Source: Deltaproteobacteria bacterium (GTDB taxonomy: Bacteria; Myxococcota; Myxococcia; SLRQ01). From it: a DNA stretch of 64,000 nucleotides. The position numbers and the translations under genes are program-made. The notes under the pieces are model-generated. The model saw only the letters and a program-made list of their open reading frames with translations, searched no databases and had not been told where the DNA came from. The first letter of the stretch is position 1; each line of letters begins with the position of its first letter. The stretch is from contig JARGFU010000004.1 in the NCBI GenBank assembly GCA_029210625.1, positions 85,329 to 149,328 of the forward strand, in the 5' to 3' direction. This document shows, in pieces, positions 1-64,000 of the stretch.

Positions 1-672
<672 letters not shown>

Positions 673-676
<4 letters not shown>

Positions 677-2049
677 GCATGCCCGCGTACATCCCCTTCC
701 GCGCCAAGGTCGTGGAGCCCATCCGCCTGCTGCCCCGTGAGGAGCGCAGCCAGAAGATCGAGGCCGCGGGCCTCAACCTCTTCAACCTCAAGGCCGAGGA
801 CGTCTACGTCGACCTGCTCACCGACAGCGGCACCGGCGCCATCAGCGCGGCGCAGCTCTCGGCGATGATGCTCGGCGACGAGTCCTACGCCGGCTCGCGC
901 TCCTTCCTGAAGATGCAGGAGAGCTTCACCGAGCTGACCGGCGTGCCCTACCTCATCCCCTCGCACCAGGGGCGGGGCGCCGAGAAGGTGCTCAACTCGG
1001 TGCTGATCCAGAAGAACGCGATCGTGCCGGGCAACTCGCACTTCGACACCACCAAGGCCCACATCGAGTTCGCCGGCGGCCGCTGCGTCGACTGCACCAT
1101 CGCCGCGAGCAAGGACAGCCAGGCGCAGCACCCCTTCAAGGGAAACCTCGACCTCTCCCTGCTCGAGCAGACGATCGAGAAGTACGGCGCGCGCCACGTC
1201 GCCTACGTGCTGATCACCGTCACCTGCAACTCGGGCGGCGGCCAGCCGGTCTCGATGGAGAACATCCGGGCGGTGAGCGAGCTGGCCCACGGCAGGTCGA
1301 TCCCGGTCTTCTTCGACGCCGCGCGCTTCGCCGAGAACGCCTACTTCATCAAGGAGCGGGAGGAGGGCTACGCCGACAAGAGCGTCAAGGCGATCGTCGC
1401 GGAGATGTTCTCCCACGTCGACGGCTGCACCATGAGCTCGAAGAAGGACGCCATCGTGCCGATGGGCGGCCTCATCGGCGTCCGCGACCAGGGCCTCTAC
1501 GAGCGCCTGAAGACCCCGACCATCCTCTTCGAGGGCTTCTTCACCTACGGCGGCATGAGCGGCCTGGCCATGGAGGGCCTCGCCCAGGGCCTGCGCGAGG
1601 TGGTCGAGGAGGACTACCTCGCCCACCGCATCGGGCAGGTGCGGCAGCTGGGGCAGTGGCTGGTCGAGGCGGGCATCCCCATCGTCGAGCCGGTGGGCGG
1701 CCACGCGGTCTTCATCGACGGCCGCCTCCTCTTCCCGCAGGTGCCCGAGGATCAGTTCCCGGCGCAGCTGCTCTGCGTCGAGATGTACCGCGAGGGCGGC
1801 GTGCGGCCGGTCGAGGTCGGCTCGAACCTGATCGGCCGGGATCCCGACACGGGCGAGAACATCCGGCCGGCGCTGGATCTCTGCCGCCTGGCGATCCCGC
1901 GAAGGGTCTACTTCAAGGAGCACCTCGAGCACGTCGTCGAGACGGCGAAGCGCGTCGCCGAGCTCCACCACGGACGGGACCGGGGCCTGGTCTTCCTCGA
2001 GGAGGCCCCCGGCATCCGTCACTTCGCTTCGACCTTCAAGGCACTCTAG
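673..2049 (+). CDS. tnaA: Tryptophanase (tryptophan indole-lyase)
   Basis: Fold-type I PLP enzyme of the beta-eliminating lyase family. It cleaves L-tryptophan to indole, pyruvate and ammonia in the cytoplasm. The 458-residue length matches the family. The PLP lysine is in SSKKDAIVPMGG (Lys258, counting from the GTG). DAIVPMGG, RPVEVGSNLIGRDP and the RHF ending resemble tryptophanase rather than tyrosine phenol-lyase, although VEPVGGHAVF is shared with the latter. Start: GTG at 673 overlaps the kinase stop; ATG at 679 (MPAYIP) is an equally plausible start, with AGGTG only 3 bases upstream. Being placed between a kinase and a response regulator suggests two-component control or indole signalling; that is inference. 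Confidence 0.9.
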
Positions 2050-2067
2050 GGGCAGGGGGAGAGGATC

Positions 2068-2550
2068 ATGGCACCGAGCTGGACGCAGTATCGCAAGGAA
2101 GGAAAGCTCTCCGAGGACGCGCAGCTGAAGAAGCTGGGTCTGCTGGTCGTCGACGACGAGGCGGAGATCGTCGGCTCGCTGGGCGAGATGTTCGCCGAGC
2201 ACTTCGAGCTCCACCGCTGCACCTCGGGGCGCGAGGCCCTGGAGGTCTTCAAGGAGCACTCGCCGAAGATCATCCTCTCGGATCAGCGGATGCCCGAGAT
2301 GAGCGGCCTCGAGCTCTTCAAGGAGCTCAAGGAGATCGATCCGTCGACGGTGCGGATCCTGGTCACCGGTTACAGCGACATCAACGTGGTGATCGAGGCG
2401 CTGAACGAGGGCCTGATCTGGAAGTACGTGACCAAGCCCTGGGACCACGAGGAGTTCCGCCAGCTGGTGCTGCAGAGCGCGCGGCACTACCTGAAGGAGA
2501 ATGGCCTCCCCGAGGATCAGTTCGCGCTCAAGGGCTTCATGGGCTTCTGA
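2068..2550 (+). CDS. Single-domain response regulator
   Basis: A 160-residue protein, mostly one receiver domain (about residues 22-145). Seen: acidic pocket VVDDEAE, phospho-acceptor Asp72 in LSDQRMPEMSG, and conserved Lys123 in YVTKPW. The SDQRMP...VTGYSD...KPW pattern is typical of receivers found with HD-GYP or phosphorelay proteins. There is no DNA-binding or enzymatic output domain; the short C-terminal tail is unrecognised. It starts 18 bases after tnaA. The upstream kinase is the obvious phosphodonor candidate (inference). Confidence 0.92.
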   Translation: MAPSWTQYRKEGKLSEDAQLKKLGLLVVDDEAEIVGSLGEMFAEHFELHRCTSGREALEVFKEHSPKIILSDQRMPEMSGLELFKELKEIDPSTVRILVTGYSDINVVIEALNEGLIWKYVTKPWDHEEFRQLVLQSARHYLKENGLPEDQFALKGFMGF

Positions 2551-2553
2551 CCG

Positions 2554-3109
2554 ATGACAGAGCCCTCCGCCGGTCGCCGGGTGAGCTGCAGCAGCTGCGG
2601 CGCGCCGGCGACCTGGAGCCCCGGCGACGGGGCCCTCGCCTGCGAGCACTGCGGGGCCACCACGATGGTGGACGCCCCGGAGGGGGAGCTGCCCGAGCAC
2701 GCCATCGAGGAGGCCCTGCACAAGGCGCGCCGGGGCTTCGACCGGGAGGTCCAGCGGCTGCGCTGCGCCGAGTGCGGGGCGGTCTCGGACACGGATCCCG
2801 GGATGCTCTCCTCGATCTGCTCCTTCTGCGGCGCCCACGGGGTGGTGGAACTGAAGGAGACCACCGATCACGTCGTGCCCGGCGCCGTCCTCCCCTTCAC
2901 CTTCTCCCGGGAGGCGACCCTCGCCGCCTACCGGGAGTGGCTCGAGGGGCTCTGGTTCCGACCCGACGACCTGCGGCGCCGGGCGCGGCTGGAGGAGCTG
3001 CACGGCATCTACCTCCCCTTCTGGGCCTACGACGCCGACGTCCACTCCTGGTGGAAGGCCATCGAGCCCTTCGACACCGAGAAGGCCGTGCCCTACGACC
3101 CTGCCTACC
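2554..3109 (+). pseudogene. TFIIB-type zinc-ribbon protein, internally shortened and truncated by an IS
   Basis: Two CxxC...CxxC zinc ribbons are visible: Cys12/15/30/33 and Cys71/74/89/92. Then comes the family segment LHGIYLPFWAYDADVHSWW. In full-length relatives (about 350-400 residues, from memory) a stretch of very roughly 80-100 residues separates that segment from EPFDTxxxVPYDPAYLAG. Here HSWWKA runs directly into IEPFDTEKAVPYDPAY, which suggests an in-frame internal deletion near residue 169. The host sequence then stops at the left end of the ISL3 element, and the frame ends inside the IS at 3135. No matching 3' part is visible beyond the IS. Probably non-functional; its original role is unknown. 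Confidence 0.7.
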
Positions 3110-3138
3110 GGCGCTTCCGGAATCCGTGTGGGTAGCAG
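3110..3138 (+). repeat. Left terminal inverted repeat of the ISL3 element
   Basis: This sequence matches the reverse complement of 4421-4449 at about 22 of 29 positions, with an unbroken CGTGTGGGT core. It overlaps the last codons of the truncated zinc-ribbon frame and so supplies that frame's stop codon (RNPCG, then stop). Confidence 0.82.
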
Positions 3139-3189
3139 CGTAGCATGAAGGTGGTCGCGGGAGCCTGCGGGGTCGGCTACGGTCGAGCC

Positions 3190-4419
3190 ATGAGAGACCG
3201 AGACCTGTACGCGAGGATGCTGGGAATCGAGGCCCCCTGGAAGGTCGAGGACGTCGAGCTCGACGTCGGCGGTGGGGAGGTCGTGGTGCACCTCGTCCAC
3301 CAGGGGAAGCTGACCTGCGCCGAGTGTGGCGCGGTAGCCCCTGGCTACGACACCCGCGAGCGTCGATGGCGGCACCTGGACACCATGCAGTTTCGGACGA
3401 TCCTGGCTGCCAAGGTGCCTCGGACGAAGTGCGAGACCCACGGCGTGCTCCAGATGCCCGTGCCGTGGTCGGAGCCGGGGTCCGGCTTCACCGCGCTCTA
3501 CGAGGCGCTGATCATCGATCTGCTCGGCGAGATGAGCTTCTCCGCGGTCACCCGGCTGACGGGGATGTCGTGGAGCCAGGTCGACGGGGTCCACGAGCGA
3601 GCGGTGCGACGCGGCCTCGCTCGGCGAGAAGCGCGACTGCCCAAGAAGCTCGGCGTCGACGAGACCTCGTTCCAGAAGCGCCACGAGTACGTGACCGTCG
3701 TCAGCGACGACCAGGGACAGGTGGTGCACGTCGCCGATGGGCGAGGCCGGGATGCCCTCGACGTCTTCTGCGAGCAGTTCGACGAGGAGGCCCTCGCAAA
3801 GGTCGAGGTCGTCGCCATGGACATGCACGCACCGTACATCCGGTCGACCGAGGACCACGTGCCCGGGGCGAAGGAGAAGATCGCCTTCGACAAGTTTCAC
3901 GTGGCGAAGCACCTGGGCGACGCGGTGGACAAGGTGCGCAGGAAAGAGCACCGAGAGCTGATGGCCTGGGGAGACGACACCCTCAAGGGCACGCGCTACG
4001 ACTGGCTCAAGCATCCGAAGAACGTGAGCGACGAGGCGTGGAAGGGGTACTTCGCTGAGCTCCGGCAGACGACGCTCCGGACCGCCAGGGCGTGGGGCTA
4101 CAAGGAGTGGGGAATGTCGCTGTGGGACTACCAGAGCCGGGGCTGGGCACGCCGAGGCTGGCAGAAGTGGTACGCGTCGGCGATCCGATGTCGCCTCGAG
4201 CCGGTGAAGAGGGTGGCTCGGACGGTGAAGGCCCACCTCGCCGGGATCATCACCGCAGTCGTGAAGCGAGTGACGAACGCGAGGGCCGAAGGGATCAACT
4301 CGGTGATCCAGAAACTGAAGGGACGCGCGAGGGGCTACCGAAACCGGACCCGCTTCCGCAACGCGATCTACTTCCATCTCGGCGGCCTTGAGCTCTACCC
4401 AGAGAGCGTCAGGCGGTGA
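3190..4419 (+). CDS. tnp: ISL3-family transposase
   Basis: DDE transposase that moves the surrounding element. ATG 3190 is preferred because family members begin near LYxxxLGIxxPWxV (here LYARMLGIEAPWKVEDVELD); ATG 3145 would add 15 residues with no family match. Seen from the 3190 start: an N-terminal zinc-binding region (CAEC, then CETH), a first catalytic Asp region LGVDETSFQKRHEYV, a second region VVAMDMHAPYI followed by FDKFHVAKHL, and a final catalytic Glu in NARAEGINSVIQ. Length of about 409 residues is normal and the frame is intact, so it may be active. Confidence 0.93.
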   Translation: MRDRDLYARMLGIEAPWKVEDVELDVGGGEVVVHLVHQGKLTCAECGAVAPGYDTRERRWRHLDTMQFRTILAAKVPRTKCETHGVLQMPVPWSEPGSGFTALYEALIIDLLGEMSFSAVTRLTGMSWSQVDGVHERAVRRGLARREARLPKKLGVDETSFQKRHEYVTVVSDDQGQVVHVADGRGRDALDVFCEQFDEEALAKVEVVAMDMHAPYIRSTEDHVPGAKEKIAFDKFHVAKHLGDAVDKVRRKEHRELMAWGDDTLKGTRYDWLKHPKNVSDEAWKGYFAELRQTTLRTARAWGYKEWGMSLWDYQSRGWARRGWQKWYASAIRCRLEPVKRVARTVKAHLAGIITAVVKRVTNARAEGINSVIQKLKGRARGYRNRTRFRNAIYFHLGGLELYPESVRR

Positions 4420-4420
4420 G

Positions 4421-4449
4421 CCTCAACCCACACGATTTCCCGAAGAGCC
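4421..4449 (-). repeat. Right terminal inverted repeat of the ISL3 element
   Basis: This is the partner of 3110-3138. Read on the minus strand it begins GGCTCTTCGGGAAATCG. It lies immediately after the transposase stop codon and overlaps the 5' arm of a terminator-like hairpin. Confidence 0.82.
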
Positions 4450-4468
4450 CTTTTGGGAGAGGGCTTTT
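4443..4468 (+). terminator. Rho-independent-type terminator at the IS right end
   Basis: AAGAGCCC (4443-4450) can pair with GGGCTTTT (4461-4468), with one G-U pair, across a 10-base loop. The 3' arm itself ends in a T run. It would stop transposase transcription from running into the metal operon. The hairpin straddles the IS/host boundary. Confidence 0.55.
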
Positions 4469-4989
4469 GACGGAAGTTGCGTTATCAGACCCTGCGGTCG
4501 GGTCGTTCGAGACTCCAGTCTACCGTAGAATGGTGGCCTCGGGGCCTCACCAGGGGACCTGGAGCGGTGAAGTGGGTGAAGGTCTGGCAGAAGGCCGTCG
4601 AAGAGCTCCTGCCCCGCAAGACGAGAGGCTGGAGACCGCCGAGGATCACGTGGCGAGACCTCGCGAAGCGCGCCATGGACCCGAACCGAAACCGCCCTCC
4701 GATCCGCTCGAGACTGGCTCTGGAGCTGGTGCCGGCGAGGTGACAATGGGGCTTGACCGATCACGAATGCGATTGACCGCTGTGATGGCCCTCTCGGGCA
4801 CGAACCAGGTTTCAGACACCTGGCTCGTGCTACCTGATCGGGCTTTCAGGTTGGAGCTCTGCCGGGATCAGGAACTAGATCCCCAGCATCCGGTCACACC
4901 GTAACCGGGAGGGTCACGGTGGGGGCCGGCCAAGTCCCTGAAATCACGGGGGCCGGCGAGGCGCGGGGCTTGCAAAGGGAAGGCGGTCG
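4450..4989. other. Intergenic stretch without a recognised gene
   Basis: This 540-base region lies between the IS and the metal operon. The only modest frame is 4477-4743 (+), or from GTG 4567, encoding a basic, Trp/Arg-rich peptide containing KAVEELLPRKTRGW. No family is recognised and it may be a remnant. Several hairpins follow: 4798-4830, CCTGA/TCAGG at 4833-4850, CCGGT/ACCGG near 4890-4908, and GCCGGCC/GGCCGGC near 4925-4957. The last lies within 65 bases of the efflux start and could include a promoter or operator, but no clear -35/-10 pair was found. Confidence 0.5.
4798..4830. repeat. REP-like hairpin
   Basis: GCACGAACCAGGT (4798-4810) and ACCTGGCTCGTGC (4818-4830) form a 13-bp stem with one mismatch and a 7-base loop. 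There is no T run, so it looks more like an intergenic palindromic repeat than an intrinsic terminator. Its position could protect or separate transcripts between the IS and the metal operon. Confidence 0.5.
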
Positions 4990-6294
4990 ATGCGCGTCCC
5001 CCTTCGACTCCTGCTGATCGTCTCCCTCCTCTCTCCCCTCTCCCTCGCCCGGGCCGAGGCCCCCGTCGAGCGCGAGGTGCTGCTGCCCGAGGCCGATGCC
5101 CTCGCCCGCGCGGTGCTCGCGGCCAACCCCGAGCTCTCGGCCCTGGAGAGCGAGGTGGCCGCCGCCCGCTCGATGGCCGGCGGCGCCGGGCTCTGGATGG
5201 ACCCGATGGTGGGCGCGGAGTACTCGAACATGGCCTTCGCCCGCCCCTACCCCGGCGGCCACGCCATGAGCGGGGTGCAGCTCAAGCTGCAGCAGACCCT
5301 CCCCTTCCCCGGCAAGCTCGCCGCCCGGCGCGCCGCCGCGGACGCGAAGATCGAGGTCGCGGCCGCCAGCCTCCCGGAGCGCCAGAACCTCCTGGTGGGT
5401 GAGGTGCGCGCCCTCTGGGTGCGCCTCGGGCTCGTCCGGCAGCTGCGGAAGATCACCCGCTCGCACATCGAGCTCCTCGCGCAGCTCACCGAGATCGCCT
5501 CGGTGCGCGCGGAGGTCGGGCAGGCCAGCCCGATCGAGCTGCAGCGCCTCACCCTCCTCGGCGACCGCCTCGAGGACGACCTGGAGGACTTCGATCGCGA
5601 CGAGGCCCTGCTGCTGGCGCGCCTCGATGCCCTCCTCCACCGGGCGCCGGGCGAGGCCGTCTGGTCCCTCTCCGAGTATCCCGCCCTCCCCTCGCCTCCG
5701 GCCCTGGAGGCGCTGGTCGAGGAGGCGATCGCGCGCGACCCCACCCTGCGGCGCCTGGCGGCCGCCGCCGCTTCCGAGCAGGCCGAGCGCCGGGCGGCGA
5801 GGACCGAGCGCAAGCCGGACGTGACCGCCTGGGCGGGCTACCGCTTCCGCGCTCCGGTCAGCGGCGGCGACCCCGGCGAGGATTTCTTCTCGGTGGGCGC
5901 CTCGATACCCCTGCCCTGGCTCTGGAACGATCGCCGGCACGGCGCCCGCGAGGCCCGGCACGCCGCGAACGCCCGGAGCCTCGGCGCGCGGCTCGAGAGC
6001 CGGCAGGACCAGCTGCGGGGCGCCCTGGCGAACGCCCACGCCCGCCTGGTGCGTGCCGCGACCAAGGCCACGCGCTACCGCGAGAAGCTGGTGCCCGAGG
6101 CCCACGCGGTCCTCGACGCCACCCTCGCCGTCTACCCCACCGGGAAGGTCGGCTTCGAGTCGGTCTTCCAGGCCGAGCTCCAGCTCCTCGAGTTCGAGCG
6201 CACCCTGCGCCGCACCGAGGCCGAGGGCTGGCTGGCCCAGACCGAGCTCGAGACCCTCACCGCCGAGAACCTCCGGCTCGTGGAGACGAAGTGA
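4990..6294 (+). CDS. Outer-membrane efflux protein, TolC/CusC family
   Basis: First gene of a CusCBA-like heavy-metal efflux operon; it forms the outer-membrane/periplasmic exit duct. Signal peptide residues 1-22 (ends SLARAEA). The body of about 434 residues shows the two-fold repeat of helix-rich TolC proteins, with GVQLKLQQTLPFPGKLAARR and, in the second half, FSVGASIPLPWLWNDRRHGAREA. No lipobox, unlike E. coli CusC. Ribosome site AAGGGAAGG lies just upstream of the ATG. Its stop overlaps the next gene's start (TGATG), which indicates translational coupling. The metal is not determined by this subunit. Confidence 0.88.
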   Translation: MRVPLRLLLIVSLLSPLSLARAEAPVEREVLLPEADALARAVLAANPELSALESEVAAARSMAGGAGLWMDPMVGAEYSNMAFARPYPGGHAMSGVQLKLQQTLPFPGKLAARRAAADAKIEVAAASLPERQNLLVGEVRALWVRLGLVRQLRKITRSHIELLAQLTEIASVRAEVGQASPIELQRLTLLGDRLEDDLEDFDRDEALLLARLDALLHRAPGEAVWSLSEYPALPSPPALEALVEEAIARDPTLRRLAAAAASEQAERRAARTERKPDVTAWAGYRFRAPVSGGDPGEDFFSVGASIPLPWLWNDRRHGAREARHAANARSLGARLESRQDQLRGALANAHARLVRAATKATRYREKLVPEAHAVLDATLAVYPTGKVGFESVFQAELQLLEFERTLRRTEAEGWLAQTELETLTAENLRLVETK

Positions 6295-7946
6295 TGACGT
6301 TCCTCAAGGTCCTCGGCGCCGTGGGTGCCCTCTCGCTGGTGATCGCTCTTGGTGCTGTCCCCCTCGGTCAGCGTGACGCGCACGCGCTCGAGCACGCGCA
6401 CGGAAGTTCCCCGGTCACCTGGACCTGCTCGATGCACCCCCAGGTCTCCGAGGACGCGCCGGGGGAGTGCTGGATCTGTGGGATGGACCTGGTGCCCCAG
6501 GGAAAAGACGGTGACGGTGACGGGGACGCCGTCGAGAAGCGGACCACCAAGACGGTTCATGTGTGTCCGATGCATCCGCAGATCGTGGAGGAGGAGGCGG
6601 GCACCTGCTCCATCTGCGGGATGGACCTGGTCGAGAAGGAGATCGAGGTCGAGGGAGAGCCCGAGGATCCGGCGCCGCCGGCCCGGGAGATCCTCTACTG
6701 GGTCGCCCCGATGGACCCGAATTACCGCTCGGACTCGCCGGGCAAGTCCCCCATGGGCATGGACCTGGTCCCGGTCTACGCCGGCGCCGAGAAGACGGCC
6801 GGCCTGGTCGAGATCGATCCGGTGGTGGTGCAGAACATGGGCGTGCGGATCGCCACCGCCCGGCGGATGACCCTCACCCGCTCGGTGCGCACGGTCGGCC
6901 AGGTGATCCCCGCCGAGGACCGCCTCTCGGTGGTGAACCTGCGCTTCTCGGGCTGGATCGAGAAGATCTTCGTCGATGAGACCGGGGGGAAGATCGCCGC
7001 CGGCGATCCCCTCTTCGCCGTCTACAGCCCGGAGCTGCTCGCGGCGCAGGACGAGCTGCTGGTGGCCCTGCGCACCTCCGGGCCCGCCTCGGGCCTGGCG
7101 CGGGCGGCGCGGCGGCGCCTCGAGCTGCTGGGGCTGCGCGGCTGGCAGATCGACATGATCGTGAAGGAGGGCAAGAGCCGGCCCACCCTCACCGTGCCCG
7201 CGCCCCGGGACGGCCACGTCCTCCACAAGAACGTCCTCGAGGGCGCCCACGTGAAGGCCGGCACCGACCTCTACCGGATCGCCGACCTCTCGACGGTCTG
7301 GGTCGAGGCCGAGGTCTACGAGCACGCCGCCGGGCTGATCGAGGTGGGCGCGAAGGTGGAGCTGCAGCTCACCTTCCAGCCCGGCGAGGTCCGCACCGGC
7401 GAGGTGGCCTACGTCTACCCCACCCTGAACGAGCGCACCCGGACCCTGCGGGTGCGCATCGAGCTGTCCAACGAGGACCTCTCCCTCAAGCCCGGCGGCT
7501 TCGCCACGGTCTCCATCGCCACCCCCGGTCAGCCGGAGACGGTGGTGGTGCCCACCGAGGCGGTGATCCACTCCGGCCGGCGCGAGCTGGTCTTCGTCGC
7601 CCTCTCCCTGGGCCGCTACGAGGCGCGCACTGTGCGCACCGGCCTCTCGGGGGACGGCTACCAGACCGAGATCCTCGAGGGCCTGCGCGAGGGCGAGCGG
7701 GTCGTGGTCAGCGGGCAGTTCCTCCTCGACTCCGAGAGCCAGCTCAAGGAGGCGGTCCAGAAGATGCTGGCCGCCCGCCTCCACGCCCGCTCCCCGGAAG
7801 GCCAGGTGCAGGGCATCGCCGACGATGACGGCTCGAAGAGCGGCGGAGGCGGCTACTGGACCTGCGGGATGCACCCCGAGGTGGTCCAGGAGGAGCCGGG
7901 CACCTGCCCGATCTGCGGTATGGACCTGACCTTCGAAGAGAACTGA
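6294..7946 (+). CDS. RND periplasmic adaptor (CusB-like) with four heavy-metal-binding domains
   Basis: Membrane-fusion protein that bridges the RND pump and the outer-membrane channel and hands over metal. Residues 1-30 form a signal/anchor. Three small metal-binding domains follow: Cys-type around 42-68 (CSMHPQV...CWICGMDL, Cys45), Cys-type around 89-115 (CPMHPQI...CSICGMDL, Cys91), and a Met-type CusB domain around 138-168 (VAPMDPNYRSD...SPMGMDLVPVY). The barrel-sandwich, hairpin and beta-barrel domains follow. A fourth Cys-type domain (CGMHPEV...CPICGMDL) forms the last 30 residues. The ATG at 6294 overlaps the TolC stop; GTG 6291 is the alternative. Met/Cys/His ligands suggest Cu(I)/Ag(I), by inference. 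Confidence 0.9.
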   Translation: MTFLKVLGAVGALSLVIALGAVPLGQRDAHALEHAHGSSPVTWTCSMHPQVSEDAPGECWICGMDLVPQGKDGDGDGDAVEKRTTKTVHVCPMHPQIVEEEAGTCSICGMDLVEKEIEVEGEPEDPAPPAREILYWVAPMDPNYRSDSPGKSPMGMDLVPVYAGAEKTAGLVEIDPVVVQNMGVRIATARRMTLTRSVRTVGQVIPAEDRLSVVNLRFSGWIEKIFVDETGGKIAAGDPLFAVYSPELLAAQDELLVALRTSGPASGLARAARRRLELLGLRGWQIDMIVKEGKSRPTLTVPAPRDGHVLHKNVLEGAHVKAGTDLYRIADLSTVWVEAEVYEHAAGLIEVGAKVELQLTFQPGEVRTGEVAYVYPTLNERTRTLRVRIELSNEDLSLKPGGFATVSIATPGQPETVVVPTEAVIHSGRRELVFVALSLGRYEARTVRTGLSGDGYQTEILEGLREGERVVVSGQFLLDSESQLKEAVQKMLAARLHARSPEGQVQGIADDDGSKSGGGGYWTCGMHPEVVQEEPGTCPICGMDLTFEEN

Positions 7947-7954
7947 GGCGCTCG

Positions 7955-10900
7955 ATGGTAACCAAGCTCATCGAGGCCTGCATCCGAAACCGCCTCTTCG
8001 TCCTCATCGTCGCCGCCGCGGTCTCCTTCGGCGGCGCCTGGGCGCTCATGAGGACGCCGGTGGACGCGATCCCCGACCTCTCGGACGTCCAGGTGATCGT
8101 CTACACCGAGTACTCCGGCCAGGCCCCGCAGGTGGTCGAGGATCAGGTCACCTATCCCCTGACCACCGCCATGCTGGCCGTGCCCCACGCCAAGACCGTG
8201 CGGGGCTACTCCTTCTTCGGCTTCTCGATGGTCTACGTGATCTTCGAGGACGGCACCGATCTCTACTGGGCTCGCTCGCGGGTCCTCGAGTACCTGAACT
8301 TCGCCCGGGGCCGCCTGCCCGCCGGCCTCTCGCCCCAGCTCGGCCCCGACGCCACCGGCGTGGGCTGGATCTACGAGTACACCCTCTCCGACTTCAGCCC
8401 CCGGACCGGGGTGCTCAAGGCGCAGCTCGACGCCGACGGCAACGGGATGGTCGATGAGGCCGAGCTGCCGGCGATCCCCGCCGCCGAGCTCGCCGCGGCC
8501 GACCGCGAGCAGCGCGCGGCGGTCTATCCCGAGAAGACCCTGCTGGAGCTCTTCGCCGTCGCGGAGCATCCGGGGATCGGCAGCACCCTGGCCTTCGCCG
8601 AGGAGTCGGTGCGCTACCTGAAGAAGGGCTTCGACGAGGACCGCGACGAGGGCATCTCGAAGCAGGAGCTCTACCTGGCGGCGAACTTCGCCGGCATCGA
8701 TCTGGCCAACCTGCGCAGCCTGCAGGACTGGTACCTGCGCTACGAGCTGATGGCGATCCCGGGCGTCTCCGAGGTCGCCAGCGCCGGCGGCTACGTGCGG
8801 CAGTACCAGATCGAGGTCGACCCGGAGAAGCTGCGCGCGCACGGGCTCACCCTGGGCAAGATCAAGCAGGCCGTGCAGCGCTCGAACCTCGACGTGGGCG
8901 GCCGCCTGGTCGAGCTGGGCGAGACCGAGTTCATGGTGCGGGGCAAGGGCTACATCTCCAGCCTGGACGACCTGAAGGTGGTCCCGGTGGGGATGGACCC
9001 GGCGACCCACACGCCGATCTACCTCTCGCAGGTCGCCGACATCCACCTGGGTCCCGAGCTGCGCCGCGGCATCATGGAGATGAACGGCCAGGGCGAGGTC
9101 GTCAGCGGCATCGTGCTGGTGCGCTTCGGTGAGAACGCCCTCGAGGTCATCGAGCGGGTGAAGACCCGGATGGCCGAGCTGGAGCCCGGCCTGCCGGCGG
9201 GCGTCGAGGTCCACGTCTCCTACGATCGCTCGGCCCTGATCCACCGCGCCGTCGACACCCTCACGACGAAGCTGCTCGAGGAGATGCTGGTGGTGGCCCT
9301 CATCTGCATCCTCTTCCTCCTGCACTTCCGCTCGGCCTTCGTCGCGATCATCACCCTGCCGGTGGGCATCCTGATGAGCTTCATCGTGATGAACCTGCTG
9401 GGGATCAGCGCCAACATCATGAGCCTGGGAGGCATCGCCATCGCCATCGGGGTGATGGTCGACGCCTCGGTGGTGATGGTGGAGAACCTCCACAAGCACA
9501 AGGAGAGGAACGACGGCCGCAGCCACCTGCAGACCGTGATCGACGCCAGCGTCGAGGTGGGCCCGGCCCTCTTCTTCTCCCTGCTCATCGTCACGGTGAG
9601 CTTCCTGCCGGTCTTCGCCCTCGAGGCGCAGGAAGGAAGGATGTTCCGGCCCCTGGCCTACACCAAGACCTTCGCCATGGCCTCCTCGGCCATCGTGGCG
9701 GTGACCCTGATCCCCGTGCTGATGGTCTTCTTCGTGCGCGGGAAGATCCGCACCGAGGCGCAGAACCCCATCTCCCGCTTCTTCATCGCCGCCTACCGGC
9801 CGATCATCCGCGCGGTCCTGCGCTTCCCCGCGGCGACGATCGCGATCTCCCTCCTGCTGCTCGGCCTCACCCTCTGGCCCTACTCGAGGCTGGGCTCGGA
9901 GTTCATGCCGCCGCTGAACGAGGGCGACATCCTCTACATGCCCACCACGCCGCCGGGGATCTCGATCACCAAGGCGAAGGAGTTGCTGCAGCAGACCGAC
10001 AAGCTGATCGCGACCCACCCCCAGGTCGCCCACGTCCTGGGCAAGATCGGCCGCGCCGAGACCGCCACCGATCCGGCGCCCCTCTCGATGATCGAGACCA
10101 CGATCCTCCTGACGCCGAAGGAGACCTGGCCCGAGGGCAAGACCATCGAGGACATCGCCGCCGAGTTGGATCAGCGGGTGAAGATCCCGGGCCTGACCAA
10201 CGCCTGGACCATGCCGATCAAGACCCGGATCGACATGCTGGCCACGGGCATCAAGACGCCGGTGGGCGTGAAGCTGCTCGGCGACGACCTGACCCAGCTC
10301 TCCGCCATCGGCACCGAGATCGAGGGGCTCCTGCGGGGCCTGCCCGACACCCGCAGCGTCTACTCGGAGCGGGTGGTCGGCGGGAACTACCTCGACGTCG
10401 ACATCGACCGAGAGAAGGCGGCTCGCTTCGGCCTCACCGTCGCCGACGTGCAGGAGGTCGTCGCCTCGGCCATCGGCGGGATGAACGTCACCTACACCGT
10501 CGAGGGCCTCGAGCGATACCCGGTGAACCTGCGCTACCCCCGAGAGCTGCGCAGCGACCTCTCGGCCCTGCGCGAGCTGGCCGTGCCCACCCCGATGGGG
10601 CACGCCGTCCCCCTGGGCTCGGTCGCGACCCTCTCCACCCGGAAGGGGCCGCCGGCGATCAAGAGCGAGAATGCCCGGCGCACCGCCTGGATCTTCGTCG
10701 ATCTGAAGACCTCGGACGTCGGCGGCTACGTGAAGGAGGCCCGGGAGCTCGTCCGCAAGGAGATCGATCTCCCCGACGGGGTCTCGATCCAGTGGTCGGG
10801 GCAGTTCGAGTACATGGAGCACGCGAAGGAGACCCTCTCCGGGGTCATCCCCCTCACCCTCGCGATCATCTTCCTCTTGCTCTACCTGCACTTCCGCTCG

Positions 10901-11362
10901 ATCACCGAGTCGCTGATCGTCATGGCCACCCTGCCCTTCGCGCTGATCGGCGGCATCTGGCTGATGTGGCTGCTGGACTTCAACCTCTCGGTCGCCGTCG
11001 GGGTCGGCTTCATCGCCCTGGCCGGCCTCGCCGCCGAGACCGGGGTGGTCATGCTGGTCTACCTCGACGAGGCCTTCACCCGCTGGAAGCGCGAGGGGCG
11101 CCTGAAGACCCTGGCCGATCTCTCCGGCCCCATCCTCGAGGGCGCCGTCGACCGGGTCCGCCCCAAGCTGATGACCGTCGCCACCACCCTCATCGGCCTC
11201 TTGCCGGTGATGTTCGGCACCGAGACCGGCACCCGGGTGATGAAGCGCATCGCCGCCCCCATGGTGGGCGGCCTCGTCTCCTCCACCATCCTGACCCTGA
11301 TCATCCTTCCGGCCATCTACCTCCTCTGGAAGCGCCTCACCGAGCGCAAGGAGCTCTCATGA
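7955..11362 (+). CDS. RND heavy-metal efflux pump (CusA/CzcA family) with EF-hand-like insertion
   Basis: Inner-membrane proton-driven pump of 1,135 residues with 12 transmembrane helices in two halves. Family signatures: TPVDAIPDLSDVQVIVYTEY near the N-terminus, LRSLQDWYLRYEL, TM4 IAIGVMVDASVVMVEN, and PVGVKLLGDDL. Between YEYTLSD and LANLRSLQDW, where E. coli CusA has only a short linker, there are about 95 extra residues. These include DADGNGMVDEAE (residues 159-170), a textbook EF-hand loop, and DEDRDEGISKQE (227-238), a near match. By homology the insertion lies in the periplasmic porter domain near the PN1/PN2 boundary. ATG 7955 has GAGG upstream. Ca2+ binding is inference. Confidence 0.92.
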   Translation: MVTKLIEACIRNRLFVLIVAAAVSFGGAWALMRTPVDAIPDLSDVQVIVYTEYSGQAPQVVEDQVTYPLTTAMLAVPHAKTVRGYSFFGFSMVYVIFEDGTDLYWARSRVLEYLNFARGRLPAGLSPQLGPDATGVGWIYEYTLSDFSPRTGVLKAQLDADGNGMVDEAELPAIPAAELAAADREQRAAVYPEKTLLELFAVAEHPGIGSTLAFAEESVRYLKKGFDEDRDEGISKQELYLAANFAGIDLANLRSLQDWYLRYELMAIPGVSEVASAGGYVRQYQIEVDPEKLRAHGLTLGKIKQAVQRSNLDVGGRLVELGETEFMVRGKGYISSLDDLKVVPVGMDPATHTPIYLSQVADIHLGPELRRGIMEMNGQGEVVSGIVLVRFGENALEVIERVKTRMAELEPGLPAGVEVHVSYDRSALIHRAVDTLTTKLLEEMLVVALICILFLLHFRSAFVAIITLPVGILMSFIVMNLLGISANIMSLGGIAIAIGVMVDASVVMVENLHKHKERNDGRSHLQTVIDASVEVGPALFFSLLIVTVSFLPVFALEAQEGRMFRPLAYTKTFAMASSAIVAVTLIPVLMVFFVRGKIRTEAQNPISRFFIAAYRPIIRAVLRFPAATIAISLLLLGLTLWPYSRLGSEFMPPLNEGDILYMPTTPPGISITKAKELLQQTDKLIATHPQVAHVLGKIGRAETATDPAPLSMIETTILLTPKETWPEGKTIEDIAAELDQRVKIPGLTNAWTMPIKTRIDMLATGIKTPVGVKLLGDDLTQLSAIGTEIEGLLRGLPDTRSVYSERVVGGNYLDVDIDREKAARFGLTVADVQEVVASAIGGMNVTYTVEGLERYPVNLRYPRELRSDLSALRELAVPTPMGHAVPLGSVATLSTRKGPPAIKSENARRTAWIFVDLKTSDVGGYVKEARELVRKEIDLPDGVSIQWSGQFEYMEHAKETLSGVIPLTLAIIFLLLYLHFRSITESLIVMATLPFALIGGIWLMWLLDFNLSVAVGVGFIALAGLAAETGVVMLVYLDEAFTRWKREGRLKTLADLSGPILEGAVDRVRPKLMTVATTLIGLLPVMFGTETGTRVMKRIAAPMVGGLVSSTILTLIILPAIYLLWKRLTERKELS

Positions 11363-11907
11363 AGACCCTGAAGACCCTCTCCCTCTCCCTCTTCGCCACC
11401 ACCCTCCTCCTCGCCTGCTCGAGCCCGGCCCTCGCCGGCGGCTCGAAGTTCGACGAGGGGATGAAGCCCATCCTCGAGCACTACCTGAAGGCCCAGGAGG
11501 CCCTCGCCGGCGACACCACCGAGGGCGTCCAGGACGCCGGGAAGAAGATCGCGAAGCTGGCGAAGAAGCTCGACGCCAAGAGCGTCACCGGCGAGCACAA
11601 GGAGCACTTCGCCAAGCTGCCGGAGAAGATCCTCGCCGGCGCCGAGGCCCTCACCGGGGCCGACACGATCGAGGCCCAGCGCGACGCCTTCAAGAAGCTC
11701 TCCCGGCCGATCTCGATGTGGACCGAGATGGCGAAGCCCGCGGGGGTCTCGGTCGTCTTCTGCTCGATGGCCAAGGGCAGCTGGGTCCAGTCGGGCGAGG
11801 ACATCCGCAACCCCTACTACGGGGCGAAGATGCTGGCCTGCGGCGAGGTGATCTCGGGGGCCCCGGCGAAGGGGCACAGCCACGAGGAGATGAGCAAGAA
11901 GAAGTAG
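11359..11907 (+). CDS. Periplasmic DUF3347-type protein, last gene of the metal efflux operon
   Basis: A 182-residue secreted protein. The N-terminus contains both a lipobox-like LLLACSS and an ALAGG signal-peptidase site, so it may be a lipoprotein or soluble. The C-terminal half has the DUF3347 pattern VVFCSMAKGSWVQSG followed by NPYYGAKMLACGE; this domain is otherwise found appended to CusB-type adaptors. Conserved Cys and Met residues and a His tail (GHSHEEM) suggest metal binding. ATG overlaps the pump's stop (ATGA). It could serve as the metal chaperone that CusF provides elsewhere; that role is inferred. Confidence 0.8.
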   Translation: MKTLKTLSLSLFATTLLLACSSPALAGGSKFDEGMKPILEHYLKAQEALAGDTTEGVQDAGKKIAKLAKKLDAKSVTGEHKEHFAKLPEKILAGAEALTGADTIEAQRDAFKKLSRPISMWTEMAKPAGVSVVFCSMAKGSWVQSGEDIRNPYYGAKMLACGEVISGAPAKGHSHEEMSKKK

Positions 11908-11947
11908 CGGTCTTGCATTCGGGGGCCGCTCGGACTTGGGTGGGGGC

Positions 11948-13711
11948 ATGCGGGATCCAGGAAGAGCCGTGGACGTGGACGTGCACGTGCACGTGTACGT
12001 GTACGGGGTAGTTCTCCTGCTCGCGCTCGGCTCGGCCCGAGTCGCGCACGCCGCCTACCCGACCCCCGCCCGGGGTGAGGAGGCGATGGTCGTCACGGCC
12101 CGCCCCGAGGCGACCCGCGCCGCCCTGCAGATCCTGAAGGCCGGCGGCAACGCGGTGGACGCCGCGGTCTGCGCGGCCCTCGTCCTCGGGGTGGTCGAGC
12201 CCTACTCCTCGGGGATCGGGGGGGGCGGCTTCCTGCTCCTCCACCGTCCGGGCGAGGAGGCCACCGTCGCCCTCGACTTCCGGGAGAAGGCGCCCGCCGC
12301 GGCCACCCGGGACATGTACCTGAAGGAGGGCGAGGTCGTCCCCGGGCTCTCCCGGGAGGGCTGGCTCTCGGTGGCCACCCCGGGTCAGGTCGCCGGGCTG
12401 CTCCTGGCCCTGGAGAAGTGGGGCAAGCTGCCGCGCGCGAAGGTGATGGCGCCGGCGATCCGCCTGGCCCGCCAGGGCTTCCCGGTCTCACCCCGCTACC
12501 AGCACCTGGCCGGCAAGTCGCTGGAGAAGCTGCGGAAGGATCCGGAGGCCGCGCGGATCTTCCTGACGCGCGGGGAGGACGGCGCCTGGCAGGTGCCGCC
12601 CCTGGGCCACGTGGTGAAGCAGCCCGACCTCGCCCGCACCCTCCAGCGGATCGCGAAGCAGGGGAGCAAGGGCTTCTACGCCGGGCCGGTGGCCCGGGCG
12701 ATCGAGGCGAGCGCGAAGGAAGGCGGCGGCATCCTGACGGCGAAGGACCTCGCGGCCTACGCGCCCACCGAGCGCGCGCCGGTGGTGGGCCGCTACCGGG
12801 GCTTCGAGATCCACTCCATGCCCCCGCCCTCCTCCGGAGGGGTGATCCTGCTGGAGCTCCTCCAGATCCTCGAGGGCCACGACCCGAAGGCCCGGGGCTG
12901 GCGCTCGCCCGCCACCCTGCACCTGATGGCCGAGGCCATGCGCCGGGCCTTCGCCGACCGGAACACCCAGCTGGGCGATCCGGCCTTCGTCGAGAACCCG
13001 ATCGACACCCTCCTCGACCCTTCTTACGCGGCCAGGCAGCGGGCGAGCATCGATCCCGCGAAGGCGAGCCGCTCGGATCAGGTGAAGCCCCTGGCCCCGG
13101 AGGGCGCCAGCGGGGAGAGCGGGACCCACACCTCGCACCTCTCGGTCGTCGACGCCACGGGCAACGCCGTCGCGCTGACCACCACGGTGAACTACCTCTT
13201 CGGCGCCGGGGTGGTGGCGAAGGGCACCGGCGTGCTGATGAACGACGAGATGGACGACTTCGCGGCGGCGCCCGGCGCCCCCAACGTCTTCGGCCTGGTG
13301 CAGGGCGAGGCGAACGCCGTGGCGCCGAACAAGATCCCCCTCTCCTCGATGAGCCCCACCCTGGTCTTCGAGCCCGGCGAGGGCGGTCGTCGCCTGCGCT
13401 GGGTGGTGGGCTCGCCCGGCGGCCCCCGGATCATCACCACCGTCCTGCAGGTGCTGATCGAGGTGATCGACCACGGCAAGGACATCCAGGAGGCGGTGAG
13501 CCTGCCGCGCCTGCATCACCAGTGGTACCCGGACCGGATCTTCGTCGAGCCGGGCTTCGAGGCCGCCACCCTCGAGGGGCTGAAGGCCCTGGGCCACACC
13601 CTGGAGGAGGGCGAGCCCTGGTCGGCCGCCAACTGCATCGAGGTCGACGAGGCCGGCGTCCGCCACGGCGGCACCGATCCGAGACAGGAGGGCCTCGCCG
13701 AGGGCTACTGA
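11948..13711 (+). CDS. ggt: Gamma-glutamyltransferase (glutathione hydrolase)
   Basis: Periplasmic Ntn-hydrolase that cleaves gamma-glutamyl bonds, such as in glutathione, and matures by self-cleavage. Seen: GGNAVDAAVCAALVLGVVEP near the N-terminus, GIGGGGFLLLH, and the nucleophile Thr395 in GTHTSHLSVVD, which starts the small subunit; then PLSSMSPTLVF and VGSPGGPRI. Start: ATG 11948 gives MRDPGRAV, then a hydrophobic stretch ending ARVAHA. TTG 11936 is the alternative. The leader contains an unusual VDVDVHVHVYVY run encoded by a hexamer repeat. The 3' end overlaps the convergent START gene by 7 bases. Confidence 0.93.
   Translation: MRDPGRAVDVDVHVHVYVYGVVLLLALGSARVAHAAYPTPARGEEAMVVTARPEATRAALQILKAGGNAVDAAVCAALVLGVVEPYSSGIGGGGFLLLHRPGEEATVALDFREKAPAAATRDMYLKEGEVVPGLSREGWLSVATPGQVAGLLLALEKWGKLPRAKVMAPAIRLARQGFPVSPRYQHLAGKSLEKLRKDPEAARIFLTRGEDGAWQVPPLGHVVKQPDLARTLQRIAKQGSKGFYAGPVARAIEASAKEGGGILTAKDLAAYAPTERAPVVGRYRGFEIHSMPPPSSGGVILLELLQILEGHDPKARGWRSPATLHLMAEAMRRAFADRNTQLGDPAFVENPIDTLLDPSYAARQRASIDPAKASRSDQVKPLAPEGASGESGTHTSHLSVVDATGNAVALTTTVNYLFGAGVVAKGTGVLMNDEMDDFAAAPGAPNVFGLVQGEANAVAPNKIPLSSMSPTLVFEPGEGGRRLRWVVGSPGGPRIITTVLQVLIEVIDHGKDIQEAVSLPRLHHQWYPDRIFVEPGFEAATLEGLKALGHTLEEGEPWSAANCIEVDEAGVRHGGTDPRQEGLAEGY
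11969..12004 (+). repeat. Hexamer repeat (GTGGAC)2(GTGCAC)2(GTGTAC)2
   Basis: Six consecutive GTGNAC hexamers in pairs, in frame with the ggt leader, encoding VDVDVHVHVYVY. Copy-number change would keep the frame while altering the signal-peptide n-region. A start at one of the GTG codons is possible but would lack positive charges. Confidence 0.85.
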
Positions 13712-14442
13712 GGATCGGGCTTCGAGGGCGCCTCGTCGTAGCCGGGGTGGGCCTCCCGGATCTGCTCGATCAGCGGCTCGTAGCCCCCGGCGGTCGCCAC
13801 CGCCTGGCGCAGCCGCACGAAGGTGTCGAAGGGCCAGTTCTTGCTGGTGAGGTTGACGATCCAGGCGGGCAGCCAGCCGCCGGTGTCCATCTGCAGCTCG
13901 ACCTCCACCCAGGTGTTCTCGGCGTCGATCACCCGCGCCTTGAAGGTCGAGAGCAGGAACTTCGCCCGCACCACGCCGTCTCGCTCGGGCTCCTTCGGGT
14001 GGACCACCGAGCGCATGATGTCGGTGACCTCCTTCTTCTCGAGGTCGAAGACGTAGGTGTCGGAGAAGACCAGGTCCCGGTTCTGGAAGGGCCATGGCAG
14101 GTGGGTCTGGTTGTAGGTGATCTGGTGCTCGAGGTCCTTCTTCTCGACGAAGTGGTTGTCGACGCAGTCGGCCAGCCAGTCGCAGGAGCGCTCGCTGTCC
14201 ATGTAGACGGCGACCACCCGGTAGAAGTTGCCCTTCACCACCCCGTGGCCCCGCCAGGCCGCGAAGTTCGAGCCCGGCGTGATCCGCCGGAAGCCGGAGA
14301 TGCCCTCCTTGACGTAGAGCTTCTCCCAGCCGGCCTCCTCCTCCGAGCGGGCGGGCGCAGGCAGCAGGAGGGAGGCGAGCAGCAGCGCCGCCGCCAGAAG
14401 GCCAGTGATCTCCCCGATGCGTCGAACCCCCATGGTGCCCAT
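13705..14442 (-). CDS. Secreted START-domain lipid-binding-like protein
   Basis: A 245-residue protein with an N-terminal hydrophobic signal (LLAAALLLASLLLPAPARS). A START/SRPBCC-like domain follows, with KLYVKEGISGFRR, LPWPFQNRDLVFSD and a C-terminal helix region ending FVRLRQAVATAGG. START folds hold a lipid or other hydrophobic ligand in a deep pocket; the ligand is unknown. ATG 14442 and ATG 14433 (MGVRRIG) are both possible starts with no strong ribosome site. The gene is convergent with ggt and divergent from the PQQ-repeat gene. Confidence 0.78.
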   Translation of the reverse strand: MGTMGVRRIGEITGLLAAALLLASLLLPAPARSEEEAGWEKLYVKEGISGFRRITPGSNFAAWRGHGVVKGNFYRVVAVYMDSERSCDWLADCVDNHFVEKKDLEHQITYNQTHLPWPFQNRDLVFSDTYVFDLEKKEVTDIMRSVVHPKEPERDGVVRAKFLLSTFKARVIDAENTWVEVELQMDTGGWLPAWIVNLTSKNWPFDTFVRLRQAVATAGGYEPLIEQIREAHPGYDEAPSKPDPQ

Positions 14443-14544
14443 GGTGCGAGCAAGCCCGTCACCATTGCAAGACCCCGGACGCTGTGCTGTTGATCAGGGG
14501 TCCGTGGAGCCGCCGCAAGAAGGCCCACTTCCAAGGGGGAATCG

Positions 14545-15705
14545 ATGCACCTCGCGCTTCGCCGCCTGCTCTCCTGCGCTGCCCTCACCTCGGCCCTCGC
14601 GCTGACCGGCTGCCCGAAGGGGCCGGTCGAGGTGCTCTTCGAGCAGCCCCTGGGCTCCCCGAGCCACTCGACGCCCGCGCTGGGCAAGAAGGCCATCGCC
14701 TTCGGCACCGAGTCGGGGAACGTCTTCTACTACGGGCGCGACGGCCGCTTCCTGGCGAAGTTCCAGGCCATCAAGGAGGTGGTGGGCGCCCCGGCCTACG
14801 ACGAGGAGACCGACACCTTCGTCTTCGGCTCGACCTCCTACGTCTTCTACGCCACCTCGGGGCTGGGCAAGCAGCGCTGGAGCGTGGCGACCCGGGACCG
14901 GATCAAGGGCGATCCGATCATCGACTCGGGGAGGGTCTACTTCGGCTCCTACGACGACCACTTCTACTGCGTGGACCTCAAGTCCTCCCGCAAGCACTGG
15001 ATCTTCCCGACCCGGGGTCTGCCGGCCGAGGCCGAGCCCGAGGCCGAGGCGGCCGAGGGAGAGGAGGCCGCCGAGGGGGCCGAGGCCCCGGCGGCGCCCG
15101 CCCCGAAGATCGACACCGGCGACTTCAGCTACTCCAAGCCCTTCCTGCACGAGGGCGTCCTCTACGTCGGCAACATGGACGGGCACCTCTACGCCCTCGA
15201 CGCCAAGAGCGGCGAGATGAAGTGGCGCTACAAGACCGGGGGCGCGGTGACCTCCTCCCCCTGGGTCGAGGGCGACGTCGTCTACTTCGGCAGCAACGAC
15301 AACCTGCTGCACGCCATCAAGACCGACGGCAAGACCAAGGTCTTCGAGCACAAGACCGGCGGCTGGGTGAACGCCTCCCCCGTCGTGCACGAGGGCGTCC
15401 TCTACTGCGGCAGCGACGACGGCAAGCTCTACGCCCTCGATCCCGCCACCGGCGCGCAGAAGTGGGCCTTCGACACCGGCGGCGAGATCAAGAGCCGGCC
15501 CGCCTTCCACGGCGACAAGGTGATCATCACCTCCGGCGCCCGCGCCTCGGGCGCGTGGATCATCAACCGCGCCGACGGCACCCTCTTCCACCGGCACGAG
15601 ACCGCCGGGAAGGTCGAGTCGGATCCGGTGGTCGAGAACGGGGTGCTCTTCCTCACCACCGGCGACGGCACCTTCCTCGGCCTGAAGCTCCCGGCCGCGG
15701 GCTAG
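14545..15705 (+). CDS. PQQ-like beta-propeller lipoprotein (BamB-like)
   Basis: A 386-residue exported lipoprotein: lipobox ALTGC around residues 19-23. The body is built from repeated propeller blades of the form GxLYALDAxTGxxKWxFxTGG, for example GHLYALDAKSGEMKWRYKTG and GKLYALDPATGAQKWAFDTG. An Ala/Glu-rich low-complexity insert (AEAEPEAEAAEG...) separates the early blades from the rest near residues 160-190. Such proteins scaffold outer-membrane assembly or other envelope complexes. No bam or der genes are adjacent, so a BamB role is only a possibility. AAGGGGGAA precedes the ATG. Confidence 0.82.
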   Translation: MHLALRRLLSCAALTSALALTGCPKGPVEVLFEQPLGSPSHSTPALGKKAIAFGTESGNVFYYGRDGRFLAKFQAIKEVVGAPAYDEETDTFVFGSTSYVFYATSGLGKQRWSVATRDRIKGDPIIDSGRVYFGSYDDHFYCVDLKSSRKHWIFPTRGLPAEAEPEAEAAEGEEAAEGAEAPAAPAPKIDTGDFSYSKPFLHEGVLYVGNMDGHLYALDAKSGEMKWRYKTGGAVTSSPWVEGDVVYFGSNDNLLHAIKTDGKTKVFEHKTGGWVNASPVVHEGVLYCGSDDGKLYALDPATGAQKWAFDTGGEIKSRPAFHGDKVIITSGARASGAWIINRADGTLFHRHETAGKVESDPVVENGVLFLTTGDGTFLGLKLPAAG

Positions 15706-15709
15706 AGGG

Positions 15710-17311
15710 CTACCAGGTGATCGGCGGAGGCTCGGCGGCCTCCGCGAAGGGGCCGGTCGAGAGCTCGTCCCAGAGCGCGTTGTCGGCCAGGTAGGGGTAG
15801 GCGAAGAGCACGACCCCCTGGCTGCCGACGCTGCGGGCGTACTCGATGTTGCGGATCATCTCGGCGCCGGTGGGGTCGGCCTCGGAGGAGCGGCCCAGGA
15901 CGTGGACCCCCATGTAGACGTGGCGGCTCCCCACGTGGGCCAGGTGATCGTCGGCCAGGGTGGCGAAGGAGGGGTCGGAGTCGATGCGCATGTAGTTCAT
16001 CGGCACGATCGCGTCGACGATCCCCTCGGCCAGCCAGGCGTGGCTGTCCTGGTAGTAGTCGCGGCGGCCCCGCGAGCCGGTGACGGCCAGGTCGTTGTTG
16101 TGCCAGACGGCGGCGGTGAGCTTCACGCCGGGGTGGCCGCGGGTGATGGCCCAGGCGCCCCGGACGATCTCGGCGACCTGATCGCGCTGCCAGTCCTCCC
16201 AGGTCAGGGAGGCGTCGGCGGCCTGCGCGGTGGCGAAGGCCTGCTCGCTCGCGGCGTCGTGGGAGAAGGTCCGGCCGTAGTAGCGGATGTAGTCGAGGTG
16301 GAGGCCGTCCACGTCGTAGGAGGAGAGGAGGTCCTCCATCACCGCGAGGAGGTGAGCCCGGGCGGCGGGGATGCCGGGGGAGAGGCAGAGGTAGCCGGTG
16401 TCGCCCAGGGTCTGGGCCCGCCCGCCCTCGTCGACCATCAGCCAGTCGGGGTGGTCGAGGAGGACGTGACGGGGCGTGCTCTCGGGGGGCGCGGTCGCGC
16501 CGGTCCAGACCGGGACGGTGTTGATCCAGGCGTGCAGCTCGAGGCCGTGGGTGCGCGCCGCCGCCAGCGCGGTGGCCAGGGGATCCCAGCCCGGATCCTG
16601 GCCCAGGGTGCCGGAGAGCTCGGAGGCCCAGGGCTCGACGTTGGAGTGGTAGTAGGCGTCGGCCCGGCCCCGCACCTGGAAGAAGATCGTGTTGAAGCCC
16701 GCGTCCTTCGCCTCGCCCATGATGCGCTCGACGTCGGCGGCGCTCCCGTAGTTCCAGCGGGTGACCCAGAGGCCCCGCAGCTCCTTGGGCAGGCCGGCGG
16801 TGACGGTCAGGGGCGCGCTGCCCACCACCGTGCCCACGGTGGCGGTGACGGTGGCCGCGCCGGCGCGGGCGGCGGTGAGGCTGCCGCTGCTGGTGATGCC
16901 GCCGATCTCACCGGGCTGGACGGCCCAGTCGACCGAGGTGGAGATCACCAGATCCTCGCCGCTGGAGAAGTGACCGGTCGCGGTCAGGGCCACGCTCTGG
17001 CCCACCTCGAGCACGATCGGCGAGGGCGTGAGGGCGATGGACTCGAGGATCGTGGTGGGCGAGAGGGGCTGGCAGCGGCAGGCGGCCTCGTCGTAGGTGC
17101 CCCGCTCGCAGGTGGCGTCGTCCGCCGCGCAGGCGGGGGAGCAGGGCAGCGCCGGCGGCGCACAGACGCAGGTGCTCCCCTCGCAGATCCGGCCCTCACC
17201 ACAGCCGCCGCAGGCGTCGGGGGGGCCGACCACCCCACCGTCACAGGCGGCGCCGGCGAGGAGGGCGAGGGTGAAGCCGAGGAGGGAGGCCTTCAGGATC
17301 GATCGCGTCAT
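15710..17311 (-). CDS. GHL10 (DUF187-like) glycoside-hydrolase-like lipoprotein
   Basis: A 533-residue secreted protein. Lipobox LLAGAAC is followed by a Cys-rich segment (about residues 30-78, with CGGCG, CVCAPP and ACRCQ). A bacterial Ig-like domain (about 88-170, IALTPSPIVLEVGQSVAL) precedes a GHL10 TIM-barrel (about 175-520). Barrel motifs: LRGLWVTRWNYGS, FQVRGRADAYYHS, VDGLHLDYIRYYGRTF and IVPMNYMR. The family is related to enzymes acting on peptidoglycan or other polysaccharides; the substrate here is unknown. It is probably surface or periplasm anchored. The preceding lipoprotein gene on the same strand ends 34 bases upstream. Confidence 0.85.
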   Translation of the reverse strand: MTRSILKASLLGFTLALLAGAACDGGVVGPPDACGGCGEGRICEGSTCVCAPPALPCSPACAADDATCERGTYDEAACRCQPLSPTTILESIALTPSPIVLEVGQSVALTATGHFSSGEDLVISTSVDWAVQPGEIGGITSSGSLTAARAGAATVTATVGTVVGSAPLTVTAGLPKELRGLWVTRWNYGSAADVERIMGEAKDAGFNTIFFQVRGRADAYYHSNVEPWASELSGTLGQDPGWDPLATALAAARTHGLELHAWINTVPVWTGATAPPESTPRHVLLDHPDWLMVDEGGRAQTLGDTGYLCLSPGIPAARAHLLAVMEDLLSSYDVDGLHLDYIRYYGRTFSHDAASEQAFATAQAADASLTWEDWQRDQVAEIVRGAWAITRGHPGVKLTAAVWHNNDLAVTGSRGRRDYYQDSHAWLAEGIVDAIVPMNYMRIDSDPSFATLADDHLAHVGSRHVYMGVHVLGRSSEADPTGAEMIRNIEYARSVGSQGVVLFAYPYLADNALWDELSTGPFAEAAEPPPITW

Positions 17312-17345
17312 CGAGGGGCAGCTTGCCCTCTCGCGACGCGGAGCG

Positions 17346-18755
17346 CTACTCGACGGTCAAGGTGGTGAAGGTCGAGCCGTCGACGGTCACCTCGTAGCTG
17401 CCCGCGGCCAGACCCTCGGGGAAGGCCAGGGAGGCGACGAAGCTCATCCCCGCCGCGTTGCAGTCCCGGGCGCAGTTGGCGCTCTCGGTGCGCAGGGCCA
17501 GCACGCTGCCGCTCACCTCACCGAAGAGGCTCGGCGGGTCCCAGCACCCCTGCGGCAGGGAGCCGTAGACCGAGACGTCGAGGGGCTGACCGGCCAGGGC
17601 ATCGACGTAGGCGAGGTCGGTGGTGATCAGCACCTGCTCCACCGAGCCGGCCGGGAGGGGCACCGGGGCGCAGGTTCCCGCCGCCACCACCTCGAGGGGC
17701 CAGGTGCGGGGGTCGCCCGCCACGGTGAGGGTCCAGCTGCCCACCGGCAGGCCCTCGACGAGGGTCTCCGCCCGCACCGGCGCGCTGGTCTGCAGCGGGG
17801 CGCAGGTGGCGCTGCACTCGCGCACCACCGGATCGATGACGATGGTCACCGAGGAGGCGTCGACGGCGATGGTGTCCACCGCGGCGCACTCGCTGGGCAG
17901 GGCGCCCTCGAGCGCGACGGCGAAGGTGGTGTGCTCCTCCACCCGGGCGGGGGCCTCGAGGGAGAGGACCTCCAGGGTGGAGAGGCGGCAGCTGGAGGTG
18001 GGGACCACCTCGACGGTGCCGAAGCTCTGTCCGTTGATCACCACCCGCCAGGAGCCCTCGGCGGGGAAGGTCAGCGGGATGCGCTGGAAGAAGGGCTGGG
18101 GTCCCTCGGGGCAGGCTGCCGGGTCGTAGGCGGTGAGCACGCAGCCCTCGGCGGCGATCTCGACCTGCACGACGTCGCCGGTGACGCCGATCGTGGGGGA
18201 GAGCAGCTGATCGCACCAGGAGGGCAGGCTGCCGGAGACGGTCAGCTCGGCGCCACCGAGGAGGTGGGTCGCCGGCGGGAGGGTGACGGTGCCGAGGGTG
18301 ACCTGCGGGCTCTCCTGGCAGAGCGGCGGACCGGAGCCCGCGCCGATCACCGCGACGGTCTCCTCGAGGCGGTCGTTCACCCGCACGGTGTAGAGGCCGG
18401 GCTCGAGCGCGGCCAGGGTGGTCTGAGCCTCGAAGGAGCTCGGGGGCAGGTCGCAGTCGCCCAGAGGGCGGAAGGACCAGGCGGTGAGGTCGATCCGCGT
18501 GGAGGCGTAAGCGGTCTCGAAGCGCTCGAAGGTGGTGCAGCCGTCGGGGTGCTCACCGCGCACGGTGACGGTGAAGGACTCCCCGGGCTGGACCTGGGGG
18601 GGCACCGAGAGCTCGGTGACGCCGGCCAGGATCAGCTCGCCCAGCCCGCCGCCGCCCCGGTTCAGGGAGGCCTCGTCGGAGGCCGCCAGCCAGCACCCGG
18701 AGAGCGGGAGCAGGAGGCAGAGGGCCAGGCTGGCGAAGGTGGGTCGAGACATCAT
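17346..18755 (-). CDS. Lipoprotein with tandem Ig-like repeats, function unknown
   Basis: About 469 residues. The best start is ATG 18755 or the adjacent ATG 18752, with GAGG just upstream; a TTG at 18776 opens the frame further. Lipobox LLLPLSGC. At least four similar modules of about 100 residues follow. Each has a proline-rich strand opening (for example VPPQVQPGESFTVTVRG and LEAPARVEEHTTFAVALEG), paired cysteines and a closing GSW/TLTV element. The repeated design suggests an extracellular binding or structural protein. No named family is recognised. Likely in one transcript with the GHL10 gene. Confidence 0.72.
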   Translation of the reverse strand: MMSRPTFASLALCLLLPLSGCWLAASDEASLNRGGGGLGELILAGVTELSVPPQVQPGESFTVTVRGEHPDGCTTFERFETAYASTRIDLTAWSFRPLGDCDLPPSSFEAQTTLAALEPGLYTVRVNDRLEETVAVIGAGSGPPLCQESPQVTLGTVTLPPATHLLGGAELTVSGSLPSWCDQLLSPTIGVTGDVVQVEIAAEGCVLTAYDPAACPEGPQPFFQRIPLTFPAEGSWRVVINGQSFGTVEVVPTSSCRLSTLEVLSLEAPARVEEHTTFAVALEGALPSECAAVDTIAVDASSVTIVIDPVVRECSATCAPLQTSAPVRAETLVEGLPVGSWTLTVAGDPRTWPLEVVAAGTCAPVPLPAGSVEQVLITTDLAYVDALAGQPLDVSVYGSLPQGCWDPPSLFGEVSGSVLALRTESANCARDCNAAGMSFVASLAFPEGLAAGSYEVTVDGSTFTTLTVE

Positions 18756-18896
18756 CACCTCGTCTCTAGATAGCAAGCGCCGTACCGGCCGGCCGCGCTA
18801 GCGGCATGGGCTTCAAGCCCCCGGGATCCGGAGGTTTTCTTCGAGGGGTCGGGAAAGGTGGGAGGCATCGGGATCACGAAAATCCGTCGGATCGCT

Positions 18897-20108
18897 CTAG
18901 AAGCGAGAGGCCAGGCCGGCCTGGAGGAGGAGGCGGCGGAAGGGGAGGACCTCGCCGGAGAGCTCGTTGGCGTAGAGCTGGGCCTTGAAGACCAGGGAGA
19001 AGGTCTTCCCCAGCATCTGGGAGAAGCGCAGGGTGAGGGCGTTCTGCTGCTCGGACTCGTCCCCCTGGAGGGAGAGCCCCCGCAGGACGTTCCCCTCGGG
19101 GTAGTGGGAGCTCTGCACCGCCACGTTGAGCACCAGGTTGGTGCCCGGCCGGAGGTTCCAGGCCAGGGAGGCGTCGAGGCGCAGGCGCCAGGCGTCGAGG
19201 CCGTAGCTGTTGTTGAAGGTGCGGGAGACGGCGCCGTTCACCGAGACCATCACCCGGCTGCGGTAGCTCCAGCCCAGGCGCAGGGTGGGCGCCCACTCCC
19301 GGCGCGGGGTGTCGGGGTCGGCCAGCACCACGGTGCCCGAGCCCGAGGGCACCAGCTGCCAGGTCACCGAGTCGGGGTGGTAGAGCCGGTAGGCCAGATC
19401 GGCGTGGGCCGCCAGGGCGTGGCGCAGGGAGATCCGCCAGCGCAGGTCGAGGGAGGTGCGCGGCGCGAGGAAGGAGAACTGCCGGCTGGGCTTGTAGTCC
19501 AAGGCCATGGCGCCGAGCCGCCAGCTCGAGCTGACGGCCTCGCTGGCGCGCAGGTCGAGGCCGGCCTCCAGGTTGGCGGCCCGGTAGTCCCGGGCGTTGC
19601 AGCGGGTGGTCTCGGTGGCGATCGAGCCCTGGGTGGTGCAGGCCAGCTCGGTGCCGAGGACGTCGTCGGGATCGTCTCCGCGCTGCAGCTTGTCCTGGTA
19701 GCTGCCGCTCACCGCCAGAACCGTGCGGCGGGAGAGCAGGTGGTCGTGAGAGAGGCGCAGCCGGCCGGCGAGCATGTTCTCCGCCGGCGTCAGCCAGAAG
19801 AGCTTGCCGCCGATCTCCAGCTCGGCGCGCAGCAGGTGACCGGGCCGGGCCATCGCCCACTCACTCGAGCCGAAGAGGTAGGCCATCAGATCCGGCGAGA
19901 GCAGGAGCGTGGCCGTGTCGGAGGACGCCCGCCGGGCGTTCGAGTCGAAGCCCAGCTCGAAGTTCAAGGCGCTCTTGCGGCTCGTCTTCCAGGAGGGCGC
20001 CTTCGCCTCCCCTGCAGCCTCACCCTCTGCCGGCGCGGCCTGGCTCGCGCCCGGCACGAGCGCGAGCGCGAGGAGCAGCACCACCAGGTGGAGAGCCGCC
20101 CGCTGCAC
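18897..20108 (-). CDS. Outer-membrane beta-barrel protein
   Basis: A 403-residue protein starting at GTG 20108, directly after the pgi stop codon. Signal peptide ends VPGASQA. The body alternates amphipathic strands rich in aromatic residues (LRWRISLRHALAAHADLAYRLY, LRLGWSYRSRVMVSVNGAV). It ends in Phe (LASRF), the usual C-terminal signal for barrel insertion. No specific transporter family is recognised. The tight spacing to pgi, purF and the S1 gene reflects operon structure and gives no clear clue to function. Confidence 0.75.
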   Translation of the reverse strand: MQRAALHLVVLLLALALVPGASQAAPAEGEAAGEAKAPSWKTSRKSALNFELGFDSNARRASSDTATLLLSPDLMAYLFGSSEWAMARPGHLLRAELEIGGKLFWLTPAENMLAGRLRLSHDHLLSRRTVLAVSGSYQDKLQRGDDPDDVLGTELACTTQGSIATETTRCNARDYRAANLEAGLDLRASEAVSSSWRLGAMALDYKPSRQFSFLAPRTSLDLRWRISLRHALAAHADLAYRLYHPDSVTWQLVPSGSGTVVLADPDTPRREWAPTLRLGWSYRSRVMVSVNGAVSRTFNNSYGLDAWRLRLDASLAWNLRPGTNLVLNVAVQSSHYPEGNVLRGLSLQGDESEQQNALTLRFSQMLGKTFSLVFKAQLYANELSGEVLPFRRLLLQAGLASRF

Positions 20109-21761
20109 CTAACCCGCCAGGAGCCCGTCGAGTGCCTGGACCAGGTCACCCTCACCGAGGTCGATGCGCAACACCCGCTTCCCGCGGTCGGCCAGCGCCT
20201 GGAAGTCGCCCCGCGCCTGGGCCGCGAAGAGGGTGCCGAAGTCGTAGGCGGCGCCGGGCACCGCGAAGCTCGCCGCGGGGGTGTGGGTGAGCTGGAGGAA
20301 GAGCCCGGTGTCGGGGCCGCCCTTGTGGAGCTGCCCGGAGGAGTGGAGGAAGCGCGGGCCGAAGCCCGAGGTGGTGGCGAGCCCCGAGCGCCGGGCCAGC
20401 CGCGCGCGCAGGCGAGCGAGGGCGGCCTCGGTCTCCTCGCGCATGGGCAGGAAGGCCTGGAGGCAGAGGTAGTCGCCCGCCTTGCCCCGCTCGAGGTGAG
20501 CGGCGAGGACCTGATCGACGGTCGTGACCTCGCCGGGCTCGAAGGCGGCGTCGGCGTCCAGGCGCAGGCCCTCGACGAGGTGCTCGGTCCGGCTCGCCGG
20601 CAGCGCCCCCTCGGCCTCGAAGACCTCGAGGAGCTCGCCGGTGCGGCTCTTGGCCTCCTTCACGTTCGGCTCGTCGAAGGGGTTCACCTCGAGGAGCGCC
20701 CCGGTCAGGGCCGTGGCCATCTCCCAGAGGAAGAAGGCGCCCCCGATCGACTCGAGCTCGGGCAGGTGGATCCGCAGCAGGGGCGCGCCCTCGGGCACGC
20801 CCTCCAGGGCAGCGCGGCGGGTCGTGCCCACGTCGAGGTGGACGTAGAGGCGATCGTCGCCCCGGGGGAGGCCCGCCGGCTCGAGGTCGACGGGGACGAC
20901 GCCCTTGCCCTCCTTGCCGGTGGACTCGGCGACGAGCTGCTCGATCCACGCGCCGAGGCTCGTCAGCGGCTCCTCGGTCAGGAGGGTGAGCTTGTCCCTC
21001 CCCTCGGCGACGGCCGCGGCCATCGCGGCGGCGAGGCGGGCGGCGGGGCTCTCCTCGGGATCGACGCCGGGGCCGTCGGCCTCGGCCTGCGCTCGGGCGC
21101 CGGCCAGCAGCGCGTCGAGGGGGAGGCCGAGGAGCGCGGCCGGCAGGAGGCCGAAGTGCGAGAGGGCCGAGAAGCGCCCGCCGATGTCGGCGGGGTTCAG
21201 CAGGGTCGCGGCGAAGCCCTCCTCCCGCGCCCACCCCTCGAGCTGCGAGCCGGGATCGGTGATGGCCACGAAGGCCTCACCCTTCCCGACGCGCTCGAGG
21301 AAGAAGCGGTAGAGGGAGAGGGTCTCGATGGTGCCGCCGGACTTCGAGGCGACCAGGAAGCGCGTGCGCGCCGGATCGATCTGCTCGAGGAGCGCCGCGA
21401 TGGCGTCCGGGTCGGTGCTGTCGAGGACGTGGAGCGGCTTCCCCTGCGCTTGATGACCGAAGCTGCGGGCGAGCACCTCCGGGCAGAGGGACGAGCCGCC
21501 CATCCCCAGGAGCACCACCCGATCGACCCCCTCGAGGAGGCGGGCGGTGACCTCGGCGAGCTCGCCCATCCTCTCCGAGAACCCGGCCGGCGCGTCGAGC
21601 CAGCCCAGCCGGCTGTCGATCGAGGCCTTGGCCGCAGGATCGCCCTCCTTCCAGAGGGTGCTGTCGCGCCCCCAGACGCGCTCGAGCGCCCGCTTCGAGC
21701 GCAAGGTCCCCAGCACCGACCCCAGGGTCGGCAGCCCCTCCACCTCGACCGTGACCGTCAT
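20109..21761 (-). CDS. pgi: Glucose-6-phosphate isomerase
   Basis: Interconverts glucose-6-phosphate and fructose-6-phosphate in glycolysis and gluconeogenesis. A 550-residue protein with two sugar-isomerase (SIS) lobes. Motifs: LLGMGGSSLCPEV, SKSGGTIETLS, NPADIGGRFSALSHFGLLP, WIEQLVAESTGKEGKG and HSSGQLHKGGP. The sequence resembles the isomerase half of transaldolase/isomerase fusions seen in some bacteria, but no transaldolase part is attached. It begins 3 bases after the MshEN gene and abuts the barrel-protein gene downstream. Confidence 0.93.
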   Translation of the reverse strand: MTVTVEVEGLPTLGSVLGTLRSKRALERVWGRDSTLWKEGDPAAKASIDSRLGWLDAPAGFSERMGELAEVTARLLEGVDRVVLLGMGGSSLCPEVLARSFGHQAQGKPLHVLDSTDPDAIAALLEQIDPARTRFLVASKSGGTIETLSLYRFFLERVGKGEAFVAITDPGSQLEGWAREEGFAATLLNPADIGGRFSALSHFGLLPAALLGLPLDALLAGARAQAEADGPGVDPEESPAARLAAAMAAAVAEGRDKLTLLTEEPLTSLGAWIEQLVAESTGKEGKGVVPVDLEPAGLPRGDDRLYVHLDVGTTRRAALEGVPEGAPLLRIHLPELESIGGAFFLWEMATALTGALLEVNPFDEPNVKEAKSRTGELLEVFEAEGALPASRTEHLVEGLRLDADAAFEPGEVTTVDQVLAAHLERGKAGDYLCLQAFLPMREETEAALARLRARLARRSGLATTSGFGPRFLHSSGQLHKGGPDTGLFLQLTHTPAASFAVPGAAYDFGTLFAAQARGDFQALADRGKRVLRIDLGEGDLVQALDGLLAG

Positions 21762-21764
21762 CGC

Positions 21765-22595
21765 CTACCTCGTGCGCTGCGTGATCTCGTCGCGCCTCAC
21801 GTAGCCCTTCTCCTCGAGGAGCTCCATGATGGCCCGCAGGATGATCTGACTCTTCTCGACGTTGCCCTGCACCTTCTCCACCCGCTCCCGCTCGGCCGGC
21901 GAGAGCGCCCGGATGGCGAAGAGATCGTCGATGCTGGTGGAGGCCGAGCCGAAGTCGGCGACGGGCGGCGGCGGCCGCTGCGGCGGGCCGGGCAGGGGCG
22001 GCCCCGGGGGTCCGCCTCCCTGCGCGGCGACCTGCGCGTCGTGCTGCGCCTTCAGGTCCTTCAGGCTGGTCATCACCGTGTTGCCCGACATGTCGGTGAT
22101 CTTGAACTCGTCGCCGGAGGCCTGGCCCATCGAGGGATCGGTCTCGAGGTCACCCTCGGGGATCCACTCCCCGCGGTAGTGCCGCCGGATGGCCCGCCGG
22201 ATCTCCTCCACGCCGGCCACCAGGGTCTTCACCCGGCAGCCGCACTGCCGGATCAGTCCGTCGATGAAGATGATGTCGGTGGGATCGGTGACGGCCACCG
22301 TCACCGTCCGGCTGTGCTCGTCGTACTCGGTGGGGAAGCAGATGTTCTCCCAGCAGAAGGCGTCCGGCAGGCGCGCCAGGGCGGTGCCGTCGGGGTTCGC
22401 CTTGTCGAGGTTGGCCACCGGCAGCTGGGTCACGCGGGCGATGGCGGCCACCAGGGTCCGCTCGGGGATCATCCGGGTCTCGATCAGGATGTGCTCCACC
22501 CGGCCGCCGTGGAGCTGCTGCTGGCCCCTCGCGCTCTCGATCTGGTCGAACTCGAGGTCCCCGGACTTCAGGAGGAGGTCGACGAGATCGCTCAT
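21765..22595 (-). CDS. Stand-alone MshEN/GspE N-terminal-domain protein
   Basis: A 276-residue cytoplasmic protein. Residues 1-140 resemble the N-terminal domain of type II secretion/type IV pilus ATPases ([46 protein letters not shown]). No ATPase follows. The middle is Pro/Gly rich ([16 protein letters not shown], about 195-215) and the C-terminus is a helical segment ([19 protein letters not shown]). MshEN domains can bind cyclic-di-GMP; binding here is unproven. Its start overlaps the purF stop (ATGA). Confidence 0.8.
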
Positions 22596-24073
22596 GCTTC
22601 TCTCCCTTCTCGAACCAGACGCAGCCGCTCGCCCCCGGACTCGGGCTCCTCGTGGTCGATGAGGTAGTTCCCGGTGAAGCAGCCGTCGCAGTACATCTCA
22701 CCCGAGTCCTGCGCCGCCTCGTGCAGCCCCTGCTGGGAGAGGTAGCCGAGGGTGTCGGCGGTGACGTAGCGGGCGATCTCCTCCACGCTGTGGGAGGCGG
22801 CGATCAGCTCCTGCTTGGTCGGGGTGTCGATGCCGAAGTAGCAGGGATCGGTCGTCGGCGGGCTGGCGATGCGCAGGTGCACCTCGCGGGCGCCGGCGTT
22901 CCGCAGCATCGCGACGATCTTCCGGCTGGTGGTGCCCCGCACCACCGAGTCGTCCACGACCACCACCCGCTTGCCGGCGAGGGCGGCGCGCACCGGGGAG
23001 AGCTTGAGCTTCACCCCGAAGTTGCGGATCGACTGCGCCGGCTCGATGAAGGTGCGGCCGACGTAGTGGGAGCGGACCAGCCCCAGGTCGAAGGGCACCC
23101 CCGACTCCTCGCTGTAGCCGATCGCCGCCGGGACCCCCGAGTCGGGGACCGGGATGACCAGGTCCGCCTCGACGGGGTGCTCGCGGGCGAGGCTGCGGCC
23201 CATGGCCTTGCGGGCCTGCCAGACGCTGCGGCCGAAGATCATGGAGTCGGGCCGGGAGAAGTAGACCAGCTCGAAGATGCAGTGGCCCTTGCGCGTCGCC
23301 CGCAGGTGGTCGGGCCGGATCGAGCGCAGCCCCCCCCTGTCGATGACCACGATCTCGCCGGGCTGCACCTCGCGGATCAGCTCGGCCTCGATCAGGTCGA
23401 GGGCGCAGGTCTCGCTGGCCAGGACGTAAGTGCCCCCCACCCGGCCGAGCACGAGGGGCCGGAAGCCGAGGGGGTCGCGGGCGCCGATGAGGACCTCCCG
23501 GGAGAGGAAGAGGAGGGAGTAGGCCCCCTCGACCTGCCGCAGGGCCTCCTCGACACGCTCCTCCAGGCTGCCGGCCCGGGAGCGGGCGATGAGGTGCATC
23601 AGCACCTCGGTGTCCATGGTCGACTGGAAGATCGAGCCCTGGGTCTCCAGGTCCCGCCGCAGCTTCCGGGCGTTGACCAGGTTGCCGTTGTGGGCCACCG
23701 CCAGCGCGCCGCCGGAGTAGTCCACCATGAAGGGCTGGGCGTTCTTCAGCTGCGACTCGCCCGCCGTGCTGTAGCGCACGTGCCCGATCGCCGCCTCGCC
23801 CTTGAGCCGGTCGAGGGTCTCGGCGCTGAAGACGTCGGCGACCAGGCCCATCCCCCGGTGGCCCAGGATCTGGCCGTTGCTCGCGGCGACGATGCCGGCG
23901 GACTCCTGCCCCCGGTGCTGGAGGGCGTGGATGCCCAGGTAGGTGAGCTTCGAGGCCTCGGGGTTGCCGAAGACGCCGAAGACGCCGCAGCGATCGCGGA
24001 AGGCGGCGCCCTCGTCCCAGTTCTCGCTCGGGCCCCGCTCACGCACGTCGACTGGCTTGCCGTGGTCGCTCAT
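22592..24073 (-). CDS. purF: Amidophosphoribosyltransferase
   Basis: First committed step of purine synthesis: PRPP plus glutamine gives phosphoribosylamine. 493 residues. The catalytic Cys29 (RCGVFGVFG) follows a 28-residue stretch that would be removed as a propeptide, as in the Bacillus-type enzyme. Glutaminase motifs: [26 protein letters not shown]-binding loop: [13 protein letters not shown]. Cys residues in [24 protein letters not shown] and YCDGC match the four Fe-S ligands of the Bacillus enzyme. It is 18 bases downstream of the S1-domain gene. Confidence 0.96.
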
Positions 24074-24091
24074 ACCGAAGCCCTCATGTTC

Positions 24092-25498
24092 CTACTTCTT
24101 CCCGCGCTTCGCCAGCAGATCCCCCAGCGAGGTGCCGAAGGAGCCGCCGCCCTGCTTCTGCTGGAAGGTCTGCCACTCGGCGCGATCCTTGGCGCGCTCG
24201 AGCTCGTTCACCGAGAGCCGGATCCGCCCCTTGCTCTCGTCGACCTCGATGACCGCGACCTCCAGCTCGGCGCCCACCGGGTAGACCTCCTCGAGGGAGC
24301 GCTTCGAGGAGCGGTCGCCGGGCAGCTCCTTGCCGGGGACCAGCCCGCGGTGGCCGGCGAACTTCACCAGCAGGCCGTAGGACTCGATGCGGTCGACCAC
24401 GGCGGTGAAGGTGTCCCCCACCCGCGGCAGGGCGCCGGGCGCCTGCCTCGCCTCGCGCATGGAGAGCGCGATGCGCCGGCGCTCGGGGTCGACCTCGATG
24501 ACCCGCACGTCGACCCGCTGCCCCTCCTCGACCACCTCCTTGGGGTGGTTGATCCGCCGGTCGGAGAGCTCGGAGACGTGCACCAGCCCCTCCATGCCGC
24601 CGCCGAGGGCGACGAAGGCCCCGAAGGGCTGGAGGCGGGTGACCGTGCCCTGCAGCTCGAGCCCGGGCGGCAGCTGCTCGACGACGCTGTCCCAGGGGTC
24701 GGCCTCGAGGGCCTTGAGCGAGAGCCCGATGCGCTCGGCCTCGCGGTCGACGGTGACGACCTGCACCTTCACCGCCTGGCCCACCTTCAGCAGGCTGCCG
24801 GGATCTTCGATGCGCTCGTGGGAGAGCTCGGAGACGTGGATCAGGCCGTCGACCCCGCCGAGGTTCACGAAGGCGCCGAAGGCGGCGATGCGGCTGACCT
24901 CGCCCTCGAGGATCTGTCCGGGCTCGAGGCGCTCCCAGAGGCCGGCCGCGGCCTCGGCCCGCTCGGCCTCGAGCAGCACCCGGCGCGAGACCAGGATGTC
25001 GCGGCCGCTCATCTTGAGGATCCTGAACTCGAGCTTCTGGCCCACGTAGACGGAAGGGTCCTCGCAGTAGTCGAGCTGGATCTGGCTGATCTGGCAGAAG
25101 GCCCGCTTGCCAGCGACCTTCACCTCGAGGCCGCCCTTGTTCACGCCGGTGACCACGCCCTCCACCGGCAGGCCCGCCTCGAAGATCTGCCGCAGGGCCT
25201 CGTCCGAGCCGGACTCGGGTCGCACCCGCCGGGAGAGGCGCACGCCGTCGTCGACCGCCGAGACGAAGGCGTCGAGCTCGTCGCCGACCTTCACCGTGAG
25301 CTGGCCCTCGTCGTCCATCAGCTCGGCGGCCTCGATGACCCCCTCGGTCTTGGCGCCGAGATCGACGATCACCCACTCGGAGGAGATGGAGACCACCATG
25401 CCGGTGATCTTCTCTCCCAGGCGGGGTTGCCGGCCGATGGGCCGCTCGGCGAGGGACTGTTCGAGCAGGGCTTCGAAGCTCTCTTCGTGATCGCTCAT
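24092..25498 (-). CDS. Ribosomal protein S1-like protein, five S1 domains
   Basis: A 468-residue RNA-binding protein. Five S1 (OB-fold) domains start near residues 29 (GEKITGMVVS), 112 (EGVVTGVNKGG), 195 (LEGEVSRIAAFGAFVNLGG), 280 (LQGTVTRLQPFGAFVALGG) and 370 (FTAVVDRIESYGLLVKFAG). Proteobacterial S1 usually has six domains and about 557 residues, so this is a shorter form or an S1 paralogue. ATG 25498 is chosen because upstream codons are low-complexity and cross into a terminator. It heads the run with purF, the MshEN gene, pgi and the barrel gene. Confidence 0.88.
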   Translation of the reverse strand: MSDHEESFEALLEQSLAERPIGRQPRLGEKITGMVVSISSEWVIVDLGAKTEGVIEAAELMDDEGQLTVKVGDELDAFVSAVDDGVRLSRRVRPESGSDEALRQIFEAGLPVEGVVTGVNKGGLEVKVAGKRAFCQISQIQLDYCEDPSVYVGQKLEFRILKMSGRDILVSRRVLLEAERAEAAAGLWERLEPGQILEGEVSRIAAFGAFVNLGGVDGLIHVSELSHERIEDPGSLLKVGQAVKVQVVTVDREAERIGLSLKALEADPWDSVVEQLPPGLELQGTVTRLQPFGAFVALGGGMEGLVHVSELSDRRINHPKEVVEEGQRVDVRVIEVDPERRRIALSMREARQAPGALPRVGDTFTAVVDRIESYGLLVKFAGHRGLVPGKELPGDRSSKRSLEEVYPVGAELEVAVIEVDESKGRIRLSVNELERAKDRAEWQTFQQKQGGGSFGTSLGDLLAKRGKK

Positions 25499-25527
25499 GA
25501 GGCCCGCACTCCTATCACGACGGGCCG

Positions 25528-25571
25528 AAAAAGGTGCCGGGGGTACCACCCCCAATGGTGGCACCCCCGGC
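25528..25571 (-). terminator. Strong rho-independent terminator
   Basis: 15-bp stem with one mismatch: arms 25536-25550 and 25557-25571, loop of 6 bases. On the minus strand the 3' arm is followed within a few bases by TTTTT (25532-25528). It ends the transcript of the beta-propeller gene (25611-27338) before the S1 gene. Confidence 0.85.
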
Positions 25572-25610
25572 GTGGTGGCCCTGAAGCGGGCCGGTGGAGA
25601 CGGGTCGGAC

Positions 25611-27338
25611 CTAGCGGCGGCGCCGCGGGCGCAGGAGGCCGATGGCTCCGAAGATCAGGGCCAGCGCCAGGGCGGCGCCGGGGCCGGAGGTCGAGGTGGC
25701 GTCGGCGGAGCAGGCCATCACCATGTCGTCGCCCATCCACATGCCGCCCCAGACCCGCTCGTCGGTCCACTCGCAGGCGTAGCGGGCGGTCTCCTCGTTG
25801 CCGAGGGCGACGCTGGCGGTGGTCCGGGGCTGGTCGCGGTCGCTGACGTCGAGGCTGCGCAGCTCGAGGTCGGTGAGGGCCAGCAGCTGCCCGCCCGCGG
25901 CGAAGCTGCGGCGGATGGCGCCCTCGGCCACGACGGAGCCGCGCACCCGCAGCTGGTCCCCGTTGAGGTCGACCAGGTGGAGGGCCGGCAGGCAGGCCCA
26001 GTCCCCGCTGCCCTCGACGTAGGTCTCGGTGGCGGTGGGGATGGCGATGAGGGGCAGGGAGCCCTCTCCCAGCGCGCCCTGCTCCAGGATCTGGGCGCCG
26101 CGGAAGTCGCCGATGGCCTCGGACTGGCTCGCGCCGTCTCCGAACTCGACGGTCGCGAGCTGGGCGGGCCGCGAGGGCTCGGTCACGTCGAAGAGGGAGA
26201 CGGCGATGCCCATCGAGGGGCCGCGTCCCACGGTCAGCAGGCGGCCACCCTCGCGGGGGAAGATGAAGTCGGACCAGCCCGGGATCTCCAGCTCGCCCAT
26301 GATGCTCGGGCGGGTGGGGTCGGAGAGGTCGATGACCCAGAGGGGATCGACCTGCTGCCAGGTGACGACGTAGGCGCGCTCGCCCACGAAGCGGGTGGCG
26401 TGGAGGTTCTCGCCCTCGGCGAGGCCCTCGAGAGTGCCGACGACCTGGAGGTGGTCGGGGCGGCTGGCGTCGATGACGTGCAGGCTGCTGGACCAGGCGG
26501 ACTCGTCGAAGGTGACGATGCGGAAGGTCTGCTGGTGGGCGTCCATGTGGAAGCGGCCCTGGGGGCTGCCGGGGAGGCGCACCGAGCCCCGCTCGCGGAT
26601 CTGGCCGTCGAGGCGGGAGATGTCGATGAAGGTCACGAGGGTCTCGGGGGCCCAGCCCGAGTCGTTCTCGGGGGCGGTGGCGCGGGCGACGTAGAGGACC
26701 TGGTCGTTCAGGAAGATCTCGCGGCTCTCGCCGGGCAGCTCCACCTGGCCGGCCAGCCGCGGCTCGCGGGGGTCGGCGAGGTCCAGTGAGAAGGCGAAGG
26801 TGCGGTCGCGGTCGCTCTCGCCGGTGACGGCGTAGAGGACGTCGCCCCGCAGGCGGGTGTCGGTGAGGCGGCCGGCCAGGCAGGTCCGGCTCTCGACCTC
26901 GAGCGCGTCACCGCGGTCGCTGAGCACCACGATCTCGCTGCCCTGGTACGAGGCGGGCATCCCCTCGGGGGCGATGCAGCCGATGCTGGCCTGCTCGAGG
27001 ACCACCACGAGCTTTCCGTCGTGGGCGTAGAGCTCGCCGGCCGGCCCGAAGATCTCCTGGTGGGCGCGGATCATCGGCACCTGGGGATCGGAGAGGTCGA
27101 GGGCGTAGATCCCGGCGGTCTCGTTGTAGACGTAGAGCTGATCCGCCACGAGCCGGTAGAGATCCGACTCCAGGATCTCCTTGATCGGGCGGGTGCCCCG
27201 GGGCTCCTCCCCCTCGGAGGGGGTATCCCGGGCGACGCCGGTATCGTTGACGCCGGACTTCGCGTCGGCACAGCCCGTGGTGAGGGCGAAGAGGCTCGCG
27301 AGGAGCGGGGTGAGCAGCCGGATCGTCGTGGACTTCAT
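25611..27338 (-). CDS. Secreted beta-propeller lipoprotein with hydrophobic-Arg C-terminus
   Basis: About 575 residues from ATG 27338, with AGGAGGAA upstream. Lipobox FALTTGC. The body is a chain of LVIVD/beta-propeller repeats (VIDLSDPTRPSIMGELEIPG, LFDVTEPSRPAQLATVEF), resembling the secreted C-terminal beta-propeller family. The C-terminus PGAALALALIFGAIGLLRP then RRRR looks like a sorting/anchoring tail of the MYXO-CTERM/GlyGly-CTERM kind, although the Cys-Gly pair is absent. Function unknown; a surface-exposed binding protein is likely. Confidence 0.78.
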   Translation of the reverse strand: MKSTTIRLLTPLLASLFALTTGCADAKSGVNDTGVARDTPSEGEEPRGTRPIKEILESDLYRLVADQLYVYNETAGIYALDLSDPQVPMIRAHQEIFGPAGELYAHDGKLVVVLEQASIGCIAPEGMPASYQGSEIVVLSDRGDALEVESRTCLAGRLTDTRLRGDVLYAVTGESDRDRTFAFSLDLADPREPRLAGQVELPGESREIFLNDQVLYVARATAPENDSGWAPETLVTFIDISRLDGQIRERGSVRLPGSPQGRFHMDAHQQTFRIVTFDESAWSSSLHVIDASRPDHLQVVGTLEGLAEGENLHATRFVGERAYVVTWQQVDPLWVIDLSDPTRPSIMGELEIPGWSDFIFPREGGRLLTVGRGPSMGIAVSLFDVTEPSRPAQLATVEFGDGASQSEAIGDFRGAQILEQGALGEGSLPLIAIPTATETYVEGSGDWACLPALHLVDLNGDQLRVRGSVVAEGAIRRSFAAGGQLLALTDLELRSLDVSDRDQPRTTASVALGNEETARYACEWTDERVWGGMWMGDDMVMACSADATSTSGPGAALALALIFGAIGLLRPRRRR

Positions 27339-27350
27339 GGTCTTCCTCCT

Positions 27351-27474
27351 GGTCCCATGGGACATCGTTGTCACTCGGGTCAGCGGAGAGAGCAAACACC
27401 GATCCAGATCTGGCTAACAACAAATACATGTACTTACAGACCGTATGTCGCGATACCTGGTGACAACTGTGTCA
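27351..27474. promoter_or_regulatory. Intergenic palindrome cluster between divergent genes
   Basis: This AT-richer stretch lies between the beta-propeller gene (-) and the ceramidase-like gene (+). It contains GTCCCATGGGAC (27352-27363), CCAGATCTGG (near 27404), TACATGTA (near 27425) and TGACAACTGTGTCA (27461-27474, with perfect TGACA/TGTCA arms). GTTGTCAC near 27367 and GTGACAAC near 27460 also form an inverted pair. These could be operator half-sites; no regulator is identifiable. Confidence 0.35.
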
Positions 27475-27528
27475 TACCCGCCCTCCGGGACCACGAATTC
27501 CCGAGCTGCTCACGGGGCTGTAGCTGAG

Positions 27529-27553
27529 GGCTGATAGCTGATAGCTGACAGCC
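27529..27553. repeat. 25-bp repeat copy, AGCTGAT-type
   Basis: GGCTGATAGCTGATAGCTGA and the following 5 bases are identical to 37614-37638, ten kb away. It lies 7 bases before the ceramidase-like start codon. It is built from the heptamer AGCTGAT. Only one arm is present here. Confidence 0.8.
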
Positions 27554-27560
27554 TTCGACG

Positions 27561-28994
27561 ATGAAGTCCCTCCCCCGCCGCCTCGGCCTCGGCGCCGGCC
27601 TCCTCCTCTTCGCCTACCTGGTGGGCTCCCTCGACTGGCGGGGGGAGGTCCCCGACACGCCACCGGTCCTGGAGCGGGTGGAGAGCCGGAGCCGCCTGCG
27701 CGCGGGGGTGGCGAGCGTGGACTTCACCCCGGACCACCCGGTGCCCCTCGGCGGCTTCGCCCGCCGGGACGGCGCCTTCACCGAGGTCCTCGATCCGGTG
27801 AAGGCCCGGGCCCTCGTCTTCTCGGCCGGCTCGCTGGATCTGGCCCTGGTCTCCCTCGACCTCCTGCTGATCCCCGACACCCTGGCCGCCCGGATCGCCT
27901 CCGACGCCCAGGGGGCGGGCATCGACCGGGTGATCGTCACCGCGACCCACACCCACGGAGCCCCGGGGGGCTACTGGGACAACCTGGTCGCGCGCTTCGG
28001 GGGCCTCGGCAGCCACGACCCCGAGCTCGAGCAGGCCATCGCCGACGCCGCGGGCACCGCCCTGCGCGCCGCCCGGGGCAAGCTCGAGGAGGTCGAGCTC
28101 ACCCTCCGGGAGGGCGAGGGCCCCGAGCTCTGCCGCAGCCGGGTCGAGGGCCGCGCCCCCGACCGCCGCCTCACCCTCCTCACCCTCCGCCGGATAAGTG
28201 CCAGCCACTTGGCAGAAGACGCTCCCGAGGGCGGAAGCGAGCGAAGGCGGCGCCCAGCCGGCGAAGCGGAAGCGGTCCCGGGAGAAACCTCGCTGGAGCC
28301 GGGGGCTCGGGGGAGCGGACGCTCCCCCGCTCGAGAGGTATTGGCGCGGGTGGTGGTCTTCGCCTGCCACCCGACGGTCCTCGGGCACACCGACCGCCGG
28401 CTCTCGGCCGAGTGGCCCGGGGCCCTGGCGGCGGCCCTGGAGGGCACGACCCTGCTCCTCCAGGGCAGCCAGGGCGAGGTCACCCACGGCGAGGTGCCCG
28501 GGGTCGAGGCGGACGCTCCCCGGGAGGAGAAGATGCGAGCCCTCGGCGCGGCCGTCGCCGAGGCGGTGCGCGCCCTGGAGGCCAGCGAGGGCCAGCCGGT
28601 GGAGCGGCTCGCCCACACCCGCGCGACCCTCGCCCTGCCCGGCCCGAGCGCCCGGGGCTTCGCGCCCACCGGCCTCGAGGGGATCACCAGCAACCTCCTG
28701 ATGACCCAGGTGCCGGATCGGGCGACGGTCTCGGTCCTGGAGCTCGGCCCCCTCGACCTGCTCCTGGTCCCCGGCGAGGTGGTCTCTCCCCTGGGCGCCC
28801 GCTGGGCCCGGGAGGCCGCCGACCGCCGGGGCGGCCAGGCCCGGGTGGTGAGCCTGGCCGACGGCTACCTCGGCTACCTCGAGACCCCCGAGGCGCTCGA
28901 GGCGGGGCTCGGGGAGTCGAAGCGGGCCTTCTTCGGCGCGGACGCCGTGCGGCGCCTCGAGGAGGCGCTCGTCGCGGCTTCGCCGCCTCGCTGA
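27561..28994 (+). CDS. Neutral/alkaline ceramidase-like secreted protein, with in-frame repeat insertion
   Basis: About 477 residues. N-terminal membrane anchor (LGAGLLLFAYLVGSLDW). The ceramidase-like N-terminal fold is recognisable by AGVASVDFTPDHPVPLGGF, ATHTHGAPGGYWDN (metal-binding His region), VVVFACHPTVLGH, LLLQGSQGEVTH and LLLVPGEVVSPLG. Such enzymes hydrolyse N-acyl bonds of ceramides; many bacterial relatives are uncharacterised. Between LTLLTLRR and ARVVVFACHP lie about 45 low-complexity residues encoded by repeat-like DNA (28193 to about 28337). They sit where relatives have a short loop. Activity is uncertain. No ribosome site is clear next to the upstream repeat. Confidence 0.78.
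   Translation: MKSLPRRLGLGAGLLLFAYLVGSLDWRGEVPDTPPVLERVESRSRLRAGVASVDFTPDHPVPLGGFARRDGAFTEVLDPVKARALVFSAGSLDLALVSLDLLLIPDTLAARIASDAQGAGIDRVIVTATHTHGAPGGYWDNLVARFGGLGSHDPELEQAIADAAGTALRAARGKLEEVELTLREGEGPELCRSRVEGRAPDRRLTLLTLRRISASHLAEDAPEGGSERRRRPAGEAEAVPGETSLEPGARGSGRSPAREVLARVVVFACHPTVLGHTDRRLSAEWPGALAAALEGTTLLLQGSQGEVTHGEVPGVEADAPREEKMRALGAAVAEAVRALEASEGQPVERLAHTRATLALPGPSARGFAPTGLEGITSNLLMTQVPDRATVSVLELGPLDLLLVPGEVVSPLGARWAREAADRRGGQARVVSLADGYLGYLETPEALEAGLGESKRAFFGADAVRRLEEALVAASPPR
28193..28337 (+). repeat. Repeat-like insertion inside the ceramidase-like coding frame
   Basis: It begins GATAAGTGCCAGCCACTT, matching 17 of 18 bases of the palindromic repeat arm at 55531-55548. The stretch contains a perfect hairpin: GGGGGAGC (28309-28316) and GCTCCCCC (28321-28328) around 4 bases. 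The reading frame stays open and in phase through it. The right boundary is estimated from where the protein family resumes. Confidence 0.65.
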
Positions 28995-29003
28995 TCGATT
29001 CGT

Positions 29004-29744
29004 CTAGCGCGTCACCGCGCTCAAGATCTTCTTCGCCTTCTTCTTGTCCGAGTCGAAGGTGAAGGCGCCGTAGATCTTGAACTTGTTCTCCAGGTCCACG
29101 ATCTGCGGGGCCATGATCTCCAGGGCCTTGAGCTTGCCCGAGCCGAAGGAGAAGACGTCGAGGACCTGCTTGACCTGGGCCACGGTGTACCAGGCGTGAT
29201 CGGTGGCGTCGCGCAGCACGTCGAGCTTGCCGCTCTCGAAGTCCTCGGCGCGCACGGCCGCGAGGATCTCGTGGAACTGCGGGCCGTCCATCGCGATCGG
29301 GCCGGCGGGCACCGGCGGCGGCAGGGGCTCGGGCGCCGGCATCGGCGGCGGCGGGGCCGCGACGGGGCCGCGGGTGTCGATCCCGGGGGCGGCGCGCAGG
29401 TCGTCGATGAGCAGGCGGATCGAGCTGCGCAGCGCGCTCAGATCACCGGAGGCCCGGCGGCAGGCGTTCCGGTCGCCGCCGGCGGTGACGCCCTGCAGGC
29501 GGGCGAGCTCCTCGTTGAGGTCGCCGAGGGTGGTCAGCAGCCGGGCCCGGTCGATGATCACCGCGTCACCGTAGCCCTCGATGGTCCGCATCGTCACGTC
29601 GGCGCTCTCGCCGGAGGTGGTGACGCTCATCGACATGCCGCCCGCACCCATGTCGATGCGAACGCTCTCGGTCTGGGCCAGGGCCGGGCCGATCGTCAGG
29701 GCCGCGAGGAGGGCGAGGGGGCGAAGTGACTGCAGGGACTTCAT
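29004..29744 (-). CDS. Secreted DUF4476-domain protein
   Basis: 246 residues from ATG 29744 (AGGAGA upstream). Signal peptide ends GPALAQ. A central helical region around residues 60-120 (ARLLTTLGDLNEELARLQG) is followed by a proline-rich linker (APPPPMPAPEPLPPPVP). The C-terminal DUF4476 domain contains VLDVFSFGSGKLKALEIMAP and AFTFDSDKKKAKKIL. The domain's function is unknown. The gene is divergent from the patatin gene, with 141 bases between them. Confidence 0.85.
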   Translation of the reverse strand: MKSLQSLRPLALLAALTIGPALAQTESVRIDMGAGGMSMSVTTSGESADVTMRTIEGYGDAVIIDRARLLTTLGDLNEELARLQGVTAGGDRNACRRASGDLSALRSSIRLLIDDLRAAPGIDTRGPVAAPPPPMPAPEPLPPPVPAGPIAMDGPQFHEILAAVRAEDFESGKLDVLRDATDHAWYTVAQVKQVLDVFSFGSGKLKALEIMAPQIVDLENKFKIYGAFTFDSDKKKAKKILSAVTR

Positions 29745-29885
29745 GGTGGTTCTCCTGATTGGAGGGAGCGGGGTGACCTCGAGGTGTTCCTGGAATAGCA
29801 GAGACCCGGCTGGCGGAGGAGGCGGCCCGATCCCGCGTCTCTTGCTCGCAGACGCCCCCCCTTCCGGGGTATTCACCCAGCCCAC

Positions 29886-30644
29886 ATGAACCGCACCTCC
29901 CCCACCCTGGCCGAGGCCCTCGCCGCCGAGCCCTTCACCCTGGCCCTCGGCTCGGGCTTCTTCGGCTTCTTCGCCCACCTCGGCATGGTGCAGGCCCTGG
30001 CCGCCCGGGACCTGAAGCCCCGGCGCCTGGTGGGGGTGAGCGCCGGCGCGATCATCAGCGCGGCCTGGGCCAGCGGGACCCCCCTCTCGAAGGTGGAGGA
30101 GACCCTGCTCTCCCTGCGCCGCCAGGACTTCTGGGATCCCTCCCTGGGCCTGGGGCTGCTGCGCGGCCGGCGCTTCCGCCGCCTGCTGGAGGAGACCCTC
30201 TCGGCGCCCGACTTCGAGGGCCTGGAGGTCCCGCTGGCGGTCACCACCGTGCGGCCCTTCACCGAGGGCATGACGGTGATCGACTCGGGCGACCTGCCCT
30301 CCGCGGTCCACGCCTCCTGCGCCGTGCCCTTCCTCTTCCAGCCGGTGCGCCGCGAGGGCCTGCTGCTCTGGGACGGAGGCGTACGCGAGCGCTCGGGCGC
30401 GGCGGCGCTGGCGCCCGATGAGCGCACCCTCTTCCACCACCTCGCCTCGCGCTCCCCCTGGCGGCGCAAGGGCAGCAGGTCGATGGACGTGCCCACCGGC
30501 GAGAACCGCTGCGCCCTGGTCATCGAGGGCCTGCCCCGCCTCGGACCCTTCCGGCTCGAGGAGGGCCCCGAGGCGATCTCGCGCGCCCGCGCGGCGACCG
30601 AGCGCGCGCTCGATCGGCCCTTCGAGCCGATCGTCCAGGTCTAG
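29886..30644 (+). CDS. Patatin-like phospholipase
   Basis: A 252-residue cytoplasmic or membrane-associated lipid acyl hydrolase. The oxyanion loop (LGSGFFGFFAHLGMVQAL) deviates from the usual GGGxxG. Nucleophile Ser is in GVSAGAI (G-x-S-x-G); the catalytic Asp is in LWDGGVRER. Length is typical of minimal patatins. No signal peptide is evident. Both catalytic residues are present, so it is probably active; the substrate is unknown. Confidence 0.87.
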   Translation: MNRTSPTLAEALAAEPFTLALGSGFFGFFAHLGMVQALAARDLKPRRLVGVSAGAIISAAWASGTPLSKVEETLLSLRRQDFWDPSLGLGLLRGRRFRRLLEETLSAPDFEGLEVPLAVTTVRPFTEGMTVIDSGDLPSAVHASCAVPFLFQPVRREGLLLWDGGVRERSGAAALAPDERTLFHHLASRSPWRRKGSRSMDVPTGENRCALVIEGLPRLGPFRLEEGPEAISRARAATERALDRPFEPIVQV

Positions 30645-30653
30645 GCGACCCTC

Positions 30654-32954
<2,301 letters not shown>

Positions 32955-33050
32955 GGCGCGCACCATGCCCGCGCGCCGCGGACAGGACAAGGCCAGGGCG
33001 GCCACCCTCCCCTTTCGAAGCCAGGGGTGGCTGTTCTAGGGTGAGCGGCG

Positions 33051-33797
33051 ATGCGTCCCTTCCCGATGGTGGCCCTGGCGGCCCTGCTGGTGATCGGCCC
33101 GGCGAGGGCCGAGGAGAAGCCGGCGCCCGCGGCCGAGGCCGAGGCGCCCGCGACGAGGCCCCCCCTGCCCGACGCCGACGCCTTCTACCGGCGGGCGCGG
33201 GAGCGGCACGCGCCGATGTTCGAGCGCTACGCCGGCACCGAGACCACGATGTGGCAGCGCGTGGCGCGCCGCCACTCCGAGACCCTCGAGCTGCGCTCCC
33301 ACTCGAAGATCAAGGTGATCGTGCGGGACTTCTACTTCGCCCCCCGACAGATCGAGGTCCTCGAGTACTGGGAGGACGGGGAGAAGAAGGACCCCTCCGA
33401 CTACACCGATCGCGGCGGGAAGGAGCCCCGCCACCCCCTCCTGCACTCGAGCGCCCCGGAGAACTACCGGGTCTCGATGATCGGGCGGCGCAAGAAGGCC
33501 GGCCACGACTGCATCGCCCTGAAGATCGAGGGAAGGGAGAAGACCCCCCGGCACCTCGAGGGCACCCTCTGGATCGACGAGGAGACCCTCGATCTGGTCG
33601 CGGTGGACGTGCACCCGGCCAAGACGCCCTTCGGGGTGAAGTCGATCGAGGTCGACATGCGCTTCCGCCAGGAGGGCGACGCGATGCTGTCGATGGGGGG
33701 CGAGACCCGCGTGCACGTGCACGTCCCCCTGGTCTTTCCGAACAACCTCCTGATCATCACCGACGAGGTCCTCGCCGCCCGCGGCATCCCGAAGTAG
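33051..33797 (+). CDS. Secreted protein resembling outer-membrane lipoprotein-sorting proteins
   Basis: A 248-residue exported protein with a signal peptide ending IGPARA. Residues about 60-245 form mostly beta structure with strand motifs such as KIKVIVRDFYFAPRQIEVLEYW, LEGTLWIDEETLDLVAVDVH and VDMRFRQEGDAMLSMGG. The GTLWIDEETLDLVAV element is typical of LolA/LppX-like outer-membrane lipoprotein-sorting folds, which hold lipids or lipoproteins. The assignment is by pattern only. AGGGTGAG precedes the ATG. Confidence 0.62.
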   Translation: MRPFPMVALAALLVIGPARAEEKPAPAAEAEAPATRPPLPDADAFYRRARERHAPMFERYAGTETTMWQRVARRHSETLELRSHSKIKVIVRDFYFAPRQIEVLEYWEDGEKKDPSDYTDRGGKEPRHPLLHSSAPENYRVSMIGRRKKAGHDCIALKIEGREKTPRHLEGTLWIDEETLDLVAVDVHPAKTPFGVKSIEVDMRFRQEGDAMLSMGGETRVHVHVPLVFPNNLLIITDEVLAARGIPK

Positions 33798-33829
33798 GCA
33801 CTGCCGGGCGCCGGCCGTAGAATGAAGCC

Positions 33830-34714
33830 ATGCGAAGGCTTCAGGTCCTCGGGCTGCTCGCGGCCCTCCTCCCCTCCCTCGCCCTGGCGCAGTCCTCGGT
33901 GATGCTCTGGGAGCTCTCCCCGGGCTCCCCGGACGTGGGCGACGCCGACTACGTCGTGCTGCGGGTGAGCGACGCCTGCTCCCTCGACGGCCTGGCCCTG
34001 GTGGTGGAGGACTCGAGCGGCGCCTCCCAGGGCTGCTACCTGCGCTTCGAGGGGCCCTCCCCGGTCGCGAACGGCTACGTCCTGGTGGGCGGCGCTGGCC
34101 TGGAGGACGCGATCTCCCTCGCCCCCGACTTCCTGGCGGAGTGCGCCGCGCTCTCCCCCGAGAGCGGCCGGCTCTGCCTGGTGGACGGCTCGGGCCTCCT
34201 CGACTGCGTCGCCTACGGCCAGTTCACCGGGGACAACTCCGGCTTCGGCGCCCCCGCGGACGGCATCCTCTCGGGGCAGGCCCTCCAGCGGGTCCAGACC
34301 ACCGGCTACAACGCCACCGACTGGCTGCGCTCGCCCTCGGCCGATCCCTCCCTCCTCTTCCAGGGCCGGGTCCTGCCCCCCGGCGGCCTCACCTGCAGCA
34401 CCGACGGCGGCAGCGGCGGCGGCGACGGCGGCACCCTCGACCCCACCTACCTGGAGTTCCCCGGCGGGGGCCTCTGCCCCACCACGGCCCTCGGCCAGGG
34501 GGGCACGAGCACCGACGGCGGCACCAGCGACGGCGGCACGACCAGCGACGGGGGAGGCGGGGGCGGCCCGCCCTCCGGCGGCGGCGGCTCCATCCCCTAC
34601 GAGCGTTCGGGCTGCGGCTGCGGGGCCGATCGGAGCCCGGCGGCGGCGCCCCTCTGGGCGCTGGGGCTGCTCTTCCTCCTCCCGCTCTTCGGCCACCGCC
34701 GCCGGCGCGCCTAG
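33830..34714 (+). CDS. Exported protein with MYXO-CTERM-like anchor
   Basis: 294 residues. Signal peptide ends SLALAQ. Residues 22-170 resemble a lamin-tail-like beta domain (LWELSPGSPDVGDADYVVLR, GYVLVGGAGLEDAI). A Gly/Asp/Thr/Ser-rich linker (about 188-255) follows. The tail GCGCGADRSPAAAPLWALGL, a hydrophobic stretch and RRRR fits MYXO-CTERM, a sorting signal of Myxococcota surface proteins. This is the best taxonomic clue in the window. Function is otherwise unknown. Confidence 0.8.
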   Translation: MRRLQVLGLLAALLPSLALAQSSVMLWELSPGSPDVGDADYVVLRVSDACSLDGLALVVEDSSGASQGCYLRFEGPSPVANGYVLVGGAGLEDAISLAPDFLAECAALSPESGRLCLVDGSGLLDCVAYGQFTGDNSGFGAPADGILSGQALQRVQTTGYNATDWLRSPSADPSLLFQGRVLPPGGLTCSTDGGSGGGDGGTLDPTYLEFPGGGLCPTTALGQGGTSTDGGTSDGGTTSDGGGGGGPPSGGGGSIPYERSGCGCGADRSPAAAPLWALGLLFLLPLFGHRRRRA

Positions 34715-34758
34715 GCGCCCCGGTTGAAAGCGGGGGTTGGGCGTGGCATGAGGGCGCC

Positions 34759-35004
34759 ATGCGCGCCACCGTTCACGTCTCCCTCAAGGAAGGTGTCCTC
34801 GATCCCCAGGGCAAGGCCGTGGGCCAGGCCCTCGGCCGGCTGGGCTTCGACGAGGTCAGCGAGGTGCGGCTCGGCCGCACGGTGAACCTCGAGCTCGAGG
34901 CCAAGAGCGAGGCCGAGGCCCGCGAGCGCCTCGTCGAGATGTGCGAGAAGCTCCTCGCCAACACGGTGATCGAGGACTACCGCATCGAGCTCGGCGAGGA
35001 CTGA
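34759..35004 (+). CDS. purS: Phosphoribosylformylglycinamidine synthase subunit PurS
   Basis: An 81-residue small subunit that bridges PurL and PurQ in the FGAM synthase complex. Motifs: [40 protein letters not shown] and [17 protein letters not shown]. Full length and intact. Its stop is 5 bases before purQ, so the two are coupled. Confidence 0.95.
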
Positions 35005-35009
35005 AGGCC

Positions 35010-35684
35010 ATGAGCACCTTCGGCATCGTCGTCTTCCCGGGCAGCAACTGCGACCACGACGTGGCCCACGTCGTCGAGGCGGTCGCGGGCGCGAAGACCC
35101 GGATGCTCTGGCACAAGGAGCCCGACCTCCACGGCGTCGACGCCGTGATCCTCCCGGGCGGCTTCTCCTACGGCGACTACCTGCGCGCCGGCGCGCTCGC
35201 CCACCTCTCCCCGGTGATGGACGAGGTCGTCCGCTTCGCGAAGCGGGGCGGCCCGGTGCTGGGGATCTGCAACGGCTTCCAGGTCCTGTGCGAGTCGCGC
35301 CTGCTGCCGGGCGCCCTGATGCGCAACGAGCAGCTCACCTTCGTCTGCAAGGACGTGACGGTGCGGGTCGAGCGCGGCGACACCTCCTTCACCCGGGGGC
35401 TCGCCGCCGGCACCGAGCTGATGATGCCCATCGCCCACAACGAGGGGAACTTCGTCATCGACCCGCCGGGGCTCGAGCGCCTCGAGGGCGAGGGCCAGGT
35501 GGTCTTCCGCTACCTCGAGAACCCCAACGGCTCGATGAACGGCATCGCCGGCATCTGCAACGCGAGCGGCAACGTGGTCGGGCTGATGCCCCACCCCGAG
35601 CGCTCGGCGGAGGGGGCGCTGGGCAGCACCGACGGCGCGGCCCTCTTCCGGGCGGCCCTCACCCACCTGGAGAGCGCGGCCTGA
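35010..35684 (+). CDS. purQ: Phosphoribosylformylglycinamidine synthase subunit PurQ
   Basis: Class I glutamine amidotransferase that supplies ammonia to PurL. 224 residues. Nucleophile Cys87 in VLGICNGFQ; catalytic His195 and Glu197 in [10 protein letters not shown]-terminal [14 protein letters not shown] and [14 protein letters not shown] are family signatures. The ATG at 35010 has GAAGG upstream. The methyltransferase gene starts 2 bases after the stop. Confidence 0.96.
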
Positions 35685-35686
35685 AG

Positions 35687-36517
35687 ATGGCGTCCGGCGA
35701 GCTCCACCTCGCCGAGTGCCTGGCCTTCCTCGCGGAGCAGCCAGCGGGCCGCTTCGATCTCGTCTACGTCGACCCGCCCTTCAACACCGGCAAGCGGCAG
35801 CGGCAGCGGCGGCTGAAGACCGTCCGCGACCCGGAGGGGGATCGCCAGGGCTTCGGCGGCGCGCGCTACCGCACCGAGGTCGCGGGCGAGGAGCGCGGCT
35901 ACGACGACGTCCACGAGGACTACCTCGCCTTCCTCGAGCCCCGCCTGCGCGAGGCCCACCGGGTGCTCGCCCCCGAGGGCGCCCTCTTCGTTCACCTCGA
36001 CGACCGCGAGGTGCACTACGTGAAGGTGCTCCTCGATCGCGTCTTCGGCCGGGACTGCTTCCAGAACGAGATCATCTGGGCCTACGACTACGGCGCCCGC
36101 AGCAAGAAGCGCTGGTCGCGCAAGCACGACTCGATCCTCTGGTACACGAAGCACCCGGAGCGCTACTGCTTCGACCACGAGGCGATGGACCGCATCCCCT
36201 ACATGGCCCCGGGCCTGGTGGGGAAGGAGAAGGCCGCCCGGGGCAAGACCCCCACCGACGTCTGGTGGCACACGATCGTCAGCCCCACCGGCAAGGAGCG
36301 CACCGGCTACCCCAACCAGAAGCCCCTGGGCATCCTGGAGCGGATCGTGAAGGTGCACTCGCGGCCGGGGGAGCTCTGCCTCGACTTCTTCGCCGGCAGC
36401 GGCTCCTTCGGGGAGGCCTGCGCGCGCAACGATCGGCGCTTCGTGCTGGTGGACCAGAACCCCGAGGCCCACGAGGTGATGCGGACGCGCCTTTCGGAGC
36501 ACCTGACCGCCGGGTAG
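35687..36517 (+). CDS. Site-specific DNA methyltransferase (N4/N6 family)
   Basis: A 276-residue methyltransferase that would transfer a methyl group from S-adenosylmethionine to adenine-N6 or cytosine-N4. Motif IV DPPF (residues 29-32) precedes motif I FFAGSGSFGEA (about 234-244), the beta-class order. A long variable part between them contains the likely target-recognition region. No restriction endonuclease is adjacent, so it is a solitary enzyme. It starts 2 bases after purQ, which suggests co-expression. Recognition sequence unknown. Confidence 0.88.
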   Translation: MASGELHLAECLAFLAEQPAGRFDLVYVDPPFNTGKRQRQRRLKTVRDPEGDRQGFGGARYRTEVAGEERGYDDVHEDYLAFLEPRLREAHRVLAPEGALFVHLDDREVHYVKVLLDRVFGRDCFQNEIIWAYDYGARSKKRWSRKHDSILWYTKHPERYCFDHEAMDRIPYMAPGLVGKEKAARGKTPTDVWWHTIVSPTGKERTGYPNQKPLGILERIVKVHSRPGELCLDFFAGSGSFGEACARNDRRFVLVDQNPEAHEVMRTRLSEHLTAG

Positions 36518-36529
36518 ACTTCAGGGGTC

Positions 36530-37501
36530 ATGCGGACCGCCCTCTCGTCGCTCGTCGCCCTCTCGCTCCTCCTGCCCGGCGCGCTCTTCGCCTCGCCGGC
36601 CGCCGTGAAGGCCGCCGAGGTGGCCCTCGGGACCGGCCGGGCCGAGGAGGCCTTCTTCGCCCTCGAGGACGCGCCCCCGGAAGGAGCGGCGGAGAAGAAG
36701 CAGTACGCCGATTTGCTCCTGCGCGGCGCGGAGCTCCTCCTCGAGGTGGAGGACGCCGTCTTCGCCCTGCAGCTGGGCAAGAAGGCGCTGGGCCACGATC
36801 CGGGGCGGGCGGACGCGCGCCTGATCTGCCTGCAGGCCGCCCTGGAGGCGAACAGCCTCGACGAGGCCGGCGTCCACCTCGCCGCCCTGGAGGAGGCGCG
36901 GCCCGACGATCCGAAGATCGTGCTGTGGCGCGCGCGCCTCGCCGCCGCCGACGCCGAATGGGAGACGGTGAAGGCCGCCGCCACCCGGGTGGAGGGCCTC
37001 GAGGGCGCCACCGCCGAGCAGAAGGGCGAGGCCAGGACCCTCGCCCGGCGGGCGGAGGTCGCCACCGAGGGCGAGCAGAAGAAGCTCGCGGCCCTGGCCC
37101 AGGAGGAGCGGGCCCTGCAGGGCAAGCAGGAGGCCGCCAGCAAGGCCATCGCCCGGGATCGCAAGAAGGCGGGCGCGAAGCCGGGGCGCACTCCCCCGGA
37201 GGTCCCGCCCGGCTTCGAGGAGCTCCTCGGCCGGCGCGGCGGCGACGAGCCGAAGGTCGAGCGCAGCGCCCTCGACGCCGGCAAGGTCTTCCTCTACTGC
37301 GACGAGTCCTACTACTGCGGCCGGGTGCGGCGGCACCTCAAGCAGAAGGGGGTCGACTTCGTGGAGAAGCGGGTCGACCGCGGTGGCTTCGCCGTCGACG
37401 AGCTGGAGAAGCTCGGCTACTCCGTGGCCAGCGTGCCGGTCTTCGAGGTGGACGGGCGGGCGACCCAGTCCTGGAAGGAGGCGGTCCGCTGGGCGAAGTG
37501 A
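36530..37501 (+). CDS. Exported TPR-like protein with C-terminal glutaredoxin-like domain
   Basis: 323 residues. Signal peptide ends GALFASP. Residues 25-175 are helical repeats of TPR character (AVFALQLGKKALGHDPGRAD). Residues 180-245 are a charged, lysine/glutamate-rich linker. Residues 250-323 look like a glutaredoxin: KVFLYCDESYYCGRVRRHL and ASVPVFEVDGR (cis-Pro position). At the usual CxxC the sequence is SYYC, so the first cysteine is Ser260; Cys263 remains and Cys257 lies just upstream. Redox activity by the normal mechanism is therefore doubtful. Confidence 0.72.
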   Translation: MRTALSSLVALSLLLPGALFASPAAVKAAEVALGTGRAEEAFFALEDAPPEGAAEKKQYADLLLRGAELLLEVEDAVFALQLGKKALGHDPGRADARLICLQAALEANSLDEAGVHLAALEEARPDDPKIVLWRARLAAADAEWETVKAAATRVEGLEGATAEQKGEARTLARRAEVATEGEQKKLAALAQEERALQGKQEAASKAIARDRKKAGAKPGRTPPEVPPGFEELLGRRGGDEPKVERSALDAGKVFLYCDESYYCGRVRRHLKQKGVDFVEKRVDRGGFAVDELEKLGYSVASVPVFEVDGRATQSWKEAVRWAK

Positions 37502-37506
37502 GCGGG

Positions 37507-37638
37507 CTGCGAGCTGTCAGCTATCAGCTTTCAGCTCTGCCGTGCCGGCGCCGAGCTCCTCGACTGACGGCCACTGGAATCGCCTGCCGGAAGTTGCGCA
37601 CCTGCTTCGACCAGGCTGATAGCTGATAGCTGACAGCC
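37507..37638. repeat. MITE-like element with AGCTGAT/ATCAGCT inverted ends
   Basis: GCTGTCAGCTATCAGCT (37513-37529) is the reverse complement of AGCTGATAGCTGACAGC (37621-37637). The right end, 37614-37638, is identical over 25 bases to 27529-27553. The interior of about 85 bases has no ORF. The element fills most of the gap between the glutaredoxin-like gene and map, which are convergent. Confidence 0.72.
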
Positions 37639-37702
37639 AACGCCCCGAAGGCGGACCGACCAGACGGTCTCGCACCGAGCCGAAGCCCGCCCGGAGCGCC
37701 TT

Positions 37703-38485
37703 TCAGCCCCGAGGATCCGGGTGATCGGGATCCGAGAGGATCCACGGCCCCTTCTCGGTGATCGCGATCGAGTGCTCCCAGTGGGCCGAGGGGCGGCCGT
37801 CGGCGGTCACCGCGGTCCAGCCGTCGTCCAGCACCTTCACGTCGGCGGTGCCGGCGTTGACCATCGGCTCGATGGCGATGACCAGCCCGGGCCGCAGGCG
37901 CAGGGCGCTCTCCCTCCCCGAGGTGCGGAAGTTCGCCACCTGCGGGGCCTCGTGCATCTTGCGGCCGATGCCGTGGCCCACGAAGTCACGGACGATGCCG
38001 TAGCCGTGGGGGGTGACGACGTCCTCGACGGCGCCGGAGACGTCCCGCAGGCGGTTGCCCGACTGGCAGGCCTCGATGGCGGCGTAGAGGGAGTCCCGGG
38101 TCACCTTCACCAGGGCCCGCTTCTCCTCGTCGACCTCGCCGATGAGCAGGGTGCGGGCCGAGTCGCCCACGTAGCCGTCGACGATGGCGCCGAAGTCCAC
38201 CGAGAGGATGTCGCCCTCCTTCAGCACCCGCTCCTTGCTGGGGATGCCGTGGACCACCTCCTCGTTCACCGAGGAGCACAGGACCTTGGGGTAGCCGTGG
38301 TAGCCCAGGAAGGCGCTGCCCGCGTTGCGCTCGAAGAGATGCGCCTTGGCGAGCTCGTCGAGGTCGAGGGTCGTCGCCCCCGGCACCGCCGCCTCGGAGA
38401 TGAGGTCGAGGACCTCCGCCACCACTCCGTTCGCCCGACGCATGATGTCGAGCTCCCGGTTCGATTTGAGCATGACCTGGCTCAC
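37703..38485 (-). CDS. map: Methionine aminopeptidase, type I
   Basis: Removes N-terminal methionine from new proteins. A 260-residue metalloenzyme with all five metal ligands visible: Asp97 and Asp108 (SVDFGAIVDGYVGDSA), His171 (GHGIG), Glu206 (IAIEP) and Glu237 (WEHSI). Substrate His79 in VVHGIP. It has no N-terminal zinc finger, as in the E. coli form. Start GTG 38485; ATG 38473 (MLKSNREL) is possible. It stands alone here, not beside secY or rps genes as is common. Confidence 0.95.
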   Translation of the reverse strand: MSQVMLKSNRELDIMRRANGVVAEVLDLISEAAVPGATTLDLDELAKAHLFERNAGSAFLGYHGYPKVLCSSVNEEVVHGIPSKERVLKEGDILSVDFGAIVDGYVGDSARTLLIGEVDEEKRALVKVTRDSLYAAIEACQSGNRLRDVSGAVEDVVTPHGYGIVRDFVGHGIGRKMHEAPQVANFRTSGRESALRLRPGLVIAIEPMVNAGTADVKVLDDGWTAVTADGRPSAHWEHSIAITEKGPWILSDPDHPDPRG

Positions 38486-38540
38486 GGGCAGGTTGTTAGT
38501 CCCGCGAGCTGGAGAAATCCAGCCGTTTGGCAGGGTCTTC

Positions 38541-38582
38541 CCTCGAGCGGCTCGAGGAACCTGGGTAGATCAGAACCCGGGT
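38541..38582. other. Two adjacent hairpins upstream of map
   Basis: CCTCGAG (38541-38547) pairs with CTCGAGG (38551-38557) around three bases. Just beyond, CCTGGGT and ACCCGGG can pair. Neither is followed by a convincing T run. They may end transcription of the orphan gene at 38591 or be part of the map leader. Confidence 0.35.
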
Positions 38583-38590
38583 GCTTTCTC

Positions 38591-39421
38591 TCATTTTCGG
38601 GTTCGGTTCTTGATCTCAATCCACAGCAGCACCCATAGAATCAGAGCCCATCCGGGGGTGGCCACACCACCTCCAGTGGAGTCGCAGCCTCCCTTTGCGA
38701 CAATTGGAACCGCCGAGGGCGCAGCCCCCTCACCACGAGGCGGCAGGTAGACCTCGCACAACCCCATCCCGACCCCCTCATCGAACTCCCACACCTCTCC
38801 CTGGACTGGCTGCGCCAGCTCCAGGCCCCCAGGAGTCGTGAAGGAGCCGATGACTCGAAGCGCCGCGATTTCTGGGCGACCGGGGCAATCGAGCCCCATC
38901 CCGGGGCCCCCACCGACGAACTCGGCTGTCCCTGTCCCCGAGGTATTGGCCCACGATGTCGAACAGGAAACTCGATCCAATCCTGGAGAGAGCATTTCGA
39001 TCAGAGACTCCGGATCTTGGTCACCGTAGTCCACGCCCTCCGAGAACATGATGGATACGACCCGGAAGTCCTTTCCCTCCGGATCACAGACCTCGACCCT
39101 ACGAATACCGGGGTCCGAGATGCCCCACCCCACGTCTGCTCCCCAGCGATCTCCAAGATCCCGAAACGAGTGCTGAGAATCGGCGACGAACAACTCATCA
39201 CTCGTTGGAATGGTGAGATGAGCCCAGCCCGCGTAGCCACCGAGATCCACCCACAGGACATCTCTGGCCCCACCTGGCCAGCCCCCATCGGTCCTCACCA
39301 CGGGATCGGGTTCGAAATTCGTTTCGAATTCCAGGGGATGACCCTCTCTCCTGCGGGGAAGCGAACCGAAGGGAGCGTGACAGGTCGGTGTGGCGCTCGA
39401 AGAAGAAGTCCCCCCGCCCAC
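38591..39421 (-). CDS. Orphan protein with C-terminal membrane tail, probably 5'-truncated
   Basis: The frame opens at GTG 39421; an in-frame TAG lies just upstream. The deduced 276 residues have no signal peptide. The C-terminus has a Gly/Cys-containing linker (KGGCDSTGGG) and a hydrophobic helix (WALILWVLLWIEI) with a basic end (KNRTRK), as in exported proteins carrying C-terminal sorting tails. Base composition is visibly lower in GC than its neighbours and codon use is less biased. No family is recognised. Likely acquired or decaying, with the signal sequence lost or separated by a frameshift. Confidence 0.5.
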   Translation of the reverse strand: MGGGTSSSSATPTCHAPFGSLPRRREGHPLEFETNFEPDPVVRTDGGWPGGARDVLWVDLGGYAGWAHLTIPTSDELFVADSQHSFRDLGDRWGADVGWGISDPGIRRVEVCDPEGKDFRVVSIMFSEGVDYGDQDPESLIEMLSPGLDRVSCSTSWANTSGTGTAEFVGGGPGMGLDCPGRPEIAALRVIGSFTTPGGLELAQPVQGEVWEFDEGVGMGLCEVYLPPRGEGAAPSAVPIVAKGGCDSTGGGVATPGWALILWVLLWIEIKNRTRK

Positions 39422-39489
39422 TCGCGGATCAGTCTAGGCGATCGGGGATCGCCCTGTCGCTGTGGGAGATGTGGGGAAAGGTCGGTGCG

Positions 39490-40332
39490 CTACCAGCCCG
39501 CGCCGATGGTCAGGCCCCCCTGGGGGTAGAGGACCATCGCGCCGTCCCCGCTGACCTCGCCGTCCGCGTCGGTGTAGTTCGCGGCCAGGTTGGGTCCGGC
39601 CTCGAGGCCCGCGCCCAGGGAGATGCGGAAGCGGCCCGCGGTGAGGATGGCGGCCACGGTCAGCCCACCGCCGAGGGCGGGCCAGTGAGCCTTGGCCTGG
39701 ATGGCCCCCGAGGAGGTGTTGTCGTCGCGCTCGGCGAAGACGTAGAAGGCCCGGAAGAAGGCGGTCCCCGAGAGATCGAACCACTCGACGGGGCTGTAGG
39801 TGAACATCACCGGGAGCTCGCCGCCCGCCGCATGGACCTTGGTCTCGGTGCGGTAGTCGTTGATGCCCGAGGAGATGTAGACACCGTTGGTCCAGATGCC
39901 CCGGGGGGAGAGGTGCAGGGCGATCCCCTGCTCGGGCTTCTCGAGCAGCTCGAAGATCGGCGCGAGGGTGAAGCCGTTGGGCATCGGGAAGGGGAAGGGC
40001 ACCAGGAAGCTGGTCGTGATCCGCGCGTCGAGGCCGATCTGGTCGGTGAGGCCGTAGCGGAAGGCCAGGTCGAGGCCGAGCCACATCGGCGGCTGATCGT
40101 TGTCGGGCTCGGGCTCTCCGTCGGCGCCGACCTCGACCCCGTAGGAGGGGTTGCGGCCCAGGGGGATGTCCACCCCGAAGTCCCCCTGCCCCTTCTCCAT
40201 CGGCGGGACGTAGCGCCCCGGCGGCGCGGCGTTGGCCGAGTAGAAGAAGACGCAGCCGGTGGAGGTGAAGAGCAGCACCCCCAGCGCCGCGAGAGGTAGG
40301 AGCCGCCCCAGCAGGCGTTGGAACCTTCGCAT
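39490..40332 (-). CDS. Outer-membrane lipoprotein, function unknown
   Basis: 280 residues from ATG 40332. Lipobox LLFTSTGC around residues 20-27. The rest has strand-rich, aromatic-rich character typical of beta-barrel or barrel-like envelope proteins (LDLAFRYGLTDQIGLDARITT, MFTYSPVEWFDLSGTAFFRA, LGAGLEAGPNLAANY). It ends in Trp (LTIGAGW). No named family is recognised. The gene is divergent from the Mla-like transporter, with 78 bases between the starts. Confidence 0.68.
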   Translation of the reverse strand: MRRFQRLLGRLLPLAALGVLLFTSTGCVFFYSANAAPPGRYVPPMEKGQGDFGVDIPLGRNPSYGVEVGADGEPEPDNDQPPMWLGLDLAFRYGLTDQIGLDARITTSFLVPFPFPMPNGFTLAPIFELLEKPEQGIALHLSPRGIWTNGVYISSGINDYRTETKVHAAGGELPVMFTYSPVEWFDLSGTAFFRAFYVFAERDDNTSSGAIQAKAHWPALGGGLTVAAILTAGRFRISLGAGLEAGPNLAANYTDADGEVSGDGAMVLYPQGGLTIGAGW

Positions 40333-40410
40333 GCGGAGGATCGTAGCCGACCCGCGACCGGCGCGCGACTTCGCGGCCCCTCCCCCCGCCTTTGCGATAG
40401 GCTTCCGGCC

Positions 40411-41955
40411 ATGCCTGCCGCGCTGATGACCCTCGAGGGCCTCGACGTCCGCCTGCCCGGCGGCGAGGCGATCCTCGAGGACCTCTCCCTCACCGTGGCG
40501 GCCGGCGAGATCGTCGCGATCCTGGGGGCGAGCGGCGCGGGCAAGTCCACCCTCCTGCGGGCCCTCTTCGAGCCCGATGTCCTGGGGCGCCTGGGCTTCT
40601 CCCTCTCGGCCGAGAAGCTCGAGATGACCCCCGCGGCGCTGGTCCCCCAGCAGGGGGCCGTCCTCGATCACCTCTCGGTGCGCGGCAACGTCCAGCTCGC
40701 CCGCCGCTGGCAGGGGGTGGAGAACGATCCGCCCGAGGCGTGGCTCGAGCGGGTGGGCCTGGGCAAGCTGGCGAGGCGGCCGGTGGCCGGCCTCTCGGGG
40801 GGACAGCGCCAGCGCCTGGCGGTGGCCCGGGCCCTCGCCGCGGGGAGGCAGCTCCTCTTCCTCGACGAGCCCAGCGCGGGCCTCGACGCCCACTCGGTCC
40901 ACGAGATCGCCTCCCTGTTGAAGGAGCAGGCGCGGGACGCCGGCGTCGGCATCGTGCTGGTCACCCACGACCCCACCCTGGTCGCCCTGGCCGCCGACCG
41001 GGCCCTCTTCCTCGATCCGGCGAAGAAGAAGTTCGAGGTGATGCCTCACGAGACCTCGGAGGAGGACGAGCACGGCTTCGAGCACCGGCTGCGCGAGCGG
41101 CTGGCCGAGGCCAGCGGGGATCGCGGCGGCAGCTCGAGGCGCCGGCCCCTGAAGGCGCTGGCCGCCGACCTCTGGCAGCGCAGCTTCGCCTCCCTGGAGG
41201 TCCCCCTGCTGGCGCTCGCGCCGCTGCTGCGCACGCCGCCGCGCCAGTGGGCCGATCTGATCCGCGTCGCCCTGCGGGTGGGGCGCCAGGCCATCAGCCG
41301 CCCGGCCCCCTTCTACGCGGTGGTCAGCACCCTCCTGGGCTTCACCATCCTCTACGTCCTGGTGCGGGCCGCCCCGGCGGGGCTCTCGACGAAGAAGCTG
41401 CTGGAGATGGTGGGCGGCCTCTACATCCTGGCCCTGGCCCCGCCCCTCTCGGCGCTCCTCTTCGTGGCCACCAGCGGCGCCGCCGTCTCGGCCTGGCTGG
41501 GCAGCCTGCAGCTGGGCAAGCAGGTCAGCGCCCTCTCGGCCCTCGGCATCACCCGGGAGCGCTACCTCTTCCTGCCGGGCTTCCTCACGATGGTGCTGGG
41601 CTTCGCCCTCTGCGCGGCGCTCATCAGCGGCGGCCTCGCGCTGGGGGGCGCCATCCTGCACGTGATGGAGGGCGCCTCGAGCGAGGTCTGGCCGGCGCTC
41701 TGGCGGATCCTCGGGGATCTGCTCGACCCCCTCCCCGAGCGCGCCCGCCTCCAGGCCCGGGCGGTCTGGCTCCTCGCCCTCTACGCCCCGGGGATCGCCG
41801 CCGACGTCATCGCCCGGGGCAGCGACCTCAAGGAGCGCAGCGACGACGTCACCCGCGCCATGACCGGCAGCGTGGTGGCCTGCACCCTCTGGGTGGTCGT
41901 CCTCGAGCTGGGCTCGGCCCTGATCCTCTTCGCGGAAGGGGGGGCCGACTTTTGA
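40411..41955 (+). CDS. ABC transporter, ATPase-permease fusion of MlaF/MlaE type
   Basis: 514 residues. Residues 1-235 are an ABC ATPase: Walker A GASGAGKST (39-47), Q-loop region VPQQGAV, signature LSGGQRQRLAVAR (128-140), Walker B LLFLDEP (148-154). After a charged linker (EEDEHGFEHRLRERL), residues from about 255 form a permease with MlaE-like features: GAAVSAWLGSLQLGKQVSALSALGIT and YLFLPGFLTMVLGF. In classical Mla/Mce systems ATPase and permease are separate chains that move phospholipids between membranes; a fusion is unusual. ATG 40411 is chosen over upstream codons by family alignment. Confidence 0.8.
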   Translation: MPAALMTLEGLDVRLPGGEAILEDLSLTVAAGEIVAILGASGAGKSTLLRALFEPDVLGRLGFSLSAEKLEMTPAALVPQQGAVLDHLSVRGNVQLARRWQGVENDPPEAWLERVGLGKLARRPVAGLSGGQRQRLAVARALAAGRQLLFLDEPSAGLDAHSVHEIASLLKEQARDAGVGIVLVTHDPTLVALAADRALFLDPAKKKFEVMPHETSEEDEHGFEHRLRERLAEASGDRGGSSRRRPLKALAADLWQRSFASLEVPLLALAPLLRTPPRQWADLIRVALRVGRQAISRPAPFYAVVSTLLGFTILYVLVRAAPAGLSTKKLLEMVGGLYILALAPPLSALLFVATSGAAVSAWLGSLQLGKQVSALSALGITRERYLFLPGFLTMVLGFALCAALISGGLALGGAILHVMEGASSEVWPALWRILGDLLDPLPERARLQARAVWLLALYAPGIAADVIARGSDLKERSDDVTRAMTGSVVACTLWVVVLELGSALILFAEGGADF

Positions 41956-43634
41956 AGCGGCGCATCCCCCTGAAGCGCCCCGGCCACGGCGGCGCCGCCG
42001 GTCGGATCGTCGCGGCGCTGGGCAGCCTGCTCCTCCTCTCCGGCGCCGCCCTCGGGCTGCAGCAGTGGCTGCGCGCCCTCTCCGGCGAGCGCCCCCGGGT
42101 GGAGGTGACGCCGCCGGGGCCGGTGCTGCAGCTGCCCACGGTGATCGTCGCCCGGGGCGAGGCACGCAAGGGGAGCTTCACCCTCGACGGCGCGCCGGTG
42201 CCGGAGGGCCTCCAGAAGGATCGCCGGACGGTGATGCTCGGCCCCGCCGACCTCACCCCGGGGCTCCACCAGCTGGCCTGGAAGCAGACCTTCGTCGGCC
42301 AGCGCGAGCGGGGCGTCTCCCTCGGGATGATGGTCGGCCCCTTCCGGGAGGCGGGCGAGGCGACGCCCTGCGCCCTGAAGGCGACGGTGCGGCAGGCCGC
42401 CCTCGACACCTTCTCCCCCGAGCTCTCCCTCCTGGTGCGCGAGAAGGCCGCCGCGGTGAAGGGCCTGCCGAAGATCGTGCGCTCCGAGGCGCGGCTGCTC
42501 CTGGTCGAGGGCGGCCTCGACGCGCAGACCAAGGTCACCTTCGCCGACGGCTCCGAGCTGCAGGCGATCGTGCCGCTGGCCCTCGCCCCGAAGCTCGACG
42601 CCCCGGTGCAGGTGAAGCTGCGCGGCGACGTGAAGGTCGACGTGAGCGGCGCGGTGGGGGCCATGGCCTCCCTCAAGGGCGGCGGCCTGCTGGCGGCCCT
42701 GGCCGAGGTGGTGCAGCGGCCGGAGCGGGGGCTGGAGGGCGCGCTCTCGGCGGCCCGCCAGGCGGGCAACGAGGTGGTGCGCGCGGAGGTGCAGGGCGCC
42801 CTGGAGGGCTGGCTCTCGCGCTTCGACGAGGAGCTGAAGGAGCTCTTCCCGACCGAGCTCTCGACCGAGCTGCTCGGCGTGAGGGCGCGGCTGACGCTCA
42901 CGCCCTGCGGCACCCCGAAGGTGAGGCCGGGCAAGGCCCTGATCCTGCGCCACGGGATCGGCCTCGCGATCGACGCCGAGGGGCTGGCGCCGCCGTCGGC
43001 GGCCGCCGACCTCCCCGGGCCGGTGCGCCGGGAGGGCGCCGAGCTCGACGGACGGACGGGGCCGGGCGCGGCGCCGATCTCGCTGCAGCTCTCACCGGCG
43101 GCGATCGACGCCTTCCTCGACGCGGCCTGGCGCAGCGGCGCCCTCTCCCTGCTCGGCGCCGACCCCGAACTGGTCAGGCGCACCAACGCCCGCCTCGCCG
43201 GGCGCGTCTCCTTCCGCCTGCGCTCGGTCGAGCTGCGCCTGCCGCCGGTGCTGGAGCTCGGGGGCGCGCAGAGCCTGCTGCGCGCCTCGGAGGCGACGCT
43301 CCACCTCGAGGAGCAGGAGGCCGGCCCGGTGGACCTGGTGCTCTCGGGCGCGGCGAGCCTCGAGGCGAAGGTGGGCGAACGGACGATGGTGCTCACGGCC
43401 CGGGCCACCGGCGTCGAGGGGAGCTGCCGCCGCGACGACGGCGACACCGAGGTGCGTGAGCCCTGCTACCCCGAGCTGCTCTCGGCCCTCTCCGACGTGC
43501 TGGTCACCCAGGGGACCTTGAGCCACGAGCGCGGCAGCGCGCTGGGCCTCTCCCGGGCGAGGGTCTGGGTCAGCGGCGTCGGCCTCGATCCCGAGGGCCT
43601 GAAGGTCGACCTGCAGGTGCAGCCGACGCCCTGA
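41952..43634 (+). CDS. Membrane-anchored protein, possible lipid-binding (TULIP-like) partner of the Mla-like transporter
   Basis: 560 residues starting at TTG 41952, which overlaps the transporter stop (TTGA). The N-terminus is basic with one membrane segment (RIVAALGSLLLLSGAALGL); the rest is predicted periplasmic. Amphipathic segments include ISLQLSPAAIDAFLDAAWRSG and LRSVELRLPPVLELGG. The first resembles the LSxDxLNxxLyAxWxxG pattern of BPI/LBP-like TULIP proteins, which enclose lipids in a tube. No named family is certain. Translational coupling to a lipid-type ABC transporter supports a shared role; this is inference. Confidence 0.6.
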   Translation: MKRRIPLKRPGHGGAAGRIVAALGSLLLLSGAALGLQQWLRALSGERPRVEVTPPGPVLQLPTVIVARGEARKGSFTLDGAPVPEGLQKDRRTVMLGPADLTPGLHQLAWKQTFVGQRERGVSLGMMVGPFREAGEATPCALKATVRQAALDTFSPELSLLVREKAAAVKGLPKIVRSEARLLLVEGGLDAQTKVTFADGSELQAIVPLALAPKLDAPVQVKLRGDVKVDVSGAVGAMASLKGGGLLAALAEVVQRPERGLEGALSAARQAGNEVVRAEVQGALEGWLSRFDEELKELFPTELSTELLGVRARLTLTPCGTPKVRPGKALILRHGIGLAIDAEGLAPPSAAADLPGPVRREGAELDGRTGPGAAPISLQLSPAAIDAFLDAAWRSGALSLLGADPELVRRTNARLAGRVSFRLRSVELRLPPVLELGGAQSLLRASEATLHLEEQEAGPVDLVLSGAASLEAKVGERTMVLTARATGVEGSCRRDDGDTEVREPCYPELLSALSDVLVTQGTLSHERGSALGLSRARVWVSGVGLDPEGLKVDLQVQPTP

Positions 43635-43635
43635 C

Positions 43636-43719
43636 GGGGTCAGACCCCGACACAAGACATTTGGACCGGGTCACTTTCCGGGCCAGGAACACAAATGTCA
43701 TGTGTCGGGGTCTGACCCC
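43636..43719. repeat. 84-bp palindromic repeat element
   Basis: 28-bp inverted arms (43636-43663 and 43692-43719, one mismatch) begin and end with GGGGTCAGACCCCGACAC and its complement, around a 28-base interior. The element starts 2 bases after the TULIP-like gene's stop. Its right arm encodes the last residues and stop of the STAS gene. It may act as a bidirectional transcript end. REP/MITE type. Confidence 0.85.
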
Positions 43720-44210
43720 ATCTGGAGGTCGCGCTCGAGGGAGGCGACGACCTCTCGGAAGGTCTCGCGGTTCTCCTCGCTCATCTCCATGAGGGTGCGG
43801 TGGGCGGCGAGCATGACCCGGCCGAGCTCGGCGGGATCGATCGCGCCCGCCTCGACGTGCTCGTCCGCGAGGGCGGGCTCACCCCGCTTGGTCTCGACGA
43901 TCTCGAAGAAGTCGCGAAAGCCCATGCTCTCGAGGAGCTCGAGGAGCTCGGCCCGATCGCAGACCAGGGTCAGCCGGCCGCCGCGCTGCCTCGCCAGCCG
44001 GTTGCCGAAGCGGGCCAGCATGCCGAGGTTCGTGCTGTCGATGCTGGTGGTCTCGCAGAGGTCGGCGACCAGGCCGACGAGCTCACCCTCCTCGAAGAAG
44101 GTGCTCATCAGCTTCGTCACCGCCGGGGCCAGCGGGTAGCGGATCTCGCCGACGAAGCGCAGGACGTGGACGCCCTCGTGGGCGCCGTGCAGGACGCGGC
44201 CGCTAGGCAT
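43698..44210 (-). CDS. STAS-domain protein (anti-sigma-factor antagonist type)
   Basis: 170 residues. Residues about 8-115 form a STAS domain: VLRFVGEIRYPLAPAVTKLM, then TTSIDSTNLGMLARFGNRLA, where Ser59 matches the phosphorylated serine of SpoIIAA/RsbV. A helical extension (about 125-168) is additional. Its start overlaps the end of the response-regulator/phosphatase gene by 8 bases, as expected for an antagonist and the phosphatase that reactivates it. The last residues (GSDPDT) and stop lie inside the palindromic repeat, so the original C-terminus may have been altered. Confidence 0.85.
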   Translation of the reverse strand: MPSGRVLHGAHEGVHVLRFVGEIRYPLAPAVTKLMSTFFEEGELVGLVADLCETTSIDSTNLGMLARFGNRLARQRGGRLTLVCDRAELLELLESMGFRDFFEIVETKRGEPALADEHVEAGAIDPAELGRVMLAAHRTLMEMSEENRETFREVVASLERDLQMGSDPDT

Positions 44211-45387
44211 GCTGCCCTCGCTGGATGAGCAGGAGGCAGGCGTCGTCCCGCAGCTCGACCGGCTGGGCCAGCCCGAAGGCGCGGATCAGGGCGTCGGCCG
44301 TGGTCTCGGGCCGCGAGATCGCCGCCTGGAGCAGGACGCTGCGCCCCTCGTGGACCTCCTCGGGCAGCACCTCGAGGACTCCGTCCGAGACCAGGAGCAG
44401 GCGCGCCCCTTGCGGCAGCGAGAGGGTCTCGCTCTCGAAGCGCGCCTCGGGGAAGAGGCCCATGGCGTGGCCCGGCCGCTCGAGGACCTCGACCTTCCCG
44501 CCGGCCGCGAGGAGCGGGTAGGGGTACTGCCCGCCGCAGGAGAAGGTGAGGCTGTGCTCCTCGTGATCGAGCACGCCGTAGAACATCGTGACGTGCTTCT
44601 CGAGGGGCCGCTGCTGCAGCTCGCGGTCGATCCGCCCGAGGACCCGATCCGGGATGAGGATCGCCGGGTCCCCCTCGTGGAGGTAGGCCTGGCGGTACTG
44701 CCGCACCAGGGTGCGGATCATGACGGTGACGAAGGCCGAGGCCGCGCCGTGCCCGGAGACGTCGGCGAGGTAGAAGCCCGCCCGGCGCTCGTCGATGGGG
44801 AAGTAGTCGATGAAGTCGCCGGAGAGGTAGATCGAGGGGAAGAGCCGGCGGGTGAAGGTGTAGTCGCCGAAGACCTGGTCGTCGGGGGGCAGGAGCTGGA
44901 ACTGGATGCGCTTGCCGGCCTCCTGGTCCTCGCGCAGCTGCTTCAGCGCCCCGGCGAGCTTGCCGTTGAGGTGCTCGAGGTGCTGCTGGTGCTCCCGGTT
45001 CTGCCGCAGCAGGCGGGCCCGCTCGATGGCCCGGTCCACCGCCGCGGTCAGCAGGGCGATGTCGCTGATGGGCTTCTGCAGGAAGTCCCAGGCGCCCCGC
45101 TTGAGGGCCTCGACCGCGTCCCCCATGGAGCCGGCGGCGGTCACCACGATCACCGGCAGATCGGGGAACTCGGTCTGGACCACCGAGAGGAGCTGCAGCC
45201 CGTCCATCTGGGGCATGCGCAGGTCGCAGAGGACGACCTCGGGGTGCTCACGGCGGATGACCTCGAGGCCCTCGGCCCCGTTCTCGGCCTCGAGGGCCTC
45301 GTGGCCGGCGTGGCGCAGGACGGCCACGAACATCTTCCGGACCATCTCCTCGTCGTCGATCGTGAGGATCCTGCTCGGCTCGCCCAT
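44203..45387 (-). CDS. Response regulator with SpoIIE/RsbU-type PP2C phosphatase output
   Basis: 394 residues. Residues 1-125 are a receiver with phospho-Asp55 (VVLCDLRMPQMDG). Residues 125-180 form a coiled coil (ARLLRQNREHQQHLEHLNGKL). Residues 185-394 are a SpoIIE-like Ser/Thr phosphatase (FYLADVSGHGAASAFVTVM, TMFYGVLDHEEHSLTFSCGGQ, LLLVSDGVLE), with metal-binding Asp residues in ADVSGHG and SDGV. It should dephosphorylate the adjacent STAS protein when its receiver is phosphorylated. ATG 45387. Confidence 0.9.
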   Translation of the reverse strand: MGEPSRILTIDDEEMVRKMFVAVLRHAGHEALEAENGAEGLEVIRREHPEVVLCDLRMPQMDGLQLLSVVQTEFPDLPVIVVTAAGSMGDAVEALKRGAWDFLQKPISDIALLTAAVDRAIERARLLRQNREHQQHLEHLNGKLAGALKQLREDQEAGKRIQFQLLPPDDQVFGDYTFTRRLFPSIYLSGDFIDYFPIDERRAGFYLADVSGHGAASAFVTVMIRTLVRQYRQAYLHEGDPAILIPDRVLGRIDRELQQRPLEKHVTMFYGVLDHEEHSLTFSCGGQYPYPLLAAGGKVEVLERPGHAMGLFPEARFESETLSLPQGARLLLVSDGVLEVLPEEVHEGRSVLLQAAISRPETTADALIRAFGLAQPVELRDDACLLLIQRGQHA

Positions 45388-45517
45388 CGAATCGTTCCCC
45401 CTGGGGCTCACTCCTCGGCCCGCTGCCCTCAACTTAACAAGGTCGGCCAGGAGCGGCCACGAGACGTTCCAACACAGTAGTCGATCTCCCCGGGGAGTGG
45501 TTTAAGGTGCGACCAGG

Positions 45518-47233
45518 ATGTCGGGCAAGCGACCAGAGGCCTTCGGCAAGTACCAGGTCGAGGACCTGATCGCCGAGGGCGGAATGGCCGAGGTCTTCCT
45601 CGCGGCCACCCCTCCGCCCGTCGTGCGCCGGGTGGCGGTGAAGCGGATCAAGCCCCAGCACTCGGCCGAGCAGGGCTTCCTCGAGATGTTCGAGGACGAG
45701 GCGCGGGTGGCGGCCTGCTTCGATCACCCGAACGTGGTGCGGGTCCTCGACTTCGAGCCGGGTCCCCCGCCCTACCTCGTGATGGAGCACGTGGACGGCC
45801 CCGACCTGCGCCGCCTCTTCTGGGAGGCCGCCACCAAGCAGCAGTGGATGCCGGTGCACATCGCCGCGGCCATCGTCGCCGAGGCCGCCCGGGGCCTGCA
45901 CTACGCCCACACCTGGAAGGACCCGGAGGGCACCCACCTGCAGGTGATCCACCGGGACATGAGCCCGCAGAACATCATGCTGACCCTGGCCGGGGCGGTG
46001 AAGGTGCTCGACTTCGGCATCGCCAAGGCCGCGGGCCGCAACACCAAGACCCAGGCGGGGATCATCAAGGGCAAGTACGCCTACATGGCCCCGGAGCAGG
46101 TGCGCGGCGAGACCCTCTCCCCCCGCACCGACGTCTTCGCGCTCGGGATCATCCTCTACGAGTCGGTCACCTACAAGAACCCCTTCCGCAAGGACCGCGA
46201 CGAGCTGACCCTGATCGCGGTGGGCGACGAGACCCCCGAGCCGCCGCGGCAGCTGCGCCCCGACCTGCCCGAGGACCTCGAGGCGATCATCCTCAAGGCC
46301 CTGGCGAAGAAGCCCGAGGAGCGATTCCAGTCGGCCCTCGAGCTGGCCGAGGCCATCGACGTCTCCATCGCCAGCCGCCGCCGGCCGGTGCGGCAGGAGC
46401 ACATCGCCGACTTCCTCCGCGGCATCGACGCCCTGCCCCTGCCCGGCGAGGCCGAGGTCCCGGTGCGCGAGGACGACCGCGAGGTCAGCGAGGCCGACGT
46501 CCGCGCCGCCTCGGGGATGATCTCCCAGGACGCGATCGCGAAGGCGGTGGCCGAAGCCGAGGCGAAGAAGGCCAGCGCCCGGGCCGAGGCGCAGGCCGAC
46601 GCCCTCGAGAAGGAGGCGACCGCCGACGACGCCGCGCCGGCGGACGCCCGGGCCCGGGGCCTGAACGACGAGGACGGCGACACCGGCGCCACCCGCAGCA
46701 CCGAGCCGGGAGAGGGCGGCGCCTCGCCCGCCGACGCCGACGCCCTCCTCGAGAAGGCCACCCGCATCCAGCAGAAGTACGAGGCGCCGGCCGCCGACGA
46801 CGGGGAGTACGACGGCTACGGCCCCCTGCGCCCCCTGACCATGCCGGCGATGGCCGTGCCCAAGATCCCCAAGCACCACCGGGACGCGCACATCCCCAAG
46901 ATGGGTGAGACCGAGGAGGAGTTCGAGGAGGTCGAGGCCTCGCTCCACGATCACCCCATCCCCGAGGACGCGGCCCTGCTCGAGAAGGCCACCCGGATCC
47001 AGGAGCGCTACGAGGCCCCCACCCCGGATCCCGAGCCGGGGCCCGAGCCCGCTGGCGAGCTGCCGGCCGAGTTCGCGCCCGCCTCCACGCCCCACGTCCC
47101 CCGCCTCGACGCCGTCCGCGGCTCCTACCCCCAGGCCCTGCCCCCCGACTGGAAGCTGCCGGTGATGATCGTGGTCGGCCTGGCCCTGCTCGGCGGGGCG
47201 ATCGGCGCGGCGCTGGCCTTCCTGGCCGGCTGA
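45518..47233 (+). CDS. Transmembrane Ser/Thr protein kinase (PknB-like)
   Basis: 571 residues. Kinase domain residues 10-275: Lys42 (RVAVKRI), HRDMSPQN catalytic loop (Asp147), DFG (165-167) and YMAPEQ (189-193). A long acidic, Ala-rich linker follows. It contains a duplicated motif: ALLEKATRIQQKYEAP (409-424) and ALLEKATRIQERYEAP (486-501). One membrane helix at the very C-terminus (547-571) leaves the kinase cytoplasmic, with no extracellular sensor domain. Typical of Myxococcota eukaryote-like kinases. Divergent from the phosphatase gene, 130 bases apart. Confidence 0.92.
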   Translation: MSGKRPEAFGKYQVEDLIAEGGMAEVFLAATPPPVVRRVAVKRIKPQHSAEQGFLEMFEDEARVAACFDHPNVVRVLDFEPGPPPYLVMEHVDGPDLRRLFWEAATKQQWMPVHIAAAIVAEAARGLHYAHTWKDPEGTHLQVIHRDMSPQNIMLTLAGAVKVLDFGIAKAAGRNTKTQAGIIKGKYAYMAPEQVRGETLSPRTDVFALGIILYESVTYKNPFRKDRDELTLIAVGDETPEPPRQLRPDLPEDLEAIILKALAKKPEERFQSALELAEAIDVSIASRRRPVRQEHIADFLRGIDALPLPGEAEVPVREDDREVSEADVRAASGMISQDAIAKAVAEAEAKKASARAEAQADALEKEATADDAAPADARARGLNDEDGDTGATRSTEPGEGGASPADADALLEKATRIQQKYEAPAADDGEYDGYGPLRPLTMPAMAVPKIPKHHRDAHIPKMGETEEEFEEVEASLHDHPIPEDAALLEKATRIQERYEAPTPDPEPGPEPAGELPAEFAPASTPHVPRLDAVRGSYPQALPPDWKLPVMIVVGLALLGGAIGAALAFLAG

Positions 47234-47308
47234 GCGCGGACGGCCGTCCCCCGCGGGGTCGATGGTTCGGGCGCGCGGTTCTTCCTGGGTTATGCTCTGC
47301 AACTCGTC

Positions 47309-48034
47309 ATGTCGCTGAAGATCCTACTGCTCCAGGCCCGCCGCGCCGACGACCCCATGCGCGAGCAGGAGGTCGGCTGCTTCGTCGCCCAGTCGGGGAT
47401 CCCCCGGGAGGGCTACACCCCCTGGAACCTCACCGAGGGCCCGCCCACCCTGGCCGAGGTGAGGCGGCACGACGCGGTGATGGTCGGGGGCAGCGGCGAC
47501 TTCTACGTCTCGAAGCGGGACCTGCCCCACTTCGAGCCCCTCCTCGAGCTGCTGCGGGAGATCGTCCAGGCCCGCCACCCCACCTTCGCCTCCTGCTTCG
47601 GCTACCAGTGCCTGGTCGAGGCCCTCGGCGGGAAGATCATCCACGATCCGGACAACCTCGAGGTGGGCACCTTCGAGTGCACCCTCACCGAGGCCGGCCG
47701 CGCCGATCCCCTGCTCTCGACCCTGCCCGGGCGCTTCCAGGCCCAGATGGGCCACAAGGACCGGGCGCAGGTGGGGCCCCCCGGGACCGCGAACCTCGCC
47801 TCCAGCGAGCGCTCGCCCAACCAGGCCTTCCGCATCCCGGACGCCCCGATCTGGGCCACCCAGTTCCACCCCGAGCTCTCCGGCGACGCCAACCTCGCCC
47901 GCTACAAGCACTACCTCAACGGCTACGCCGGGCACCTCACCCAGTCCGAGGTCCAGGCGACCTTCGAGCGCTTCCGGCCCAGCCCCGAGGCCTCGCACCT
48001 GCTCAAGGACTTCGTCGACCTGGTCTTCGGCTAG
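47309..48034 (+). CDS. Class I glutamine amidotransferase-like protein
   Basis: 241 residues. Nucleophile Cys96 in FASCFGYQ; catalytic His187 and Glu189 in WATQFHPELS. The protein resembles stand-alone GMP-synthase-like amidotransferases and gamma-glutamyl hydrolases. A partner synthase is not encoded nearby, so the true substrate is unknown. The 3' end overlaps the convergent quinone oxidoreductase gene by 4 bases. TTATGC-like sequence about 20 bases upstream of the ATG could be part of a promoter. Confidence 0.85.
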   Translation: MSLKILLLQARRADDPMREQEVGCFVAQSGIPREGYTPWNLTEGPPTLAEVRRHDAVMVGGSGDFYVSKRDLPHFEPLLELLREIVQARHPTFASCFGYQCLVEALGGKIIHDPDNLEVGTFECTLTEAGRADPLLSTLPGRFQAQMGHKDRAQVGPPGTANLASSERSPNQAFRIPDAPIWATQFHPELSGDANLARYKHYLNGYAGHLTQSEVQATFERFRPSPEASHLLKDFVDLVFG

Positions 48035-49062
48035 AGCTCCAGCACGAGCTTGCCGGTGGTCCGCCCCGACTCGAGGTCGGCGTGGGCGCGGGCGACCTCC
48101 TCGAAGGGGTAGGTCGTCACCGGCGGCGGGCGGATCTCGCCGGCCTCGAGCCAGCCGATCAGGTCGCCCAGGGCGAGCTCGGCCAGGTCGAGGCGGTCGA
48201 AGAGGAAGGAGAGGTTGAAGGCCAGCACGCTCTTGTTCTCGGTGGTGAGGTCCAGCGGGTTGAAGCGCGGGGTGCGCAGCCAGTCCGCGGCCAGCTTGGG
48301 CCAGCTGGGCTTCGCCTTCCCCTTTGGCAGCATGGTGTGGAAGCCGTAGACCACCAGCCGGCCGGTGGGCCGCAGGTGGGCGTAGCTCGCCCCGAGGGTC
48401 TCGATCCCGTTGGCGTCGCAGATCACGTCGAAGCCCTCGGGGGCGATCTTCCGGGCTTCGGCCCAGAGATCCTGGCTCGACTTGTCGATGCAGTGGTCGG
48501 CGCCGTGCTCGCGCAGCGCGGCGAGCTTCTCGGGGCGGCCCACCACCCCGGTGACCTCGCAGCCGGCCCGCTTGCCCAGCTGCACCAGGCAGCCGCCGAC
48601 GCCGCCGGCCGCCGAGTGGACCAGCAGCCTCGCGCCGGGCCGCGGATGGGCCAGCTCGTGGAGGGCGAACCAGGCGGTGACGTAGACCGAAGGGAAGCCC
48701 GCGGCCTGGGCGAAGGAGAGGTCCCCGGGGATCGGGCGGGCGAAGACCTCCCGCACCACCACCTGGCTGGCGTAGCCGTCGAAGAGGGTGACGGCGAGGA
48801 CGCGGTCGCCCACGGCGAAGGCCTTCACTCCCTCGCCCACGGCGCCGACGGTGCCCGCGACCTCGAAGCCGGGGGTGATCGGCCAGCCCACCAGCTCCTT
48901 CGCCGAGGCGTAGAGGCCCATCCGTACCATGACGTCGGCGTAGTTGATGCCGGCGGCCCGGACCTCGACGAGGACCTCCCCGGGGCCCGGCGTGAGCGCG
49001 GGCGCCTCCTCGAGCTTCAGCCGGTCGTGACCCCCGGCGGCGTGCACCACCACCTTGCGCAT
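48031..49062 (-). CDS. Zinc-free NAD(P)H:quinone oxidoreductase, MDR superfamily
   Basis: 343 residues from ATG 49062. A GroES-like N-terminal domain (EVRAAGINYADVMVRMGLY, FEVAGTVGAVGEGV) precedes a Rossmann domain with LLVHSAAGGVGGCLVQLGK. The quinone-reductase-type GINYADV motif without structural zinc cysteines indicates reduction of quinones or enones with NADPH. Length is normal. No pathway context is visible. ATG 49062 is chosen because further upstream the codons lack family similarity. Confidence 0.9.
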   Translation of the reverse strand: MRKVVVHAAGGHDRLKLEEAPALTPGPGEVLVEVRAAGINYADVMVRMGLYASAKELVGWPITPGFEVAGTVGAVGEGVKAFAVGDRVLAVTLFDGYASQVVVREVFARPIPGDLSFAQAAGFPSVYVTAWFALHELAHPRPGARLLVHSAAGGVGGCLVQLGKRAGCEVTGVVGRPEKLAALREHGADHCIDKSSQDLWAEARKIAPEGFDVICDANGIETLGASYAHLRPTGRLVVYGFHTMLPKGKAKPSWPKLAADWLRTPRFNPLDLTTENKSVLAFNLSFLFDRLDLAELALGDLIGWLEAGEIRPPPVTTYPFEEVARAHADLESGRTTGKLVLEL

Positions 49063-49156
49063 CCTCCCTAGATGCGCCCTTCCGGGTCGGATGGCCAGTG
49101 CCGGACGGCCCGGGTAGATTCCCGGGGCCTCGAAGATCACGAAAAGGGAGAGCCTC

Positions 49157-49651
49157 GTGACCCGCAAGACCATCACCCTGAACGTCAACGGCGACGCCTA
49201 CGAAGTCAGCGTCCAGCCCTGGCAGTCCCTGGCCGAGGTGCTCCGGGAGGAGCTGAACCTCACCGGCACCAAGATCGGCTGCAACCAGGGTGACTGCGGC
49301 GCCTGCACCGTCCTCTTCGACGGTCGCCCGGTCAGCTCCTGCCTCACCCTGGCGGTGGAGGCCGACGGAAGGAAGCTGCTCACCATCGAGGGGCTGGCCC
49401 GCTCGCCCGCCGAGCTCACTCCTTTGCAGGAGGCCTTCGGGGAGAAGGGGGCCGTGCAGTGCGGCTTCTGCACCGGCGGGATGATCCTCGCCGCCCACCA
49501 CCTCCTCGAGACCAACGCGTCGCCCAGCGAGGCCGAGATCCGCGAGGGCCTCTCGGGGAACATCTGCCGCTGCACCGGCTACAACAAGATCGTCGACGCC
49601 ATCGACCACGCCGCGAAGGTGATGGGCGGCGAGAGCGGAGGTGCCGCGTGA
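49157..49651 (+). CDS. Molybdenum hydroxylase, small [2Fe-2S] subunit
   Basis: 164 residues, GTG start with GGGAGAG upstream. First cluster ligands Cys42, Cys47, Cys50 and Cys62 (GCNQGDCGAC...SSC); second cluster ligands Cys102, Cys105, Cys137 and Cys139 (QCGFC, CRC). It transfers electrons from the molybdenum centre to FAD in xanthine-dehydrogenase-family enzymes. Its stop overlaps the medium-subunit start (GTGA). Confidence 0.95.
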   Translation: MTRKTITLNVNGDAYEVSVQPWQSLAEVLREELNLTGTKIGCNQGDCGACTVLFDGRPVSSCLTLAVEADGRKLLTIEGLARSPAELTPLQEAFGEKGAVQCGFCTGGMILAAHHLLETNASPSEAEIREGLSGNICRCTGYNKIVDAIDHAAKVMGGESGGAA

Positions 49652-50553
49652 GCGTCCTGCCCCGCTTCGAGCACCACGCCCCCACGACCCTCGACGAGGC
49701 CCTGGAGCTGAAGGCCTCCCTGGGCCAGCACGTCTGGGTCCTGGCCGGCGGCACCGAGATCATCCCCAAGCTGCGGGCCGGCCGGCCGGCCCCGGATCAC
49801 CTGATCAGCATCAACGGCATCGAGGATCTGCGCCCGGTCACCTTCGGCCTCGAGGGCGAGACCGACGAGCCGGGCCTCTCCATCGGCGGCGGCGCCCGGG
49901 TGCGGGACGTGGCCGATCACCCGGCGGTGCGGGAGCGCTACCCGGCCCTGCTGGCCGCCTGCACCCAGATGGCCACGGTGCAGATCCGCAACATGGCCAC
50001 CGTGGCCGGCAACCTGGTGAACGGCTCTCCCTGCGCCGACACCGCCGGTCCGCTCCTGGCGAACGACGCGCGGCTCACCCTGGCGGCGAAGGGGGGCGGC
50101 CGGGTGGTGGCCCTGAAGGACTTCTTCACCGGCCCCGGCCAGGTCGACCTGCAGGAGGGCGAGATCCTGGTGCGCATCGGCCTGCCGGTGCCGCCCGCGC
50201 GCTGCGGCGAGGCCTTCCTGCGCCTCTCGGCGCGCTCGAAGGTGGACATCGCCGCGGCCTCGGCGACCGCCCGCCTGGTGCTGGCCGAGGACGGCCGCAT
50301 CGAGGAGGCCCGGGTCGTCATCGGCGCGGTGGCCCCCACGCCCCTGCGCTGCCGGGACGCCGAGGCCTCGCTGGTCGGCGAGGTGCCCGGCGACGAGGCC
50401 TTCCGGGAGGCGGCCCGCCTGGCCCGGGACGCCGCGCGGCCCATCGACGACGTGCGGGCCACCGCCGCCTACCGCAAGGCGGTGGTGCCGGTGCTGGTGA
50501 GGCGAACCCTCGAGAAGGCGCTCGAGCGCGCCCGGGCGGGAGGTGCGGCATGA
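49648..50553 (+). CDS. Molybdenum hydroxylase, medium FAD-binding subunit
   Basis: 301 residues from GTG 49648. FAD-binding signature VLAGGTEIIPKLRAG and the second flavin motif MATVAGNLVNGSPCADT. No extra 4Fe-4S insertion of the 4-hydroxybenzoyl-CoA reductase type is seen, which argues against that enzyme. Its stop overlaps the large-subunit ATG. Confidence 0.94.
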   Translation: MSVLPRFEHHAPTTLDEALELKASLGQHVWVLAGGTEIIPKLRAGRPAPDHLISINGIEDLRPVTFGLEGETDEPGLSIGGGARVRDVADHPAVRERYPALLAACTQMATVQIRNMATVAGNLVNGSPCADTAGPLLANDARLTLAAKGGGRVVALKDFFTGPGQVDLQEGEILVRIGLPVPPARCGEAFLRLSARSKVDIAAASATARLVLAEDGRIEEARVVIGAVAPTPLRCRDAEASLVGEVPGDEAFREAARLARDAARPIDDVRATAAYRKAVVPVLVRRTLEKALERARAGGAA

Positions 50554-52847
50554 GCAAGACCAGGGAAACCCCCCCGACGCCAGAGCTTATTGGCGAGTCC
50601 ATCCCCCGCCTCGACTACCGGGAGAAGGTCAGCGGCCGCACGATCTACACCGACGACCTGAAGTTCCCCGGGATGCTCTACGGGGCGCTCTTGCGCTCGC
50701 CCTTCGCCCACGCGCGGATCAAGTCCATCGACGTCACCCGCGCCCTCGCCTTGCCGGGGGTGAAGGACGTCATCACCGGCGCGGACACCCCGCAGGTGAA
50801 GTTCGGCAACTGGCGGCTCTTCCCCGAGACCCAGGACGAGCTGCCCCTGGCGGTGGACAAGGTCCGCTTCGTCGGCGACGAGGTCGCGGCGGTCTGCGCC
50901 ATCGATCGTGAGACGGCCGAGCGGGCGGTGAAGCTCATCGACGTCGAGTACGAGGAGCTGCCGGCGGTCTTCACCGTCGAGGACTCCCTCGCCGAGGGGC
51001 ACCCCGTGATCCACGAGGAGACGCCCACCAACGTCAGCATCGACCGCACCATCGAGCACGGCGACGTCGAGGCCGAGCTGGCGCGGGCGGACTACGTGCG
51101 GGAGGACACCTTCCGGCTGCACGCGGTGAGCCACGGCTACCTCGAGCCCTGCTCCTCGATCGCGCTGCCCGACGAGGGCGGCCGGGTGACCCTCTACACG
51201 AGCACCCAGACCCCGTACATCGTGCAGTGCCTCCTCGCGAGCACCCTGCAGCTGCCCGAGAACCACGTCCGGGTCATCAAGACCAACGTCGGCGGCGGCT
51301 TCGGCGGCAAGATGGAGCTGCGCAAGTGGGACTTCGCGGCGGCCTTCATGGCGCTGCGCACCGGGCGGCCGGTGAAGTTCACCCTCGAGCGCAGCGAGGA
51401 GCTCGCCTTCGGGCGGCGGCGCCACCCGATGGTGATCACCTCGAAGATCGGCTTCACGAAGGACGGCCTGATCACCGGCCGGATCTTCGACGTGCTGCTC
51501 GACGGCGGCGCCTACAACGCCATGGGGCCCACCGCCTCCTTCCTGTGCGGCAACTTCGGCGGGATGCTCTACCGCTTCCCGGCCTACCGCTACATCGGGC
51601 GGCACGTGTACACGAACAAGACCCCGGCCAGCGCGATGCGCGGCTTCGGGGCCCCCCAGGCGCTCTTCGCCGGCGAGACCCAGATGAACCTCGTCGCCGA
51701 GGAGCTGGGGATCGACCCGATCGAGCTGCGCCTGAAGAACGCCGTCGAGCCGGGGCACGTCATCCCGGGCGTGGCCAAGATCGAGAGCTGCGGCTTCAAG
51801 GAGAGCCTCGAGCGGGTGCGGGAGATGTCGGGCTGGGAGGAGAAGCGCGCCGCGAAGAAGCCGGGCCGGGGCCTGGGCATCGGCTGCTACTCCTTCATCA
51901 GCGGCGGCGTCTTCAACTGGTTCAACACCAAGTACAACTTCGCCTCGGCCGAGGTGCGCCTCTTCGAGGACGGCACCGCCCACCTCCTGACGATGGCCTG
52001 CGACATCGGCCAGGGCGCCGACACGGTGCTGCGGCAGATCCTCGCGGCCGAGCTGGGCATCTCCATCGAGAAGATCCGCCTCACCGCCGCCGACACGGCG
52101 ATCACCCCCAAGGCGGACCTGGGCACCTGGGGCTCCCGCGTCACCCTGATGGTGGGCAACGCGGTGCTGGATGCGGCGCGGAAGATCAAGGAGATGATCA
52201 TCCCGGTCGTCTTCTCGGAGTACGACCTCAACCAGATCCACGACGTGGGCTTCGCCGGCGACCGGGTCTTCGTGAAGGCCAAGCCCAAGCAGGGGATGCC
52301 ACTGGCCGAGGCCGCCTACAAGGCCCTGCGCGGGCGCCGGGGCGAGCCGCTGACCGCCTTCGGCGGCTACACGCCGCGCAACGTCGGGCTGATCACGCCG
52401 GCCTTCTCCTTCGGGGCGCAGGTCGCGGAGGTCGAGGTCGACGCCGAGACGGGGCTGACCGAGGTGAAGCAGATGTGGACCGCCCACGACTGCGGCACGC
52501 CCATCAACCAGATGGCCGTCGAGGGGCAGCTCGAGGGCTCGATCCACATGGGGTTGGGCTATGCGCTCTGCGAGGAGCTGGTCGACCGCGAGGGCCACAC
52601 CCTCAACGCGAGCTTCCTCGACTACAAGATGCCCGCGGCGATGGACATGCCGCCCAGCGACTCGGAGGAGATCCTCACCTGGGAGCCCTCCGGGCCCTTC
52701 GGCGCCAAGGAGGCGGGCGAGGGCCTGGTGAGCCCCACCGCGCCGGCCATCGCCGAGGCCGTCCACCAGGCGGTGGGCGTGCGGATCACCGACCTGCCCA
52801 TCACCCCGATCAAGATCCTCGAGCGGCTCGCGGGCGAGGACGCATGA
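50550..52847 (+). CDS. Molybdenum hydroxylase, large molybdopterin-binding subunit
   Basis: 765 residues. Motifs: SGRTIYTDDLKFPGMLYGAL, VGGGFGGKMELRKW (molybdopterin contact), TPASAMRGFGAPQALFAGE, ACDIGQGADTVLRQI and the catalytic Glu724 in GPFGAKEAGEG. It hydroxylates a carbon of an N-heterocycle or aldehyde, using water as oxygen source; the substrate cannot be read from sequence. The order small-medium-large is shared with CO dehydrogenase, nicotine and quinoline type enzymes in various orders. No maturation factor (XdhC-like) is in the window. Confidence 0.94.
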   Translation: MSKTRETPPTPELIGESIPRLDYREKVSGRTIYTDDLKFPGMLYGALLRSPFAHARIKSIDVTRALALPGVKDVITGADTPQVKFGNWRLFPETQDELPLAVDKVRFVGDEVAAVCAIDRETAERAVKLIDVEYEELPAVFTVEDSLAEGHPVIHEETPTNVSIDRTIEHGDVEAELARADYVREDTFRLHAVSHGYLEPCSSIALPDEGGRVTLYTSTQTPYIVQCLLASTLQLPENHVRVIKTNVGGGFGGKMELRKWDFAAAFMALRTGRPVKFTLERSEELAFGRRRHPMVITSKIGFTKDGLITGRIFDVLLDGGAYNAMGPTASFLCGNFGGMLYRFPAYRYIGRHVYTNKTPASAMRGFGAPQALFAGETQMNLVAEELGIDPIELRLKNAVEPGHVIPGVAKIESCGFKESLERVREMSGWEEKRAAKKPGRGLGIGCYSFISGGVFNWFNTKYNFASAEVRLFEDGTAHLLTMACDIGQGADTVLRQILAAELGISIEKIRLTAADTAITPKADLGTWGSRVTLMVGNAVLDAARKIKEMIIPVVFSEYDLNQIHDVGFAGDRVFVKAKPKQGMPLAEAAYKALRGRRGEPLTAFGGYTPRNVGLITPAFSFGAQVAEVEVDAETGLTEVKQMWTAHDCGTPINQMAVEGQLEGSIHMGLGYALCEELVDREGHTLNASFLDYKMPAAMDMPPSDSEEILTWEPSGPFGAKEAGEGLVSPTAPAIAEAVHQAVGVRITDLPITPIKILERLAGEDA

Positions 52848-53323
52848 GCGAGGCGCTGCCCAGGGAGATCGAGCGCAAGTACCTGCTCTCGGCGCGGCCC
52901 GAGCTGCCGGCCGGCGTCGAGAAGATCCACCTCGTCCAGGGCTGGCTGCCGGGCGAGCGGCTGCGCGAGCGGCTGCGGCGCACGACCTTCGCCGACGGCC
53001 GGGTGGTCCACCACCGCGCGCTGAAGCTCGGGCGCGGGGTCGAGCGGATCGAGCTCGAGGAGGAGACCACCCCCGAGATCTTCGAGCACCTCTGGGTGCT
53101 CACCGAGGGGTGCCGGGTGGAGAAGGAGCGCTACCTCGTCCCGGCGGGGGCCGACGGCCTCTGCTGGGAGATCGACGTCTTCCTCGACCGCGAGCTCTAC
53201 CTCTGCGAGGTGGAGCTGCCGAGCGCGGACCTGCAGCCCGAGCCGCCGCCCTTCGTCGCCGCGGTCCTCGAGCGCGAGGTCACCGAGGAGCCGGGCTTCA
53301 CCAACCTCGAGCTGGCGCGCTAG
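52844..53323 (+). CDS. CYTH-domain protein (triphosphate-tunnel phosphohydrolase-like)
   Basis: 159 residues. The N-terminal EIERKYLL is the ExExK signature of the CYTH fold. Basic and acidic tunnel residues follow (RLRERLRRTTF, ALKLGRGVERIELEEE, YLCEVELPSADL). The family includes thiamine triphosphatases, inorganic triphosphatases and class IV adenylate cyclases; a small stand-alone form is usually a phosphohydrolase. ATG overlaps the hydroxylase stop (ATGA), so it is in the same operon. The 3' end overlaps the convergent lipoprotein gene by 4 bases. Confidence 0.88.
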   Translation: MSEALPREIERKYLLSARPELPAGVEKIHLVQGWLPGERLRERLRRTTFADGRVVHHRALKLGRGVERIELEEETTPEIFEHLWVLTEGCRVEKERYLVPAGADGLCWEIDVFLDRELYLCEVELPSADLQPEPPPFVAAVLEREVTEEPGFTNLELAR

Positions 53324-53787
53324 CCGGCGCGCACCACCAGCACGAGGTCGCCGAGGAACTCGGAGGCGTCGTAGCTGGAGAAGACGGGGACCTGGACGAG
53401 GCCCAGCTCGTCCTTCGCCTGCTGCAGCTCCTGCTTGCCGACGTGGGGCAGCGTGAGGCCCGCCGGGAGCGCGCCCCACTGCCCCAGGGTCTCGCCCTGG
53501 GCGCTGCGCACGACGACGTAGGCGACCCGGTCGGTCTTCTGGAGATCGTCGAGCTTGGACTGCACCTGCTTCTTCTCGGAGAAGAGGATCGCCGGCTCGG
53601 CCGAGCGGGCCATGTAGCGGGCGAGCACGGCGCCCCAGGCGAGATCGTGGGAGGCGGGCTCGGCCGCGGAGGCGGGCGCCACCACGTAGCCTCCCGCGCC
53701 GGCGTCCCCGTGAGCGCAGGCGGTCGTGAAGAGCGGCAGGGTGGCGACGGCCAGCGCGAGGGTGAGGGGCAGGGTTCTCTCTCTCAT
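53320..53787 (-). CDS. Lipoprotein with periplasmic-sensor-like domain, copy A
   Basis: 155 residues from ATG 53787. Lipobox FTTAC. Domain: LARYMARSAEPAILFSEKKQ, LQKTDRVAYVVVRSAQGE, SEFLGDLVLVVRAG. This layout resembles the small periplasmic sensor domain (CHASE8/single-Cache-like) of bacterial kinases, in which a helix with AxPxLLF precedes a beta-sheet core. The domain here is anchored as a lipoprotein with no kinase attached. Strongly similar to 53962-54423 (about 65-70% by eye). Confidence 0.72.
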   Translation of the reverse strand: MRERTLPLTLALAVATLPLFTTACAHGDAGAGGYVVAPASAAEPASHDLAWGAVLARYMARSAEPAILFSEKKQVQSKLDDLQKTDRVAYVVVRSAQGETLGQWGALPAGLTLPHVGKQELQQAKDELGLVQVPVFSSYDASEFLGDLVLVVRAG

Positions 53788-53894
53788 GGCGTACTCCAGA
53801 AAAATCGAAGAGGGGGAGAGCGGGGCTCTCGGGCACGCTCCGGAATTGCAGCGCCCGTACCAGCGTGGCGATCGGCCCAAGCGCCTGAAATCAG

Positions 53895-53911
53895 GCCGAT
53901 CTTCGATCGGC
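53895..53911. other. Short perfect hairpin between paralogous lipoprotein genes
   Basis: GCCGATC (53895-53901) and GATCGGC (53905-53911) around TTC. No T run. It lies between the two lipoprotein paralogues, downstream of copy B and upstream of copy A. Confidence 0.4.
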
Positions 53912-53961
53912 AGCGGAGCCGGTGTTCTCGGATCCGGGTCCCGGGATCGGGACGCCGGCGT

Positions 53962-54423
53962 CTAGCGGAGGCGGAGCACCAGCACCAGGTCACCGAGGAA
54001 CTCGGAGTCCTCGTAGCTCGAGAAGACCGGGACCTGGACGACGCCCAGCGCCTCTCTCGCCTGCTGCTGCTCCTCCTTGCCGAGGGCCGGCAGCTCCAGG
54101 CCCTCCGGGAGCGCCCCCCACTCCCCGAGGGGCTCGCCCTGGACGCTGCGCACGACGACGTAGGCGATCCGGTCGGTCTTCTGCAGATCGTCCAGCCTCG
54201 ACTGCACCTGCTTCTTCTCGACGAAGAGGATCGCCGGCTCGGCCGAGCGCGCCATGTAGCGGGCGAGGACCGTGGCCCAGGCGAGATCCTGGGAGGGGGT
54301 GGCCTCGGGGGCCGCCTTCACCGCGTAGCCACCGGCGCCCGCGCCGGTGTCGCCGCCGTGGGCGCAGCCGACCGCCAGCAGGGTGAGCAGGGCGAGGCTT
54401 GCGATGGGGAGCGGGGCTCTCAT
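53962..54423 (-). CDS. Lipoprotein with periplasmic-sensor-like domain, copy B
   Basis: 153 residues from ATG 54423. Lipobox LLAVGC. Shares LARYMARSAEPAILF, KKQVQSRLDDLQKTDRIAYVVVRS and SEFLGDLVLVLRLR with copy A, so the pair arose by tandem duplication. The domain type (Cache/CHASE8-like) is inferred from pattern. The upstream region to 54540 is AT-richer, including TATGATGGATAG and TTACATAAATATGG on the minus strand, and may hold the promoter. Confidence 0.72.
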   Translation of the reverse strand: MRAPLPIASLALLTLLAVGCAHGGDTGAGAGGYAVKAAPEATPSQDLAWATVLARYMARSAEPAILFVEKKQVQSRLDDLQKTDRIAYVVVRSVQGEPLGEWGALPEGLELPALGKEEQQQAREALGVVQVPVFSSYEDSEFLGDLVLVLRLR

Positions 54424-54567
54424 GGTGCGTCTCCTGAACCGGTCCGGTCCTTCGACCGGGCCCGAGGAGAGACTACCATATTTATGTAACTTTCTATCCA
54501 TCATACCTCGAAGAAACCTCCCCCCAAGAGACAACCCACCGAATTCAGGGACATCTGACATTCGGGT

Positions 54568-54591
54568 GGCACCTATCGGGGCACCTATCGG
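54568..54591. repeat. Tandem 12-bp repeat GGCACCTATCGG x2
   Basis: Two adjacent copies. The core GGCACCTATC is the reverse complement of GATAGGTGCC at 55531-55540. Together they bracket the SDR gene as an inverted pair. Confidence 0.75.
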
Positions 54592-54616
54592 GGTGCTTCT
54601 TCTGAGTGCCGGGCGG

Positions 54617-55504
54617 CTAGCGGAGGGATTCGGCGAGGGCCTCGCTCTTCTCCCAGAGGGCCTCGGCCAGGGCGTCGTCCTGGGCCGAAGCGGAGGTCTT
54701 CGCCGGCTGGCAGTCGGACCAGTACTGGCCGGAGGCGCCCGCCCCGAGCGGGTTCACCGCGAGGAGGCACTGGGTCGCCGCACCCTGGGGGATGCTCTTC
54801 ACCTTCGCCGGATCCATGGTGGTGAAGAAGGCCTCGGTCTCGCCGGGGTTGTTGCGGCCGAGGTTGGTGCGGATGACCCCGGGGTGGAGCGAGCAGGCGA
54901 CCTTCGCGCTGCCCTCGAAGCGGCGGGCGAGGCTGCGGGCGAAGAGGACGTTGGCGAGCTTGGACTGACCGTAGGCGGGCCAGGCCGAGTAGGTCGCGGC
55001 CATCGAGAGATCGTCGAGCTCGATCCCCACCTCCGGCGCCATGAAGTGGGCGCCGCTGCTGACCACCACCACCCGGCCATCGGCGGCGAGGCGGTCCTCC
55101 AGGGCCCGGACCAGGATGAAGTGACCGAGGTGGTTGGTGAGGAACTGCAGCTCGAGGCCGTGCTTCACCGTTCGCTCGGGCAGGGCCATGATCCCGGCGT
55201 TGCAGATCAGGGCGTCGATCGGTCGGTCCAGCGCCCTCACCGCGGCCGCCGCCTCCCGGACCGAGCTCGGCTCGGAGAGCTCGCAGGCGATGGGGGTGCC
55301 CGCCACGCCGGCGCCCTCGAGCGCCTCCCGGGCCCGGGCCTCGGTGCGGGCGAGCCCGATGACGTGGGCGCCCCGCAGCCCGAGCACCCGGGCGGTCTCC
55401 TGGCCGATCCCCGAGTTGCAGCCGGTGACGAGGACGGTCTTGCCCGAGAGATCGAGGCCCTCGGTGACCTCCTCGGCGGTCGAAGAAAACGAGAAGTCGC
55501 TCAT
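54617..55504 (-). CDS. Short-chain dehydrogenase/reductase
   Basis: 295 residues from ATG 55504. NAD(P)-binding TGCNSGIG; NAGIMALP; active site Ser/Tyr/Lys in VVSSGAHF and YGQSK. The protein resembles retinol-dehydrogenase/WW-domain-oxidoreductase-like SDRs; the substrate is unknown. It is bracketed by inverted GGCACCTATC/GATAGGTGCC repeats, suggesting past mobility of the cassette. Confidence 0.9.
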   Translation of the reverse strand: MSDFSFSSTAEEVTEGLDLSGKTVLVTGCNSGIGQETARVLGLRGAHVIGLARTEARAREALEGAGVAGTPIACELSEPSSVREAAAAVRALDRPIDALICNAGIMALPERTVKHGLELQFLTNHLGHFILVRALEDRLAADGRVVVVSSGAHFMAPEVGIELDDLSMAATYSAWPAYGQSKLANVLFARSLARRFEGSAKVACSLHPGVIRTNLGRNNPGETEAFFTTMDPAKVKSIPQGAATQCLLAVNPLGAGASGQYWSDCQPAKTSASAQDDALAEALWEKSEALAESLR

Positions 55505-55530
55505 GACCCCAGACCATGCCCCCGCTCCCT

Positions 55531-55625
55531 GATAGGTGCCAGCCACTTAGTGGAGGCCGGATTCCAGGGGCTTGGCGGCTTGCCTGCCCCCTCGCCGGGA
55601 GCTTGCTAAGTGGCTGGCACCTGTC
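55531..55625. repeat. 95-bp palindromic repeat, GGTGCCAGCCACTTAG type
   Basis: Arms 55531-55550 and 55606-55625 match 19 of 20 bases as inverted repeats; the interior is 55 bases. The left arm resembles the sequence inside the ceramidase-like gene at 28193. MITE/REP-like. It lies in the divergent region between the SDR gene and the large BNR lipoprotein gene. Confidence 0.83.
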
Positions 55626-55643
55626 AGGAGCACCTGTCAGGAG
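55618..55643. repeat. Tandem 13-bp repeat CACCTGTCAGGAG x2
   Basis: Two exact copies (55618-55630 and 55631-55643), the first overlapping the right arm of the palindrome. Structure matches the tandem duplication at 54568-54591. Confidence 0.8.
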
Positions 55644-55691
55644 GGTGGACGGGGCGTGGTAGATTGGCTCCTCATCGGGGGTGTGAAGCGG

Positions 55692-58586
55692 ATGCAGCTG
55701 CAGTCGAAGATCTCGCCGGGGGTGGCGGTCGCGGTCCTGGGGACGTCGGTCCTCCTCGCGACGGCCTGCGGGCGGGACTTCGCCCTGCCGGTCCTGGTCG
55801 ACACCCCGGTCCTCGATCTGCTCGTCGAGCCGGAGATCCTGCGGCCGGGGCAGACCCTCTCCATCTCCTTCCGGCCCCTGGTGGAGGGCACCCCCACGGT
55901 GACGGTGAACGGCCGCCCCGCCAACCGGGCCGATCCCCTCGCGCACCTCTACACCTACACCGTCGAGGGCACCGAGGGTGAGGTCCTCACCGTGCAGGTC
56001 GCCTTCCCCGGCGGGGAGTCGGCCACCGGGCAGGCCTTCGTCGATGCGGTGCCCCCCGAGGCCGCGGCCACCGCCGACCTGCTCCTGGAGATGCGGCCCC
56101 GGGGCTCGAACGATCTGCTCTCCGCCGTGGACGGAGCCTTCGCCGGGGACGTCGCCCGGGTGGTGATCTCCGCCGATGCGGCCGGCGAGGAGCTCCTCGC
56201 CACCGTGGTGCCCTCCTCGGGCGGCGGCTTCACCGGGCTCTCGGTGGGAGACAACAGCGCGGCCCTCCTCCACGTCCTCGCCGAGGACGCGGTGGGCAAC
56301 CGCAGCCCGCCGACGGTGATCCCCAACGACATCGCCGCGCCGGCCTTCACCGCCCTGCGCCTCTCCCCCGATCCGCCCCGCTCGGGCGCCCCCTTCCGGA
56401 TCGAGATCGAGAGTGATCCGGACGTGGCGAGCGCCGACGCCACCTACGATCGAGGCGGCGCCCTGGCCGAGGCCGCCCTGGCCCTCGAGGGCGGCGCCTG
56501 GGGGGTGGAGCTCGGGGCCCTCGACTACACCGGCCCCGCCACCCTCTCCCTCGAGCTCATCGACGCCGCCGGCAACCCGGCCCGGCAGGAGCTCTCCCTC
56601 GAGGTCGCCCCGCCGGCCGCCCTGGACGAGGCGGCGATCCGCCTGCGGCGGACGAGCCCGGATGCGCCCACCTGGGAGGTCCTCGGCCTCCCGGGCGCCG
56701 CCCCGGCCGGCACCGAGCTCGCCGTCTCCCTCCTGGTGGTCGGCTCGAGCTGGGCCCCCCAGGGCACGGCGCTCGTGGGCCCCGACGGCGCCTTCCCCGC
56801 CGTCGCCCTCGACCGGGACCTGGCCCCCAGCGACACCCTCGGCCTCGAGGTGCGCCTGCCGGGGACCAGCACCAAGCTCGTCTCCACCTTCCTGAGCCCC
56901 GACCGGACCCGGCCCGGGCTGGCCTCCACCCCGGCCGGCCTGGTCGGCGGACCGGCGGCCCCGATCCAGGTGACCTTCACCACCAGCGAGCCGGTGGTCG
57001 ACGGGGTCACCCTCGTGACCGCGGTGGCCCCCGCCCGGCGCACCGACCCCGGCGGCGAGACGACCGCCCCGGCCTTCGAGTACCTCGTCCCTCCCTCCCA
57101 TCCGGACGGCGCCCTCGAGGCCACCCTCACCCTGATCGATCGCGCCAACAACGTGGGGGTCGTCCTCCTCGACCTCGTCGCCGACACCACCGGCCCCGCG
57201 GTCTCCTTCGACTGGAGCGAGCCCCTCACGCCCCCGACCTCTCTCCTGCCGCCCCCCGACGTCACGGCGACGATCACCGACGGCCACGCCGCGGTCGCCA
57301 GCGTGAGCTACCGCGCCTTCCGGGTGGACCTCGGGCAGTGGTGGTCGGGCACCGGCTACGACGCCCCCGCGCCCGTCGATCACCCCATCGCGCTCGCCGC
57401 CCTGCCCGACTGGCGCTTCTGGCTCCGGGACCAGGGCCGGCCCGCCGGAGAGCCCCTCCTCGACCTGCCCATCAACGGCCGGATCCGGATCTTCTTCGAC
57501 CTCGCCGACACGGTGGGCAACACCTCCCGCCACACCTTCACCGCCTCACGCTACGCGAGCGCCGACGTCTTCCAGGAGGGGAGCGGCCGCGGCTGGCTCT
57601 CGGCGGCCGCCCTCGCGGGCCCGGTGGCCTGCGCGGTCGGGCGCTCCTACGAGAGCGCCGGCGGCGCCTACGATCCGGGCGGGGGCAGCTTCTTCCTCCT
57701 GGGCTCCTCCGACCACGGGGTGACCTGGAGCCGGAAGCCCACGCCCGTCGCGGTGACCGGGGAGAGCCCCTACCCCACGGACCTCGCCCTCGACGACCTG
57801 GGCGCCCGCGGGGTGGTCGTCGGCTCCGACGGCCTGGTGCTGACCCTCCGGGCCGGGTGCAGCGCCGACGCGGTCATCGACCTCGGCCTCCAGGGGAAGC
57901 TCGCGGCGGCGACCTGGGAGGGTGACACCGCCTGGATCGCCGGGGACGACGGCGTCTTCCGGGGCGATCAGGGCGGCACCCTCTGGACCCCGGTGCTCGA
58001 CTGGCCTCGCTTCACCGGGATCGTGCGCCTGGGTCCGGGCCGCCTCCTGGCCTCGACCGCCTCCGGCGCCTTCCACCGCTCGACGGACGGCGGCGCGACC
58101 TGGAGCGCCCATCAGGTCCTCACCCCCACCCAGGAGATCACGGCGCTGACCGCCGACGACGACGGGATCGCCTACGCCGGCGGCGCCGGCTTCCTCCTCG
58201 AGTCCCACGACGGCGGCCAGAGCTGGGCGCCGGTGGCGATGCCCCTGAACATGACCGACTACGGGGTCTGGCAGACCTGGCAGCTCCAGGCCTCGGGGAC
58301 CCGCGACGGCTTCTGGGCGCTGGTCCAGTACCAGATGGAGAACACCTCGAACCCCGCCTCGCCCTACGTCTACACCGAGTGGTGGTTCGCCAGCCGCGCC
58401 GGGGGACCCTGGCTCTGGATGGGGAACTACGGGGACGGCTACTTCCGCTACCGGCGCTCGTCGGTCCTGATGTTCGACACCTACCGGGGCTGGCTCCTGG
58501 GCTTCGACGACCAGGCGGGCGAGCCGGTGGTGCTCCTCGAGAGCACGGTGAGCGGCGGACCGCAGGGTTGGAGGTGGTGGCCCTAG
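55692..58586 (+). CDS. Large Ig-like/BNR-repeat lipoprotein
   Basis: 964 residues from ATG 55692. Lipobox SVLLATAC. The N-terminal two-thirds contains several bacterial Ig-like modules (VNGRPANRADPLAHLYTYTV, LSLELIDAAGNPARQELSLEV, VTFTTSEPVVDGV). The C-terminal third is a Ycf48/BNR-type propeller (LLGSSDHGVTWSRKP, RSTDGGATWS, LLESHDGGQSWAPVAMP). Probably a surface carbohydrate- or protein-binding protein; no catalytic motif seen. Its stop overlaps the convergent antiporter end by 4 bases. Confidence 0.8.
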   Translation: MQLQSKISPGVAVAVLGTSVLLATACGRDFALPVLVDTPVLDLLVEPEILRPGQTLSISFRPLVEGTPTVTVNGRPANRADPLAHLYTYTVEGTEGEVLTVQVAFPGGESATGQAFVDAVPPEAAATADLLLEMRPRGSNDLLSAVDGAFAGDVARVVISADAAGEELLATVVPSSGGGFTGLSVGDNSAALLHVLAEDAVGNRSPPTVIPNDIAAPAFTALRLSPDPPRSGAPFRIEIESDPDVASADATYDRGGALAEAALALEGGAWGVELGALDYTGPATLSLELIDAAGNPARQELSLEVAPPAALDEAAIRLRRTSPDAPTWEVLGLPGAAPAGTELAVSLLVVGSSWAPQGTALVGPDGAFPAVALDRDLAPSDTLGLEVRLPGTSTKLVSTFLSPDRTRPGLASTPAGLVGGPAAPIQVTFTTSEPVVDGVTLVTAVAPARRTDPGGETTAPAFEYLVPPSHPDGALEATLTLIDRANNVGVVLLDLVADTTGPAVSFDWSEPLTPPTSLLPPPDVTATITDGHAAVASVSYRAFRVDLGQWWSGTGYDAPAPVDHPIALAALPDWRFWLRDQGRPAGEPLLDLPINGRIRIFFDLADTVGNTSRHTFTASRYASADVFQEGSGRGWLSAAALAGPVACAVGRSYESAGGAYDPGGGSFFLLGSSDHGVTWSRKPTPVAVTGESPYPTDLALDDLGARGVVVGSDGLVLTLRAGCSADAVIDLGLQGKLAAATWEGDTAWIAGDDGVFRGDQGGTLWTPVLDWPRFTGIVRLGPGRLLASTASGAFHRSTDGGATWSAHQVLTPTQEITALTADDDGIAYAGGAGFLLESHDGGQSWAPVAMPLNMTDYGVWQTWQLQASGTRDGFWALVQYQMENTSNPASPYVYTEWWFASRAGGPWLWMGNYGDGYFRYRRSSVLMFDTYRGWLLGFDDQAGEPVVLLESTVSGGPQGWRWWP

Positions 58587-59689
58587 GGCGCCTCCTCCGG
58601 CCCCGGGCCGAGGAGATCGCTCGGTGACCAGCCCCGCTCCTTGCCGATCCGGACCAGCCGGCTGACGACCGCGATCCAGGCGGGGCTGACGAGGAGCGAG
58701 AGGGCGATGATGCCCACCGCGAGGTTGCGGCCGAAGTCGCTGATGAGCCCCGAGCGCCCGCCGACCTCGGCCAGGACGAAGGAGAACTCCCCGACCTGGG
58801 CCAGCAGCTTGGCCAGGTGCTCGAGCACGAAGCCCAGGTCGATCATCATCCCCACCGAGACGAAGAAGACCGCCACCAGGAGCACCCGCAGGGGCTCGAG
58901 GCTGCGGTGCACCCACTCGGTCTCCCGGGCGGAGGCGACGACGATCCCGGCGACGAAGGCGCCCAGGGCGGTGGAGAGCTGGAAGAGGGCGGTGAGGGTG
59001 GCGAAGCCGAAGCAGAGCACGAAGGCCCCGAAGACCTGCAGCTCGTGATCGTCGCGCAGGCGGCTGGCGAAGGGCAGGGAGATCTGTCCGCGGCGCAGGA
59101 TGAGCGCGACCACGGTGATGATCCCGACGCCCCCCACCACCTGGAGCCCGACGGTGGTGAGATCCTCGGCGCCGGTGGAGAGCAGGCCGATCACCAGGAG
59201 CATCGGCACCACGGCCATGTCCTGGACCAGGAGGATGCCCAGGGCGTCGTGGCCGGCCTGGGAGGCGAGCTGCCCCCGGCTACGGAGGATCGAGATCACC
59301 ACCGCGGTGCTCGAGAGGGAGATGACGAAGCCGAGGAGCACGGAGCGCCCGAGGGGCCAGTCGAGGAAGGCGCCGAGGGCGAGCACCAGCCCGACGCTGG
59401 CGAGGATCTGCAGGAGGGTGCCCCCGATCGCGACCTTCCAGTTGGCGACCAGGCGGGGGAGGGAGACCTCCATCCCGAAGAAGAAGAGGAGGAGGACGAC
59501 CCCGAAGTCCCCGAGCCGGGCGGCCACCGCGGGCTCGGCGAAGATCTCCAGGCCGTGCTCGCCCAGGAGGACACCGGCCAGCAGGTAGACGATGACGTGC
59601 GGCTGACGCAGGCGCCGCAGGATCATGCCGAGGACGAGCACCAGCAGGGCCGCCCCGACGACCTTCGGCAGGTAGGGGTCCAGGTGCAC
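58583..59689 (-). CDS. Cation:proton antiporter (KefB/NapA-like), apparently missing a segment
   Basis: 368 residues of a monovalent cation/proton antiporter-2-type protein in the inner membrane. Signatures: RRLRQPHVIVYLLAGVLLGEHG, GLQVVGGVGI, and QVGEFSFVLAE near the C-terminus. Family members usually have about 30-45 residues (one or two membrane helices) between the LxxxLEH region and the QxGEFxFVL motif. Here FVLEHLAKLLAQVGEFSFVL is continuous (residues 287-305), so a helix appears lost. No TrkA-N domain. Function is doubtful without the missing helix. Confidence 0.8.
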   Translation of the reverse strand: MHLDPYLPKVVGAALLVLVLGMILRRLRQPHVIVYLLAGVLLGEHGLEIFAEPAVAARLGDFGVVLLLFFFGMEVSLPRLVANWKVAIGGTLLQILASVGLVLALGAFLDWPLGRSVLLGFVISLSSTAVVISILRSRGQLASQAGHDALGILLVQDMAVVPMLLVIGLLSTGAEDLTTVGLQVVGGVGIITVVALILRRGQISLPFASRLRDDHELQVFGAFVLCFGFATLTALFQLSTALGAFVAGIVVASARETEWVHRSLEPLRVLLVAVFFVSVGMMIDLGFVLEHLAKLLAQVGEFSFVLAEVGGRSGLISDFGRNLAVGIIALSLLVSPAWIAVVSRLVRIGKERGWSPSDLLGPGPEEAP

Positions 59690-59701
59690 GCGCGGGCGCT
59701 C

Positions 59702-60526
59702 CTAGTCCTCGGCGGAGACGGCGCCGGCGAAGAAGCGGCGCAGGATCTGTTGCTCGATCTGGCCCGTCTCCTGGGCCCGGGCCGGCACCCGCAGGTTCAG
59801 GGCGTACTCGCCCTCCTTGAGGACCTGGAGGGAGGCGTTGGGATCCACCAGGAAGGACTCCAGGCCGTGCTCACGGGCGGTCTGCTGCATGTCCCGCCGG
59901 GCCTCGTCGAGGTAGGGGGCGCAGACCTCCCGGGCGACCTCGAGCAGGCGCGCCTCGGCGGCCTCCCAGGGCTCTCCCTTGCCCACCGGGACCGAGATGA
60001 TGTGCAGCACGAAGGCGTGAGTGAAGGTCTCGTTGGTGACGGTCTGGGAGAGGAGGAGCGCGTTGGGGAGGATCAGCGCCCGGCCCGTGCGGCGGTGCCA
60101 GGGACCGACCTCCAGGAGGGTGGTGGTCAGCGCGCCGATGTCGATGACGTCCCCCCGGATCCCGCCGATGGCGACCCGATCGCCCACGGTGTAGCTGCCC
60201 GCGCTGGCGCGCAGGAGCGCCCCGCTGAAGCAGAGGATCAGCTCCTTGGTGGCGATCACGATGGCCGCGGCGATGGCCGCCACCGAGATCGCGAAGGTGC
60301 GTAGCTCGGAGGCCCAGACGACGGTCAGCCCCAGGAAGAGGAGCAAGAGCGAGGCCCAGCGCACCTGCACCATCCAGCGCAGCTGCATCTGGTTGCTCGG
60401 CCAGTGCACGCGCCTCACGAAGCGAAGGGCGATCACCCGCAGGATGACCACCAGCAAGAGCACGATGCCGGTGGCCAGCAGGTTGCGCAGGAAGCCGCTG
60501 TCCTGGAGCAGGGTCTCGATCTCCAT
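59702..60526 (-). CDS. MscS-family mechanosensitive channel
   Basis: 274 residues. Two or three N-terminal membrane helices (LLATGIVLLLVVILRVIALRF, WASLLLLFLGLTVVWASEL), the TM3-like pore region (AIAAAIVIATKELILCFSGALL) and the beta domain (YTVGDRVAIGGIRGDVIDIG, RALILPNALLLSQTVTN). It relieves osmotic stress by opening under membrane tension. Stop and corA end are 5 bases apart, in one transcript with corA. Confidence 0.9.
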   Translation of the reverse strand: MEIETLLQDSGFLRNLLATGIVLLLVVILRVIALRFVRRVHWPSNQMQLRWMVQVRWASLLLLFLGLTVVWASELRTFAISVAAIAAAIVIATKELILCFSGALLRASAGSYTVGDRVAIGGIRGDVIDIGALTTTLLEVGPWHRRTGRALILPNALLLSQTVTNETFTHAFVLHIISVPVGKGEPWEAAEARLLEVAREVCAPYLDEARRDMQQTAREHGLESFLVDPNASLQVLKEGEYALNLRVPARAQETGQIEQQILRRFFAGAVSAED

Positions 60527-60530
60527 CGCT

Positions 60531-61640
60531 CTAGTCCCGTCTCCCCAGCCAGCCCCTGCGCCAGAAGAAGGCGAGCAGGAGCAGCGAGGTGATGGCCATG
60601 ATCCCGAGGGCGTAGGGGTAGCCGTAGCGCCAGGAGAGCTCGGGCATGTTCCAGGGTGAGCTCTGGGCGTCGAAGTTCATGCCGTAGAGGCCGGCGATGA
60701 AGCCCAGGGGCATGAAGAGGGTGGCGATGATGGTGAGGACCTTCATCACCTCGTTCATCCGGTGATCGTTCGCCGAGAGGTAGATGTCCATCAGGCCGGC
60801 GCAGAGATCGCGGCTGGAGTCGACGGCGTCCAGCAGACGGGCGGCGTGGTCCTGGCAGTCCCGCAGGAAGACGCGGGTCGCCTCCTCGATCTCGACCTCC
60901 TCGGTCCGGGCGAGGAAGCCGAGGGCCTCGCGGGTGGGGTAGAGCTGGCGGCGCAGGGCGTGCAGGCCCTGCCGGTACTCGTGGAGCTCGGCGGCGGCCG
61001 TGGGCCCGGCCCCCGCGTGGATGCGGTCCTCGAGCCGCTCGAGCTTCTCGTCGAAGTCCTCGACCACCGGGAAGTAGCTGTCGATGATCGTGTCGAGGAC
61101 GGCGTAGGCCAGGTAGTCGGCCCCCGCGTTGCGGATGCGCCCGCGGCCGTGGCGCAGGCGGGTGCGGACCGGATCGAAGCAGTCGCCGGGGCGCTCCTGC
61201 AGGGTGAGGACCCAGCCCTTGCCGAAGAAGAGGCTCACCTGCTCGAGCTGCACCGAGCCCTGGCCCACGGGCATCCGCACCACGGCGTAGATCTGATCGT
61301 CGTAGTCCTCGATCTTGGGCCGCTGGTGGACGTTCATCACGTCCTCCAGCGCCAGGGGGTGCAGGTCGAAGTGCTCCCCCAGGGCCCGGATGGTCTCGAC
61401 GTGGTCCACCCCGTCGACGTCGACCCAGACCACCGGCGCGCTGCCCTGGAGGCCCTTCAGCTCGGCGACCGAGGTGAGCTCCTTCTCCTCGATCGTCTCG
61501 GGCCCGTAGGTGATCACCCGGATCGTCGGCCGCCGCGCCTCGGGGGTCTCGTTGAGGGTGCCCGGGGGGGCTCCCACCACCGCCTTGTGGTGGGTCAGCC
61601 GGCCGATCTGATCGACGATCTTCCTTCGTACGCGGTCCAT
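60531..61640 (-). CDS. corA: CorA-type magnesium/cobalt transporter
   Basis: 369 residues from ATG 61640. A large cytoplasmic N-terminal domain precedes two C-terminal helices with the diagnostic YGMNF motif. Conserved ALEDVMNVHQRPKIEDYDD region. It moves Mg2+ (or Co2+/Ni2+) through a pentameric pore. It lies between phoU and mscS in a run of ion-related genes. Confidence 0.93.
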   Translation of the reverse strand: MDRVRRKIVDQIGRLTHHKAVVGAPPGTLNETPEARRPTIRVITYGPETIEEKELTSVAELKGLQGSAPVVWVDVDGVDHVETIRALGEHFDLHPLALEDVMNVHQRPKIEDYDDQIYAVVRMPVGQGSVQLEQVSLFFGKGWVLTLQERPGDCFDPVRTRLRHGRGRIRNAGADYLAYAVLDTIIDSYFPVVEDFDEKLERLEDRIHAGAGPTAAAELHEYRQGLHALRRQLYPTREALGFLARTEEVEIEEATRVFLRDCQDHAARLLDAVDSSRDLCAGLMDIYLSANDHRMNEVMKVLTIIATLFMPLGFIAGLYGMNFDAQSSPWNMPELSWRYGYPYALGIMAITSLLLLAFFWRRGWLGRRD

Positions 61641-61723
61641 GCGCGCCCCCCCCTTCAGGAGTCTCCTCTCCTCTACCTCCCCTCCCGGACGAAGGGGAGC
61701 CCCGCGCCGTCCGGGGCGCCGGC

Positions 61724-62416
61724 TCAGCGCTTGTCGGGGAGGTGGCCGCTGTGGCGGACGTCCCGCCCGAGGAGACAGAAGATGACCTCCTCGGCGAGGT
61801 TGGTGGCGTGGTCCCCCACCCGCTCGAGCCACTTGGCGATGGACTGGATGTGGATCCCCTCGTGCATCCAGTCGGGCCTGCTCCGCATGATGTCCAGGAT
61901 GTCCTTGAAGACCTTCTCGTAGAGGTGGTCCACCTCGTCGTCCCGCCCGAGGACCGCCCGGGCCTTCTCCGGGTCCTTCTCGACGAAGGCGTCGATGGCG
62001 TCGTGGACCATCCCCCGGGCCAGCTCGGCCATCCGGGGGATGTCGATGTAGGGCTGGGGAGGCGGCGGCTTGCCCGCCAGGTCCTCGGCCCGCTCGGCGA
62101 TGTTCACGGCCAGGTCACCGATCCGCTCCAGGTCGGTCACCATCTTCAGGGCCAGCGCCATGAAGCGCAGGTCCGAGGCCATCGGCTGCCAGCGGGCGAG
62201 GACGAGCAGGCAGAGCTCGTCGATCTCCATCTCCTGCCGGTTCACCGGGCCGTCGTCGCGGATGACCTTCCGGGCCTTGTCCGCGTCGCGCTCGACGAGC
62301 GCCTCGATGCTCTCGTCGATCATCGTCTCGACGCTGCCGGCCATCTTCAGGAGGGCCTCGCGCAGCTCGCCCAGCTTCGCCTCGTACTCTCGATCGGTGT
62401 GACTTCTCCCAGGCAT
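61724..62416 (-). CDS. phoU: Phosphate-transport regulator PhoU
   Basis: 230 residues, two similar three-helix bundles. Metal-binding motifs of the E/DxxxD type occur in DLERIGDLAVNIAERAEDL and RVGDHATNLAEEVIF. It represses the Pho response when phosphate is plentiful by acting on the PstSCAB transporter and its sensor kinase. It follows pstB by 9 bases. Confidence 0.95.
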   Translation of the reverse strand: MPGRSHTDREYEAKLGELREALLKMAGSVETMIDESIEALVERDADKARKVIRDDGPVNRQEMEIDELCLLVLARWQPMASDLRFMALALKMVTDLERIGDLAVNIAERAEDLAGKPPPPQPYIDIPRMAELARGMVHDAIDAFVEKDPEKARAVLGRDDEVDHLYEKVFKDILDIMRSRPDWMHEGIHIQSIAKWLERVGDHATNLAEEVIFCLLGRDVRHSGHLPDKR

Positions 62417-62425
62417 GACGCGACC

Positions 62426-63220
62426 CTACCCGAACTTTCCGGTGATGTAGTCCTCGGTCCGGCCGTCCTCGGGAGAGGTGAAGAGGCGATCGGTCGCCCC
62501 CACCTCGATGAGGTCGCCGGTGAGGAAGAAGGCGGTCGTCCCCGAGATGCGCGCGGCCTGCTGCATGTTGTGGGTGACGATCACGATGGTGTAGCGCTCC
62601 TTGAGCGCGTGGATGAGGTCCTCGATCCGGGCGGTGGCCACGGGGTCGAGGGCCGAGCAGGGCTCGTCCATGAGCAGCACCTCGGGCTGGACGGCCAGGG
62701 AGCGCGCGATGCAGAGGCGCTGCTGCTGTCCGCCGGAGAGGCTCCCCCCGGGCGCGTCGAGGCGGTCCTTCACCTCGTCCCAGAGCGCCGCCTGCGCGAG
62801 GGCCTGCTCGGTGAGCTCCTCGGCCCGGCTCCGCTCGAGGCGCCCGGTCAGGGTCAGCCCGGAGAGGACGTTCTGCCGGATGCTCATGGTGGGGAAAGGG
62901 TTGGGCTTCTGGAAGACCATCCCCACCTTCCGGCGCAGGAGCACCGGATCGATCGCGGGATCGTAGACGTCCTCCCCCTCGAGGAGGACCTCCCCGGCCG
63001 AGGTGGCGCCGGGGACCAGCTCGTGCATCCGGTTCAGGCAGCGCACGAAGGTGGACTTGCCGCAGCCCGAGGGGCCGATGATGGCGGTGACGTGGCGCGG
63101 CTTCATCGCGAGGTCGATGCCATGGAGGACCTCGTTCTCGCCGAAGGCGGCCGTGAGGCCGCGCGTCTCCATCTTCGGGATCGGCGCGGGCGCGGGCGTC
63201 GTCTGGGCAGTTTCGGTCAT
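62426..63220 (-). CDS. pstB: Phosphate ABC transporter ATPase
   Basis: 264 residues. Walker [10 protein letters not shown], PstB-specific RCLNRMHEL and [10 protein letters not shown], signature [13 protein letters not shown], Walker [14 protein letters not shown], and switch His in VTHNMQQA. All catalytic residues present. It is 8 bases downstream of pstA. Confidence 0.97.
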
Positions 63221-63228
63221 GGCGTGCT

Positions 63229-64000
63229 TCAGGCGCGGCGGGAGTGCCGCTGGCGCAGGAGGATGGCGACGGTGTTCATCAGGAGCATCACCGTCAGGAG
63301 GACCAGGATCCCGGCGGCGGCGTTCTGCACGAAGGCCTCCTGGGGCCGGGAGACCCAGTTGAAGATCTGGATCGGCAGCGCGGTGAAGGGGGCGTCGATG
63401 CCGTCGGGGAGGAAGGTGACGTAGGTCAGGGCGCCGACCACCACGATGGGCGCGGTCTCGCCGATGGCGCGGGAGGTGGCGAGGATCGCGCCGGTGAGGA
63501 TGCCGGGGAGGGCCGCCGGGAGCACCACCCTCCGCACCACCGACCAGCGGGTGGCCCCCAGGGCGTAGGCCGCCTCCCGGTAGCCCCGGGGGACGGTCCG
63601 CAGGGCCTCCCGGGTGGAGAGGATCACGATGGGCAGGACCAGCAGGGCGAGGGTCAGGGCGCCGGCGACGAGCGAGCGGCCCAGGCCCAGCGCCCGGACG
63701 AAGATGCCCAGGCCCAGGATGCCGTAGATCACCGAGGGCACCCCGGCGAGGTTGGCGATGTTGGTCTCGATCAGGCGCGAGAGCCTGCCGCGCTTCGCGT
63801 ACTCCTCCAGCCAGACCGCGGCCCCGATGCCCGCCGGCAGGGCGACGGCGGCGGTCAGGAGGATCAGGTAGATCGAGCCGACCAGCCCCGGGAGGATGCC
63901 GGCCTTGTGGGCGTGCCGGGAGGGGTAGCTGCCGAGGAAGTCGAGGGAGAGGCGACCGAGGGCGTCGATGGCGACGTCGGCGACCAGCACCACCAGCAGC
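63229..64000 (-). CDS. pstA: Phosphate ABC transporter permease PstA (N-terminus outside window)
   Basis: C-terminal 257 or so residues. The frame continues past the window end ([15 protein letters not shown]). Membrane helices, and the cytoplasmic loop [26 protein letters not shown] that contacts Pst[14 protein letters not shown] is the PstA signature. pstC and pstS presumably lie beyond the window. Confidence 0.95.

Follow-up and report, generated by a model that had tools for sequence, protein, structure and literature searches.

An ATPase–MlaE permease fusion and an overlapping gene for a membrane-anchored BPI-like protein suggest a lipid transporter without an MCE partner

RESULTS

A fused ATPase–permease gene overlaps a gene for a membrane-anchored protein

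The window, the whole 64,000-nt stretch of DNA that was analysed, contains two overlapping genes on its forward strand. The first (gene 1; 40411..41955, +) begins with ATG and encodes a 514 aa protein that joins an ABC ATPase and an MlaE permease in a single chain. In particular, residues 22-155 (40474..40875, +) match Pfam ABC_tran with an E-value of 3e-24 and residues 294-500 (41290..41910, +) match MlaE (PF02405) with an E-value of 4.9e-13, both above the curated cut-offs, and the same fusion is found in an ortholog from a second genus (56% identity). By inspection, the ATPase retains all of its catalytic motifs (Walker A GASGAGKST, signature LSGGQ, Walker B LLFLDEP and H-loop THD), and it shares about 31-35% identity with MlaF proteins from the phylum; judged by its domain and intact motifs, it looks like a functional ABC ATPase. 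Moreover, a profile of the permease matches the solved MlaE chains 7ch8, 6z5u, 6ic4 and 6xbd, with E-values from 2.9e-6 to 4.5e-4.

The second gene (gene 2; 41952..43634, +) encodes a 560 aa protein, and its TTG start at 41952 overlaps the stop of gene 1, with TTGA as the shared letters. It has a single hydrophobic segment, located at its N-terminus (residues 14-37; 41991..42062, +; Kyte-Doolittle peak of 1.91), several residues of which are identical in the ortholog; inspection finds no lipobox Cys. It is read as a signal-anchored periplasmic protein whose N-terminal helix probably remains uncleaved. A preliminary description of this DNA had claimed an ATPase and permease in one chain, followed by a membrane-anchored protein with a TTG start overlapping the stop, and both claims hold at the exact coordinates given here.

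Direct scans of gene 2 against Pfam, NCBIfam, PHROGs and PDB sequences returned no match. The analysis described below divides it into a putative N-terminal TULIP-like domain (residues 136-300; 42357..42851, +) and a BPI-C-like TULIP domain (residues 363-560; 43038..43631, +) that carries 'AW..G' and 'LPPV' motifs and a conserved Cys492/Cys505 pair; all four cysteines of the protein are conserved in the ortholog, and no further cysteines occur. An Ig-like domain at residues 45-131, suggested by domain order, was unsupported on profile comparison.

Two other genes border the pair. Upstream, a divergent gene (39490-40332, -), whose start is separated from the start of gene 1 by about 80 bases, probably encodes a lipoprotein of beta-barrel-like sequence; it was not seen beside the pair of the second genome. 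Downstream lies a convergent STAS gene (43698-44210, -). The idea that it supplies an MlaB-like subunit was rejected because a response-regulator gene on the opposite strand overlaps it and because it is missing beside the second-genome pair. Between gene 2 and the STAS gene lies a 40-nt inverted repeat (43624-43731; arms GGGGTCAGACCCCGACACA, 88% complementary). Two further contigs of the genome also carry the 19-nt arm of this repeat, and the repeat could thus be REP-like or a small mobile element.

The overlapping pair is kept in a second genus

The genome of Deltaproteobacteria bacterium isolate CSSed162cmB_222, which belongs to the same family and a different genus, has both genes in the same order. 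Genome sizes, composition and this record title point to Myxococcota as the phylum. The genes overlap by four bases in the window and by one base (stop/start) in the second genome. Beyond the 56% identity of the whole fusion, the permease part is 63% identical and gene 2 is 30% identical; the genes that flank the pair differ between the two genera. Because both reading frames are conserved, the pair is not a chance ORF.

Further close copies of the pair were found neither among the 147 genomes of the class nor among the 195 of the phylum. A scan of the contigs of 84,980 species with peptide patterns, which are insensitive to distant relatives, returned the second genome's contig as the sole match to the permease, and the same kind of scan returned no match to gene 2 alone. 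Searches of plasmids (tblastn) and a scan of viral contigs found no relatives. Conservation of the pair, which the preliminary description had put forward as a check, is thus seen as overlapping genes kept in two genera within changed surroundings, and nowhere else in the 195 phylum genomes.

The MCE genes of both genomes adjoin other MlaE genes

The window genome (6.1 Mb) has two MlaE genes and one MCE match, and this single MCE gene is on another contig, next to another, canonical pair of mlaE and mlaF. In the second genome there are four MlaE-type matches and three MCE genes, each of the latter on the contig of a canonical MlaE, and there is none on the contig of the fusion. No MCE gene adjoins the fusion in either genome. 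As all MCE genes are matched to other MlaE genes, the fusion alone among the MlaE genes is left with no MCE gene in each genome. The lack of an MCE protein, claimed from the window, thereby extends to a second genome, and in neither of the two does an MCE gene partner the fusion elsewhere.

Instead, the fusion could share an MCE protein with a canonical operon at another site in the genome, in which case gene 2 would be no more than a co-transcribed neighbour. Canonical MCE systems are indeed present in both genomes; however, every MCE gene already shares its contig with an MlaE of its own, and the two genera retain the overlap with gene 2 although their other neighbouring genes differ, which makes such sharing improbable.

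The next-best permease matches in the phylum (L018, L026 and L039) were considered as further fusions and rejected, as they belong to canonical STAS-MlaE, MlaF and MCE operons. These permeases carry an N-terminal STAS-like domain in one chain with MlaE, and their operons include MlaF and MCE genes, plus a gene for an outer-membrane-like protein upstream.

The C-terminal half of gene 2 is homologous to secreted BPI-like proteins

A search profile made from the two gene 2 proteins was run over the phylum. It matched four genomes of another family (f11) at a common place (columns 366-486; E 5e-4 to 1e-2), where the matches fall inside large secreted proteins; weak class-level matches outside this family were counted as noise. 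In two of the f11 proteins, the place that matches gene 2 directly follows a weak match to LBP_BPI_CETP (best 0.008), and an Ig-like domain lies upstream.

Profile-profile comparison (hhalign) aligned gene 2 to this secreted protein family at 7.6e-6, its C-terminal half alone to a wider set of the family at 1.7e-8, and gene 2 to 18 family members, with gene 2 excluded from the set, at 1.1e-5; reversed and shuffled controls gave background scores. The homology extends over some 110-150 residues, which follow one another in the expected order. At the level of profile comparison, the C-terminal half of gene 2 is homologous to myxococcal BPI-like secreted proteins.

The secreted family, in turn, is linked to BPI, a human immune protein that binds lipid, and to LBP. 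Its top three matches among PDB sequences are BPI, BPI and LBP, with E-values of 0.16-0.42 when four members are used and of 3.5e-4, 4.6e-4 and 1.3e-3 when 18 are used; one of the 18 (L105) was first met through a BPI model and was refound by a family profile that already contained it. Another set matched PDB BPI at 4.5e-5, a value that is not independent because the set held members chosen with the BPI model. The BPI and LBP matches arise from the N-terminal half of the secreted proteins, and the homology to gene 2 arises from their C-terminal half. Gene 2 is thus tied to BPI by sequence in its C-terminal half only, through this intermediate family; its N-terminal half had no significant match to TULIP sequences, and a profile of the C-terminal half, compared directly with PDB sequences, found nothing. 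Overall, the BPI/TULIP-like segment claimed for gene 2 is borne out by these two steps (1e-5 to 1e-8, then 3.5e-4), and the BPI/TULIP proposal is well supported.

The secreted proteins are large, roughly 500-1300 aa, with C-terminal BPI-like domains that are often preceded by an Ig-like domain. They occur in about 23 of the 195 phylum genomes, besides the two with the pair (loci L101-L105, L107-L120 and L084-L100; for example, L101:5782-9066), and they match BPI/LBP directly by profile, yet under the Pfam BPI cut-off. A compact secreted BPI-like protein of 489 aa (L046:1285-2754, in genome G063; LBP_BPI_CETP E 0.001) occurs in one genome of the same class. The other BPI-like loci that were checked in the phylum have no MlaE permease in their vicinity, and among them the pairing thus has neither an independent instance nor a second origin.

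Low-confidence structure models give weak pointers to a TULIP fold

AlphaFold models of gene 2 and its ortholog, each built from only two sequences, have low confidence (mean pLDDT of 39 and 42), with residues 150-290 of gene 2 mostly at 50-80. In the model, residues from about 136 to 300 run through a strand, a helix, a set of antiparallel strands and finally a long helix; the C-terminal half repeats a similar order of secondary structure. When the gene 2 model was compared with 350,542 PDB chains (Foldseek), the best match was LBP (E 8.7e-3, 503 columns), and BPI ranked fifth; roughly a dozen of the top 50 matches of the ortholog model are TULIP chains (SPLUNC1/BPIFA1, juvenile hormone binding protein and OrfX3), all with weak E-values. 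The fold matches are individually weak (best E of 8.7e-3, TM-scores of about 0.1-0.2) and, because the TM-scores are low, they are pointers and not proof. Two tandem TULIP domains would fit both the order of secondary structure and the 503 columns aligned to LBP, at a pLDDT of 39-42 and with an N-terminal half that sequence leaves unmatched; this half may be TULIP-like by its predicted topology.

Alternatively, gene 2 could share a short motif with the BPI-like family while the remainder adopts an unrelated fold. The low confidence of both models, the N-terminal half that goes undetected by sequence, and the empty comparison between the C-terminal profile and PDB sequences would all fit this explanation. 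Against it, the homologous stretch of about 110-150 residues is correctly ordered, and fold searches with two models each picked TULIP proteins from the 350,542 chains; an unrelated fold is accordingly very improbable. The preliminary description had named structure prediction as the check for a TULIP fold. The models have low confidence, but the profile links and fold searches favour a TULIP of the BPI/LBP type over an unrelated domain.

DISCUSSION

The sequence comparisons suggest that the pair is probably an MlaE-type inner-membrane lipid ABC transporter in which a BPI-like tube takes the place of the MCE ring. In such a transporter, two copies of gene 1 would form an ATP-driven core with two ATPase and two MlaE domains, and gene 2 would be held beside the MlaE domains by its N-terminal helix. 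From this anchor, a double TULIP tube of BPI type would extend into the periplasm, taking the position of the hexameric MCE ring and supplying a hydrophobic path. Hydrolysis of ATP would move a lipid, perhaps a phospholipid, in one direction or the other between the pocket in MlaE and a hydrophobic groove in gene 2, and gene 2 could pass the lipid on to the outer membrane or to another carrier, or accept it from either.

Gene 2 might instead be a BPI-like accessory or sensor that binds lipid or lipopolysaccharide and regulates the transporter or protects the envelope, rather than acting as a conduit, while the fusion flips lipids alone in the style of an ABCG half-transporter. BPI and LBP bind lipopolysaccharide and are not known to be transporter subunits, ABCG half-transporters have the same order of an ATPase followed by a permease, and the relatives of gene 2 within the phylum are free secreted proteins. 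However, the gene overlap and the membrane anchor put gene 2 at the place of MlaD, and solved MlaE complexes bear a periplasmic partner on top (PMC7790496). On balance, an accessory or sensor role is unlikely.

The distinct lipid-transport system proposed in the preliminary description is supported by the fused MlaE engine, the conserved pair, the lack of an MCE partner and the BPI-like gene 2, and we infer that the two proteins act physically together in lipid transport. It is about an even prospect that the pair represents a second solution for moving lipids through the envelope, in which an MlaE ABC engine works with a BPI-homologous TULIP tube in place of the MCE ring.

Studies of MlaE permeases treat them as engines that act via MCE rings. 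If the proposed transporter is correct, a natural MlaE engine has a BPI-like partner and no MCE protein, implying that the periplasmic module is exchangeable and helping to separate MlaE's own role from that of the MCE ring. Further, the lipid-transfer fold of animal BPI, LBP and CETP would be joined directly to an ATP-driven bacterial lipid transporter, a direct link of which we know no earlier case. No description of an MlaE-TULIP pair was found in the published literature covered, which excludes most subscription journals. Overall, the pair suggests an undescribed bacterial route of lipid movement through the cell envelope.

Comparison with known systems

The closest comparison is with E. 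coli MlaFEDB, in which helices of MlaD anchor the MCE ring on top of MlaE and the pore of the ring is aligned with the MlaE pocket (PMC7790496). Like MlaFEDB, the pair has an MlaE-family permease with an ABC ATPase and a periplasmic partner anchored by an N-terminal helix. Unlike MlaFEDB, its ATPase and permease are fused, its partner is BPI-like, and it has no MCE protein (MlaD) and no MlaB STAS subunit. Of the features that define an MlaE/MCE-type transporter, the pair has the MlaE permease and an ABC ATPase with intact motifs, and lacks an MCE partner encoded beside it and the separate chains.

Gene 2 resembles BPI, LBP and CETP (PF01273, PF02886), and the myxococcal secreted proteins with Ig and BPI-like domains, in its homologous C-terminal half and its predicted two-domain order. 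In contrast to these proteins, it is membrane-anchored and is paired with an ABC transporter, and its sequence is too diverged for the Pfam models of BPI/LBP/CETP. Other bacterial TULIP proteins (DUF4403, YceB, DUF2140 and DUF2993) are predicted periplasmic lipid-binding tubes, for which the parts of the source consulted describe no ABC permease partner (Levine 2019, PMC6791001); unlike them, gene 2 is unmatched by these Pfam families. Finally, gene 1 is similar to ABCG-type half-transporters in its arrangement within a single chain, and differs from them in that its permease is an MlaE, with a dedicated gene for a periplasmic partner.
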